From: Acidimicrobiia bacterium
GTDB lineage: Bacteria > Actinomycetota > Acidimicrobiia > IMCC26256 > PALSA-610
Length of the DNA stretch: 46,799 nucleotides
Direction: 5' to 3'
NCBI GenBank assembly: GCA_036271555.1
Contig: DATBAK010000035.1
Location: forward strand, 1 to 46,799
A program made the position numbers and the translations under genes. How positions within the stretch are numbered: the first letter of the stretch is position 1; the number at the start of each line of letters is the position of its first letter. Shown piece after piece: positions 1 through 46,799 of this stretch. A model generated the notes under the pieces. That model made no database searches and had not been told where the DNA came from. It was given only the letters and a program-made list of their open reading frames with translations.

Positions 1-1
1 C

Positions 2-3000
2 TACACCGTCGCCGACCCGCAGGCGCCGCTCGCGAACGCGGGCACGGCGCAGACGGGCAAGGTCGCGGGCGCGGTCGTCACGCTCGACGGTTCGGGATCG
101 AGTGACCCGAACGGGCCGCCGGCGTTGCCGCTCACGTACACCTGGTCGCAGACGGGTGGCCCGACGGTCGCGCTCTCCGACGTGCACGCGCAGAAGCCGA
201 CGTTCACGGTGCTGCCCGTCGACAACCCGTCGGGCAACAGCTACCAGTTCAGCCTGACCGTCGACAACGGCTACCTCACGAGCTCGGCGAACACGAGCGT
301 GGGCGCGGTCGCGAGCACGCCGACCGTCGCCGCGCCGACCAAGGCGCGGCCCGGTGGCGGGACCTTCGTCGAGGGTGACGTCGCCACGCTGAGCGTGGCG
401 ATCACCAACCCCGACGGCACGGCCGAGGGCGACTACAGCTACCTCTGGACGCAGTCCAGCGGTGTGACGGCCGCGCTGTCGTCGACCACCGCGGCGCACC
501 CGACGTTCGTCATCCCGACGCAGACCAACGGGACCACTGCCTGCACGAGCGGCACCACGGTCACGGGCTGCCCCGAGTACAAGGTGACGGTCACGAAGAC
601 CAACACCAACAAGTCGTCGGCGCTGTCGGCGACGCTCGCGAACTACACCGCGGCGTTGCCGACCACGCCGGTCGCGAACGCCGGGCCCGCGCAGACCCTC
701 CCGAACAACGGTGGGCTCGCGACGCTCGACGGCTCCGGGTCGACGCAGGCGAACGGTCACGCGATCAGCTACGCGTGGACCCAGACCGGCGGTCCGAGCG
801 TGACGCTCTCCGACGCGACCGCGCAGAAGCCGACGTTCACGGCGACGTCCGGTAGCAGCTCGGCGACGACGTACACGTTCTCGCTGGTCGTGAAGGACAC
901 GCAGAACACGGTGGCGACGGGCGGCAACACCAACACGTCGCTCGCCAAGACCACGACGGTCACGGTGGTGCCGGATCACGTGGTCGCGAGCGCGACCGCG
1001 AACCCGCTGACGGGTGTGGCCGGAACTGCGGTCACCCTCGACGGCTCGGGATCGACGGATCCGAACCAGGCTGCGCTCACCTACACGTGGACGCAGGTCA
1101 GCAACGGCGCACCGACGGTCACCCTGTCGGACGCGAACGCGCAGAAGCCGACGTTCTCGGCCCCGGCCGCAGCGGCACCGGCGGGCTACACCGCGCAGTT
1201 CAACCTGTCGGTCACGAACGGCGGGCCGAACCCGGCCGACAGTGACACGACCACGACGCCGGTGAGCATCGCGATCGCGGCGAGCACACCGACGGTCGCG
1301 GCGCCGACCAAGGTCCGCGACGGCGGCGGCGCCACGTTCTTCACCGGTGACAAGGTCACCCTGAGCGTGGCGATCACCAACCCCGACGGCACGGCCGAGG
1401 GTGACTACAGCTACCTGTGGGTGCAGTCCACCGGCGTGACGGCCGCGCTGTCGTCGACCACGGCGGCGCACCCGACGTACATCATCCCCACGCAGACCAA
1501 CGGGACCACGGCCTGCGTCAGCGGCACCGGGGCCACGGGCTGCCCCGAGTACAAGGTGACGGTCACGAAGACCAACACCGGCAAGGCGTCGGCGCAGTCG
1601 GCCACGCTCGCGAACTACGCGAGCACCCTGGCGACGCGTCCGGTTGCCAACGCGGGTAGCGCACAGGGTGTGAAGGTCGCCGCTCCGGTGACCCTCGACG
1701 GCTCGGCCTCGACGCAGGCCCAGGGCCACCCGATCAGCTACGCGTGGAGCCAGACCGGCGGACCTGCGGTGTCGCTGTCGTCGACGACGGCACAGCAGCC
1801 GACGTTCACGGCGCAGAGCTCACCGACGAGCTACACGTTCTCGCTGACCGTCACGGACACGCAGAACGGCGTCGCCGGCTCCGGCACCAGCGGCAAGACG
1901 TCGACCGCGAGCACGGTGATCATCACGGTCAGCGACTACGCGTCGCCGGCGGTCAATGCGGGCTCGCCGCAGAGCGTGCACGTGCTCGACCCGGTGCAGC
2001 TCAGCGGGTCCGCTTCGCAGGGCGACGGTCACACGCTCGTGAACACCTGGTCGCAGGTCAACGGCGCCCCGGTGACGTTGTCCAGCACCCACGCGTTGAA
2101 CCCGACGTTCACTGCGCCCGCGTCGCCGTCGAGCTTGCAGTTCCAGCTCTCGTCGACCGACACGCAGAACCCGAACTCGGCGGCCGCGACGACGACGTCG
2201 ACGGTCACGATCACGGTGGCGGCGTTCGATCCCCCGAACGCGAACGCGGGGCCCGACCAGGCCGGCGTCCGCTCGTCGGGTCACGTGACGCTGAACGGGT
2301 CCGGCTCGTCCGACCCGGACGGCTTCCCGCTCACGTACTCGTGGCTGCAGACGTCCGGTCCGACGGTCACGCTGTCGAACGCCCATGCTGCGAAGCCGAC
2401 GTTCGTCGCACCGGTCAACCCGTCGACGCTCAGCTTCCAGCTGACGGTCGACAACGGGTTCTTCTCCGGCACGGCGAGCGACTCGGTGAGCATCAGCGTC
2501 GCCGGAACGCCCGGGCTCGACTTCGCGGCGACCACGACGCTCAAGCGCAAGAACGGGGTGCAGGGCCAGTTGGCGTCGGACGCCATCCAGGTGAACGTCA
2601 CCAACCCCGGTCAGTTCACCGAGACCCTCACCACGGGCATGGTCTCCGCGACCGTCACCGTGAACGGCGTGGACAAGTCGAGCGACGTGGTGATCAAGTC
2701 CCGCCCGTCGGTCGTCCTTCCGCCCGGCCAGAGTGCGCTGTACACGCTCACCTGGACCCACGGCGACACGTTGAACATCGGGGACGCGGTCGTGATCTCC
2801 GGATGCGTGGCGTACCCGGGTGACGGAGCCCCCGGCAACAACTGCTCGGTGGTCCAGCAGCCCGCGGTGCCGATCGACGTCGCCGTCTCGAAGGTGACGC
2901 TGCCGAAGATCCGGCAGGCCGGAACGTCGACGGCGATCACCGTGGCGGTCAAGAACAACGGCAGCGAGGAAGTGTCGCCGCTCCGACCCGGCCAGGTCGT

Positions 3001-3217
3001 GGTGACGGTCACCGTGGGCAGTGGCGCCCCGGTCACGCTCTCGACGCCGGGTGGCGAGAAGCTCGTCGATGCCGGCAAGACCACGAACTACAAGTTCACG
3101 TGGAACCACGGCTCGATTCCCGTCGGCACGAACGTGTCGGTGACGGCGACGGTGAACATCACCGGGAACACGTCGGCATCGAGCACGAACGGCGCGAGCG
3201 GCGTCTCCGTCCTGTAG
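2..3217 (+). CDS. Large secreted PKD/Ig-like repeat protein, 5' end outside window
   Basis: The frame is open from the first bases, so the start lies upstream; the M-equivalent TTG near position 125 is internal. About 1,070 residues are visible. At least six PKD/K319L-type modules are seen, each with an ANAG...VTLDGSGS...YTWSQTGGP...PTFTA pattern, and two copies of a different module that begins STPTVAAPTK and carries two cysteines (T-A-C...G-C-P-E-Y). The last 240 residues form two further beta-type domains (from about position 2515) and end without a membrane anchor or LPXTG signal. Proteins of this kind are extracellular, with adhesion or matrix roles; that role is inferred. A strong hairpin follows the stop. 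Confidence 0.85.
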   Translation, partial: YTVADPQAPLANAGTAQTGKVAGAVVTLDGSGSSDPNGPPALPLTYTWSQTGGPTVALSDVHAQKPTFTVLPVDNPSGNSYQFSLTVDNGYLTSSANTSVGAVASTPTVAAPTKARPGGGTFVEGDVATLSVAITNPDGTAEGDYSYLWTQSSGVTAALSSTTAAHPTFVIPTQTNGTTACTSGTTVTGCPEYKVTVTKTNTNKSSALSATLANYTAALPTTPVANAGPAQTLPNNGGLATLDGSGSTQANGHAISYAWTQTGGPSVTLSDATAQKPTFTATSGSSSATTYTFSLVVKDTQNTVATGGNTNTSLAKTTTVTVVPDHVVASATANPLTGVAGTAVTLDGSGSTDPNQAALTYTWTQVSNGAPTVTLSDANAQKPTFSAPAAAAPAGYTAQFNLSVTNGGPNPADSDTTTTPVSIAIAASTPTVAAPTKVRDGGGATFFTGDKVTLSVAITNPDGTAEGDYSYLWVQSTGVTAALSSTTAAHPTYIIPTQTNGTTACVSGTGATGCPEYKVTVTKTNTGKASAQSATLANYASTLATRPVANAGSAQGVKVAAPVTLDGSASTQAQGHPISYAWSQTGGPAVSLSSTTAQQPTFTAQSSPTSYTFSLTVTDTQNGVAGSGTSGKTSTASTVIITVSDYASPAVNAGSPQSVHVLDPVQLSGSASQGDGHTLVNTWSQVNGAPVTLSSTHALNPTFTAPASPSSLQFQLSSTDTQNPNSAAATTTSTVTITVAAFDPPNANAGPDQAGVRSSGHVTLNGSGSSDPDGFPLTYSWLQTSGPTVTLSNAHAAKPTFVAPVNPSTLSFQLTVDNGFFSGTASDSVSISVAGTPGLDFAATTTLKRKNGVQGQLASDAIQVNVTNPGQFTETLTTGMVSATVTVNGVDKSSDVVIKSRPSVVLPPGQSALYTLTWTHGDTLNIGDAVVISGCVAYPGDGAPGNNCSVVQQPAVPIDVAVSKVTLPKIRQAGTSTAITVAVKNNGSEEVSPLRPGQVVVTVTVGSGAPVTLSTPGGEKLVDAGKTTNYKFTWNHGSIPVGTNVSVTATVNITGNTSASSTNGASGVSVL
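311..680 (+). repeat. Intragenic duplication, copy 1
   Basis: This stretch codes for the module from STPTVAAPTK to PVANAG. It recurs in frame 969 bases downstream with near-identical protein sequence (for example SVAITNPDGTAEGDYSYLW in both). Confidence 0.8.
1280..1652 (+). repeat. Intragenic duplication, copy 2
   Basis: Second copy of the cysteine-bearing module of the PKD protein, one codon longer than copy 1 around the GGG segment. The 969-base offset is a multiple of three (323 codons), so the duplication kept the frame. Confidence 0.8.
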
Positions 3218-3233
3218 CCGCTCCTCACACTTG

Positions 3234-3267
3234 GATTCGGGCCCGGTCGCAAGACCGGGCCCGAATC
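3234..3267. terminator. Perfect 15-bp hairpin between convergent genes
   Basis: GATTCGGGCCCGGTC is followed by GCAA and then by its exact reverse complement. A 15-bp GC-rich stem with a GNRA-type tetraloop sits between two convergent stop codons (3217 and 3295). There is no clear T-tract, so it would be an actinobacterial-type terminator that works in both directions. Confidence 0.75.
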
Positions 3268-3294
3268 GCGTGTGGAGTCAGCCGACCGCGACCG

Positions 3295-4530
3295 TCAAGA
3301 CGGTGCGCCGAAGTCCTGCGTCCAGTACGCGACGTGTGAGCGGCTGTACGCGCAGCCCACGCCGATCTGGCTGTAGTGCGGGCTCAGGATGTTCTCGCGG
3401 TGGCCGGTGCTGTTCATCCAGCCGGTCATCACCGCGTCGGGTGTCGTGAAGCCCACCGCGACGTTCTCGCCCCACCAGCCGGCGGGGTAGCCGGACTGTT
3501 GGATGACGGTCGTCCAACCGTCGTGGCTCATGAGGTTGCTCGTCGCCTGGATCGCGCTGCGCCGGCTGGCGGCCCACATCAGCTGGCTCGAGACCGAGAG
3601 CGATCCGAGGCCGTGCGCGTTGCGCTGCGCGTTCACGCTCGCCACGATCGCGCCGAGGTACGACGACGGGCACGGGCTGCTCGGGCACGAGCTCGGCTGC
3701 GACTGCGACGCCGCGCTCTGCGCGGTCATCTGGCGCAGCGAGCCGTCGGAGCCGGCGATGATGTAGCCGTTGGTCGTCGGGATGATGCCGACGACACCGA
3801 TGCACGATCCCGCGGTCGAGCCGTAGAAGTGGGCGTCACCGAAGGCGAAGATGCCGCCGTCGGATGCGACGAGCCAGTAGCCGTGACCGTCGTGCGTCGC
3901 CGCCATCGCGCGCACGGGCTGCGCGAGGTGGATGCCGCCGGTCGAGCCGGCGAAGCGCGCCTGTCCGAACGTGAAGATGCCGCCGTCCGCGGCGACGAGC
4001 CAGTAGCCCGCGACCGAGGGCTGGGTGGCCATGCCGACGATCGGCTGGTTCAGATGGATGTTGCCGGTCGACCCGTAGAAGTGCGCGTCGCCGAAGGCGA
4101 AGATGCCGCCGTCCCGGGCGACGAGCCAGTAGCCGTGACCCGTCTTCGTCGCGGCGATGCCGACGATCGGCTGATTCAGGCGGATCGCGCCGGTCGAGCC
4201 GTAGAAGCGCGCGCCGCCGAAGCTGAAGACACCGCCGTCGGCACCGAGCAGCCAATAGCCGTTGCCGGCCGGGAGCGCGGCGATGCCGACGATCGGAGAG
4301 TGCAGCGCGAAGCCGGACAGCCCGCCGTAGTTGTGCGCGCTGCCCGTGGTCGACACCTGGCCACCGGCCGTCACGGTCCAGCCTGCGGTGCCGCTCGCGT
4401 TCGAGGTTGCCGCGACCACTGGTCCGCTGCCCCCACTCCCCGAGACCTCCGCTCCCAAGGGCATATTGGCGCCACCAAAGGTCGCGACCATGCCCCCGAC
4501 GAGCAGACATGCAATGGCGACGCGCTTCAT
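3295..4530 (-). CDS. Secreted CAP (SCP/PR1) domain protein with beta-propeller-like repeats
   Basis: The 411-residue protein starts at [13 protein letters not shown]; the ATG at 4530 has GGAGGAGG five bases upstream, so longer readings to 4617 are rejected. A signal peptide covers about residues 1-27. Residues about 70-270 hold four to five copies of a roughly 46-residue repeat, [31 protein letters not shown]. The last 120 residues are a CAP domain ([37 protein letters not shown]). CAP domains are extracellular; their bacterial substrates are mostly unknown. The repeat probably folds as propeller blades and may bind a surface ligand (inference). Confidence 0.88.
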   Translation of the reverse strand: [411 protein letters not shown]

Positions 4531-4620
4531 GGGGACCTCCTCCAGCCTTCCAACTGCCTCACTTAGTTCGGCCGGTTGCGGGGTCACCTTGACGACGGAG
4601 CGTGGCAATTCGAGCAACAG

Positions 4621-4657
4621 TTGACGTCGAAGTAGGTAAGTATTAACTTACGGTAAG
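4621..4657 (+). promoter_or_regulatory. Promoter and operator of the ArsR-type gene
   Basis: TTGACG at 4621-4626, 17 bases, TAACTT at 4644-4649, then 7 bases to the GTG start at 4657: a standard -35/-10 pair whose transcript would begin at or next to the start codon. A palindrome GTAAGT-ATTA-ACTTAC (4636-4651) covers the -10, and a third GTAAGT half-site lies at 4654-4659 over the start codon. This fits autorepression by the encoded winged-helix protein. Confidence 0.65.
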
Positions 4658-4980
4658 TGACAACGAACCAAGTTCTCGACGCCCTCGGCGACCCGACCCG
4701 GCGGGCGGTCTGCGAGCGGCTGGCCGCCGGACCGCTGCCCGTCGGAGAGCTCGCGGCGGCGCTGCCGGTCAGCCGGCCCGCGGTGTCCCAGCACCTCAAG
4801 GTGCTGAAGGACGCGGGGCTCGTCGTCGACCGGGCCGTCGGGAACCGACGGCTCTACGCGTTGAATCCGAGCGGGGTCGCCGTGCTGCAGCAGTGGCTGG
4901 ATCGCATCTGGAGCGACGCGCTCGCGGCGTTCAAACAGGCCGTCGAACAACCCGAAGAACCCACACAGGAGGGGTCATGA
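4657..4980 (+). CDS. ArsR-family winged-helix transcriptional regulator
   Basis: A 107-residue protein with the ArsR fold across residues 1-80: LGDPTRR, LPVGELAAALPVSRPAVSQHLKVLKDAGLV (recognition helix) and the beta-wing DRAVGNRRLYALNP. No metal-binding ELCVCDL motif is seen, so it belongs to the SRPBCC-linked subgroup and not to the metal sensors. The GTG start lacks a Shine-Dalgarno sequence and sits 7 bases after a -10 element, so the mRNA is probably leaderless. Its stop overlaps the next start (ATGA), which indicates an operon with the SRPBCC protein. It probably represses its own operon through the palindrome at 4636-4651. Confidence 0.9.
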   Translation: MTTNQVLDALGDPTRRAVCERLAAGPLPVGELAAALPVSRPAVSQHLKVLKDAGLVVDRAVGNRRLYALNPSGVAVLQQWLDRIWSDALAAFKQAVEQPEEPTQEGS

Positions 4981-5456
4981 TCACGTCTGAGGAGACGTCC
5001 GTCTCGAAGTCGATCGTCGTCCAGGCGCCCATCGAGCGCGCCTTTCGCGTCTTCACCGAGGACTTCGACTCGTGGTGGCCGCGCACGCACCACATCGCCA
5101 CGGCCGAGATGGCGAAGGCGTTGCTCGAGCCGCGCGTCGGGGGCCGCTGGTACGAGCAGGGCGTCGATGGGTCGGAGTGCGACTGGGGACGCGTGCTCGC
5201 ATGGGACCCGCCGCGTCACGTCGCGTTCTCCTGGCACCTCAACGGCGCGTTCCAGTACGAGGCCGATCCCTCGCACGCGAGTCGGGTCGACGTTCGCTTC
5301 ACCGACGAGGGCGACGGCGCGACGCGCGTCGAGCTCATCCACTCCGAGCTCGATCGGCACGGCGACGGCTGGACCGATCTGCGCGACGGCGTCTCCGGTC
5401 AGGGCGGATGGCCCGAGCTGATGAGCCGCTACGGGCAGCGGGTCGCCGCGGCTTAA
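4977..5456 (+). CDS. SRPBCC (AHSA1-like) domain protein
   Basis: A 159-residue protein whose start is fixed by AGGAGG upstream and the ATGA overlap with the ArsR gene. It shows typical START/AHSA1 features: VVQAPIERAFRVFTEDFDSWWP near the N-terminus, EPRVGGRWYE, WGRVLAWDPPRHVAFSW and the C-terminal GWPELMSRYG. The fold makes a hydrophobic ligand pocket; ArsR-SRPBCC pairs are common in actinobacteria, and the ligand here is not known. Its TAA stop shares the TTAA at 5453-5456 with the stop of the convergent monooxygenase gene. Confidence 0.88.
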   Translation: MITSEETSVSKSIVVQAPIERAFRVFTEDFDSWWPRTHHIATAEMAKALLEPRVGGRWYEQGVDGSECDWGRVLAWDPPRHVAFSWHLNGAFQYEADPSHASRVDVRFTDEGDGATRVELIHSELDRHGDGWTDLRDGVSGQGGWPELMSRYGQRVAAA

Positions 5457-7411
5457 TCGAGGACTTCGTACTCGGAGAGGTCGGGAGCGAGCGTGCGCTG
5501 CCAGTACTCGAGCAGCGTGAACGGCCAGTTCTGCGCGACGTGGCCGTGCTCGTTCTTGTACCAACTGTTGACGGTCGAGCATCCCCAGGCCATCAGCGCG
5601 TTCTCGGCGTCGACGCGTTCGTTGAACTCGTCGAACACGGGCCGGCGCACGTCGAGGGCGCGGTGATGGCCGCGCAGGAGCTCACCGATGCAGCCGAGGA
5701 CGTAGCGGACGCCGCATTCCGAGAAGTAGATGATCGACCCGTTGATCACGATATTCGTGTTCGGGCCGTAGAGGCAGAACAGGTTGGGGAACTCGGGGAC
5801 CGTGATGCCGAGGTAGGCGCGCGCGTCGCCGTGCCACTGCTCGTGCAGGTCGACGCCTTCGCGCCCGAACACCTTCATCGGTGTGAGGAACTTCGACGCC
5901 TCGAAGCCGGTGCCGTAGATGACGACATCGACGATGTGTTCCTCGCCGTCGGCGGTCACGACACCGTTCGGCGTGATCTCGCGGATCGACTCGGTCACGA
6001 GGCGCACGTTGTCGCGCGTCAGCGCGCCGGCCCACACGCCGTTGTCGCGCAGCAGTCGCTTCGCGCCCGGAGGATACGTAGGGATGACGTGCGGAAGGAG
6101 ATCGGGACGTGCCGCGAACTGCGTCTCGAGGTACTGCGTCAGCATCATCCGGAGGAAGTCGTTCATCACGCTGACCGACGCGTCCTTCGGCTCCCACGCG
6201 GGGTCGACGCGCACGCCCTGGAGCACGCCGTCGCCCATCTTCCAGAAGATCCAGAAGCGGTTCCACTCGCTGTACGACGGCACGTGTGAGTAGAGCCACT
6301 GCAATCCCGACTCGACGGCGGCGTGATAGTCGCCGGTCTCGCCGAGCCATGGCGGCGTGCGCTGGAACACGAGCAGCTCGCCGACGACGGGCGCGATCTC
6401 GGGGATGAACTGCACCGCGCTCGCGCCGGTGCCGACGACCGCCACGCGTTTGCCGCGCAGGTCGACGCTCGCGTCCCAGCGCGCGGAGTGGAACGCGGGG
6501 CCCGCGAACGAGTCGCGCCCCGTGATCGGAGGCAGTGACGGTCGATTCAGCTGCCCGACCGCGCTGATGACCGCGTTCGCGGTGATCGTGTCCTCGCGAC
6601 CATCGTGATCGCGGGTCTGCACCGTCCACGCGCGCTCCGCGTCGGACCATGTCGCCGAGGTCACCTCGGTGCCGAACCGAATGTGCGCGCCTAAACCGAA
6701 CTCTTTCGCGCAGCGTCGGAAGTAATCGAGCAACACGTCCTGGGTCGAGAAGTGGAAAGGCCAGTCGTGTCGTTGCGCGAAGGAGTAGCTGTAGTTGTGG
6801 TTCGGGTTGTCGACGCGGCAGCCGGGATACGTGTTCTCGAGCCACGTGCCGCCGACGTCGTCGTCCTTCTCGACGACGACGAACGGCACGCCCGCCTGTT
6901 GCAGCCGGTGCGCGGCGAGCAGTCCCGACATGCCCGCGCCGATGACGACGACGGAGAAGTCGGTGTCGGGCGCGAGCTGCGACTTGTGCCACGCCGGCGC
7001 GCGCCGGTCCTCGCCGCGGAACGCGAGCTCCTCCTCGAGCAGCGGCAGGTACGGCGCCATGTCGCTCACGCCGACCGCGAACTCCATGATGCGCAGCAGG
7101 TCCGCGTCGCTCGGCGGTGGCACGACGCGACCGCCGCCGTCGCGGAAGCGCGCGAGCACGTCGAGCGCGATCGCGCGCACCTCGGCCTGTTGCTCGTCGG
7201 TGAGCCCGCCCTGCGGGAGCGCGGTTGCGAGCAGCGGGTCGGGTCGCAGGTGATCGCGCAACAACGACAGATCGCCGGTGAGGTACGCGAGCGCGGGCAG
7301 CAACGGCGGGATCTCGGCGTCGGCGAGGAAGGCGCGGATCTCGTCGTCGGTCTCGGTGATCGGCGCGATCTCACCGACGAACGGGCTCGACGTGAAGGCC
7401 GTGTCACTCAC
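5453..7411 (-). CDS. Flavin-binding monooxygenase, Baeyer-Villiger type
   Basis: A 652-residue protein. After a helical N-terminal extension of about 150 residues come the FAD Rossmann motif GAGMSG (158-163), GGTW-ENTYPGCRVD, the BVMO fingerprint FAGPAFHSARWD (302-313, pattern FxGxxxHxxxW) and the NADPH Rossmann motif GTGASA (327-332). BVMOs insert oxygen next to a ketone to give an ester or lactone using NADPH and O2; the substrate here cannot be read from sequence. The GTG at 7411 (VSDTAFTSS) is chosen as start; the open frame runs on to 7513 but that part is Arg/Ala-rich and unlike the family. Confidence 0.9.
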   Translation of the reverse strand: MSDTAFTSSPFVGEIAPITETDDEIRAFLADAEIPPLLPALAYLTGDLSLLRDHLRPDPLLATALPQGGLTDEQQAEVRAIALDVLARFRDGGGRVVPPPSDADLLRIMEFAVGVSDMAPYLPLLEEELAFRGEDRRAPAWHKSQLAPDTDFSVVVIGAGMSGLLAAHRLQQAGVPFVVVEKDDDVGGTWLENTYPGCRVDNPNHNYSYSFAQRHDWPFHFSTQDVLLDYFRRCAKEFGLGAHIRFGTEVTSATWSDAERAWTVQTRDHDGREDTITANAVISAVGQLNRPSLPPITGRDSFAGPAFHSARWDASVDLRGKRVAVVGTGASAVQFIPEIAPVVGELLVFQRTPPWLGETGDYHAAVESGLQWLYSHVPSYSEWNRFWIFWKMGDGVLQGVRVDPAWEPKDASVSVMNDFLRMMLTQYLETQFAARPDLLPHVIPTYPPGAKRLLRDNGVWAGALTRDNVRLVTESIREITPNGVVTADGEEHIVDVVIYGTGFEASKFLTPMKVFGREGVDLHEQWHGDARAYLGITVPEFPNLFCLYGPNTNIVINGSIIYFSECGVRYVLGCIGELLRGHHRALDVRRPVFDEFNERVDAENALMAWGCSTVNSWYKNEHGHVAQNWPFTLLEYWQRTLAPDLSEYEVLD

Positions 7412-7524
7412 CGCGCCATCTTGCTCGATTGGCGCACTCGCCGCGCCCGACGCGCTCAGCCGCCGACACCGGCGGGCCGCTCCGCGACCGCCGGTTCTGG
7501 CCGGAACCCCCACGTAGCCTGACC

Positions 7525-8433
7525 ATGACGACGGGGGTGGTCATGGCACCGATGGTCGAACGATTCGACGCCAGGAGCGGAGAGCCCGACGCCGACGCGG
7601 TCCACGCCGCGTTCGAACGCGACGGCGTCGTGATCGTGGAGCACCTGCTCCCGATGGACGTCGTGCAGCGGGTCAATGACGACGTGGAGGCGGCCGTCGC
7701 GGCGGCCGATCCCGACGAAGAGATGCTCAACCCGGTCATGAAAGTGTTCCACGGGCCGTTCACGAAACAGGTCGCGGGGATGCCGGGTCTGTCGCCGACG
7801 TTCGCGGTCGACGTGATGTGCCATCCGTTGCTGCTCGCGCTGTGCGATCGCGTCCTCTTGCCGTCGTGCGCGCGCTATCAGCTCAACCTCGGGCACCTGT
7901 TGCAGCGCGGTCCCGGTTCCGACGAGCAGTGGTTGCACCGCGACGAGCTGGTGTGGGCCGACGTGCCGTGGCCGCACCCCGAGCTCCAGCTCGCGACCGT
8001 GATCGCGTTCGTCGACTTCACGCGCGAGAACGGCGCGACGCGTGTCGTGCCGGGAAGCCATCGATGGGAGGACCGCACGCGGCCCGCGATGGAGCAGGTG
8101 CTCGCGCCGCCGCCGCTCGAGGCCGCCGCCTACGCGGAGATGCCCGCGGGCTCGGCGGTCATCTACTCCGGCGGCACGATCCACGGCGGCGGCGCGAACA
8201 CGACCGACGTCGCGCGCCGCGGCGCGCACCTGAGCTACTGCCTCGGATGGCTGCGCACCGAGGAGAACAACTACCTGTCGACGCCGCCCGAGCTCGCGGC
8301 GCGCCTGCCGCGGCGCGCGCAGGAAGTGCTCGGCTATTCGGTGCACGACAGCATCGAGCGTGGCGGCGGCTATCTCGGCATGGTGCGGATGCAGGATCCG
8401 GTCGAGCTCCTCGCGCGCGGAGAGCTGACCTGA
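7525..8433 (+). CDS. Phytanoyl-CoA dioxygenase (PhyH) family protein
   Basis: A 302-residue Fe(II)/2-oxoglutarate oxygenase. The iron ligands are visible as HRDE (HxD; context EQWLHRDELVW) and the distal His in GGTIHGGGAN, followed by an Arg in the RRGAHLSYCLGW strand that would hold 2-oxoglutarate. GATRVVPGSH is a family hallmark. Two starts are possible: ATG 7525, with TAGCCT just upstream, and ATG 7543. The gene is divergent from the monooxygenase and 18 bases ahead of the next gene, so the two probably share a transcript. The substrate is unknown; the family hydroxylates fatty acyl and secondary metabolites. Confidence 0.85.
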   Translation: MTTGVVMAPMVERFDARSGEPDADAVHAAFERDGVVIVEHLLPMDVVQRVNDDVEAAVAAADPDEEMLNPVMKVFHGPFTKQVAGMPGLSPTFAVDVMCHPLLLALCDRVLLPSCARYQLNLGHLLQRGPGSDEQWLHRDELVWADVPWPHPELQLATVIAFVDFTRENGATRVVPGSHRWEDRTRPAMEQVLAPPPLEAAAYAEMPAGSAVIYSGGTIHGGGANTTDVARRGAHLSYCLGWLRTEENNYLSTPPELAARLPRRAQEVLGYSVHDSIERGGGYLGMVRMQDPVELLARGELT

Positions 8434-8451
8434 GGGCGAAGGGGTGAAGCG

Positions 8452-9753
8452 ATGGTGGGGCGACGGATCACGGTCGGGCTGGTGATTGTGGGGCTCGTCG
8501 GCGCGTGCGCGGCCCAAGCGGACGCGTCGACGAGCAGCCAGTCGGTGGCGGGCGAAGCGACGGGGTCGCATTTCCTGACGTTCACGCCGGAGAACACGCA
8601 CGAGGAGGTCGGCAACTACCACTCGCTCGGCCAGCTCGGCAACGGGTCGTACGACATCACGACGACCGAGGCGACCGTGTGCTCACACGGCGACGCGTCG
8701 CAGTCGCTCACCGGCACCGCGACGCTGCAACGCGACGATGGCGCGCAGCTGCGAGGCACCGTCGTCGGAACCCAGTCGTGCTTCGCCGACGCAGATGGCA
8801 CCTCGGCGGTGACGTTCACGCTCATCCTCACGAGCGGAACGCGTGACCTCGTCGGCGCGCGCGTGCAGTTCACGGGCCGGTTCGGCAACGTCGTCGCCAT
8901 TCCGGACGGCGACCGCGGCGACGAGACGCTGACGATCGCGGGGTCGCTGTCGACCACGAAGCGCCTCGGCTGGTGGACGCTCGGTCAGTCGGGGAGCGTC
9001 TACGCGTTCGGTGGCGCGCCCTACCTCGGCCGCGCGACCACACCGACCGCGCCCGCGACCGCGCTCGCCGCGACACGCGACGGCGGTGGCTACTGGGTCG
9101 TCAACTCGCTCGGTCAGGTGTACGCATTCGGCGACGCGCGTTGGTCCGGCAATGCGGACCGTTCGGGTTGGTCCGCGTCCGAGCGCGCGGTGAGCATCGT
9201 GTCGACCGCCTCGGGAGCCGGGTACTGGTTGTTCACGAACGCCGGTCGCGTCGTGCCGTTCGGTGACGCGCCCAACCTCGGCGAGTTCTTCCCGCTCCCG
9301 CTGAACCGGCCGATCGTCGCCGCGATCGCGACGCCGTCACATCACGGCTACTTGCTCGTCGCCTCCGACGGCGGTGTGTTCGCGTACGGCGACGCGCAGT
9401 TCCGCGGCTCGACCGGCGCGTTGAAGCTCAATCGCCCGATCGTCGCGGCGGCCGCGCCGTGCCCGTGGGCGATCGACGGGTGTCAGAGCCCCGGCGGCGC
9501 GGGCTACTGGCTGATCGCGTCGGACGGCGGCGTGTTCGCGTTCGGTGGCGCGCCGTTCCGGGGCTCGCTCGGCGGCCGCGCGCTCACGGCGCCGATCGTC
9601 GGCGCTTCGACGTACGGGAGCTTCAGTGAGGGCTACGTGCTGACGAGCAGCACCGGCGACGCCTTCGACTTCTCGTCGAACCCGTTCTTCGGTTGGTCCG
9701 ACACGAACGCGCTCACCTCGCCACCGATCGCCGGGATCACGGCGACCGGCTGA
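8452..9753 (+). CDS. Secreted protein with C-terminal GYW-type repeats
   Basis: A 433-residue protein with a signal peptide (MVGRRITVGLVIVGLVGACA) and GAAGGGG before the ATG. Residues about 30-160 form a beta-rich domain of unknown family with two cysteines (TVCSHG, TQSCFAD). Residues 165-430 hold about six of the GYW-(V/L)-DGGVFAFGDA-F-GS repeats that are also in the CAP protein at 3295-4530. It has no enzyme motif. It probably acts outside the cell; a link to the dioxygenase just upstream is suggested only by spacing. Confidence 0.8.
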   Translation: MVGRRITVGLVIVGLVGACAAQADASTSSQSVAGEATGSHFLTFTPENTHEEVGNYHSLGQLGNGSYDITTTEATVCSHGDASQSLTGTATLQRDDGAQLRGTVVGTQSCFADADGTSAVTFTLILTSGTRDLVGARVQFTGRFGNVVAIPDGDRGDETLTIAGSLSTTKRLGWWTLGQSGSVYAFGGAPYLGRATTPTAPATALAATRDGGGYWVVNSLGQVYAFGDARWSGNADRSGWSASERAVSIVSTASGAGYWLFTNAGRVVPFGDAPNLGEFFPLPLNRPIVAAIATPSHHGYLLVASDGGVFAYGDAQFRGSTGALKLNRPIVAAAAPCPWAIDGCQSPGGAGYWLIASDGGVFAFGGAPFRGSLGGRALTAPIVGASTYGSFSEGYVLTSSTGDAFDFSSNPFFGWSDTNALTSPPIAGITATG

Positions 9754-11475
9754 TCATCCCTGCGCGGCCAGGTGCTCGGCCGCGCGCCACGCCAGCGCGA
9801 GGATCGTCAGCACCGGGTTGGCGCCGCCGTTCGTGACGTGCACGCTGCCGTCGGCGACGACGATGCGTTCGGTGCCCCAGACCCTTCCCCACGGATCGGT
9901 CGCGCCGTCACGGGGCGACGCGGCCATGCGCGCAGTGCCGGCCTGGTGCTGACCGCCGGACAGCACCCGCCGTGTGGGTGCCGCGGTCCACGTGTCGCGC
10001 GCGCCGGCCGCGACGAGCCACTCTTGCGCACGCTCGGCGACGAACGCGGCCACGCGCAGATCGGCCTCGTGTTGCTCGCCTTCGAATCGCGCGACGGCGA
10101 CGCCGTACTGGTCGGTCACGTGATCCGCGAGTCGGACGCGTGCGGCGCGCGTCGGGATCTCCTGCACCGGTCCCATCACGTGGCCGGTGCGCAGGTAGCC
10201 CTCGGTCATCGCGGCGCGGACCGAGTCGTCGTCGCGCGCGATGTTCGGAGGCAGGGCCCATACGAGATGCAGCGCGGGCAGCTTCACGAACTCGTTCGCG
10301 AGCAGTCCGCCACCGACGATGCCGTCGTTGCCGTGCGAGAAGTCGCGCGTCGCGATCGCCGGCCCCGGACCGAGCCCGTCGATCACGACGTCGTCGAACC
10401 GTCCGTACGCGCCCGCGTAGGTGTGGCCCTGCAGGCAGTGGCCGACCCAGTCGTTGCCGAGCCCGCTCACGAGCAGCAGACGCGCGCTCTCGACCGCGCC
10501 ACCCGCGAGCACGACGCGCCCACCGCGTACAACTCGCTCGCCGTTTGCCGCGCGCAACGTCACGTTGCCGTCGTCGTCGACGCGCACGGCCTGCGTCTCG
10601 CCGATCAACGTCGCACCCGCCGCGATCGCGCGCGCGAGCACCGTGGTCGCCGTGCCGTTCTTCGCGTCGACCGGACACGCGAAGCCGACGCAGAAGCCGC
10701 AGCGCACGCACGCGGCGCGGCCGCCGAACGGGATCGAGTTCGCGAGCAACGGAACCGGCGCGGTCGACCAGCCCAGCTCGCGCGCGGCGGCGTCGAGCCG
10801 GCGCGCCTCGGGCGAAGGTGAGAACGGGGGCATCGGGTAGCCGCGAGTACGTGGGGCTTCGAGCCGGTGACCGGTCGCGCCGGCCACGCCGAGCTCCCAT
10901 TCGACCCGGTCGTAATAGGGCGCGAGGTCGTCGTAGGTGATGGGCCAGTCGGCGAGCGCGGATCCTTCGGGTACGCCGTAGCGCGTCGCCATGCGGAAGT
11001 CGTCGGGCAGGAAGCGCCACGCCTGCGCGCCGAACACGCGCGTTCCACCGCCCGCGGTGATCGCGTTGTGGTGGTAGCCGTCGTCGGTCGGCCCGAGCGC
11101 GACCTCGACGCCCGCGTCGTCGACAGTCGCGCGCGGATGGCCGGTCGGACTCACGCCGTCGCCGCGCGCGGGGAAGCGGTGGTTGCGCAGATGGTCGCGA
11201 GGTACGTCGTCGCGATCGAGCCAGCGACCGCGCTCGACGACGAGCACCGATGCACCCGCCTCCGCGAGCACACACGCGCTCACGCCCCCGCCGGCGCCAC
11301 TGCCGACGACGATCACGTCGTATCGCGCGCGCAGGTCGCGCAGATGAATGTTCGGTGGCGCGGCGATGTGCGGCGGCGGATCAGGCACGCCGAGCGGGAA
11401 CGGCTCGTAGCCGATCTCGCTCCATGCGCCCGACTCGGGATCCGCGTAGAACGCGACGAGATCGCGAGCGTTCAC
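9754..11475 (-). CDS. GMC-family FAD oxidoreductase with Cys cluster
   Basis: A 573-residue glucose-methanol-choline oxidoreductase. FAD motif GSGAGGG at 58-64, E-R after the second strand, AGGGTRVFGAQAWR (GMC-type substrate/FAD segment), and the C-terminal SGGQHQAGTARM with GGANPVLTI that supply the catalytic His/Asn pair. Residues 256-267 hold C-x2-C-x2-C-x4-C-P, as in long-chain alcohol oxidase-like members. It oxidises an alcohol; the substrate is unknown. The GTG start has no clear ribosome binding site. Its stop directly abuts the stop of the convergent repeat protein. Confidence 0.88.
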   Translation of the reverse strand: MNARDLVAFYADPESGAWSEIGYEPFPLGVPDPPPHIAAPPNIHLRDLRARYDVIVVGSGAGGGVSACVLAEAGASVLVVERGRWLDRDDVPRDHLRNHRFPARGDGVSPTGHPRATVDDAGVEVALGPTDDGYHHNAITAGGGTRVFGAQAWRFLPDDFRMATRYGVPEGSALADWPITYDDLAPYYDRVEWELGVAGATGHRLEAPRTRGYPMPPFSPSPEARRLDAAARELGWSTAPVPLLANSIPFGGRAACVRCGFCVGFACPVDAKNGTATTVLARAIAAGATLIGETQAVRVDDDGNVTLRAANGERVVRGGRVVLAGGAVESARLLLVSGLGNDWVGHCLQGHTYAGAYGRFDDVVIDGLGPGPAIATRDFSHGNDGIVGGGLLANEFVKLPALHLVWALPPNIARDDDSVRAAMTEGYLRTGHVMGPVQEIPTRAARVRLADHVTDQYGVAVARFEGEQHEADLRVAAFVAERAQEWLVAAGARDTWTAAPTRRVLSGGQHQAGTARMAASPRDGATDPWGRVWGTERIVVADGSVHVTNGGANPVLTILALAWRAAEHLAAQG

Positions 11476-11522
11476 CGCGTGGGTGAATCAGGCGAAGTGG
11501 GGAAGCGCCGCAGGGAGAGCCG

Positions 11523-11633
11523 CTAGTAGCTGTTGCGCTTGGCGGCCTTCTTGGCCTGCTTGTCGGCCCGCTTCTCCTTCAGGGACTTGCCGGCCTTCTT
11601 GCCGTCGTTCTTCTGCGGAACCTTGTTCGGCAT
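11523..11633 (-). CDS. Small lysine-rich conserved-looking protein (36 aa)
   Basis: ATG at 11633 preceded by GAGGGAG nine bases upstream; TAG at 11523-11525. The peptide begins MPNKVPQKNDGKKAG and continues KSLKEKRADKQAKKAAKR, ending NSY. About a third of residues are Lys. The strong Shine-Dalgarno, GKSLKEKRA core and lysine AAG codon use support a real gene. It looks nucleic-acid- or ribosome-binding (inference from charge). I recall similar short KSLKEKRA proteins in actinobacteria but cannot verify it here. Confidence 0.72.
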   Translation of the reverse strand: MPNKVPQKNDGKKAGKSLKEKRADKQAKKAAKRNSY

Positions 11634-11713
11634 GACGCGTACTCCCTCGTCCGGCGAGTCGGCCCGGGCAACGTACCGCACGACCGATTCCGGCGCCGTG
11701 CGAATATGACCTC

Positions 11714-12484
11714 GTGACTGCGGAATCCCCTCGCCGCATCGAGCTCGACGGTCCCGCGAACTTCCGGGACCTCGGCGGCTATCCGACGGCGGCCGGCCGG
11801 CTGCGCCGCGGCCGGGTGTTCCGCAGCGACTCGCTCTCGCGGCTGAGTGCCGAGGATGTCCGCCACCTGGTCGAGGTGCTCGGGCTCGTGACCGTCGTCG
11901 ACCTGCGCGCGGGTCACGAGGTCGAGACCTATGGGCACGGCCCGCTCGGGGCGCACGGCGTGGTCGTCCATCATCTGCCGATCGCCGACGAGACGCGCGC
12001 CGAGCACGTCGAGCGTCCGCCCGACGCGCCCGATCCCGCGACGATGACGCTCGACGAGATCTACGTGTTGATGCTCGATCGCTACGCCGACCGGTTCGTG
12101 CGCGTGCTGCGCGCGCTCGCCGACGAGGGCGCGCACCCGATCGTCTTCCACTGCGCGGCCGGTAAGGACCGCACCGGAATCGTCGCCGCGCTGCTGCTGT
12201 CGGTGCTCGGTGTCGACGACGAGGTGATCGCCGCCGACTACGCGCTCACGGCGGAGCACATCGGCGAGCTGCTCGAACGCCACCGCGCGCAGGCCGAGGC
12301 GGCTCGTGCTCCCGTCGAGGTGAGCGATCCCTTCTACGCCGCAGAGATCGACGTGATGCGACGCACACTACGCGAGCTGCGGGAACGCCACGGAGGCGCG
12401 GAGCACTACCTCGAGACACACGGCCTGGAAGCGGACGCGCTCGTGACGCTGCGGCGCGCATTGGTCGAGCCGGCCGCGCGCTGA
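11714..12484 (+). CDS. Tyrosine/dual-specificity protein phosphatase (IphP/PtpB type)
   Basis: A 256-residue protein with the P-loop HCAAGKDRTG (C-x5-R) at about residues 149-158. The N-terminal NFRDLGGYPTAAGRLRRGRVFRSDSL is the hallmark of the bacterial family that includes mycobacterial PtpB and lipid phosphatases. It removes phosphate from phosphotyrosine or phosphoinositide substrates. The GTG start is divergent from the small lysine-rich gene, with 80 bases between; GAATAT lies 6 bases before the start and could be a weak -10 of a leaderless transcript. Confidence 0.9.
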   Translation: MTAESPRRIELDGPANFRDLGGYPTAAGRLRRGRVFRSDSLSRLSAEDVRHLVEVLGLVTVVDLRAGHEVETYGHGPLGAHGVVVHHLPIADETRAEHVERPPDAPDPATMTLDEIYVLMLDRYADRFVRVLRALADEGAHPIVFHCAAGKDRTGIVAALLLSVLGVDDEVIAADYALTAEHIGELLERHRAQAEAARAPVEVSDPFYAAEIDVMRRTLRELRERHGGAEHYLETHGLEADALVTLRRALVEPAAR

Positions 12485-12544
12485 GGGCGCGCCGGAGCGG
12501 GTAGACAGTCGCCGTCCGACCCACTGAGCTCGAGGGGACAGTCG

Positions 12545-13255
12545 ATGGTGCAACAGATCTCGCTCGCGACGGCCGACGGTGACATGCCCACCGCGCTCGC
12601 GACTCCCGACGGCGACGCGCGCGGCGGCGTCGTCGTGGTGCAGGAGGCCTTCGGTGTCACCACGCACATCGAGAGCATCTGCGATCGTCTCGCCGCCGCG
12701 GGCTACACCGCGATCGCGCCCGCGTTCTTCCACCGCTCGGGCTCGCCGGTGCTCGACTACGGCGACTTCGAGCAGGTGCGCCCGGCGATGATGTCGCTCA
12801 CCGCCGGCGGCATCGAGACCGACCTCGACGCCGCGTTCGCGGAGCTGAGCTCGCGAGGCTTCTCCGATTCGGCGACGGGCATCGTCGGCTTCTGCATGGG
12901 CGGGTCGGTGACGCTGTTCGCGGCGACGCAGTGGACGCTGGGCGCGGCCGTCACCTTCTACGGCGGCGGGCTCGCGGAGGGCCGCTTCGGCTTCCCGTCG
13001 GGGCTCGACATCGCGCCCGGACTCCAGACGCCGTGGCTCGGCCTCTACGGCGATCTCGACCAGGGCATTCCGATCGACGAGGTCGAGGCGCTCCGGCGGG
13101 TCGTCGCCGAGGCGCCCGTCGACGCCGAGGTCGTGCGCTATCCGGACGCGGGTCACGGCTTCAACTGCAACGATCGGCCCGACGCCTATCACGAGCCGTC
13201 GGCGAAGGACGCGTGGCAGCGCACGCTCGACTGGTTCGGCGCGCATCTCGCGTAG
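12545..13255 (+). CDS. Dienelactone hydrolase family protein
   Basis: A 236-residue alpha/beta hydrolase. The nucleophile is Cys in VGFCMGGS, the acid Asp lies in LYGDLDQGIP, and the His in DAGHGFNC. GAGGGGA precedes the ATG. Classical members open the lactone ring of dienelactone in chloroaromatic breakdown, but many actinobacterial copies have other, unknown substrates. A second, more distant family member lies at 23794-24597. Confidence 0.88.
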   Translation: MVQQISLATADGDMPTALATPDGDARGGVVVVQEAFGVTTHIESICDRLAAAGYTAIAPAFFHRSGSPVLDYGDFEQVRPAMMSLTAGGIETDLDAAFAELSSRGFSDSATGIVGFCMGGSVTLFAATQWTLGAAVTFYGGGLAEGRFGFPSGLDIAPGLQTPWLGLYGDLDQGIPIDEVEALRRVVAEAPVDAEVVRYPDAGHGFNCNDRPDAYHEPSAKDAWQRTLDWFGAHLA

Positions 13256-13292
13256 CGAGCGCGCGTGAGCCGCCGTGGGTGAAGATGTCGGG

Positions 13293-14180
13293 GTGCTGAG
13301 CGGAGAACGAGTCCTCGTCACGGGCGCGACCGGCCAGGTCGCGCTGCCGATCACCCGAGCGCTGGCGCGCGACAACCAGGTCACCGCGCTCGCGCGGTTC
13401 CGCGATGCGAACGCGCGCGCCGAGCTCGAGGGCGTCGGCGTGCGCTGCCTCGCGGTCGACATCGCGCGTGACGACCTCGCCGCCGTTCCCGACGAGTTCG
13501 ACGTCGTGCTGAACCTCGCGGTCGTGAAGTCGGGCCGGTTCGACCTCGACATCACCGCGAACGCAGAAGCCGCCGGTCTGTTGATGGCGCGCTGCCGGGG
13601 CGCGCGGGCCTTCCTTCATTGCTCGTCGACGGGCGTGTACGCGCCCGCCGGGCATCACAAGCTGCGCGAGGTCGATCCGCTCGGTGACAACCACCGGGCG
13701 ATCATGCCGACCTACAGCATCGCCAAGATCGCGGCGGAGGCCGTCGTGCGCACCGCCGCGCGGCAGTGGGACCTGCCGACGACCATCGCGCGCCTGAACG
13801 TGCCCTACGGCGACAACGGCGGCTGGCCCGCGTTCCACCTCGCGCAGATCCTGAACGGCGACCCGGTCGCGCTGCATCCCGAGCGACCGAACCAGTTCAA
13901 TCCGATCCACGAAGACGATCTCGTCGCGATGATCCCGGCGCTGCTCTCGCGCGCGTCGGTACCCGCGACGATCGTGAACTGGGCGGGCGACGAGACGGTG
14001 TCGATCGAGGAGTGGTGTCAGTACATGGCCGGGCTCGTCGGCAAGGACGCGAGCTTCGTCGTGACCGACCGCACGATCGCGAGCGTCACCACCGACAACA
14101 CGCGCATGCACGAGCTCGTCGGCCCGACCACCGTTCCCTGGCGCGACGGCTTCGCCCGCATGGTGAACGCAAGCACGTAG
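13293..14180 (+). CDS. NAD(P)-dependent epimerase/dehydratase-like protein
   Basis: An extended SDR of about 295 residues. The N-terminal GATGQVA is the NAD(P) motif, and YSIAK near the middle is the YxxxK catalytic pair, with the Ser in CSSTGVY ahead of it. NWAGDE and the C-terminal segment resemble sugar-nucleotide epimerases. The GTG at 13293 (MLSGERVLVTGATG) has GAAGAT 6 bases upstream; a GTG at 13275 would add six residues and is the alternative. It lies 37 bases after the dienelactone hydrolase and may be co-transcribed. Confidence 0.82.
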   Translation: MLSGERVLVTGATGQVALPITRALARDNQVTALARFRDANARAELEGVGVRCLAVDIARDDLAAVPDEFDVVLNLAVVKSGRFDLDITANAEAAGLLMARCRGARAFLHCSSTGVYAPAGHHKLREVDPLGDNHRAIMPTYSIAKIAAEAVVRTAARQWDLPTTIARLNVPYGDNGGWPAFHLAQILNGDPVALHPERPNQFNPIHEDDLVAMIPALLSRASVPATIVNWAGDETVSIEEWCQYMAGLVGKDASFVVTDRTIASVTTDNTRMHELVGPTTVPWRDGFARMVNAST

Positions 14181-14210
14181 CACGCCGCGCGTGCAGTCAC
14201 AGGACGACTC

Positions 14211-14246
14211 GCTCCCACGCGGCCGAAGGCGCGGGCAGAGCGAGCG
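14211..14246 (+). repeat. Dispersed repeat family B, partial copy
   Basis: Starts GCTCCCACGCGGCCGAAGGC; 33 of the first 36 bases match the copy at 39266. It lies between convergent genes. Confidence 0.7.
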
Positions 14247-14291
14247 CAGAAGGACAGCTGTCGAGTCATTGCGCGCCGCAGGCCGGTGGCG

Positions 14292-14885
14292 TCAGTCCTT
14301 GTCGACGGGGTCGATCCGGCCACCGGAGCGCCAGTACTCGCCGTGGTCGCGCGAGAGGAAGCCGTCGTCGACGAGGTAGCGGCGCAGCGCGGCGGTGTCG
14401 GGGTGTACCTGCGCGAGCGAGAGGTTCACCAACGTCTCCGAATAGCGACGCCCCGGTTCGAACCGCTGCGCGAGCCACTCGAGCACGATTCGACGCTTGC
14501 CCCACGAGCTCGGGATCGAAGTGAGCCGGCCGTCGCGCACGAACGCGCGCAGCACCTTCGCCTCGTCGGGCGGCGAGTCGCCGTGCTCCTCGACGCGCGG
14601 CCGGTTCGCGGCGTCGGCACGCGCCGCGAGCGCGAAGGCGCGTTCGAGCAGCACGTGATCGTCGCCGGCGCCGCTCACGACCAGCCCCGCGGTCTCGAGC
14701 CGGTTCAGCGCCCGCACCACTTCGCGCAGCCCGAGCCCACCGGCGTCGGCGATCTCCGGCGTCGTCGACGCGCCGAGCACCATCGCGGCGACGACCTTGC
14801 GGCGGTCGTCGTCGGCGAGCAGACCGATGAGCTCGCTGCCCTCCAGGAGCGGCGGCTCGGGCTCAGCGGGACGGCGACCGGGCAT
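14292..14885 (-). CDS. DUF2087 protein with N-terminal helix-turn-helix
   Basis: A 197-residue protein. Residues about 15-85 form an ArsR-like winged helix (DDDRRKVVAAMVLGAS, LREVVRALNRLETAGLV). The C-terminal 75 residues are a DUF2087 domain (KVLRAFVRDGRLTSIPSSWGKRRIVLEWLAQRFEPGRRYSE, DTAALRRYLVDDGFLSRDHGEYWR). It is probably a DNA-binding regulator; the DUF2087 role is unknown. TAAGTT lies 7 bases before the ATG with no ribosome binding site, so the mRNA is probably leaderless. It is divergent from the deacetylase gene. Confidence 0.85.
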   Translation of the reverse strand: MPGRRPAEPEPPLLEGSELIGLLADDDRRKVVAAMVLGASTTPEIADAGGLGLREVVRALNRLETAGLVVSGAGDDHVLLERAFALAARADAANRPRVEEHGDSPPDEAKVLRAFVRDGRLTSIPSSWGKRRIVLEWLAQRFEPGRRYSETLVNLSLAQVHPDTAALRRYLVDDGFLSRDHGEYWRSGGRIDPVDKD

Positions 14886-14892
14886 GCGGTCG

Positions 14893-14898
14893 AACTTA
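14893..14898 (-). promoter_or_regulatory. -10 element, leaderless DUF2087 gene
   Basis: TAAGTT on the minus strand, 7 bases before the ATG at 14885. Confidence 0.5.
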
Positions 14899-14997
14899 TT
14901 CGCTCGCTCCCTCGCCGGCTCCCTTCCGCCGGCGCCGACTCACGCGCTCGCTGGCGAGCCTCGACGATTGTTCCGGTCTCGCCTCCGGCCGCGTGAC
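14896..14997 (-). repeat. Dispersed repeat family B, full copy
   Basis: The reverse complement matches 39266-39366 over about 100 bases with one-base gaps; CGCTCGCTGGCGAGCCTCGA is identical. It fills most of the divergent promoter region. Confidence 0.75.
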
Positions 14998-15024
14998 CGG
15001 CAACGTACGGCTCGACCGTCCGCG

Positions 15025-15030
15025 TAACCT
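15025..15030 (+). promoter_or_regulatory. -10 element, leaderless deacetylase gene
   Basis: TAACCT followed by 6 bases and the ATG at 15037; no Shine-Dalgarno sequence is possible in between. Confidence 0.55.
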
Positions 15031-15036
15031 CGGCCC

Positions 15037-15759
15037 ATGCTCGACGAGGCGACCGACATCAAGACGATCCTGGTGGTGACGGCCCATCCCGACGACGTCG
15101 ATTTCGGCGCCGCGGGGTCGGTGGCGGCGTGGACCGACAAGGGGATCGATGTCCGCTATTGCATCGTGACCGACGGCGACGCCGGCGGCTTCGACCCCGC
15201 GGTGCCTCGCTCCGAGATCCCGCGCATCCGGCGCGAGGAACAGACGAACGCGGCCAAGACCGTCGGCGTCACCGAGCTGTACTTCCTCGGCTATCCCGAC
15301 GGCCGGCTCCAGCCCACGATCGAGCTGCGGCGCGACATCTCGCGTGTCATCCGCCAGGTGCGCCCGGACCGCATGCTGTGTCCCTCGCCGGAGCGGAACC
15401 TCACGCGCCTCTACGCGAGCCACCCCGATCATCTCGCCGCCGGTGAAGCTTCGATCTGCGCGGTGTATCCGGACGCACGCAATCCGTGGGCGCATCCCGA
15501 GCTGCTGCAGAAGGAAGGGCTCGAGGCGTACACGGTGCCCGAGCTCTGGATCATGGCGTCGAACGATGCCGACTACTTCGTCGACACGACCGCGCAGATC
15601 GAACGCAAGATCGCGGCGCTGCTGTGTCACGAGAGCCAGATGACCGACCCGGATCACATTCCCAAGCTCGTCACCGACTGGGGCGCGGCGGTCGCATCGC
15701 GTGCGGGGCTGCCGGTCGATCGCTACGCCGAAGGTTTCCATCGCATCGACACCGCGTAG
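15037..15759 (+). CDS. PIG-L (LmbE-like) deacetylase
   Basis: A 240-residue zinc-dependent N-deacetylase. AHPDDVDFGAAG near residue 12 gives the Zn-binding His-Asp-Asp and SHPDHLAAGEA gives the third metal His. The family removes acetyl groups from GlcNAc-linked substrates (GlcNAc-PI, mycothiol precursor, lipid-linked sugars) or hydrolyses mycothiol conjugates. Its substrate is not clear. A second family member is at 39367-40152. A GC-rich hairpin followed by TTT lies downstream. Confidence 0.88.
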   Translation: MLDEATDIKTILVVTAHPDDVDFGAAGSVAAWTDKGIDVRYCIVTDGDAGGFDPAVPRSEIPRIRREEQTNAAKTVGVTELYFLGYPDGRLQPTIELRRDISRVIRQVRPDRMLCPSPERNLTRLYASHPDHLAAGEASICAVYPDARNPWAHPELLQKEGLEAYTVPELWIMASNDADYFVDTTAQIERKIAALLCHESQMTDPDHIPKLVTDWGAAVASRAGLPVDRYAEGFHRIDTA

Positions 15760-15784
15760 CGCTCCGGTCACCGACCGTTCATCC

Positions 15785-15807
15785 CGCGCGCCCGAGAGCG
15801 CGCGTTT
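15785..15807 (+). terminator. Rho-independent-like terminator
   Basis: CGCGCGC, a 6-base loop, GCGCGCG and TTT, 26 bases after the deacetylase stop. Confidence 0.6.
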
Positions 15808-15861
15808 CCTGAGAATCACCGGCGTTGTCGGAGCGTTCATCCGGCCTTGACCAAACTCTCA

Positions 15862-15890
15862 GGCAACCATGCGAGCGTCCCGAGCGTCTG
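15862..15890 (+). promoter_or_regulatory. ECF-type promoter of the sigma factor gene
   Basis: GGCAACC (15862-15868), 16 bases, CGTCTG (15885-15890). This matches the known ECF layout (AAC motif at -35, GTC/TCT at -10, spacer 16-17). It suggests autoregulation by the sigma factor and places the coding start downstream of about 15897. Confidence 0.6.
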
Positions 15891-15930
15891 TATCGATGAG
15901 CGACGCAAGGTGGATGGCGTGGGGGAGCGC

Positions 15931-16491
15931 ATGCAGCAATCGAGAGAAGCCGCGTTCGAGGCGTGGGCGAGTGCGCGCGTCGCGTCGCTCCTGCGCTTCG
16001 GTTTCGCGCTGACACACGACGAAGGCGCAGCCGAGGATCTCGTCGAGTCCGCGCTCGTGCGCGCGGCGCTGGCGCACTGCGATCTCACGAACGGCGACGC
16101 CGAGCGCTACGCGCGTCGCATGATGGTCGCCGAGCAGCAACGGGCATGGCGGCGGCCCCGACGTCGGGCGGGGGTGACCGCGGAGTGCACCGACCCCCCG
16201 GCCGCAGCGCCCGCGCCCGACGTCGTCGACCTGTGGGCAGCCGAAGCCGCCGAGCGACGCGAAGCTGCCGACCAACGAGAAACCGTCGAGCAACGCGACG
16301 ACGAGGAGCTCGCGGCGCGCGATCGCGTGTGGCGCGAGCTCGTCGACCTGCCGCCGCGCCAGCGCGCGGTGCTCGTGCTGCGCTGCTACGAGCGGCGCTC
16401 CGCACCCGAGGTCGCGGCGCTGCTCGCGTGCTCGGTCGAACGAGTCGAACGCGAAGCGCGGGACGCGCGCGCGGTGCTCGGATGGCGATGA
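15931..16491 (+). CDS. ECF RNA polymerase sigma factor (SigE-like)
   Basis: A 186-residue sigma-70-family protein. Region 2: FEAWASARVASLLRFGFAL, DEGAAEDLVESALVRA, ERYARRMMVAEQQRAWRR. Region 4: VWRELVDLPPRQRAVLVLRC, SAPEVAALLACSVERVEREARDAR. The linker between them (about residues 80-130) is long and rich in Glu, Arg and Asp (EAAERREAADQRETVEQRDD). The start is uncertain: ATG 15931 has GGGGGAG close by, and GTG 15919 has GGTGG five bases upstream; starts before 15897 would fall inside the promoter. It is coupled by ATGA to a small membrane protein, the usual place for an anti-sigma factor. Confidence 0.82.
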   Translation: MQQSREAAFEAWASARVASLLRFGFALTHDEGAAEDLVESALVRAALAHCDLTNGDAERYARRMMVAEQQRAWRRPRRRAGVTAECTDPPAAAPAPDVVDLWAAEAAERREAADQRETVEQRDDEELAARDRVWRELVDLPPRQRAVLVLRCYERRSAPEVAALLACSVERVEREARDARAVLGWR

Positions 16492-16718
16492 CGGCGGCAC
16501 ACCTCGACGGACCCGACCAGCACGACGGCGGCTTCGAGCAGCGCGTGCGGGCCGCGATCGCCGCGAACGTGGATCTGATGGACGGTCCGCCCCGGGTCGT
16601 CGAGCGGGCGATGTCGGCGACCCGGCACGCCCGGCGGCGACGCCGGCAACGGTGGCGCGTCGCGGTGGTCGTCACGTGTGCCGGCGTGGCGATTGCCGCG
16701 GCCGTCGCCATGGCATAG
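16488..16718 (+). CDS. Small single-pass membrane protein, candidate anti-sigma factor
   Basis: ATG overlaps the sigma-factor stop (ATGA). The 76-residue protein has a soluble N-terminal part with FEQRVRAAIAANVDLMDGPP, an Arg-rich stretch (ATRHARRRRRQRWR) and a C-terminal membrane helix (VAVVVTCAGVAIAAAVAMA). There is no HxxxCxxC zinc motif. The operon position and topology suggest an anti-sigma factor with an unusually short cytoplasmic domain. This is an inference; it is not a family I recognise. Confidence 0.65.
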   Translation: MTAAHLDGPDQHDGGFEQRVRAAIAANVDLMDGPPRVVERAMSATRHARRRRRQRWRVAVVVTCAGVAIAAAVAMA

Positions 16719-16768
16719 CGCCTGCGGGCGTGACTCGGGCCTGGCTGCGCCGAACTGTCGCGCGGCGA

Positions 16769-16774
16769 TACGGT
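16769..16774 (+). promoter_or_regulatory. -10 element, leaderless amine oxidase gene
   Basis: TACGGT, 7 bases, ATG at 16782; no ribosome binding site. Confidence 0.55.
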
Positions 16775-16781
16775 CCGCAGC

Positions 16782-18734
16782 ATGACGGAGACGCTGACGC
16801 CGCCGACCGCGACGGCCGACCACCCGCTCGCGATGCTCTCGGCGGCCGAGATGAAGCGAGGCGGCGACATCGTGCTCGGCAGCGGCCGCCTGCCCGAGTC
16901 GGCACGCTTCATCCACCTCGTGCTGCACGAGCCCCCGAAGTCGGAGGTGCTCGCGTGGAAGCCGGGTGATCCGATCGACCGGCGGGTGCGCGCGCTCGTC
17001 GTGCCCGGTCCCGAGCTCGACCTCGTCGAGGCCGTCGTTTCGGTCACGACCGGCGAGATCCTCGAGTGGCGGGTCGTCGAAGGGATGCGTCCCGGCCTGA
17101 TGTTCGGCGAGACCCTCACCTGCATCCTCGCGGTGAAGGAGCACCCGGAATGGCAGGCCGCGATGAGACGCCGTGGCATCACCGACTTCGACCACGTGCA
17201 GCTCGACCCGTGGCCGGCCGGAAACTTCGGACTGCAGCTCGAAGCGGGTCGCCGTATCAGCCGCGTGCTCTCGTACCTGCGCGAGTCGAAGACCGACAAC
17301 GGCTACGCGCGTCCCATCGAGGGCGTGCTCGTGTTCTTCGACCTCAGCAAGGGCGAGGTCATCACGGTCGAGGACCACGGCCTCACGCCGCTGCCGCCCG
17401 AGCGCTCGAGCTACCTGCCCGAGGACGTCGGCGCGATGCGCACCGACCTGCGCCCGATCGAGATCACCCAGCCCGAAGGCACGAGCTTCACCGTCGAGGG
17501 CAACCTCGTGCAGTGGCAGCGCTGGTCGCTGCGCGTCGGCTTCGATCCGTACGAAGGGCTGACGCTGCACACGATCGGCTACGACGACGGCGGCACCGTG
17601 CGTCCGATCCTGTATCGCGCGTCGGTGAGCGAGATGGTCGTGCCGTACGGCCACCCGAGCCCGATGCACAACTGGAAGAACGCGTTCGACGCGGGCGAGT
17701 GGGGGCTCGGTCGCATGACGCAGTCGCTCACGCTCGGATGCGACTGCCTCGGCGTCATCCACTACTTCGACGCGCGGTTGAGCAGCGAGCAGGGTCACCC
17801 GTACACGATCGAGAACGCGATCTGCATGCACGAGGAGGACTACGGGATCCTCTGGAAGCACGTCGACCTGCACGGCGGCACGTCGGAGGTGCGCCGCTCG
17901 CGGCGGCTCGTGATCAGTTCGATCGCGACGGTCGGCAACTATGAATACGGCTTCTTCTGGTACTTCTACCTCGACGGATCGATCCAGCTCGAGGTGAAGC
18001 TCACGGGCGTGATCTCGCCGATGGCCGTCGGCGACGACCACGACGCCGGCCTCGCAGGACTCGTCGGTCCCGGCGTCGCCGGCCCGAACCACCAGCACCT
18101 GTTCAACGTGCGGCTCGACTTCGACGTCGACGGCGTCGACAACACGGTCTACGAGTGCGACGCGGTCACGGTCGACGCGGGCCCCGACAATCCGCTCGGG
18201 AACGCGTGGCGCGCGGTCTCGACGGCGCTCGCCTCGGAGCAGGCCGCGATCCGCGACACCGACGCCGCACGCAGCCGCGTCTGGAAGATCGTGAACCCGC
18301 AGCGCACGAACCGGCTCGGTCAGCCCGTCGGCTACAAGCTCATCCCGGGCTCCACGCCCACGCTGCTCGCGCGCGCCGACTCGAGCATCGCCGCGCGCGC
18401 CGGCTTCGCGCGCCACAACCTCTGGGTCACGCCCTACTCGCCCGACGAGCGGCGGGCCGCGGGTGAGTACCCGAACCAGCACGCGGGTGGCGACGGGCTG
18501 CCGCGTTGGACCGAAGCAGACCGCGCGCTCGTCGACACCGACGTCGTCGTGTGGCACACGTTCGGCGTGACCCACGTGGTGCGGCCGGAGGACTGGCCCG
18601 TCATGCCCGTCGAGTACGCCGGCTTCCTCATGGCGCCGGTCGGATTCTTCGATCGCAACCCCGCGCTCGACGTTCCCGCGGGCAATGGCCACTGCCACAG
18701 CGAAGGAGCGGTTGATGCCCTCATGGAGTCGTGA
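16782..18734 (+). CDS. Copper-containing primary amine oxidase
   Basis: A 650-residue quinoprotein. The topaquinone precursor is Tyr387 in TVGNYEYG, the catalytic base Asp303 in NAFDAGEWG, and the copper ligands are His437 and His439 (NHQH) and His598 (GVTHVVRPEDWPVMP). These numbers sit within a few residues of those of Arthrobacter globiformis amine oxidase, so all active-site residues are present. It oxidises primary amines to aldehydes with release of ammonia and H2O2. No signal peptide is seen, so it is probably cytoplasmic. The last 20 bases overlap the NTF2-like gene. Confidence 0.95.
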   Translation: MTETLTPPTATADHPLAMLSAAEMKRGGDIVLGSGRLPESARFIHLVLHEPPKSEVLAWKPGDPIDRRVRALVVPGPELDLVEAVVSVTTGEILEWRVVEGMRPGLMFGETLTCILAVKEHPEWQAAMRRRGITDFDHVQLDPWPAGNFGLQLEAGRRISRVLSYLRESKTDNGYARPIEGVLVFFDLSKGEVITVEDHGLTPLPPERSSYLPEDVGAMRTDLRPIEITQPEGTSFTVEGNLVQWQRWSLRVGFDPYEGLTLHTIGYDDGGTVRPILYRASVSEMVVPYGHPSPMHNWKNAFDAGEWGLGRMTQSLTLGCDCLGVIHYFDARLSSEQGHPYTIENAICMHEEDYGILWKHVDLHGGTSEVRRSRRLVISSIATVGNYEYGFFWYFYLDGSIQLEVKLTGVISPMAVGDDHDAGLAGLVGPGVAGPNHQHLFNVRLDFDVDGVDNTVYECDAVTVDAGPDNPLGNAWRAVSTALASEQAAIRDTDAARSRVWKIVNPQRTNRLGQPVGYKLIPGSTPTLLARADSSIAARAGFARHNLWVTPYSPDERRAAGEYPNQHAGGDGLPRWTEADRALVDTDVVVWHTFGVTHVVRPEDWPVMPVEYAGFLMAPVGFFDRNPALDVPAGNGHCHSEGAVDALMES

Positions 18735-19146
18735 CGAGCTCGAGCGGGAGTTCGTGAGGTACCAGGAGCGCGGCGCCGCGGGCGACTGGAGCGCGTGGGC
18801 CGACCAGTTCACCGAGGACGCGCAGTACGTCGAGCACCACTACGGCACGTTCGACGGGCGCGAGGCGATCCGCGAGTGGATCGTCGCGACGATGACATCG
18901 TGGCCGGGGAGCGAGATGCCGGTGTTCCCGGTCGAGTGGCACATCGTCGACGACGAACGCGGCTGGATCGTCTGCAAGATCTGGAACCGCATGCAGGATC
19001 CCGGCGACGGCTCGATTCACCAGGCCTACAACTTCACGCTGTTGAAGTACGCGGGCGACGGCAAGTGGTCCTACGAAGAGGACGTGTACAACCCCGCGCA
19101 CTTCGCCGACATGATCAAGGGCTACCTCGCCGCGAAGAAGTCGTAG
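18715..19146 (+). CDS. NTF2-like (SnoaL-type) protein
   Basis: A 143-residue protein. The ATG at 18715 has AAGGAG six bases upstream, inside the end of the amine oxidase gene. It shows an NTF2-like pattern: ELEREFVRYQERGAAGDWSAWADQFTEDAQYVEHHYG, GREAIREWI, and the strand NFTLLKYAGDGKWSYEEDVYNP. Such folds serve as small hydrolases, isomerases or binding proteins. Tight coupling to the amine oxidase suggests work on the same substrate or product. Confidence 0.85.
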   Translation: MPSWSRDELEREFVRYQERGAAGDWSAWADQFTEDAQYVEHHYGTFDGREAIREWIVATMTSWPGSEMPVFPVEWHIVDDERGWIVCKIWNRMQDPGDGSIHQAYNFTLLKYAGDGKWSYEEDVYNPAHFADMIKGYLAAKKS

Positions 19147-19153
19147 CGCGCGA

Positions 19154-20176
19154 TCACGAGCTGCCGAGCGTCGACGTCTGCGGCACGTGATCGTGAGTCC
19201 AGCTCCCGACGGCGTGGCACTGCGTCGTGCTCGGGCACGACACCGCCGCGAGTGAGTTCGAGAAGTGCCCGCTCCGGGGCACGTTTTGGTGTGCCCACGT
19301 GGTGCCGTCCCACGTCAGCACCAGCCCGAGGCTGAACTTCGTGGTGCCGTCCTTCTCGAGCGGCAGCCACTTCCCGCGGTCCCAGTTGTAGTACCAGCCG
19401 CTCGTCATGCAGTACGTCGGCGACGCGCACGACACGCTCTGCAGACCCGCGAGCGTGCTCGGCGTGGGCGCGCCGGCGTCGGTCCAGTGCGCGCCGTCGA
19501 ACGTCTGCACGCGGAGCTCGTCGTTGTTGATGGTCGTCGCGCCGATCGCCACGCACGTGGTCGCGCTCGGACACGAGAGGTCGGTGACCCACGGCTGGAG
19601 CCCGGAGCCGGCGACCGTCGTGAGCGACCCGTCGTCCCAGCGCTCGAAGAGCGGGGTCTCGATGTCGTGCTGCGACTGGTAGCGGTTGCCGACGACGAAG
19701 CACGTCGTGGTGGTCGGGCACGCGACGCCGAACAGGAGGTACGGCTTCGTGCCCGGCGGGTTCGGCACGATCGACCAGTGCGCGCCGTCCCAGTGCTCGA
19801 CGAGCGCGGTCGTGTCGGGACGGAAGTTCGACTGCGACCACCCGACCGCGAGGCAGGAGTCCGGGCCCGAGCACGCGACCGACAGGAGGTTGGTCGACGC
19901 GTCCTTCCGGTTGCGCGTCGGCGCCATCTGCCAGTGGCGTCCGTTCCAGCGCATCCCGATCGTCTCGTAGACGTTGTCGACGAGGAACGTGCCGAGGGCC
20001 ATGCACGACGACGGCGTCGCGCACGCGATTTCGCGCAGCTCGTTCGGCCCGTTGCCGCGGTTCGGGCTCGTCTCGAGCGTCCACGACGACGGTGCTGCGG
20101 ACGCGCTCGCGGCCGACCCGATGACGAACGCCGTCGCGAGCAGAAGGCACGCGACGCGCCGAACGCTTCCGGCCAT
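19154..20176 (-). CDS. Secreted six-repeat protein, probable beta-propeller
   Basis: A 340-residue protein with a signal peptide (MAGSVRRVACLLLATAFVIGS, then ASASA). GGGGGA seven bases before ATG 20176 fixes the start. Six repeats of about 52 residues each carry a Cys-x6-Cys pair (ACATPSSCMALG, ACSGPDSCLAVG, ACPTTTTCFVVG, SCPSATTCVAIG, SCASPTYCMTSG, SCPSTTQCHAVG) and W(D/N)G-W. The layout fits a six-bladed propeller with one disulfide per blade. No catalytic motif is seen and the ligand is unknown. Confidence 0.82.
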   Translation of the reverse strand: MAGSVRRVACLLLATAFVIGSAASASAAPSSWTLETSPNRGNGPNELREIACATPSSCMALGTFLVDNVYETIGMRWNGRHWQMAPTRNRKDASTNLLSVACSGPDSCLAVGWSQSNFRPDTTALVEHWDGAHWSIVPNPPGTKPYLLFGVACPTTTTCFVVGNRYQSQHDIETPLFERWDDGSLTTVAGSGLQPWVTDLSCPSATTCVAIGATTINNDELRVQTFDGAHWTDAGAPTPSTLAGLQSVSCASPTYCMTSGWYYNWDRGKWLPLEKDGTTKFSLGLVLTWDGTTWAHQNVPRSGHFSNSLAAVSCPSTTQCHAVGSWTHDHVPQTSTLGSS

Positions 20177-20229
20177 GATCCGATCCCCCGCCGAGTGCCC
20201 GCAATGTAGGCGCCGCGAGGGGTGATCGC

Positions 20230-21156
20230 TCAGGAGCTGATGCGGTTCCCGCCCGCGCGCTTGGCCCGGTACATCGCGGCGTCGGCCGCGCGGATGAGGT
20301 CGGTCGGATCGGCGTCCTCGCCGGCGTCGACGACGCCGATGCTCGCGGTCACGCAGACGGTCGCGGGCTCGAGGACGACGGGCCGGCAGAGCGCCGCGAG
20401 GAGCCGGTGGGGGAGATCCCGGCGGGTTTCGCGATCGACGACGTCGGGGCACACGACGACGAACTCGTCGCCACCGAGCCGCGCCACCGTGTCGTCGGGC
20501 CGCACGGTCTGGAGGAGCCGGCGCGCCACCGCGACGATCAGGGAGTCGCCGACCGCATGGCCGAGCGTGTCGTTCACGCCCTTCAGGCGGTCGAGGTCGA
20601 CGAACATCACCACCAGCCGGCCGCCGGAGCGGCGCAGCCGCGCGCACGCCTGGCCGAGACGGTCGAGGAGCAGCACGCGGTTCGGCAGGCCGGTGAGCGG
20701 ATCGTGGAGGGCGCGGTGTTGCGCCGCGCGCAGCGCCTCCTCGGCCATCACCCGGTTCGTGACGTTGTGCAGGAACGCCGCCACGAGCGCGCCGCCGGCG
20801 CCGTCCTGCGGCACGCCGAGGTTCTGGAGGGTGATCTCGTAGTCCTGGTAGGAGCCGTCGGCCGCGCGCAGCGGGACCCGGATGGAGGCGCGGTGTGCGG
20901 TGCTCGCCCGCGTGTCGGCGAACGCGTCGACCGCGGCCAGCACGTGGTCGGGGTGCACCAGCTCGAACAGCGGGCGGGCGTCCAAGGCGTCCGGGGCCGC
21001 GAGCTCGCCGGCGCGCCCGCCCGAGAACACGACGACGCCCTCGTGGTCGAGGACCGTGACCGGCTCGGGCAGGTACGAGAGCAGGCTCTCGGCCACGGTG
21101 GTCGGAAGCGCCTCGCGGCCCGGAATGGCGTCGCGCTGCACGGCGGAATCGTCCAT
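20230..21156 (-). CDS. PAS-GGDEF diguanylate cyclase
   Basis: A 309-residue protein starting MDDSAVQRDA; AGAGGA lies six bases upstream of ATG 21156. Residues about 25-135 form a PAS domain (LSYLPEPVTVLDHEGVVVFSGG, DGSYQDYEITLQNL). The GGDEF domain starts at HDPLTGLPNR and has an intact GGDEF active site with an upstream RPDD that fits the RxxD inhibitory site. It makes c-di-GMP from GTP and is probably subject to product inhibition. There is no membrane segment; the PAS ligand is unknown. Confidence 0.92.
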   Translation of the reverse strand: MDDSAVQRDAIPGREALPTTVAESLLSYLPEPVTVLDHEGVVVFSGGRAGELAAPDALDARPLFELVHPDHVLAAVDAFADTRASTAHRASIRVPLRAADGSYQDYEITLQNLGVPQDGAGGALVAAFLHNVTNRVMAEEALRAAQHRALHDPLTGLPNRVLLLDRLGQACARLRRSGGRLVVMFVDLDRLKGVNDTLGHAVGDSLIVAVARRLLQTVRPDDTVARLGGDEFVVVCPDVVDRETRRDLPHRLLAALCRPVVLEPATVCVTASIGVVDAGEDADPTDLIRAADAAMYRAKRAGGNRISS

Positions 21157-21353
21157 GAAAGGTCCTCTGTCGGTCGGCGGCTGGCCCCGGAGCGCCCGCG
21201 CGCCGGGTGAATCGTCGATCGAACGCCCCAGCCATCCCGATCCGCTCGCCACTATGAGTGGGTGGATGCGCGCCCGTCGTGGTCGATTCTGAGGCAACCA
21301 CCCCATGGAGTGCAAGTGCAGAGCCGCCGAAAGGCCGTCGCGAGGGCGTTTGG

Positions 21354-21359
21354 TACGAT
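21354..21359 (+). promoter_or_regulatory. Probable -10 element of carD
   Basis: TACGAT, 36 bases before the carD ATG; no convincing -35. The 239-base gap between the cyclase and carD otherwise shows no gene. Confidence 0.4.
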
Positions 21360-21395
21360 GACGGGCTTTCCCCGCGAGCCCGCGCCTGGAGTGAG

Positions 21396-21875
21396 ATGCC
21401 GTTCAAAGTCGGCGATCGCGTCGTGTACCCCCACCACGGGGCGGCGGTGATCGAGAAGAAGGAGGTCCGCGAGGCCTTCGGCGAGAAGACCGAGTACCTC
21501 GTGCTGCGCATGGCGCACGGCGACCTCATGCTCTCGGTGCCCACGGCGAAGGCCGAGGAGGTGGGCATGCGCCCGCCGATCAGCGCCGAGGACGTCGACG
21601 ACCTGTTCCAGCTGCTCGCCAAGAAGGACGTGCGCGAGCCCACCAACTGGAGCCGGCGGTTCAAGAACCACCAGGAGAAGCTGAAGTCGGGCGACGTCTA
21701 CCAGGTCGCCGAGGTCGTGCGGAACCTCGCGTTGCGCGACGTCTCGAAGGGCCTCTCGGCCGGCGAGAAGTCGATGCTGAACAAGGCCCGCAGCGTGCTC
21801 GTCTCCGAGCTCAGCTTCGCCCTCGACGTCTCCGAGGACGACGCGCTCACCCGCCTCGAGGGTGCGCTGGCCTAG
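21396..21875 (+). CDS. carD: CarD-family transcriptional regulator
   Basis: A 159-residue protein. The N-terminal Tudor-like domain (FKVGDRVVYPHHGAAVIEKKE, LVLRMAHGDLMLSVPTAKAEEVGMRP) binds the RNA polymerase beta subunit; the C-terminal helical domain (NWSRRFKNHQEKLKSGDVYQVAEVVRNL, LSAGEKSMLNKARSVLVSEL) binds DNA at the upstream edge of the bubble. CarD stabilises open complexes at many promoters and is essential in mycobacteria. GGAG precedes the ATG. The stop lies in the palindrome GGCCTAGGCC. Confidence 0.95.
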   Translation: MPFKVGDRVVYPHHGAAVIEKKEVREAFGEKTEYLVLRMAHGDLMLSVPTAKAEEVGMRPPISAEDVDDLFQLLAKKDVREPTNWSRRFKNHQEKLKSGDVYQVAEVVRNLALRDVSKGLSAGEKSMLNKARSVLVSELSFALDVSEDDALTRLEGALA

Positions 21876-21881
21876 GCCCCG

Positions 21882-23273
21882 CTATTCGGGGATCACGACG
21901 GGCACGCCGGCAACGAGCTGCACGCTCGCGAAGTGGAGCGTCCGGCTGTTCGGGTAGCCGACGTCGGGTTGCGTGAAGGCCGCGAACGCGAGCTGCACCT
22001 TCCCGTTCGTGGTCGTGAACGCCGTGCCGCCGCCGGGACCCGCGAGCCGGTTCTGCGACGCGAGCACGGGAGTGCTCTGGAGGCGGCGGCACGGTCCCGC
22101 GGGACCGTCGCACACCGCGACGCCCTCGGCGTACGCGGCCGTCGACCAGGAGTTCCCGGAGTAGAAGAGATAGTCGTGCGAGCCGATGCGCAGCATCGAC
22201 GGCGCCTCGACGATCCCGTGCTCCCACTTCGCGCCGGGGGACAGCAGCTGTGACGGGGTGCCGGTCAGCGTGAGGCCGTCGGGCGTGAGCGGCTGTGACC
22301 AGATGATCGTCGGCGCGAGCGGGACCGCCTCGCTCTTCCAGAGCAACGTCACCGCGCCGGCCGCGTCGACGAACGGGCTCGGATCGATCGAGCCGCCGGA
22401 CTGGCAGACGAGCGGTGCCTTCGAGAAGTCGACGAACGGGCCTGCCGGTTGCGCCGCGACCGCGACCGAGACGCACTCGAGGCCGGATCCGCGGTCGCGC
22501 ACGGTGTAGTACGCGACGTAGTGGCCGCCGAGCGCGACGACCGACGGCGCCCACGTCGCGCCGGGGCTCGCCCACGCCGGCACCGCCGCGAGCGCGTCGC
22601 CCTGGAGCGACCAGTGCGAGAGGTCGCTCGACTCGAGGACCTGGAGGTTCCCGCCGCCGGCGTTGGTCGAGTACGCGTAGTAGCGGGACCCGACGCGCAG
22701 GACGGAGGGATCGGGGAAGTCGTACGGGTAGCGCGCGCCGGTCACCGCCGCGAGCGCGGCCGAGCACGGCGCGTCGGCGCTCGTGAGCGCGTCGACCGCG
22801 TCGTGCGTCGAACCTCGCCGCAGCGCGTCGGTCGCGTGCTGCACGCCCGCGATGCACGCGTCCCGTTGCTCCGAGTACCGCGCGAGCTGGTCGAGGATCA
22901 GCACGGTGCCGTTCCGCTGTTGATGCGTCGACGAGAGCTCGTGCTCGAGCTTCGTCAGCTCCTGCTGCGCGGCGGCGCGCTCCGTTCGGCGCTGCGCGTC
23001 GAGCGTCGTCGTGCGCGAGCGGTCGGCGGTGTCGGAAGCGGTCTGCGCCTGAAGGTCGACGAGGGTGCGCCGCGCCGCGGCTTCCGTGGCGCGCGAACGC
23101 GCGAGCGCGGTGCTCTCGCGGTGGAGCGCAGGCTGCAGCGCGACCGCGTCGGTGACGACCGCGGCGCCGGTCACGACGACCGCGGCGACGAGCGCGACCG
23201 TCCACCACGCGGGCCGGCGCCGGCGCCGACCCACCGGCACCAGCTCGTCGGAACGCGTCGCGGTGACGGTCAT
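21882..23273 (-). CDS. Membrane-anchored glycoside hydrolase family 43-like protein
   Basis: A 463-residue type II membrane protein: cytoplasmic Arg-rich start, TM at about 23-45, coiled coil 50-128, a C-x29-C segment (Cys140, Cys170), then a GH43-like five-bladed propeller from about 182. The three expected acidic residues are visible: Asp188 in YDFPDPSVL, Asp in GGSIDPSPFVD and Glu in IVEAPSML. GH43 enzymes cut arabinose- or xylose-containing glycans outside the cell. The start codon overlaps the stop of the upstream gene (TCAT on the plus strand), so the two are coupled. Its N-terminal module resembles that neighbour. Confidence 0.85.
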   Translation of the reverse strand: MTVTATRSDELVPVGRRRRRPAWWTVALVAAVVVTGAAVVTDAVALQPALHRESTALARSRATEAAARRTLVDLQAQTASDTADRSRTTTLDAQRRTERAAAQQELTKLEHELSSTHQQRNGTVLILDQLARYSEQRDACIAGVQHATDALRRGSTHDAVDALTSADAPCSAALAAVTGARYPYDFPDPSVLRVGSRYYAYSTNAGGGNLQVLESSDLSHWSLQGDALAAVPAWASPGATWAPSVVALGGHYVAYYTVRDRGSGLECVSVAVAAQPAGPFVDFSKAPLVCQSGGSIDPSPFVDAAGAVTLLWKSEAVPLAPTIIWSQPLTPDGLTLTGTPSQLLSPGAKWEHGIVEAPSMLRIGSHDYLFYSGNSWSTAAYAEGVAVCDGPAGPCRRLQSTPVLASQNRLAGPGGGTAFTTTNGKVQLAFAAFTQPDVGYPNSRTLHFASVQLVAGVPVVIPE

Positions 23274-23740
23274 GCCGCGGCCTCGCTGCAGAGCTGCGCC
23301 GCGGTCGGGAGCGTCGTCGCGAGGTGCGCGGTGTCGCCGACCGCAGCCTCGTTCAACAGCTGCGACGTGGCGAGCAGGCACGCGTCGAGGCGCTGGGCCC
23401 GCGCGGTGTTCTCCTTCAGCTCCTCGCGGTGGCGTGCGAGGTCGGCGAGCGCCGCGGTGAGACTCGCGTACTCGACGCGGTCGGTCGCGCGGAGGCGGTC
23501 GCGCGCGCTGGTGTCGGCGGCGAGCGCGGTGCGGGCGCGCGCGAGCTCGACCGATGCCTGCGCGCGTTGCGAGCCTGCGTCGCGAACCTGCGCGTCGAGG
23601 TGCACGACGTGCTGGCGCGAGACGGCCAGCGAGTGGCGCGTCGCGTCGAGATCGAGGCGCGCGTGAACCGTGAACACCGTCGCGCACAGCAGCGCGACCA
23701 CGATTGCGACGATCGTCGCGACCCCACTTCGCGTCGACAC
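23270..23740 (-). CDS. Single-pass membrane coiled-coil protein, paralogue of the GH43 protein N-terminus
   Basis: A 156-residue protein with TM at about 7-25, a long Ala/Arg-rich coiled coil (30-118) and Cys121 and Cys151 separated by exactly 29 residues, as in the GH43 protein encoded just downstream. The GTG start has AGAGGTGG nine bases upstream. It has no enzyme motif. ATGA overlap with the GH43 gene and the shared architecture suggest that the two form a hetero-oligomer at the membrane. Confidence 0.78.
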   Translation of the reverse strand: MSTRSGVATIVAIVVALLCATVFTVHARLDLDATRHSLAVSRQHVVHLDAQVRDAGSQRAQASVELARARTALAADTSARDRLRATDRVEYASLTAALADLARHREELKENTARAQRLDACLLATSQLLNEAAVGDTAHLATTLPTAAQLCSEAAA

Positions 23741-23793
23741 CGGGGGGAACCACCTCTGACTCGCTGCTCAGCCCGCCGCCGAGCACGTCCAGT

Positions 23794-24597
23794 CTATTGA
23801 CGCTCGGCAGGCAGTAAGCGTTCGCGGAAGAACTCGAGGACACGATCGAGCGCGTCGCGCGTCGGGTGGCCGGGCTCGTCGACGAGATGCTCGGTCAGCA
23901 CCGAGTGCGCTCGCCTGGGAACACCGTGTGGATTGCCGGGGGACGAGTCGATCTCGACCGCGATGAAGCGGTCGCCGAGCTCGTCGCGCAGGCGTTGGAA
24001 GCGCTCGCCAGGAACTGCCATGTCGCCGGTGAAGCGCAGTCCGAGCACGCACTGGCCCTCGGCCGCGCGCGCCTTGATCACCGCGAGGTCGGCGTCGGAG
24101 ATCGCGAGGTCGCGCTTGCGCGCGCCGCCGACCGGAAAGGGGAGCGACGGCTGGCTCAACACGGGCGCGACGACTTCGTCGTCGACCATCATCGCCAGCG
24201 CGAACCCGCCGGTGAAGCACATCCCGACCGCGCCGACGCCCGGACCCCCGCAGCGCTCGTGCTCCGCCTTGGCGAGCGCGCGGAGCCACACCGTGATCGC
24301 GGAGGTCGTGCTCAGCGCCCAGTTCGAGAACTCGCGCGACACGCAACCCTGCAGCATCGAGCGGAACGCGTAGCCACCGGAGACGTCGCGACCGGGCTTT
24401 CCGAACAGCGACGGCAGCACCGCGGTGAAGCCCTCGTCGGCGACGCGGGTACCGAACGCCGCGACGTTCGGAGTCACGCCCGGTACCTCGTGGATCACGA
24501 TCACCGCGGGGCCTTCGCCGCGCCGGTACACGGGCCGGGTGATCTGCTCGTGCTCGAACGACTCGAGCGTGTATCCGGGGAGCTGGGGCGGGGCCAT
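23794..24597 (-). CDS. Dienelactone hydrolase family protein
   Basis: A 267-residue alpha/beta hydrolase with IHEVPGVTPNV, the nucleophile Cys in GMCFTGGFAL, and a late His in NPHGVPRRAHSVL. TAGCAT lies 6 bases before the ATG, with no ribosome binding site, so the mRNA is probably leaderless. It may be the first gene of a transcript continuing (53-base gap) into the coiled-coil and GH43 genes. The substrate is unknown. Confidence 0.87.
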   Translation of the reverse strand: MAPPQLPGYTLESFEHEQITRPVYRRGEGPAVIVIHEVPGVTPNVAAFGTRVADEGFTAVLPSLFGKPGRDVSGGYAFRSMLQGCVSREFSNWALSTTSAITVWLRALAKAEHERCGGPGVGAVGMCFTGGFALAMMVDDEVVAPVLSQPSLPFPVGGARKRDLAISDADLAVIKARAAEGQCVLGLRFTGDMAVPGERFQRLRDELGDRFIAVEIDSSPGNPHGVPRRAHSVLTEHLVDEPGHPTRDALDRVLEFFRERLLPAERQ

Positions 24598-24603
24598 CGG
24601 CGG

Positions 24604-24609
24604 ATGCTA
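24604..24609 (-). promoter_or_regulatory. -10 element, leaderless hydrolase gene
   Basis: TAGCAT on the minus strand, 6 bases before the ATG at 24597. Confidence 0.5.
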
Positions 24610-24693
24610 GAGAGCCGCCCCGGTGCGGCGGTGGACGGCGACCCGGTGGAAATGGTCGACCGCTCGACGGGCCGGCCGTGCGAGGCTCTCCCG

Positions 24694-25887
24694 ATGGCCA
24701 TCGAGGTCCGTGCACCCACGCTCGACGAATGGCCGGCGCTCTGCGCGGTCGACGCACGGGGATTCGGCGTGTCGTACACCGCCGACGACATCGCCGACCG
24801 GCTCAAGCTCCACGATGTCGGGCGGTTCCGGTGCGCGTTCGACGACGACCGGATCGTCGCGCTCGCGGCGTCCTACAAGATGGACGTCGCGCTGCCCGGC
24901 GGCGCGGTCGTGCCGATGGGCGGCGTGACGTGGGTCTCGACCTCGGTGACGCACCGGCGGCAAGGGCTGATGTCGCGCGTCGTGCGCGCGGTGCACGACG
25001 ACATCGCGGCGCGCGGTGAGCCGATCGCGACGTTGTACGCGGCCGAGGGTGGCATCTACGAGCACCTCGACTACGGCATCGCGACGAAGACGTGGTTCAC
25101 GACGATCGATCCCCGTCGCGCGAGCGTGCGCGCCGAGTTCTGCGTGCACCCGAACCCCGTCCGCTTCCTCGAGGGTGAGGAGATCGTGCCGACGATCTCC
25201 GCGTTCTGGGATCGCTTCCGCGCCCAGCGCGCCGGCGAGATCGGTCGCGACCTCGAGACGCAGCAGTATCTGTTCGACGACCGCGCGAAGCCGCAGGGCG
25301 AGCAGAGCGGCGCGTACTACCTCGCGCACGACGACGGCTACGCCGCATACCGCGCCCACGAGCACTGGAACGACGGTCAACCGAGCGGTGACGTGTACCT
25401 CATCGAGTTGGTGGCGCTCACTCCCGAAGCGCACGCCGCGCTCTGGCAGACGTTGCTCTCGATGGACCTCGTCGGCGAGATCCGCGCGCGGTGCATGCCG
25501 ATCGACGATCCGCTGCCGTACCTGATCGACGACCCGCGCGCGCTCCGCACCCGCGCGCTGAACGACGGGACCTGGGTCAACGTGCTCGACATCCCGACCG
25601 CGTTCAGCGCGCGGACGTACCGCACCACCGATTGCGTCGTCGTCGAGGTCGACGGCACGCGTTGGGCAGTCGAGGGCGCGCCGGATGGCGGGTCGTGTCG
25701 CGAGGTCGATGCGACGCCCGACCTCGTCACCACTCACGGCGCCTTCAGCGCACTGCTGTACGGCGGCGTATACCCGTCGGCGCTCGTCGCGGGGCGCCGC
25801 ATGACCGCGCGCCACGCCGACGCGCTCGCGCGTGCCGATCTCTTCTTCACCACTTCGCTCGCTCCGCACACCCAGGAGATTTACTGA
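24694..25887 (+). CDS. Eis-like GNAT N-acetyltransferase
   Basis: A 397-residue protein with the Eis layout: N-terminal GNAT with VSTSVTHRRQGLMSRVV (acetyl-CoA loop), a central second GNAT-like part, and a C-terminal sterol-carrier-like domain (VVEVDGTRWAVEG, TTHGAFSALLYGG). Eis proteins acetylate aminoglycosides, peptides or small amines, and the free C-terminal carboxylate takes part in catalysis; this protein ends HTQEIY. ATG 24694 (MAIEVRAPTLDEW) begins the conserved part; the frame is open much further upstream but that part is antisense to the hydrolase. The stop codon lies within an operator-like palindrome. Confidence 0.87.
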   Translation: MAIEVRAPTLDEWPALCAVDARGFGVSYTADDIADRLKLHDVGRFRCAFDDDRIVALAASYKMDVALPGGAVVPMGGVTWVSTSVTHRRQGLMSRVVRAVHDDIAARGEPIATLYAAEGGIYEHLDYGIATKTWFTTIDPRRASVRAEFCVHPNPVRFLEGEEIVPTISAFWDRFRAQRAGEIGRDLETQQYLFDDRAKPQGEQSGAYYLAHDDGYAAYRAHEHWNDGQPSGDVYLIELVALTPEAHAALWQTLLSMDLVGEIRARCMPIDDPLPYLIDDPRALRTRALNDGTWVNVLDIPTAFSARTYRTTDCVVVEVDGTRWAVEGAPDGGSCREVDATPDLVTTHGAFSALLYGGVYPSALVAGRRMTARHADALARADLFFTTSLAPHTQEIY

Positions 25888-25899
25888 CACTCGTGTCAG
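25884..25899. promoter_or_regulatory. TGAC-N6-GTCA palindrome upstream of the sugar transporter
   Basis: CTGACAC-TC-GTGTCAG: 7-base arms with a 2-base centre, too tight for a hairpin and therefore operator-like. It shares its core with the sites at 40222, 45964 and 46051. Confidence 0.5.
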
Positions 25900-26011
25900 G
25901 CCCTGAGTGGTGTGTGCGCGCATGTTCCGCGACGATTACGGGGACATAACCGATCTGTGACGCGGCCGCTCCCGGTCGCGCTCGATGCGCACCTCAGATC
26001 GGGAGGTCGGT

Positions 26012-27229
26012 ATGCACCTCACGCGCCAGCGGACGGCCGTGGCCGCGATTGCGGTCGTCGCCGTCGTCGCCCTGACCGCTTGCGGAAGCTCGTCGTCGAA
26101 CAGCTCGAACGACACCAGCGGGGGATCGGGAGGCGACATCCCGACGTCGATCTCGCCCTCGACGTTCAAGGTCGACTTCGCCGCGATGGACCAGCTGAAG
26201 TCGCTCGCCGCGAAGGGCAAGGGTCTGGTCGGTGTGCTGCTGCCGGACACGACGTCATCGGCGCGGTACGAGACGTTCGACCGGCCGTACCTCACGAAGG
26301 CGTTGCAGGCCGCGGGCCTGTCGTCGTCGGACTTCAAGGTCGACAACGCGCAGGGCAGCACGAGCACGATGCAGACCCAGGCCGAGGCCGACATCACCAA
26401 GGGCGCGACCGTGTTGCTCATCGACGCGATCGACTCGGGCAGCGCCGCCGCGATCGAGCGGGAGGCGAAGTCGAAGGGTGTCGCCGTCATCGACTACGAC
26501 CGCTTGGTGCAGGGCGGCACCGAAGGCCGCTTCTACGTGAGCTTCGACAACGTGAAGGTCGGTCAACTCATCGGTCAGGGTGAGGAGAGCTGCATCGCGG
26601 CATGGAAGGTCACGAAGCCGAACATCCTCGTGATGGACGGCGACCCGACCGACAACAACGCGTCGCTGTTCGCGCAGGGCTACAACGGCGTGCTGAAGTC
26701 GCACTTCGACGACGGCTCGTACGTGAAGGTCGGCGAGCCCGCGGGCACCTGGACGCCGTCGGTCGCGGCGACGACGTTCCAGCAGCAGCTCACCGCGCAC
26801 CCGAACATCAACGCCGTGATCACGCCCAACGACGACAACGCGAACGCGGTGATCGCGATCCTGAAGTCGCAGCACACGCCGGCGCGCACCTTCCCGACCA
26901 CCGGGCAGGACGCGTCCTTGTCGGGTCTGCAGAACGTGCTCGCGGGCTACCAGTGCGGGACGGTGTACAAGCCGATCTACGTCGAGGCGCAGGCCGCGGT
27001 CGCGCTCGCGCTGTACCTGCGGGCCGGTGAGAAGGCGCCGAGCGGGCTCGTGAACGCGACCTCGAAGGACCCGAAGGGCGGCGACGTCGACTCCGTCTTC
27101 CTCACGCCGATCTGGGTCACGACGACGAACATGGCGTCGACGGTCGTGGCCGACAAGGGCGTGAACGTCACGCAGCTGTGCACGTCGGCGCTGGCGAGCG
27201 CGTGCACGACCGCCGGGATCAACAAGTAA
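26012..27229 (+). CDS. Sugar ABC transporter substrate-binding lipoprotein (XylF-like)
   Basis: A 405-residue lipoprotein. GGGAGGTC precedes the ATG; the signal peptide ends in the lipobox LTAC (Cys about 24). The mature part is a type I periplasmic-binding fold with XylF-like landmarks: VAVIDYDRL, YVSFDNVKVGQLIGQG, DGDPTDNNASLFAQG, TTGQDASLSGLQNVLAGYQCGTVYKPI. XylF binds D-xylose; a pentose or similar sugar is likely here, but the substrate is not proven. It is the first gene of a three-gene operon. Confidence 0.9.
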   Translation: MHLTRQRTAVAAIAVVAVVALTACGSSSSNSSNDTSGGSGGDIPTSISPSTFKVDFAAMDQLKSLAAKGKGLVGVLLPDTTSSARYETFDRPYLTKALQAAGLSSSDFKVDNAQGSTSTMQTQAEADITKGATVLLIDAIDSGSAAAIEREAKSKGVAVIDYDRLVQGGTEGRFYVSFDNVKVGQLIGQGEESCIAAWKVTKPNILVMDGDPTDNNASLFAQGYNGVLKSHFDDGSYVKVGEPAGTWTPSVAATTFQQQLTAHPNINAVITPNDDNANAVIAILKSQHTPARTFPTTGQDASLSGLQNVLAGYQCGTVYKPIYVEAQAAVALALYLRAGEKAPSGLVNATSKDPKGGDVDSVFLTPIWVTTTNMASTVVADKGVNVTQLCTSALASACTTAGINK

Positions 27230-27241
27230 GCGATCGCGCAC

Positions 27242-28060
27242 ATGACGGCGACAGCACCGGACGTGGCACGCGCCGATACCGACCCGCCACTGCTCCGACT
27301 CGAGCGGGTGAGCAAGAGCTTCGGCGCGGTGCACGCGCTCGTCGATGTCGACTTCGACATTCCGGCCGGTCAGGTCACCGCGCTCGCGGGTGACAACGGC
27401 GCGGGGAAGTCGGTCCTCATCAAGTGCATCGCGGGCATCCACTCCCCGGACTCCGGACACATTCTCTGGGAAGGCCGGCCGGTGCACATCCGCAGCCCGC
27501 GCGAGTCGGCCGCGCTCGGCATCGAGACCGTGCACCAGGACCTCGCGCTGTGCGACAACCTCGACATCGCGCAGAACCTGTTCCTGGGCCGCGAGCGCGT
27601 GCACAATCTCGTGCTCGCCGAGGACGAGATGGAGCAGGCCGCGGCGGAGACGCTCGCGAGCCTCGCGGTGACGACGGTGCGATCGGTGCGTCAGCTCGTC
27701 GCGTCGCTCTCCGGAGGTCAGCGTCAGGCCGTCGCGATCGCCAAGGCCGTGCTGTGGAACTCGAAGCTCGTCGTGATGGACGAGCCCACCGCCGCGCTCG
27801 GGGTCGCGCAGACCGAGATGGTGCTCCGGCTCGTCCGCAGCCTCGCGGAGCGCGGGCTCGCGGTGCTCATCGTGTCGCACAACATGAACGACGTGTTCGA
27901 GGTCGCGGACCGGATCGCGGTGCTGCGGCTCGGCCGGATGGTGGCGCAGCGGCCGACGAGCGAGCTCGACACGCAGATCGTCGTCGATCTCATGACGACG
28001 GGAAAGTCGACGCGCACCGTCGCGCGCGACGGTAGGCCCGACGGGAGCGCGACGACATGA
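27242..28060 (+). CDS. Sugar ABC transporter ATP-binding protein, single domain
   Basis: A 272-residue ATPase with Walker A GDNGAGKS (50-57), Q-loop VHQDLALCDNL, signature LSGGQRQ, Walker B LVVMDEPTAALG and switch His in VSHNMND. Classical XylG/RbsA proteins have two fused ATPase domains and are about 500 residues long; this one has one, as in FrcA-like systems, so it must work as a homodimer. It lies 12 bases after the binding protein and overlaps the permease start by ATGA. Confidence 0.92.
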   Translation: MTATAPDVARADTDPPLLRLERVSKSFGAVHALVDVDFDIPAGQVTALAGDNGAGKSVLIKCIAGIHSPDSGHILWEGRPVHIRSPRESAALGIETVHQDLALCDNLDIAQNLFLGRERVHNLVLAEDEMEQAAAETLASLAVTTVRSVRQLVASLSGGQRQAVAIAKAVLWNSKLVVMDEPTAALGVAQTEMVLRLVRSLAERGLAVLIVSHNMNDVFEVADRIAVLRLGRMVAQRPTSELDTQIVVDLMTTGKSTRTVARDGRPDGSATT

Positions 28061-29358
28061 CCCGGGTCGAGGAGCCGACGCCGCCGGTGGATGCCGACGC
28101 GCAGGAGGGCGCGCTCGCCGACGCCGCGCGCGCCGAGGCCGATCCCGGCGACGCCGGCGCCCACGCCGACACGCTGGGCGCGTACCTGCGCGTCTGGTGG
28201 ACGCGTGTGCGCTCGGGCGACAGTGGCGTGCTGCCCGTCATCGCGGGCCTGATCCTGATCTCGCTGATCTTCCAGTCGCTCAACTCGAAGTTCCTGTCGT
28301 CCGGGAACCTCGTGAACCTGCTGGTGCAGGGCGCGGCCTACATGCTCCTCGCGATGGGCGAGGTGTTCGTACTGCTCCTCGGCGAGATCGACCTGTCGAT
28401 CGGGTACGTGGGCGGCATCGGCGCGATCGTCACCGCCGAGCTCGTGAAGCAGTCGACGGGGTGGCCGTGGTGGGCCGCGATCCTCATCGCGCTGATCACG
28501 TGCGCGGCGATCGGCGCGTTGCAGGGCACGATCATCACCCGGCTCGGGCTGCCGTCGTTCGTCGTGACCCTCGGCGGCCTGCTCGGTTGGCAGGGCGTCA
28601 TGCTGCTCATCCTCGGCACCGGTGGCACGGTGCCGATCGACAACCACATCGTCGTCGACATCACGAGTGGCAACCTCACCCCGCTCGCGAGCTGGATCGT
28701 GATGGTCGTGATCGTCGCGATCGTCGGCGCGCGCATGTGGCGCAACGAATCGCGTCGCCGCGCCTCGGGGCTGGTCGCCCCGCCCGCGGTCGCGACGCTG
28801 CTGAAGATCGCGCTCATCGCCGCCGCGGGCATCGCCGTGGTGCTCGTGTGCAACACGAACCGCGGCCGGCTGATCGCGATCCGAGGCGTGCCGTGGGTCG
28901 TGCTCGTCGTGCTCGGTGTCCTCGCGGCGTGGACGTTCCTGCTGAATCGCACGCGGTTCGGCCGCTACCTCTACGCGATCGGCGGCAACGCGGAAGCCGC
29001 GCGCCGCGCCGGCATTCCGCTCGCACGCATGCGCACGGCAGGCTTCGCGCTCGGATCGCTGACCGCCGGCATCGGCGGAATCGTGTACGCGTCGCGCATC
29101 AACTCGGTGTCGACGTCGCTCGACGGCGGCACCCTCGTGCTGTACGCGGTCGCGGCGGCGGTGATCGGCGGCACGAGTCTCTTCGGAGGGCGGGGCAAGG
29201 CCATCCACGCGGTGCTCGGCGGCCTCGTCATCGCCGCGATCGACAACGGAATGGGTCTGCAGGGCTACAGCGCGGCCGCGGACAAGGTCGTGACCGCGCT
29301 GGTGCTGCTCGTCGCGGTCGCGATCGACTCGATCGCGCGTCGCAACGCCGCGCGCTGA
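28057..29358 (+). CDS. Sugar ABC transporter permease (XylH-like)
   Basis: A 433-residue integral membrane protein with about ten to twelve hydrophobic segments. Family landmarks: AYMLLAMGEVFVLLLGEIDLS, LPSFVVTLGGLLGWQG, FGRYLYAIGGNAEAARRAGI and the C-terminal YAVAAAVIGGTSLFGGRGK. The first 45 residues are a hydrophilic extension. It forms the channel of the sugar importer with the two preceding gene products. Confidence 0.92.
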   Translation: MTRVEEPTPPVDADAQEGALADAARAEADPGDAGAHADTLGAYLRVWWTRVRSGDSGVLPVIAGLILISLIFQSLNSKFLSSGNLVNLLVQGAAYMLLAMGEVFVLLLGEIDLSIGYVGGIGAIVTAELVKQSTGWPWWAAILIALITCAAIGALQGTIITRLGLPSFVVTLGGLLGWQGVMLLILGTGGTVPIDNHIVVDITSGNLTPLASWIVMVVIVAIVGARMWRNESRRRASGLVAPPAVATLLKIALIAAAGIAVVLVCNTNRGRLIAIRGVPWVVLVVLGVLAAWTFLLNRTRFGRYLYAIGGNAEAARRAGIPLARMRTAGFALGSLTAGIGGIVYASRINSVSTSLDGGTLVLYAVAAAVIGGTSLFGGRGKAIHAVLGGLVIAAIDNGMGLQGYSAAADKVVTALVLLVAVAIDSIARRNAAR

Positions 29359-29360
29359 TC

Positions 29361-29446
29361 TTCCTGGTCGCGCTCGCCGCTCCTGACGCCTCAGTCCGCG
29401 ATCGAGGCCGCGCCGCTCGCTCCGCTCGCGCGCTCAGGCGGGAGCG
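29361..29446 (-). repeat. Dispersed repeat family A, copy 3
   Basis: TGACGCCTCAGT...CGAGGCCGCGC-GCTCGCTCCGCTCGCGCG matches 34321-34410 almost base for base in its second half. It overlaps the 3' end of the MFS gene. Confidence 0.75.
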
Positions 29447-30671
29447 GGTCCGCCGGCGCGTGGCGGCGGTAGGTTGCGAAGCTGCGCACCCGCGCGGCGA
29501 ACAGCGCGGCGCTGACGACGCACGCGATGCCGCCGGACACGATCGCGAACGGCACGCCCACGAGCCCGCCGACGATGCCGGCCTCGACGTCGCCGACCAC
29601 CGGACCGCCCGCGTACACCGCGATCTCGACGCCGCTGACCCGCCCGCGCATGTCGTCGGGCGTCACGTCGGCCGCGACCGCGGAGCGGTAGACGCCGGAG
29701 ATCATGTCGGAAGCCCCGGCGACGGCGAGCATGAGCATCACGATCGCGGGCACGCGCACGAGCCCGGCGACCGCGATCGCGAGACCCCACGCCGCGACCG
29801 CGAACAACACCGCCCGTCCCTGGCGCTCGACGCGGCCCGTCCAGCCGCTCGTGATCGAGGCGACGAATGCGCCGGCCGCGACGGACGACAGCAGCAGGCC
29901 GTACATGACCGGCCCTCCGCCGAGTCGTTGCGTGAGCGCCGGGAACAGCGCGCGCGGCATGCCGAAGACCATGGCCAGCAGGTCGATGCCGAACACGCTC
30001 ATGATCACGGAGTGCCCGCGCAGGAAGCGGAGCCCTTCGACGACCGACGAGCGCGACGCGCGGGCGCCGGCCGAGACCGGCGGCGACGACGCGATGCGCG
30101 CGAAGAACCAGAGGGCGGCGAAGTAGGTCGCGACGTCGACGCTGTACGCCGCCTTCACCCCGGCGGCGCCGATGATCAGACCGGAGACCGCGGGCCCGGC
30201 CATCATCCCGAACGAGCCGTACGTCGATTGCAGCGCGAACGCCGCCGGTCGCAGGCTCTCCTCGAGCAGCAGCGGCAGCAACGAGCGCAGTACCGGGAAG
30301 CTCACCGCGAACGCGGCGCTCGACGCCGCGCCGAGCACGTACAGGAGCCAGAGCTGCGGATGGCTCAGCCACGCGTTCACGGCGAGCAGCGCGGAACAGG
30401 CGAGCGAGACGAAGGTGACGATGAGGAGGAGCAGACGCTTGTCGACCGCGTCGGCGAGCGCGCCGCCGGCGAGCGAGCACAGCAACAGCGGGCCGAGCTG
30501 CGCCACGCCGAGCAGACCGACGTCGAGCGACGAGCCCGTCTGGTGGAACACCTGGAACGGGAGCGCGGCGGCGGTGATCGTGCTGCCCGCGAACGACACG
30601 GCCTGACCGAGCCAGAGGCGACGGAAGTCGCGCGACACGCGCAGGGGAGTGGTGTCGACGAGCAGGCTCAT
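29391..30671 (-). CDS. MFS transporter (EntS/MFS_3-like)
   Basis: A 426-residue protein with twelve hydrophobic segments; it begins LRVSRDFRRLWLGQAVSFAG, typical of the MFS_3 group that includes enterobactin exporter EntS and macrolide-efflux-like proteins. GGALADAVDKRLLL is the loop 2-3 motif and TPDDMRGRVSGVE the loop 10-11 motif. The substrate is unknown. The last 16 or so residues (PPERASGASGAASIAD) are encoded by a dispersed repeat and are probably not functional. Confidence 0.87.
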   Translation of the reverse strand: MSLLVDTTPLRVSRDFRRLWLGQAVSFAGSTITAAALPFQVFHQTGSSLDVGLLGVAQLGPLLLCSLAGGALADAVDKRLLLLIVTFVSLACSALLAVNAWLSHPQLWLLYVLGAASSAAFAVSFPVLRSLLPLLLEESLRPAAFALQSTYGSFGMMAGPAVSGLIIGAAGVKAAYSVDVATYFAALWFFARIASSPPVSAGARASRSSVVEGLRFLRGHSVIMSVFGIDLLAMVFGMPRALFPALTQRLGGGPVMYGLLLSSVAAGAFVASITSGWTGRVERQGRAVLFAVAAWGLAIAVAGLVRVPAIVMLMLAVAGASDMISGVYRSAVAADVTPDDMRGRVSGVEIAVYAGGPVVGDVEAGIVGGLVGVPFAIVSGGIACVVSAALFAARVRSFATYRRHAPADPLPPERASGASGAASIAD

Positions 30672-30722
30672 GGGAACGTCACGCTATTGCCCGCTGCCGT
30701 CCGTCCCCGAGGAGTTCCGTCC

Positions 30723-30911
30723 GTGGCCGACGATTGGTACTGGTGCCTGAAGCACGAGCGCGTCGAGCCTGCCGACTCGCCGTGTCCGCCCGATCGCCGG
30801 CTCGGTCCCTATCCGTCACGTGACGCGGCCGAGCACTGGAAGGACAGCTTCGACGCGCGCAACGAAGCCTGGGACAAGTCCGATCGCGAATGGGAAGGCG
30901 AAGAGTCTTAG
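30723..30911 (+). CDS. Small conserved-looking protein, 62 aa
   Basis: The GTG start has GAGGAG eight bases upstream. The protein starts MADDWYWCLKHERVEP, contains C8, H11 and C21, then LGPYPSRDAAEHWKDSF and an acidic tail. The DWYWCLKH...V-P...RLGPYP pattern resembles a widespread short actinobacterial protein of unknown role, from memory only. It is divergent from the MFS gene and its TAG overlaps the stop of the convergent DUF885 gene. Confidence 0.75.
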   Translation: MADDWYWCLKHERVEPADSPCPPDRRLGPYPSRDAAEHWKDSFDARNEAWDKSDREWEGEES

Positions 30912-32575
30912 AACCTCGAGAGCTCACGCTGGAGCTGCGCGAGGCCCATGCCGCCGAGGTTCAGCGCGTAGGAGTGGAACGCCTTGAGGTCGAAGTCCGC
31001 GCCCTTGCGTGCCTTCGCCTCGTCGCGCGCCGCGAGCCACACGCGCTCGCCGACCTTGTACGAGATCGCCTGCCCCGGCAGTCCGAGGTAGCGGTCGACC
31101 TCGGAACGCATGAAGTCGGCCGGAAAGCAGGAACGCTCGATCACGAACGGCAGCGCGATCTCCGCGTTCCAGCGCTCACCCGGGTGGTAGCGCTCGCGCG
31201 CCGGGATCGGCAGCTCGAGGTGCATGCCGATGTCGACGATCACGCGCACCGCGCGCATCGCCTGCGCGGACAGCATGCCGAGCTCGTACGCGGGATCGTC
31301 GAGGTAGCCGAGCTCGCCCATGAGCCGCTCGGCGTACAGCGCCCAGCCCTCGCCGTGGCCCGAGACGAATCCGGTGCGCTGGAAGCGGCTGAGCTCCTCG
31401 GCGAGGTAGCGCACCTGCGCGATCTGGAGATGGTGACCGGGAACCGCCTCGTGGTAGCAGATCGACGCCTCGCGCCAGAGTGGGAAGCGGGTCTTGCCGA
31501 GGGTGGGGTACCACGTGCGGCCGGGCCGCGAGAAGTCTTCGCTCGGACCCGTGTAGTACATCGCCGCGGTGCCGCCGGGCGGCGCGATCATCGCCTCGCA
31601 CCGCAACAGCGGCTCCGCGAGGTCGAAGTGCGTGCCGTTGAGCTCCGCGATCGAGCGGTCGATCAGGTCCTGCAGCCAGTGCTGGAAGTTGTCGACGCCT
31701 TCGATCGCGCGGTGCTCGTCGGTTTCGAGGTGCTCGATGACCTCGTCGCGTGACACGCCCGGAAGGATGCGTTCGCCGACCCGCCCCATCTGATCTTCGA
31801 TGCGGTAGAGCTCGTCCCAGCCCCAGTCGTACGTCTCCGCGAGGTCGAGGTCGATGCCGCAGAACGCGCGGGCCTGGAGGCGGTAGCGATCGGCGCCGAC
31901 AGCGTCGCGCTCGTCCGCCTGGGGCGCGTACGTGTCGCGCAGCCAACCCGCGAGCTCTGCGTACGACGCGGTGGCTTCCTCGGCGGCTCGGTTCAGGGAC
32001 GCGCCCAGCGCGCCGTTCGCCGACTGCGCGTAGCGCTGCGCGATCGCGCGGAAGTACGGCTGGTCGCTTCCGAGTCCGCCCCAACTCTCGGCCTGTTGCG
32101 CGCACGCGAGCGCCTGCCGACGCGCCGCGAGCAGGCCGCGTCGCGCGCCTTCCTCGAGCGACGCGCGAAATGTCTCGACCGACCACGCCACCCGCTTCAT
32201 CCGAGCGACCACGACTTCCCAGTCGTCGGCGGTGTCGTAGCTCATGAGGTCGAAGCACTGCCGGATCGATTGCATCGGGCTGCCGAGGACGCGCAGCTCG
32301 CGCAGCTCGTCGCCTTCGTCGTGCTGCAGGGTGCCGAGCTCGAGCCGCTCGCGCATCACCTCCGACGCGATGCGATCGCGGTCACCCTCGACGGACGCGG
32401 CGGCGAGCGCGGCGAGCGTCTCGCGCGCGAGCGCATCGCGCGCGTCCGATCCTGCGGGCGAGTAGTCGGTGAGCTCGTGGTCGTGACCGGCGATGCCCTC
32501 AGCGGTCGCGCTCACCGGATCGAGCGCGGCGTAGCGCTCGACGTACTCGTCCGCGATGTCGTAGATCCTGGTCAA
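30908..32575 (-). CDS. DUF885 family protein, putative metallopeptidase
   Basis: A 555-residue protein. The [10 protein letters not shown] motif (HExxxxH), [16 protein letters not shown] and the Glu/His-rich C-terminal half mark the DUF885 family, helical proteins resembling M3/M32 zinc peptidases. A TTG at 32575 is chosen as start because GAGAGGA lies seven bases upstream; the frame stays open to 32656 but that would overlap ettA. No signal peptide is seen. The substrate is unknown. Confidence 0.87.
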
Positions 32576-32626
32576 CTCGTCATCCTCTCGTGCGTTCCGC
32601 TTGGAGGTTTCGAACCGACGCGCCGG

Positions 32627-32632
32627 TAACGT
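32627..32632 (+). promoter_or_regulatory. -10 element, leaderless ettA
   Basis: TAACGT, 7 bases, ATG at 32640. Confidence 0.5.
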
Positions 32633-32639
32633 AGGTCGC

Positions 32640-34319
<1,680 letters not shown>

Positions 34320-34320
34320 T

Positions 34321-34410
34321 TTCTGGTCGGGCTCGCAAGCTTCGCCCTCCGCGACGCCTCAGTGCACGATTGAGGCCGCGCTGCTCGCTCCGCTCGCGCG
34401 CTCTGGCGGG
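34321..34410 (-). repeat. Dispersed repeat family A, copy 4
   Basis: Starts one base after the ettA stop. GACGCCTCAGT...GAGGCCGCGCTGCTCGC matches the copy at 29361. Confidence 0.75.
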
Positions 34411-34423
34411 AACGTCGCCGAAC

Positions 34424-34852
34424 TCAATTTGCCGGGATGACGGCGACGACCTTGTCGACGTTGAAGTTCCGGCCGCAGGGTCCGCGGCCCGACGCCGGGT
34501 GGCCCGCGACGTACACGGTGTCGCGCGGCCCGACGGTGCGCTTGCCGTCGGAGTCCTCGATCACGACCTTGTCGGTGCCGCGCTGCACCACCACGTCGAC
34601 GAACGTCAGCTCGTAGTGGGTCTTGGGCTGATGCGCGGCGTTGCCGTCGAGCTCGAAGCAGCCGTCGCGCGCGACGAGCGTTCCCTGGAGCGTCTGCGGT
34701 CCGCTCGCCGTGTTGTTGGGCCCCGGATCGGACACCGTGGAGTTCGGGCCCGGGTTCACCGCCGTGCTCTTCGGCCCGCTCGCATGCGGCGTCGACGAGC
34801 CGTGGCACGCCGCGAGGAGCAGGACTGCAAGGACGAGACCGACCGCGCGCAC
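34424..34852 (-). CDS. Small lipoprotein of unknown function
   Basis: A 142-residue protein with a short signal peptide and lipobox LLLAAC (Cys16). A low-complexity linker of GP/PN/ST repeats (GPNSTVSDPGPNNTASGP) leads to a C-terminal beta domain of about 85 residues with two cysteines (DGCFELD, GPCGRNFN) and TVYVAGHPASG. No known family is recognised. The GTG start is only 17 bases from the divergent release-factor gene. Confidence 0.75.
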   Translation of the reverse strand: MRAVGLVLAVLLLAACHGSSTPHASGPKSTAVNPGPNSTVSDPGPNNTASGPQTLQGTLVARDGCFELDGNAAHQPKTHYELTFVDVVVQRGTDKVVIEDSDGKRTVGPRDTVYVAGHPASGRGPCGRNFNVDKVVAVIPAN

Positions 34853-34857
34853 CGCCG

Positions 34858-34864
34858 TAGTCTG
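34858..34864. promoter_or_regulatory. Overlapping divergent -10 elements
   Basis: TAGTCT (plus strand, 34858-34863) is 6 bases before GTG 34870; CAGACT (minus strand, 34859-34864) is 6 bases before GTG 34852. Only one polymerase could occupy the region at a time. Confidence 0.5.
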
Positions 34865-34869
34865 CTCCA

Positions 34870-35319
34870 GTGCCAGCCGGTGACGGGAACGAGCGGAGCA
34901 CGGACGCCCGGCCGGTGTTGGCCGTGACGCGCTCGTGTCGCATCCCGCTCGACGAGCTCGAATGGCGCTTCACCGGGAGTGGCGGCCCCGGCGGGCAGCA
35001 CGCCAACACCGCGAACACGCGGGTCGAGGTGCACTTCGACATCGAGGGCTCTCCGTCGCTCGGACCTCGCCAGCGGGCGCGTCTCGTCGAGAAGCTCGGC
35101 CGCACCGTGCGCGTCGTCGCGTCGAACGAGCGGTCTCAGGCCCGCAACCGCGCCGCCGCGCTCGAGCGACTCCGACAACGGCTCGCGGACGCCTTGCACA
35201 TCGACGCGCCCCGTCACGCGACGAAGCCGACGCGTGCGTCGCAACAACGCCGGTTGCAGTCGAAGCGGCGCCGCTCCGACGTGAAGCGGGCGCGGCAGAA
35301 CCCGCGCGACTCGGAGTGA
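34870..35319 (+). CDS. arfB: ArfB-like peptidyl-tRNA hydrolase (RF-1 domain)
   Basis: A 149-residue protein with the catalytic GGQ in FTGSGGPGGQHANTANTRVEV and a basic C-terminal tail (KRRRSDVKRARQNPRD), the features of ArfB/YaeJ. These proteins release stalled nascent chains by placing the GGQ in the peptidyl-transferase centre, while the basic tail enters the empty mRNA channel. GTG 34870 is supported by TAGTCT 6 bases upstream; GTG 34924 is the alternative. The next gene follows after 4 bases. Confidence 0.88.
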   Translation: MPAGDGNERSTDARPVLAVTRSCRIPLDELEWRFTGSGGPGGQHANTANTRVEVHFDIEGSPSLGPRQRARLVEKLGRTVRVVASNERSQARNRAAALERLRQRLADALHIDAPRHATKPTRASQQRRLQSKRRRSDVKRARQNPRDSE

Positions 35320-35323
35320 GCGC

Positions 35324-36418
35324 GTGATCGCCGCACGCATTGCGCTCGGAGTGCTCGGCATCGCGAGCGTCGTCATCGTGATCGACGCCGCGGTACGGAC
35401 CTTCGTGCTGCCGCGCGGCGCGACCGTCACCGTCACGCGCATGATCGCCCGCGCGCTGCGCAGCGTCTTCGATCTCTTCACGCGTCCCGCGAAGAGCTAC
35501 GAGCAGCGCGACCGCGTCATGGCGCTCTACGCGCCGCTCACGTTGCTCGCGTTCCCGATCGTGTGGCTCGGCAGCGTCTTCGTCGGCTTCATCGGCATCT
35601 TCTGGGCCGTCGAGCACACGACGTGGAGTGAGGCGGTTCGGCTGAGCGGCTCCGCGCTCTTCACGCTCGGCTTCGACACGCCCCGACGCGTCGGGCCGAT
35701 GCTCATCAGCTTCGTCGAGGCCGCGATCGGGCTCGGCCTCCTCGCGCTCCTCATCTCGTACCTGCCGACGATCTACGGGTCGTTCTCGCGACGCGAGGTC
35801 GCGGTCGGTCAGCTCACGGTGCGCGCGGGCACGCCGCCGTCGCCGAGCGAGATGATCATCCGCGCGCACCGCACCGGCTTCGCCGAGCGGCTCGACCCCA
35901 TCTGGCAGCAGTGGGAGCTGTGGTTCGTCGAGATCGAGGAGACGCACACCTCGGTCGGGATCCTCTCGTTCTTCCGTTCGCCGAACCCCCACCGCTCGTG
36001 GATCACCGCGGCGGGCGCGATCCTCGACACGGCCGCGCTCCGTCTCGCGCTCCTCGACATCCCGTGGACGCCCGACGCCGCGACGTGCATCCGCGCCGGC
36101 TACCTCGCGTTGCGCGCCATCGCCGACAACTTCCAGATCCCGTACGACGCCGCGCCCAACGCCGACGATCCGATCAGCGTCACGAAGTCGGAGTTCTTCG
36201 AGGTGTACGACCACATCGCCGAGGCGGGCGTGCCCGTGAAGCAGGATCGCGAGCAGGCGTGGCGCGACTTCGCGGGCTGGCGCGTGAACTATGACACCGT
36301 GTTGCTCACCCTTGCAGGGTTGGTGATGGCTCCGTATGCGCCGTGGTCGTCGGACCGGTCGCCGACGCGGGTGCACCGTCCGCCGATCGTGCGGCGACGG
36401 AGCGGGCGGAGTCGCTGA
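35324..36418 (+). CDS. Two-TM-type ion-channel-like membrane protein
   Basis: A 364-residue protein. Hydrophobic segments at about 5-25, 68-95 and 126-150; between the last two is a pore-loop-like segment WSEAVRLSGSALFTLGFDTP (101-120). The layout and position match the ion-channel-2 family, but the filter reads TLGFD in place of TVGYG. The C-terminal 200 residues are soluble and unrecognised (no RCK/TrkA-N motif seen). The GTG start lies 4 bases after arfB. The last 113 bases overlap the convergent lipase gene. Confidence 0.72.
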   Translation: MIAARIALGVLGIASVVIVIDAAVRTFVLPRGATVTVTRMIARALRSVFDLFTRPAKSYEQRDRVMALYAPLTLLAFPIVWLGSVFVGFIGIFWAVEHTTWSEAVRLSGSALFTLGFDTPRRVGPMLISFVEAAIGLGLLALLISYLPTIYGSFSRREVAVGQLTVRAGTPPSPSEMIIRAHRTGFAERLDPIWQQWELWFVEIEETHTSVGILSFFRSPNPHRSWITAAGAILDTAALRLALLDIPWTPDAATCIRAGYLALRAIADNFQIPYDAAPNADDPISVTKSEFFEVYDHIAEAGVPVKQDREQAWRDFAGWRVNYDTVLLTLAGLVMAPYAPWSSDRSPTRVHRPPIVRRRSGRSR

Positions 36419-37640
36419 CCGCCCAGCTCGCGAAGCGCTCGACGCCGTCGACCATCAACACGCTGCGGAGCGAGGGAAAGACGTCGAACGCGTGGTGCGC
36501 GCCGGCCAGCTCTGCGTACGCGACCGGCGCGGTGGACGCGGCGCGCAGGAGACCGACGAAGGCGCGCGCCTCCTCGACCGGCACGAGGTTGTCGAGCGAG
36601 CCGTGGATCACGAAGCACGGCGGCACGCCGTCGTGCACGTGGCTCATCGGCGACGCGAGGTCGAACACGTCGAAGTTCGCGTCGCGCAGCAGCTTCACGA
36701 TGCGCTTCTCGAGGATCCAGCGCAGCGCGTCGCGCTTGCCGCGGATGCCGTTGCGGTCGGTGAAGTCGTACACCGCGTAGACGGGCACGAACGCACGCAC
36801 CGACGTGTCGACGTCCTCGAAGCCGGGTTGGAAGCGCGCGTCGTTCGCGGTGAGTCCGAGCATCGCGGTGAGGTGACCGCCGGCCGAGCCACCGGTGACG
36901 ACGACGCGCGCCGGATCACCGCCGTACTCGGCGATGTGCTGCTTCACCCACGCGAGCGCCTGCTTGCAGTCGATCAGATGGTCGGGCCACGTCGCGCGGG
37001 GCGACAACCGGTAGTTGATCGCGACGCACACCCACCCGCGCGACGCGAGCTGGTACATGAGCGGCAGGCCCTGCTGCTTCTTCTCGCCGATCATCCAGCC
37101 GCCGCCGTGGATCTGCAGGAGCACCGGCGCGCCGGCGCCCGCGTTGTCGCGCTCGCCGTCCTCGGGGTCGACCTTCGGCCGGTAGACGTCGAGGCGATGG
37201 CGACGGTCGCCGTCGTCGACGTACGCGAGGTTCTTGATCTTCTCCACACCGGCGCGGCGCGGGTTGCGCGCGATCGCGCGCCGGAACGGACTGCGAACGG
37301 GGGTGACGGCTTCGAGCGGCGGGAGGTCGCGCAGCGCGTCGTCGATGAACGCGCGGGTTCGCAACGCGAGGGTCACGATGTGCACGAGCCCGATCCACGA
37401 CAGCGCGGTGAGCGCGAGCGCGAGGTCGCCGGTCCACGCGTGGAGCGCGCCCGTGGCGACGAAGAGGCCGATGGCAACGGCCTGCCAGACGAGGTGGATC
37501 TCGGCGAGCTCGGTCGTCAGCCAGGCGGAGAAGAAGCTGACACCGACCAGCGAGGTGGGGCGCCGCCGCGGCGCCAGGGCATTGAGGGTGAACACCAGGC
37601 CGACGACGGCCACGCACAGAAACCAGCCCGAGGCGCTCAC
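36306..37640 (-). CDS. Membrane-anchored alpha/beta hydrolase (hormone-sensitive-lipase type)
   Basis: A 444-residue protein. Three or four N-terminal membrane segments (1-115) precede an HSL-type hydrolase: oxyanion motif HGGGW, nucleophile Ser in GGSAGGH, acid Asp in HGSLDNLVP, His in AGAHHAFDVF. It resembles the mycobacterial LipC-type carboxylesterases, which also lie beside a wax ester synthase/DGAT gene. It probably cuts lipid esters at the inner membrane. It is divergent from the acyltransferase gene; its C-terminal 37 residues overlap the channel-like gene on the other strand. Confidence 0.87.
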   Translation of the reverse strand: MSASGWFLCVAVVGLVFTLNALAPRRRPTSLVGVSFFSAWLTTELAEIHLVWQAVAIGLFVATGALHAWTGDLALALTALSWIGLVHIVTLALRTRAFIDDALRDLPPLEAVTPVRSPFRRAIARNPRRAGVEKIKNLAYVDDGDRRHRLDVYRPKVDPEDGERDNAGAGAPVLLQIHGGGWMIGEKKQQGLPLMYQLASRGWVCVAINYRLSPRATWPDHLIDCKQALAWVKQHIAEYGGDPARVVVTGGSAGGHLTAMLGLTANDARFQPGFEDVDTSVRAFVPVYAVYDFTDRNGIRGKRDALRWILEKRIVKLLRDANFDVFDLASPMSHVHDGVPPCFVIHGSLDNLVPVEEARAFVGLLRAASTAPVAYAELAGAHHAFDVFPSLRSVLMVDGVERFASWAVSDSARSVAARSADGAPASATGPTTTAHTEPSPTLQG

Positions 37641-37680
37641 CTCTACATTTTGGCCGCGAGGGAGCCCGCGTTCCTGCCTG

Positions 37681-37760
37681 AACGGCCGGGTCGCTCTGCG
37701 GGCCGGCCGTCCCAGGGGGCTGCGGCCTCAGGAGCGGCGAGCGAAGCGAGTGCGACCGGA
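37681..37760 (+). repeat. Dispersed repeat family A, copy 1
   Basis: Shares AACGG-CGGGTCGCT, then AGCGGCGAGCGAAGCGAGTG with 45209-45286. It sits in the divergent promoter region between lipase and acyltransferase. Confidence 0.75.
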
Positions 37761-37785
37761 AAGCTCAGGTGGGAGGATGGCGTTC

Positions 37786-39243
37786 GTGCGACGACTCTCC
37801 GGCCTCGACGCCGCCTTCCTCTCGATCGAGACGCCCACCGCTCACATGCACGTGATGAGCACGGCGATCCTCGATCCGTCGACCGCGCCCACTCCCTTCG
37901 ACGTCGAACGCGTGCGGGACCTCCTGCGCGAGCGCATGCACCTGCTGCCACCGTTCCGCCGGCGGCTCGTGACCGTGCCGTTCGACCTGCACAACCCGTT
38001 GTGGGTCGAGGACCCGGACTTCGACCTCGACTACCACGTGCGCCACACCGCGTTGCCGGCGCCGGGCGGACCGCGTGAGCTCGCGCGACTGACCGCGGAG
38101 ATCGCGGGCCGTCCGCTCGACCGGTCGCGACCGCTGTGGGAGATCTGGTACGTCGAAGGGCTCGAGCAGGACCGCGTCGCGGTGATCGCGAAGGTGCACC
38201 ACAGCGCGATCGACGGCATGTCCGGCGTCGAGCTGATCGCGAACCTCTACGACCTCGAAGCCGAACCTGCGTCGCGCTCGGAAGGACCGCGGCCCGAGGA
38301 CTGGCACGCCGACCACGTGCCCGGCGATCCGGAGCTGATCGCGCACGCGGTCGTGTCGCTCGCGCGTCAGCCGTTGCTCATGGCGCGCGCGATGCGGCGG
38401 CTCGTGCGCTCGGCGACGCGCGTCGTGCAGCGCGCGCGTGAGCAGACGACGAACATGACCGTGCCGTTGACCGCGCCGCGTCTCACGATGAACGGCACGA
38501 TCACACCGCACCGCAAGATCGCGTTCTCGTCGGTCGCGCTCGCCGACGTCAAGACCGTGAAGAACGCGTTCAACGTCAAGGTGAACGACGTCATCCTGGC
38601 GGTCGCGACCGGCGCACTGCGCACGTACCTCACGGCGCGTGGCGAGCTTCCGGACCGTCCGCTCGTCGCGACGATCCCGACGTCGACGCGCACCGAGGAG
38701 CAGAAGGCCGACATGGGCAATCGGGTCTCGGCGATGTTCGCCGGACTCCCAGTCGAGCTCGACGATCCCGTCGAGCGCCTCCTCTCGGTGCACCAGTCGA
38801 CGATCGGTGCGAAGCAGATGCACGAGGACATCGGCGGCGACACGCTGCAGGAGTGGGCCGACCTCGCGTCGCCCGCGCTGTTCTCGCGTGCGATGCGCGT
38901 GTACTCGGGCCTGCGGCTCGCGGACCGGCACCGTCCGATCCACAACCTCGTGATCTCGAACGTGCCCGGCCCACCGTTCCCGCTCTACTTCGCGGGCGCC
39001 AAGCTCCTCGCGATGTACCCGATGGGTCCGATCTTCGACGGCGCGGGCCTGAACCTCACGGTGATCAGCTACCTCGACCACGTCGACTTCGGGTTCCTCG
39101 TGTGTCGCGAGCTGGTTCCCGACGTCGACGACCTCGCGGGCGCGGTGCCCGACGCGCTCGCCGAGCTCGTGAAGGCCGCGGAGGCGCTCGACAAACCCGG
39201 TTTCAGCCGCGTCGCGCCGCGCCAAGCGCCGAAGCGGGGCTAG
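37786..39243 (+). CDS. Wax ester synthase/diacylglycerol acyltransferase (WS/DGAT)
   Basis: A 485-residue protein. The active-site HHxxxDG is HHSAIDG (138-144); also PLW (116-118), NDVILAVATGALR and the late NVPGPPFPLYFAGAKL. The family joins acyl-CoA to diacylglycerol or fatty alcohol to make storage lipid. GTG 37786 gives MRRLSGLDAAFL, the usual family start, with GGTGGGAGG nine bases upstream; ATG 37777 is the alternative but leaves no room for the ribosome binding site. The neighbouring lipase could mobilise the same lipids. Confidence 0.92.
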   Translation: MRRLSGLDAAFLSIETPTAHMHVMSTAILDPSTAPTPFDVERVRDLLRERMHLLPPFRRRLVTVPFDLHNPLWVEDPDFDLDYHVRHTALPAPGGPRELARLTAEIAGRPLDRSRPLWEIWYVEGLEQDRVAVIAKVHHSAIDGMSGVELIANLYDLEAEPASRSEGPRPEDWHADHVPGDPELIAHAVVSLARQPLLMARAMRRLVRSATRVVQRAREQTTNMTVPLTAPRLTMNGTITPHRKIAFSSVALADVKTVKNAFNVKVNDVILAVATGALRTYLTARGELPDRPLVATIPTSTRTEEQKADMGNRVSAMFAGLPVELDDPVERLLSVHQSTIGAKQMHEDIGGDTLQEWADLASPALFSRAMRVYSGLRLADRHRPIHNLVISNVPGPPFPLYFAGAKLLAMYPMGPIFDGAGLNLTVISYLDHVDFGFLVCRELVPDVDDLAGAVPDALAELVKAAEALDKPGFSRVAPRQAPKRG

Positions 39244-39265
39244 ACCAGCGTCCGCGCCCACACGT

Positions 39266-39366
39266 GCTCCCACGCGGCCGAAGGCGTGAGCGGAGCGAGC
39301 GTCGAGGCTCGCCAGCGAGCGTGCGAGTCGGCGACCCGAACGGAAGCCGGCGAAGGAGCGAGCGAA
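39266..39366 (+). repeat. Dispersed repeat family B, full copy
   Basis: About 100 bases between convergent genes; matches 14896-14997 in reverse orientation and 14211-14246 at its 5' end. Confidence 0.75.
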
Positions 39367-40152
39367 TCAGAACAGATCCGACTCGTGGATGCCGGGCGGC
39401 TCGCCCTTGTGGATGAACCACTCGTAGCCGAACGCGCGGCGGAACAACGCGAGTGGCATCTGGAGGAAGAACGAGTTGTCGTCGATCTGTGACGCGTGCG
39501 CCTGCATCGCGGCGCGCTTGCGGTCGACGAAGTCGGTCACGTCGACGCGCGTCGTGATGACCGCTTCGGGCATGCCGAGGTCCATCGCTTCGGGGTCGGG
39601 TCGCTCGACGCCTTCGGGCATCGTGTCGCCCTGTTCCTTCATGAGCCCGACGATGTAGTCGTGGTTCATCGTGGCCTCGAACACCGCGGGCGTGCCCGCG
39701 AGCTCGGCGGCGCGGTGGCCGACCCGGTGCACCTGAATGTGGTCGGGGTGCCCGTAGTTGCCCTTCTCGTCGTAGATCGTGAGCACGTCGGCGTGCTCCT
39801 CGTCGAGGATCGCGGCCAGGCGCGCCGCGGCCTCGTCGACGTCGGCGGTCCAGAACGAGCCGTCATCGTCGCGTCGCGGATCGTCGGCCATGCCCGAGTC
39901 GCGATAGCCGAGGAACTCGATGCGCTCGACGCCGAGGATCTCGCCCGCGGCCGCGGTCTCGACGATGCGCCGGTCCGCGAGCGTCTCGCCGTCGCGCAAC
40001 AAGCCGTCGGCGACCAGGCCGAGCTCGCCGCGTGTGGCGATCACGAGGACGACGCGGTGACCCGCCGCCGCGGCCCGGGCCATCGTGCCGCCGGTCGCGA
40101 TCGATTCGTCGTCGGGATGGGCGTGGAAGGTGACGAGCGTGCGCCGCTGCAT
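39367..40152 (-). CDS. PIG-L deacetylase, MshB/Mca-like
   Basis: A 261-residue zinc hydrolase with AHPDDESIATGG at the N-terminus, GELGLVADG, and NYGHPDHIQVHRVG, as in mycothiol enzymes MshB (GlcNAc-Ins deacetylase) and Mca (mycothiol S-conjugate amidase). The pathway is typical of actinobacteria. Which of the two activities applies cannot be settled by eye. CAGACT lies 6 bases before the ATG. It is divergent from the Liv-type operon, 112 bases away. Confidence 0.87.
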   Translation of the reverse strand: MQRRTLVTFHAHPDDESIATGGTMARAAAAGHRVVLVIATRGELGLVADGLLRDGETLADRRIVETAAAGEILGVERIEFLGYRDSGMADDPRRDDDGSFWTADVDEAAARLAAILDEEHADVLTIYDEKGNYGHPDHIQVHRVGHRAAELAGTPAVFEATMNHDYIVGLMKEQGDTMPEGVERPDPEAMDLGMPEAVITTRVDVTDFVDRKRAAMQAHASQIDDNSFFLQMPLALFRRAFGYEWFIHKGEPPGIHESDLF

Positions 40153-40221
40153 CGTCGGAGTCTGCCACTGTGCCTCGGCGTTGCCCGCCGGAGGTATCGA
40201 GTCGCTAGTCTCGCCCCTCGC

Positions 40222-40243
40222 AACCTGACACGCGCGTTAGGTT
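40222..40243. promoter_or_regulatory. TetR-type operator upstream of the Liv operon
   Basis: Imperfect 22-base palindrome with AACCT/AGGTT ends and TGACACGCGCGTTA core; 18 of 22 bases match the site at 45959-45980. It lies just after a -10-like TAGTCT (40207-40212) and 21 bases before the livK-like ATG. Confidence 0.6.
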
Positions 40244-40264
40244 TCGGATCCCTGGGGGGACCTC

Positions 40265-41620
40265 ATGCGGCTTCGAATGCTCGCGATCCTCACCTGTCTG
40301 GCCGTCGTCGCGGCCGCGTGCGGCAACTCCAAGCAGGACACCGCGACCAACACGACGACGGCCCAGGGAGGCCCGACCGCGACGACCGCGTCGGCCGCCG
40401 AGCTGAAGCAGAACGTCCCCGTCACCGCCAAGGGCGTGACGAACGACTCGATCAGCGTCGACGTGATCGCGTCGAAGAACAACCCCCTCCACGGGCACTA
40501 CGCCGAGATCGCCGACGGCATGCAGGCCTACTTCAACATGGTGAACTCGGAGGGCGGGATCTACGGCCGCCAGCTGAAGATCGGCAAGCAGCGCGACGAC
40601 ACCATCGGTCTCCAGAACCTGCAGCAGGCCCAGCAGGCGCTCGCGACCGACAACGCGTTCGCGACCTTCATCGCGACCCTGCAGTTCGGGGGTGCGCAGG
40701 CGCTCCAGAACGCGGGCCAGCCCACCTTCGGCTGGAACATCAACTCGGAATACGGCGACAAGAACGCCCTGTTCGGCAACGAGTCGGCCCTCTGCAACGG
40801 CGCGAGCTGCACGGGCATCACCGGCTCGTGGCTCGCGAAGAAGGCCGGCGCCACCAAGATCGGCGTGCTCGCCTACGGCGTGAACCAGTCGTCGATCGAC
40901 TGCGGCAAGGGCACCCTCAACTCGTTCGCCAAGTACGACGCCGCCAAGGTCGTCTTCCACGATTTCTCGATCCAGTTCGCGCAGCCCGACCTCTCCGCGC
41001 AGGTCGCGCAGATGAAGAACAAGGGCGTGCAGATGGTCTTCACCTGCATGGACGCCGACGAGACGCTCGTGCTCGCCAAGGAGATGAAGCGCCAGGGTCT
41101 CAACGCGATCCAGGAGCTCCCGAACGGCTACGACCGCAACTTCATCAAGGCGAACGCGCAGTACTACGAGGGCTCGTACGTGATCCCGCAGTTCCTCGCG
41201 CTCGAGTGGAAGCCGCAGATCCCGGAGATCAAGACGTTCGAGAAGTGGATCAAAGCGGAGAACAAGCCGACCTACGAGATCACGGTCATCGGCTGGATCG
41301 CGGCGTATCAGTTCGTGCTCGGCCTCAAGCTCGCGGGTCCGCACTTCACGCAGCAGAAGGTGATCGACGGGCTCAACACGCAGACTGATGTAACGGTCGG
41401 CGGGTTGATCTCGCCGATCAACTGGAAGGACACCGGCCACGTCGACCCGGTGAAGCACCCCGAGGTGCGGAGTCACACCGAGTGCTCGAATTTCCTCAAG
41501 ATCCACGACGGGACGTTCGTGCCGGTGTTCGCGACCGCGGCCAAGCCGTGGGTCTGCATCCCCAACTCGAGCACGCACGTGCCCGACAACCCGCCGACCC
41601 GCACCTACGTCAACGGCTGA
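40265..41620 (+). CDS. Liv-type ABC transporter substrate-binding lipoprotein
   Basis: A 451-residue lipoprotein; GGGGGGA precedes the ATG and the signal ends in VAAAC (Cys20). The mature part has a type I binding fold: NPLHGHYAEIADGMQAYFNMVNSEGGIYGRQLK is the LivK pattern, and ITGSWLAKKAGATKIGVLAYG begins the second lobe. Members of this family bind branched-chain amino acids, but actinobacterial copies also bind carboxylates, aromatic acids, amides and sterol-derived acids. The link to acyl-CoA genes downstream makes a non-amino-acid substrate plausible. Confidence 0.9.
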   Translation: MRLRMLAILTCLAVVAAACGNSKQDTATNTTTAQGGPTATTASAAELKQNVPVTAKGVTNDSISVDVIASKNNPLHGHYAEIADGMQAYFNMVNSEGGIYGRQLKIGKQRDDTIGLQNLQQAQQALATDNAFATFIATLQFGGAQALQNAGQPTFGWNINSEYGDKNALFGNESALCNGASCTGITGSWLAKKAGATKIGVLAYGVNQSSIDCGKGTLNSFAKYDAAKVVFHDFSIQFAQPDLSAQVAQMKNKGVQMVFTCMDADETLVLAKEMKRQGLNAIQELPNGYDRNFIKANAQYYEGSYVIPQFLALEWKPQIPEIKTFEKWIKAENKPTYEITVIGWIAAYQFVLGLKLAGPHFTQQKVIDGLNTQTDVTVGGLISPINWKDTGHVDPVKHPEVRSHTECSNFLKIHDGTFVPVFATAAKPWVCIPNSSTHVPDNPPTRTYVNG

Positions 41621-41665
41621 CGTCGTCCCGCATCAGCTGAGAGGACCGAGGAGGAGAGCCACGGC

Positions 41666-43684
41666 GTGGTCGATCTGATCAGCGCGGTCCTCCGGGGGAT
41701 GACCTTCGGGAGCATCTACGGGCTGCTCGCGGTCGGGCTCGTCCTGACCTACAAGACGTCGGGGGTCTTCAACCTCGCGTACGGGGCGCAGGCGTTCACG
41801 GCCGCGGCCGTCTACTACGACACACGCGTCCGGCACCACTGGCCGATCCCGCTCGCGTTGTTGCTCGCGGTCTTCATCGTGGCGCCGCTCACCGGCTTCG
41901 TGCTCGACCGGCTGTTGTTCCGGTTCCTGCGAAACACGTCGTCGGCCGCACGGCTGGTGACGGTGCTCGGCCTGCTCGTCGCGGTGCCACAAGCCGTCGA
42001 CCTGTGGTTCGGGTCGGCCAACAGCACCGCGACCGGCGTCGTGCCCGACGGACTGATCGTCTACCACCCGTTCGGCGGTGTGTTCCTCTATCGGGACGAC
42101 GTCGCGACGATCCTGATCACGCTCACGATCGTGAGCGGGCTCGTTGTGCTGTTCCGCTACACGTCGCTCGGGTTGCGGATGCGCGCGGTCGTCGAGAGCT
42201 CGCGCATGACCGAACTCGCGGGCGTGAACGCGGAGCTCGTGAGCATGAGCTCGTGGATGCTCGCGAGCTTCATCGCCGGACTGTCCGGCGTGCTGATTGC
42301 GCCGGTGCTCTCGCAAGTGACGAACGTCTTCTACACGCCGCTCGTCGTCGCCGCGATCTCGGCCGCGGTGCTCGCATCGCTCACGAGCATCCCGCTCGCG
42401 TTCGCGGGTGGGCTCGGGCTCGGGGTCCTCCAGCAGATCCTGTCGATCTACCTGCCGACGAACAGTGTCCTCGCGACGAACCTGCGGCCGTCACTGCCGT
42501 TCGTGGTGCTCTTCCTCATCCTGATCTTCTCGCCGCGGCTGCGGAACCGGCGCGACCTCGCCGACCCGCTCGCCGGGGTCGCGCCACCACCACCGCAGCC
42601 GATCGCGCGCGAGCGCAGCAAGGAGCTCACCTACGGCATGCGCGGCTGGTGGACCGTCGTGCTCGGGCTGCTCGGGTACTACGTGTTCTTCCACGCCAAC
42701 CCGAGCGTCGTGACCGAGTCCCAGGACGCCGTGATCTTCGCGATCATCTTCGCCTCGATCATCGTGATCACCGGCTTCGCGGGCGAGATCTCGCTGTGCC
42801 AGGCGACGTTCGCGGGCATCGGCGGCTTCGTCACCTTCCAGCTCGTCATGCAGCAGAACATGTCGGTGATGCTCGCGATCGTCATCGGCGCCGTCGTCGC
42901 CGCCGCGGTCGGCGCGCTGCTCGCGATCCCCGTGCTGCGGCTCGGTGGCATCTACCTCTCGCTCGCAACGCTCGCGTTCGCGTTGTTCTTCGAGAACGTG
43001 ATGGTGAAGTTCGGCTGGGTGGGCGGCCCGGCGTCGCCCGAGCCGATCCCGCGGCCGCAGATCGGCGGCATCGACTTTCACAGCGACAAGAGCTTCCTGG
43101 TGCTGTGCATCCTCATCATGCTCGTCGTTGCTCTCGCGTTGAAGTTGGTGCGGAGCGGCACGACCGGCCGGACGCTCGCGGCGCTGCGGGGCAGCGAGAC
43201 CGCGGCGGTGTCGATCGGCATCAACGCGACCCGCGCCCGCATCGTCGCGTTCGCGCTCTCGGCGGCGATCGCGGGGCTCGGTGGCGGCCTGCTCGCGACC
43301 GCGCACCAGCAGGTCGCGTTCCAGGCCAACTACGCGACCGATCTCGGCCTCGTGTGGATCGTGCTCGTCGTCAGCCTCGGGACCCGCACGTTCGAGGGTG
43401 CGCTGCAGGCGGCCGCGGGCTTCATCTTCTTCCCGATCCTGATCCTGCAGAACGCGGGGCCGTGGATCATCAACAACGTCCAGCCGTGGTGGCACCTGAC
43501 CGCGTTGCCGCTCGGGCTCGAGCCGATCCTGTTCGGCCTCGGCGCGCTCACGTACGCGAAGCATCCGGAGGGCCTGCTCGAGTACAACACGCGCAAGTCG
43601 CTCGTGAAGACGCAGGCGCGGATCGATCGCTTCAAGGACTGGCGGGCGCGACGCAAGCTCGCGGCGGCGGGCGCGCCGTCGTGA
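41666..43684 (+). CDS. Fused LivH-LivM-type ABC permease
   Basis: A 672-residue membrane protein that joins two permeases usually encoded apart. Residues 1-290 are LivH-like (GMTFGSIYGLLAVGLVLTYKT, LGLRMRAVVESSRMTELAGVN), and from about 320 LivM-like (ITGFAGEISLCQATFAGIG, LRLGGIYLSLATLAFALFFEN, LRGSETAAVSIGINATRARI). The GTG start has GAGGAGGAG upstream. It forms the full membrane channel from one chain. The stop overlaps the next start as GTGA. Confidence 0.92.
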   Translation: MVDLISAVLRGMTFGSIYGLLAVGLVLTYKTSGVFNLAYGAQAFTAAAVYYDTRVRHHWPIPLALLLAVFIVAPLTGFVLDRLLFRFLRNTSSAARLVTVLGLLVAVPQAVDLWFGSANSTATGVVPDGLIVYHPFGGVFLYRDDVATILITLTIVSGLVVLFRYTSLGLRMRAVVESSRMTELAGVNAELVSMSSWMLASFIAGLSGVLIAPVLSQVTNVFYTPLVVAAISAAVLASLTSIPLAFAGGLGLGVLQQILSIYLPTNSVLATNLRPSLPFVVLFLILIFSPRLRNRRDLADPLAGVAPPPPQPIARERSKELTYGMRGWWTVVLGLLGYYVFFHANPSVVTESQDAVIFAIIFASIIVITGFAGEISLCQATFAGIGGFVTFQLVMQQNMSVMLAIVIGAVVAAAVGALLAIPVLRLGGIYLSLATLAFALFFENVMVKFGWVGGPASPEPIPRPQIGGIDFHSDKSFLVLCILIMLVVALALKLVRSGTTGRTLAALRGSETAAVSIGINATRARIVAFALSAAIAGLGGGLLATAHQQVAFQANYATDLGLVWIVLVVSLGTRTFEGALQAAAGFIFFPILILQNAGPWIINNVQPWWHLTALPLGLEPILFGLGALTYAKHPEGLLEYNTRKSLVKTQARIDRFKDWRARRKLAAAGAPS

Positions 43685-44439
43685 GCCTGCTCGAGGCCGT
43701 CGGCATCGCGAAGCGCTTCGCGGGGATCACCGCGCTCGACCAGGTGAGCCTCGACGTCGAGCCCGGCGAGGTCGTCGGCCTCATCGGTCCCAACGGCGCG
43801 GGCAAGACGACGTTCTTCAACTGCCTGCTCGGGATGCTGAAGCCCGACGGCGGCACCGTGCACTTCGACGGCCACGACCTGACGCGCGTGCCCACCCACC
43901 GGCGCGCGCGGCTCGGCATCGGCCGCACGTTCCAACGCATCGAGCTGTTCACGGAGATGACGCCGCGCGAGCACCTGCTCATCGCGGAACGCATTCGCCG
44001 CGGCGACGGCGCGCTCTGGAAGGACCTGATCGGTCGCGGCCGCCCGAAGCCCGACGAGCTCGCGCGCGTCGAGCAGACGATCGAGCTGCTCGGGCTCGGC
44101 GACGTCGCCGACCGTCCGATCGAAGCGCTCAGCCTCGGGCGGGGTCGCATCGTCGAGGTCGGCCGCGCGCTCATGACGGAGCCGACGCTGTTGCTGCTCG
44201 ACGAGCCGTCGTCGGGACTCGATCATCACGAGACCCTCGACCTCGTCGAGAAGCTGCGCGAGGTGTCCGCGCAGCGGGGGACCGCGATCCTGCTCGTCGA
44301 GCACGACGTCGAGATGGTGCAGAGCCTCGCGACCCGCGTGTTCGTGCTCGACTTCGGCACGCTCATCGCGAGCGGTCCGACCGCCGAGGTGTTCGCGCAG
44401 GCGTCGGTCCGGCGGGCCTACCTGGGAGACGTCGTATGA
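43681..44439 (+). CDS. livG: Liv-type ABC transporter ATP-binding protein LivG
   Basis: A 252-residue ATPase. Walker A GPNGAGKT, LGIGRTFQRIELF (LivG Q-loop), signature variant LSLGRGRIVEVGRAL, Walker B LLLLDEPSSGLD, switch His in VEHDVEMV and DFGTLIASG. The LSLG signature in place of LSGGQ is a known subgroup feature. The GTG start lies in the stop of the permease gene. Confidence 0.9.
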   Translation: MSLLEAVGIAKRFAGITALDQVSLDVEPGEVVGLIGPNGAGKTTFFNCLLGMLKPDGGTVHFDGHDLTRVPTHRRARLGIGRTFQRIELFTEMTPREHLLIAERIRRGDGALWKDLIGRGRPKPDELARVEQTIELLGLGDVADRPIEALSLGRGRIVEVGRALMTEPTLLLLDEPSSGLDHHETLDLVEKLREVSAQRGTAILLVEHDVEMVQSLATRVFVLDFGTLIASGPTAEVFAQASVRRAYLGDVV

Positions 44440-45185
44440 GCTCCGCCAACGGCACCTCGACCGGCACGCCGCTGCTCGAGCTCCGCAACGTCGACGCCGG
44501 CTACGGACCGTTCAAGGCACTGTTCGACGTGAGCTTCGCGATCGCGCCGGGCCGGGTGCTCACGCTGCTCGGCTCCAACGGCTCGGGCAAGACGACGATC
44601 GCGCGGGTGTGTTCCGGTCTCGTGCCACCGACGCGCGGAGAGGTGTTCTTCGACGGCAAGGACATGACGAAGCGGCACGCGTACGAGTACGCGCGTGCGG
44701 GTGTCACGCACGCACCCGAAGGCCGTTCGGTGTTCGCGTCGCTCAGCGTCGAGGAGAACCTCCAGCTCGCGCTCGTGCGCAGCCGTGGCAAGTCGGGCGC
44801 GAGCGAGGCGATCTCCGAGGCGTACACGATGTTCCCGCGACTCGGCGACCGCGCGAAGCAGCTCGCGGGGACGCTGTCGGGTGGCGAGCAGCGCATGCTG
44901 TCGTTGGCACGCGTGCTCGTCGACAAGCCCCGCCTGCTGATCGCCGACGAGCTCTCGCTCGGGCTCGCGCCGATCATCGTCGACGAGGTCTACGCGATGC
45001 TCGGCAAGATCCGCGACGCGGGCACGACCCTCTTGATCGTCGAGCAGCACGTGAGCCACGCGCTCGGCATTGCCGACGACGTCATCGTGCTCATCAAGGG
45101 CGAGGTCTCGTTCCACGGACCGGTCGCCGAGCTCGGCGACCTCTCCGAACGCCTGCTCGCGACCGGCAGCGCGACCGTCTCCTAA
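44436..45185 (+). CDS. livF: Liv-type ABC transporter ATP-binding protein LivF
   Basis: A 249-residue ATPase with LRNVDAGYGPFKALFDVSF, Walker A GSNGSGKT, THAPEGRSVFASLSVEENL (LivF Q-loop), signature LSGGEQRML, Walker B LLIADELSLGLAP and VEQHVSHAL. DEP is replaced by DEL in Walker B, which is usual for LivF. The ATG overlaps the livG stop (ATGA). It is the last gene of the transporter operon; repeat A copy 2 follows. Confidence 0.92.
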   Translation: MSSANGTSTGTPLLELRNVDAGYGPFKALFDVSFAIAPGRVLTLLGSNGSGKTTIARVCSGLVPPTRGEVFFDGKDMTKRHAYEYARAGVTHAPEGRSVFASLSVEENLQLALVRSRGKSGASEAISEAYTMFPRLGDRAKQLAGTLSGGEQRMLSLARVLVDKPRLLIADELSLGLAPIIVDEVYAMLGKIRDAGTTLLIVEQHVSHALGIADDVIVLIKGEVSFHGPVAELGDLSERLLATGSATVS

Positions 45186-45208
45186 CTGGCACGGAGAGTT
45201 CTCACCGG

Positions 45209-45286
45209 AACGGGCGGGTCGCTTTCCGGACCGCCCGACGTGGTGGCTGAGGCGTCAGCAGCGGCGAGCGAAGCGAGTGCGACCAT
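45209..45286 (+). repeat. Dispersed repeat family A, copy 2
   Basis: Matches 37681-37760 over about 80 bases; lies between convergent livF and the TetR gene and abuts the TetR stop. Confidence 0.75.
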
Positions 45287-45942
45287 CAAGTACAGATGGC
45301 GGTGTACGTGACCGAGGCAAGCGTCTCGATCATCGCGTCGCGGTCGACGTGCACCTGGCGCGTCATCGCGTAGTAGAGGAGTCGCTCGATCATCGCGACG
45401 AGCGCGAGCGCGGCGACCTGCGGGTCGAGGGAATCGGAGCCGACCGCGCGGATACGGCGCGCGAGCGCGCCCGCGACATCGGAGATGAGGTCGTCGCCCA
45501 TGCGGCCGAAGTTGCTCTCGCCGATCTCGGCTTCGGTCCACGCGACGATCACCGCCGCGTACTTGTCGTAGAGGTCGGCGAGGCCGGCGACCCACTCGCG
45601 CAGCGCCGGGAGCCCGTCTTCGAGCGGGGGGAGCGCCTCCGCCCGCTCGTGCATCGACGTCGCGACTTCCGCCGTGAGCGCCGCGAACAGGTCTTCCTTG
45701 TTCGCGAAGTAGAGGTAGAAGGTGCCGTGCGAGGTCCGCGCGAGCTTCACGACGTCGTCGACGCGCGCCGCGTGGTAGCCGCGGGTCTCGAACACCTGGA
45801 TGCCGGCGTCGAGGAGCTTCCGGAGGGTGCGCTGACCCCGCGCCCGGAGCTCGCGACCCTGGGCCGGGCGGCCCGCGCGGGGCGACGGATCGTCGTCGGA
45901 GACCGCGCGCCGGCGCGCGCCCGATGCCGCTGCGCGAGCCAT
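45286..45942 (-). CDS. TetR-family transcriptional regulator
   Basis: A 218-residue protein. After a 30-residue basic/Ala-rich N-terminus comes the TetR helix-turn-helix (LRKLLDAGIQVFETRGYHAARVDDVVKLARTSHGTFYLYFANKEDLFAAL), followed by a helical ligand domain with WTEAEIGESNFG. Members next to fatty-acid and sterol genes often respond to acyl-CoA. It is divergent from the hydratase gene. The promoter carries a perfect GACACGCGTGTC palindrome over the -35, so it probably represses itself. Confidence 0.92.
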   Translation of the reverse strand: MARAAASGARRRAVSDDDPSPRAGRPAQGRELRARGQRTLRKLLDAGIQVFETRGYHAARVDDVVKLARTSHGTFYLYFANKEDLFAALTAEVATSMHERAEALPPLEDGLPALREWVAGLADLYDKYAAVIVAWTEAEIGESNFGRMGDDLISDVAGALARRIRAVGSDSLDPQVAALALVAMIERLLYYAMTRQVHVDRDAMIETLASVTYTAICT

Positions 45943-45948
45943 GTGGCC

Positions 45949-45980
45949 ACGCTACGCAAACCCGACACGCGTGTCACGTT
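45949..45980 (-). promoter_or_regulatory. TetR gene promoter with overlapping operator
   Basis: On the minus strand: GTGACA (45977-45972), 17 bases, TAGCGT (45954-45949), 6 bases, ATG 45942. The perfect palindrome GACACGCGTGTC (45964-45975) overlaps the -35 and spacer, and AAC/GTT ends extend it to 22 bases. Confidence 0.68.
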
Positions 45981-46044
45981 CGCGAGACGCGCGCGTGGCG
46001 GACGGGCGTCGATAGCCGGACCTGCGGTCGCGAAGGCACCCGGT

Positions 46045-46066
46045 TACAGTCTGACGCCGCCGTCAG
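46045..46066 (+). promoter_or_regulatory. -10 and TGAC-N6-GTCA operator of the hydratase gene
   Basis: TACAGT (46045-46050) is followed at once by CTGACG-CCGC-CGTCAG (46051-46066), which has the same half-sites and spacing as the TetR promoter site. Confidence 0.5.
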
Positions 46067-46089
46067 CTTCGAGTACCGGGGAGAGCAGC

Positions 46090-46497
46090 GTGAGTGGTTC
46101 CGTGGCCGTGGGCCAGGAGAAGCAGCAGGAGTTCCCGCCCCTCACCCGCACGATGTTCGTCCGCTACGCGGGCGCGTCGGGCGACTTCAACCCGATGCAC
46201 CACGACGACACGATCGCGGCCCAGGTCGGCAACCCGTCGGTCTTCGGCCACGGCATGCTCACCGCCGGCATCCTCGCCCGCGTGGTCAAGGACTGGTTCG
46301 GGCCGACCGCGATGCGCAAGTTCTCGGTCCGCTTCTCGAAGCAGGTGTGGCCCGGCGACGTCCTCACGTCGACCGCGACGATCACCGCGCTCAACCCCGA
46401 CGGTGACGGCGGCACGGTCGACCTCGACCTGCTGGTCAAGAACCAGGACGACGTCTCCGTGCTGAGCGGCACCGCGACCGTCGCGCTCGACAAGTGA
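46090..46497 (+). CDS. MaoC-like (R)-specific enoyl-CoA hydratase
   Basis: A 135-residue single hot-dog protein. GASGDFNPMHHDDTIA contains the hydratase-2 Asp/His pair; VFGHGMLTAGI and FSKQVWPGDVLTSTATI are family landmarks. It adds water to trans-2-enoyl-CoA to give (3R)-hydroxyacyl-CoA. The GTG at 46090 has GGGGAGAG five bases upstream. The stop overlaps the next start (GTGA), pairing it with a dehydrogenase of the matching stereochemistry. Confidence 0.88.
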   Translation: MSGSVAVGQEKQQEFPPLTRTMFVRYAGASGDFNPMHHDDTIAAQVGNPSVFGHGMLTAGILARVVKDWFGPTAMRKFSVRFSKQVWPGDVLTSTATITALNPDGDGGTVDLDLLVKNQDDVSVLSGTATVALDK

Positions 46498-46799
46498 GCC
46501 TCCTCGACGGGCGCGTCGCCATCGTCACCGGTTCCGGTCGCGGCATCGGCCGCGAGTTCGCGCTGTGCCTCGCGTCGGAGGGTGCGAGCGTCGTCGTCAA
46601 CGACGTCGGCGTCTCCCTCGACGGGCAGGGTGGCGACGAGGACCCGGCCGCCAACGTCGTGCGCGAGATCGAGGCCGCCGGCGGCAAGGCCGTCGCCAAC
46701 TACGACTCGGTCTCCGACTTCGAAGGCGCCAAGCGCCTGATCGACACCGCGGTCAGCTCGTTCGGCCAGCTCGACATCCTCGTCAACAACGCCGGCATC
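46494..46799 (+). CDS. SDR dehydrogenase resembling peroxisomal multifunctional enzyme type 2, 3' end outside window
   Basis: 102 codons are visible and the frame runs off the end. The NAD motif is TGSGRGIGRE and NNAGI ends the window; the catalytic YxxxK lies outside. VVVNDVGVSLDGQGGDEDPA with AAGGKAVANYDSVSDFEGAK is the pattern of the (3R)-hydroxyacyl-CoA dehydrogenase part of MFE-2/HSD17B4. Coupled to the MaoC hydratase by GTGA, it would oxidise the (3R)-hydroxyacyl-CoA made there. Confidence 0.85.
   Translation, partial: MSLLDGRVAIVTGSGRGIGREFALCLASEGASVVVNDVGVSLDGQGGDEDPAANVVREIEAAGGKAVANYDSVSDFEGAKRLIDTAVSSFGQLDILVNNAGI

Follow-up and report, generated by a model that had tools for sequence, protein, structure and literature searches.

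We describe a conserved pair of genes in Acidimicrobiia, a little-studied group of soil bacteria, whose products probably form a two-chain, membrane-anchored extracytoplasmic glycosidase. The pair was found in a window of 46,799 nucleotides (GC ~70%), which makes up an entire contig (G000:C35); the genome to which it belongs has 4.68 Mb. The upstream gene encodes a protein without a catalytic domain, here called the stalk, and the downstream gene encodes an enzyme in which an N-terminal module is followed by a GH43 propeller (Table 1). A preliminary description of this DNA had reported one N-terminal membrane helix per protein, a cysteine pair with 29 residues between in each chain, an ATGA overlap of the two genes and a GH43 propeller with all three acidic residues. 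These observations were reproduced throughout: hydropathy places a single hydrophobic helix near each N-terminus, the cysteines and the overlap are where they had been reported, and the propeller carries its three acids. The ATGA overlap suggests that the stalk and enzyme genes are translationally coupled. In the stalk, C121, N130, V134, D136 and C151 are unchanged across an alignment of 13 sequences; a third cysteine, C19, lies inside the membrane helix and is not conserved.

Table 1. Features of the stalk–enzyme gene pair, in window positions.
Feature	Position	Strand	Description or evidence
Stalk gene	23270..23740	−	156 aa, GTG start; translation; membrane helix, heptad coiled coil and C-terminal helical hairpin
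Enzyme gene	21882..23273	−	463 aa, ATG start; module residues 1–178, GH43 propeller ~184–452
ATGA overlap, stalk stop/enzyme start	23270..23273	−	Sequence
Stalk membrane helix, ~residues 7–25	23666..23722	−	Hydropathy maximum, 19-residue window from residue 7
Enzyme membrane helix, ~residues 26–44	23142..23198	−	Hydropathy maximum, 19-residue window from residue 26
Stalk hairpin C121-x29-C151	23288..23380	−	Alignment; hairpin HMM match
Enzyme hairpin C140-x29-C170	22764..22856	−	Alignment; hairpin HMM E 7.7e-12
GH43 catalytic base D188, DFPDP motif	22710..22712	−	Invariant in 14; motif in 26/26
GH43 pKa-modulating D297, SIDP motif	22383..22385	−	Invariant in 14; motif in 26/26
GH43 general acid E356, VEAP motif	22206..22208	−	Invariant in 14; motif in 26/26

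The stalk–enzyme layout is confirmed as real and as conserved far beyond chance: it recurs across Acidimicrobiia with 22 stalks and 26 module-bearing enzymes. Among 60 relatives searched, 13 further genomes contain full-length enzymes, and the stalk is the next gene upstream in all 12 loci with upstream sequence, the thirteenth genome (G036) carrying stalk and enzyme on two contig ends. The gene junctions of the first 13 pairs, including the window, comprise nine 4-base overlaps, two 1-base overlaps, one 28-base overlap and one 3-base gap. A scan of 58 genomes of the order with the stalk profile gave 14 strong matches, each accompanied by a full-length enzyme, and no stand-alone stalk. A scan of named genomes and a class-wide search added more divergent pairs from Acidimicrobiaceae-type MAGs, other families of the class and Aquihabitans; stalk homologues adjoin the enzyme in 21 loci other than that of the window. 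The close relatives of the pair are from Acidimicrobiia, nearly all of them MAGs, together with the complete genome of Aquihabitans sp. G128. In a tree with 18 GH43s that lack the module, the module-bearing enzymes group together as a single clade (support 95/92).

The preliminary description had suggested a search for gene pairs with the C-x29-C module and had named a lack of conserved cysteine spacing in orthologues as evidence against its reading. Such pairs do recur across the class, and the spacing is kept: it is 30 (C-x29-C) in 23 of the 24 paired-clade enzymes, including two (L012 and L108) whose contigs end before any upstream sequence, and 34 in Aquihabitans, whereas the stalks have a spacing of 30 in 17 of 22 cases, 29 in four and 28 in one. 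Two module-bearing GH43 enzymes (L058, 9148–10803; L110 in G257, 9601–11178) have no upstream stalk gene, so the partner is not always needed, and both have the spacing of 30. Their hairpins resemble the stalk-type consensus (ALNQIxVGD-like) more than the enzyme type. Another GH43 enzyme (L010:1495–2994, minus strand, in G026) has a CxxC...CxxC zinc-ribbon-like N-terminus ahead of its membrane helix.

The modules of the two proteins are homologous, although their similarity emerges with profiles only, BLASTP of stalk against enzyme protein finding none. Alignment of the stalk and enzyme module profiles with hhalign covered 160 columns (probability 99.2, E 3.1e-19), and the hairpin alone aligned over 46 columns (probability 97.9, E 6e-13); for the hairpin, the best of 100 column shuffles reached 3.0, or 29.8 with the two cysteine columns fixed. 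Reciprocally, an HMM built from stalks only matched the enzyme N-termini and vice versa. These results bear out the homology implied by the duplicated stalk module that had been proposed, for which missing profile similarity of the two N-termini had been named as counter-evidence. Asked whether the module was duplicated once or several times, tree tests gave p-AU values of 0.076 for a single clade of stalks and 0.068 for a single clade of enzymes. Searches with the stalk in Pfam, PDB sequences and Foldseek either matched coiled coils of a generic kind or gave nothing below E 0.001. LemA-like proteins and peptidases of the M23 and NlpC types were rejected as stalk relatives, their weak profile matches covering the coiled coil only and not the hairpin.

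Sequence statistics make a heteromeric stalk well supported. From the centre of the membrane helix to the first cysteine, the chains measure 89 to 115 residues over 21 pairs, and the lengths of partners co-vary (r = 0.905; mean absolute difference 2.5 versus 8.2 for shuffled pairs). The correlation is retained in phylogenetic contrasts (r = 0.775, parametric p = 2e-5, sign-flip p = 0.014), also when Aquihabitans, which departs from the other pairs (cysteine spacing 28/34, lengths 115 versus 105), is left out (r = 0.818, sign-flip p = 0.030). Gaps of exactly seven residues occur in the stalk as well as the enzyme alignment. Both chains have a heptad period of 3.5 with an identical phase counted from the first cysteine, and their position-wise hydrophobicity correlates with 0.84 at offset 0. 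Shared ancestry is enough to explain why both chains have one phase, and the matched lengths could stem from a wall of equal thickness; the argument for contact is the cognate-specific charge pairing.

For this pairing, positions a, d, e and g were assigned by hydrophobicity alone, and a g–e′ contact was taken as i to i′+5. The net g–e′ attraction is 2.0 for heteromers versus 1.2 and 0.3 for homomers, with the heteromer better in 13 pairs, worse in three and equal in four. Cognate partners score 2.0 versus 0.24 for non-cognate ones, a difference reached by none of 20,000 permutations, which do not fully remove relatedness; in 14 representatives, the cognate-specific pairing has p = 0.0002. Among 147 combinations of phase and offset, the g–e′ contact ranks first (the mirror image being the same set) and in the full set scores more than 4 SD above their mean. 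The heptad repeat, common register and g–e′ complementarity between partners expected of a parallel heteromeric coiled coil are thus all present. The two enzymes without partners had been expected to carry self-complementary g–e′ charges; their net values are −2 and 0, contrary to that expectation. It is improbable that the two proteins, though co-transcribed, build separate homomeric stalks that are alike in length because both span the same distance to the wall. A common envelope thickness alone would give the length co-variation, and the enzymes without partners must manage on their own, but the g–e′ charges suit the cognate partner above self and far above non-cognate chains, and the gene pairing is near universal.

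AlphaFold2 models the stalk, from the stalk alignment, with a pLDDT of 94 as a helix (4–134), a turn and a second helix (137–155), and the enzyme with an overall pLDDT of 81 as a helix (23–152), a turn, a helix (156–178) and then an all-beta domain. In these models, C121/C151 and C140/C170 each lie 14–16 residues either side of the hairpin turn, so that the cysteine pair of each chain sits on the two arms of its terminal helical hairpin, as expected of cysteines opposed across antiparallel helices. Because the two cysteines are about equally distant from the turn, an intrachain staple is the simpler and likelier reading of the models than a bond between chains. The preliminary description had proposed a disulfide-locked hetero-oligomer that holds the enzyme near the cell surface. 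Of this proposal, the hetero-oligomer is supported by lengths, heptad phase and g–e′ charges, and the tethering by the predicted placement of the propeller outside the membrane, but the disulfide lock is not, as AlphaFold2 places each cysteine pair within the hairpin of one chain. A bond from a cysteine of one chain to a cysteine of the other is sterically conceivable, both chains carrying their pairs at equal height in register. We nevertheless consider it unlikely, given that in the AlphaFold2 models both cysteines of a chain are about equally far from the turn, that the first cysteine is at heptad phase 0 (g), where like positions in a parallel dimer point apart, and that the pair is retained in the enzymes without a partner. 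In the 95.8% complete G000 genome, neither VKOR (PF07884) nor Thioredoxin_4/DsbA-like (PF13462) was matched. Exported proteins of the same genome have conserved cysteine pairs despite this. A secreted-looking protein at ~19154–20210 of the window (minus strand) contains repeated C-x6-C motifs (ACATPSSC, ACSGPDSC, ACPTTTTC ...), whose sequence suggests that the organism has disulfide-containing exported repeats.

The membership of the enzyme in GH43 is secure. It matches Pfam PF04616 with 141.9 bits against a cut-off of 32.2 (E 3.5e-41), its all-beta AlphaFold2 domain corresponds to a five-bladed beta-propeller (Foldseek match to 4qqs, E 2.5e-24, target TM-score 0.81), and the motifs of the catalytic triad, an Asp base, a pKa-modulating Asp and a Glu acid, are found in every enzyme. 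The nearest structures are HoAraf43 of Halothermothrix orenii (4qqs) and 3kst of Bacteroides thetaiotaomicron, at 27–28% identity (only 28% for 4qqs). HoAraf43 has weak activity on pNP-alpha-L-arabinofuranoside, no activity was detected on arabinopentaose, and its natural substrate is unknown (PMC4356313). None of the NCBIfam arabinanase equivalogs AbnA, AbnB and BT0367 applies to our enzyme, the best reaching 32.3 bits against a cut-off of 480. A CarD-family regulator (window 21258–21875, plus strand) is convergent with the enzyme gene and is a common neighbour in L042, L043 and L047; this downstream gene, present in the closest family only, gives no clue to the substrate, and outside the pair no neighbouring gene is kept from one genus to another. 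A sugar-type ABC transporter set (Peripla_BP_4, ABC_tran, BPD_transp_2) lies 2.2 kb from the pair (window 25985–29358, plus strand) and is not kept beside it in relatives. That the enzyme acts on furanosyl or pentosyl residues is a guess, because there is no NCBIfam equivalog, no conserved neighbour and only the weakly active HoAraf43 to go by. Whereas no conserved sugar-use genes adjoin the pair, as might be expected if the propeller were a glycan-binding sensor or structural part, the retention of all three catalytic acids in 26 of 26 enzymes and of many other propeller residues that are invariant in an alignment of 14 orthologues makes such a non-hydrolytic role very improbable.

From the computed module homology, conserved gene pairing, co-varying lengths, cognate charge pairing and intact triad, we infer a working model of a physical complex with a presumed two-chain stoichiometry. 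The stalk and enzyme would be co-translated and each inserted into the membrane so that the basic N-terminus stays inside and the helix projects outside, where the two chains would zip side by side into a parallel, in-register heptad coiled coil. This coiled coil would rise ~11–15 nm off the membrane (~90–109 residues from the membrane centre to the first cysteine at 0.15 nm each, minus half the membrane). At the top, each chain would fold back into a short helical hairpin with its two cysteines facing and probably joined by an intrachain disulfide, and the second hairpin helix of the enzyme would run directly into the GH43 propeller. Such an assembly would be a tether of set height that keeps the glycosidase in the zone of the cell wall, where it may trim a wall polysaccharide or a captured one of furanosyl or pentosyl residues, the likeliest being alpha-L-arabinofuranosyl or a sugar of similar chemistry.

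The module is not confined to GH43 enzymes. An HMM of the hairpin only found it in 19 of 395 genomes of the class; elsewhere in the phylum, two genomes from one other class gave clear matches. It forms the end of a zinc-ribbon stalk in three genomes (G329, G415 and G401), which belong to two actinobacterial classes. In G329, L109:2864–3829 encodes a trypsin-like protease (PF13365, 1.8e-26) with a zinc ribbon, a membrane segment and a coiled coil, and 13 bases later begins the gene of a C-x29-C stalk with the same three features (L109:3846 onward). G415 (L145) has the same order of protease and stalk, with both frames broken in the assembly, and in G401 (L146) the contig ends upstream of the stalk; the evidence for pairing of the module with a protease thus consists of a single intact locus and a broken one. 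These protease-type stalks share the zinc-ribbon N-terminus with the L010 enzyme of G026. In G675, a stand-alone membrane coiled-coil protein resembling the stalk (L147:1474–2274, minus strand) ends in CASGAMTAVGQLGEGDIDGATASLTAVASAC with a spacing of 30 and has no obvious enzyme partner. We tentatively raise the possibility, which we hold to be rather doubtful, that the C-x29-C hairpin stalk marks a portable two-chain ruler in general use in actinobacterial envelopes, which sets various exo-enzymes at a fixed, heptad-quantised height over the membrane; if true, it would carry a GH43 glycosidase in Acidimicrobiia and a trypsin-like protease in other lineages.

The stalk module is unannotated and belongs to no Pfam family, yet it has a conserved partner, and with this pair it can be tested directly whether a heterotypic coiled coil positions an enzyme. 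That partners change length together, in steps of a full heptad, points to a molecular ruler in this class of bacteria, the envelopes of which have received little study, and finding the module next to a protease hints at a mounting that can be reused. To annotators and enzymologists, the near-obligate pairing carries the message that both chains should be expressed together. The preliminary description knew of no system with this layout; in agreement with it, targeted searches of the open-access literature returned nothing relevant, and the layout is apparently undescribed in the literature searched.

Individual parts of the layout do have counterparts in known systems. With GH43 proteins (PF04616; 4qqs, 3kst), the enzyme shares the propeller fold and the catalytic triad; both structures match the catalytic domain only, the membrane coiled-coil module and the coupled partner being extra here. 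EnvC/RipC-type proteins are extracytoplasmic coiled-coil peptidoglycan hydrolases activated by FtsEX. They resemble our enzyme as extracytoplasmic hydrolases on a long coiled coil and gave weak matches in the coiled coil only, but carry an M23 or NlpC domain rather than GH43, have FtsEX where the pair has no conserved FtsEX neighbour and, in the M23 matches, lack the hairpin of the stalk module. FtsL–FtsB/DivIC heterodimers consist of two small bitopic proteins with a cytoplasmic N-terminus and a parallel extracytoplasmic coiled coil. The predicted arrangement of the stalk and enzyme is alike in all three respects, but one chain is an enzyme, division genes are not adjacent, and the stalk matches neither FtsL nor DivIC in Pfam, the only match being to FTA4 below the cut-off (E 0.1). 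The zinc-ribbon stalk and protease locus of G329 (L109) differs from the GH43 pair in its serine protease, reversed gene order and shorter protease coiled coil, but shares with it both the C-x29-C hairpin stalk and an adjacent membrane-anchored enzyme.
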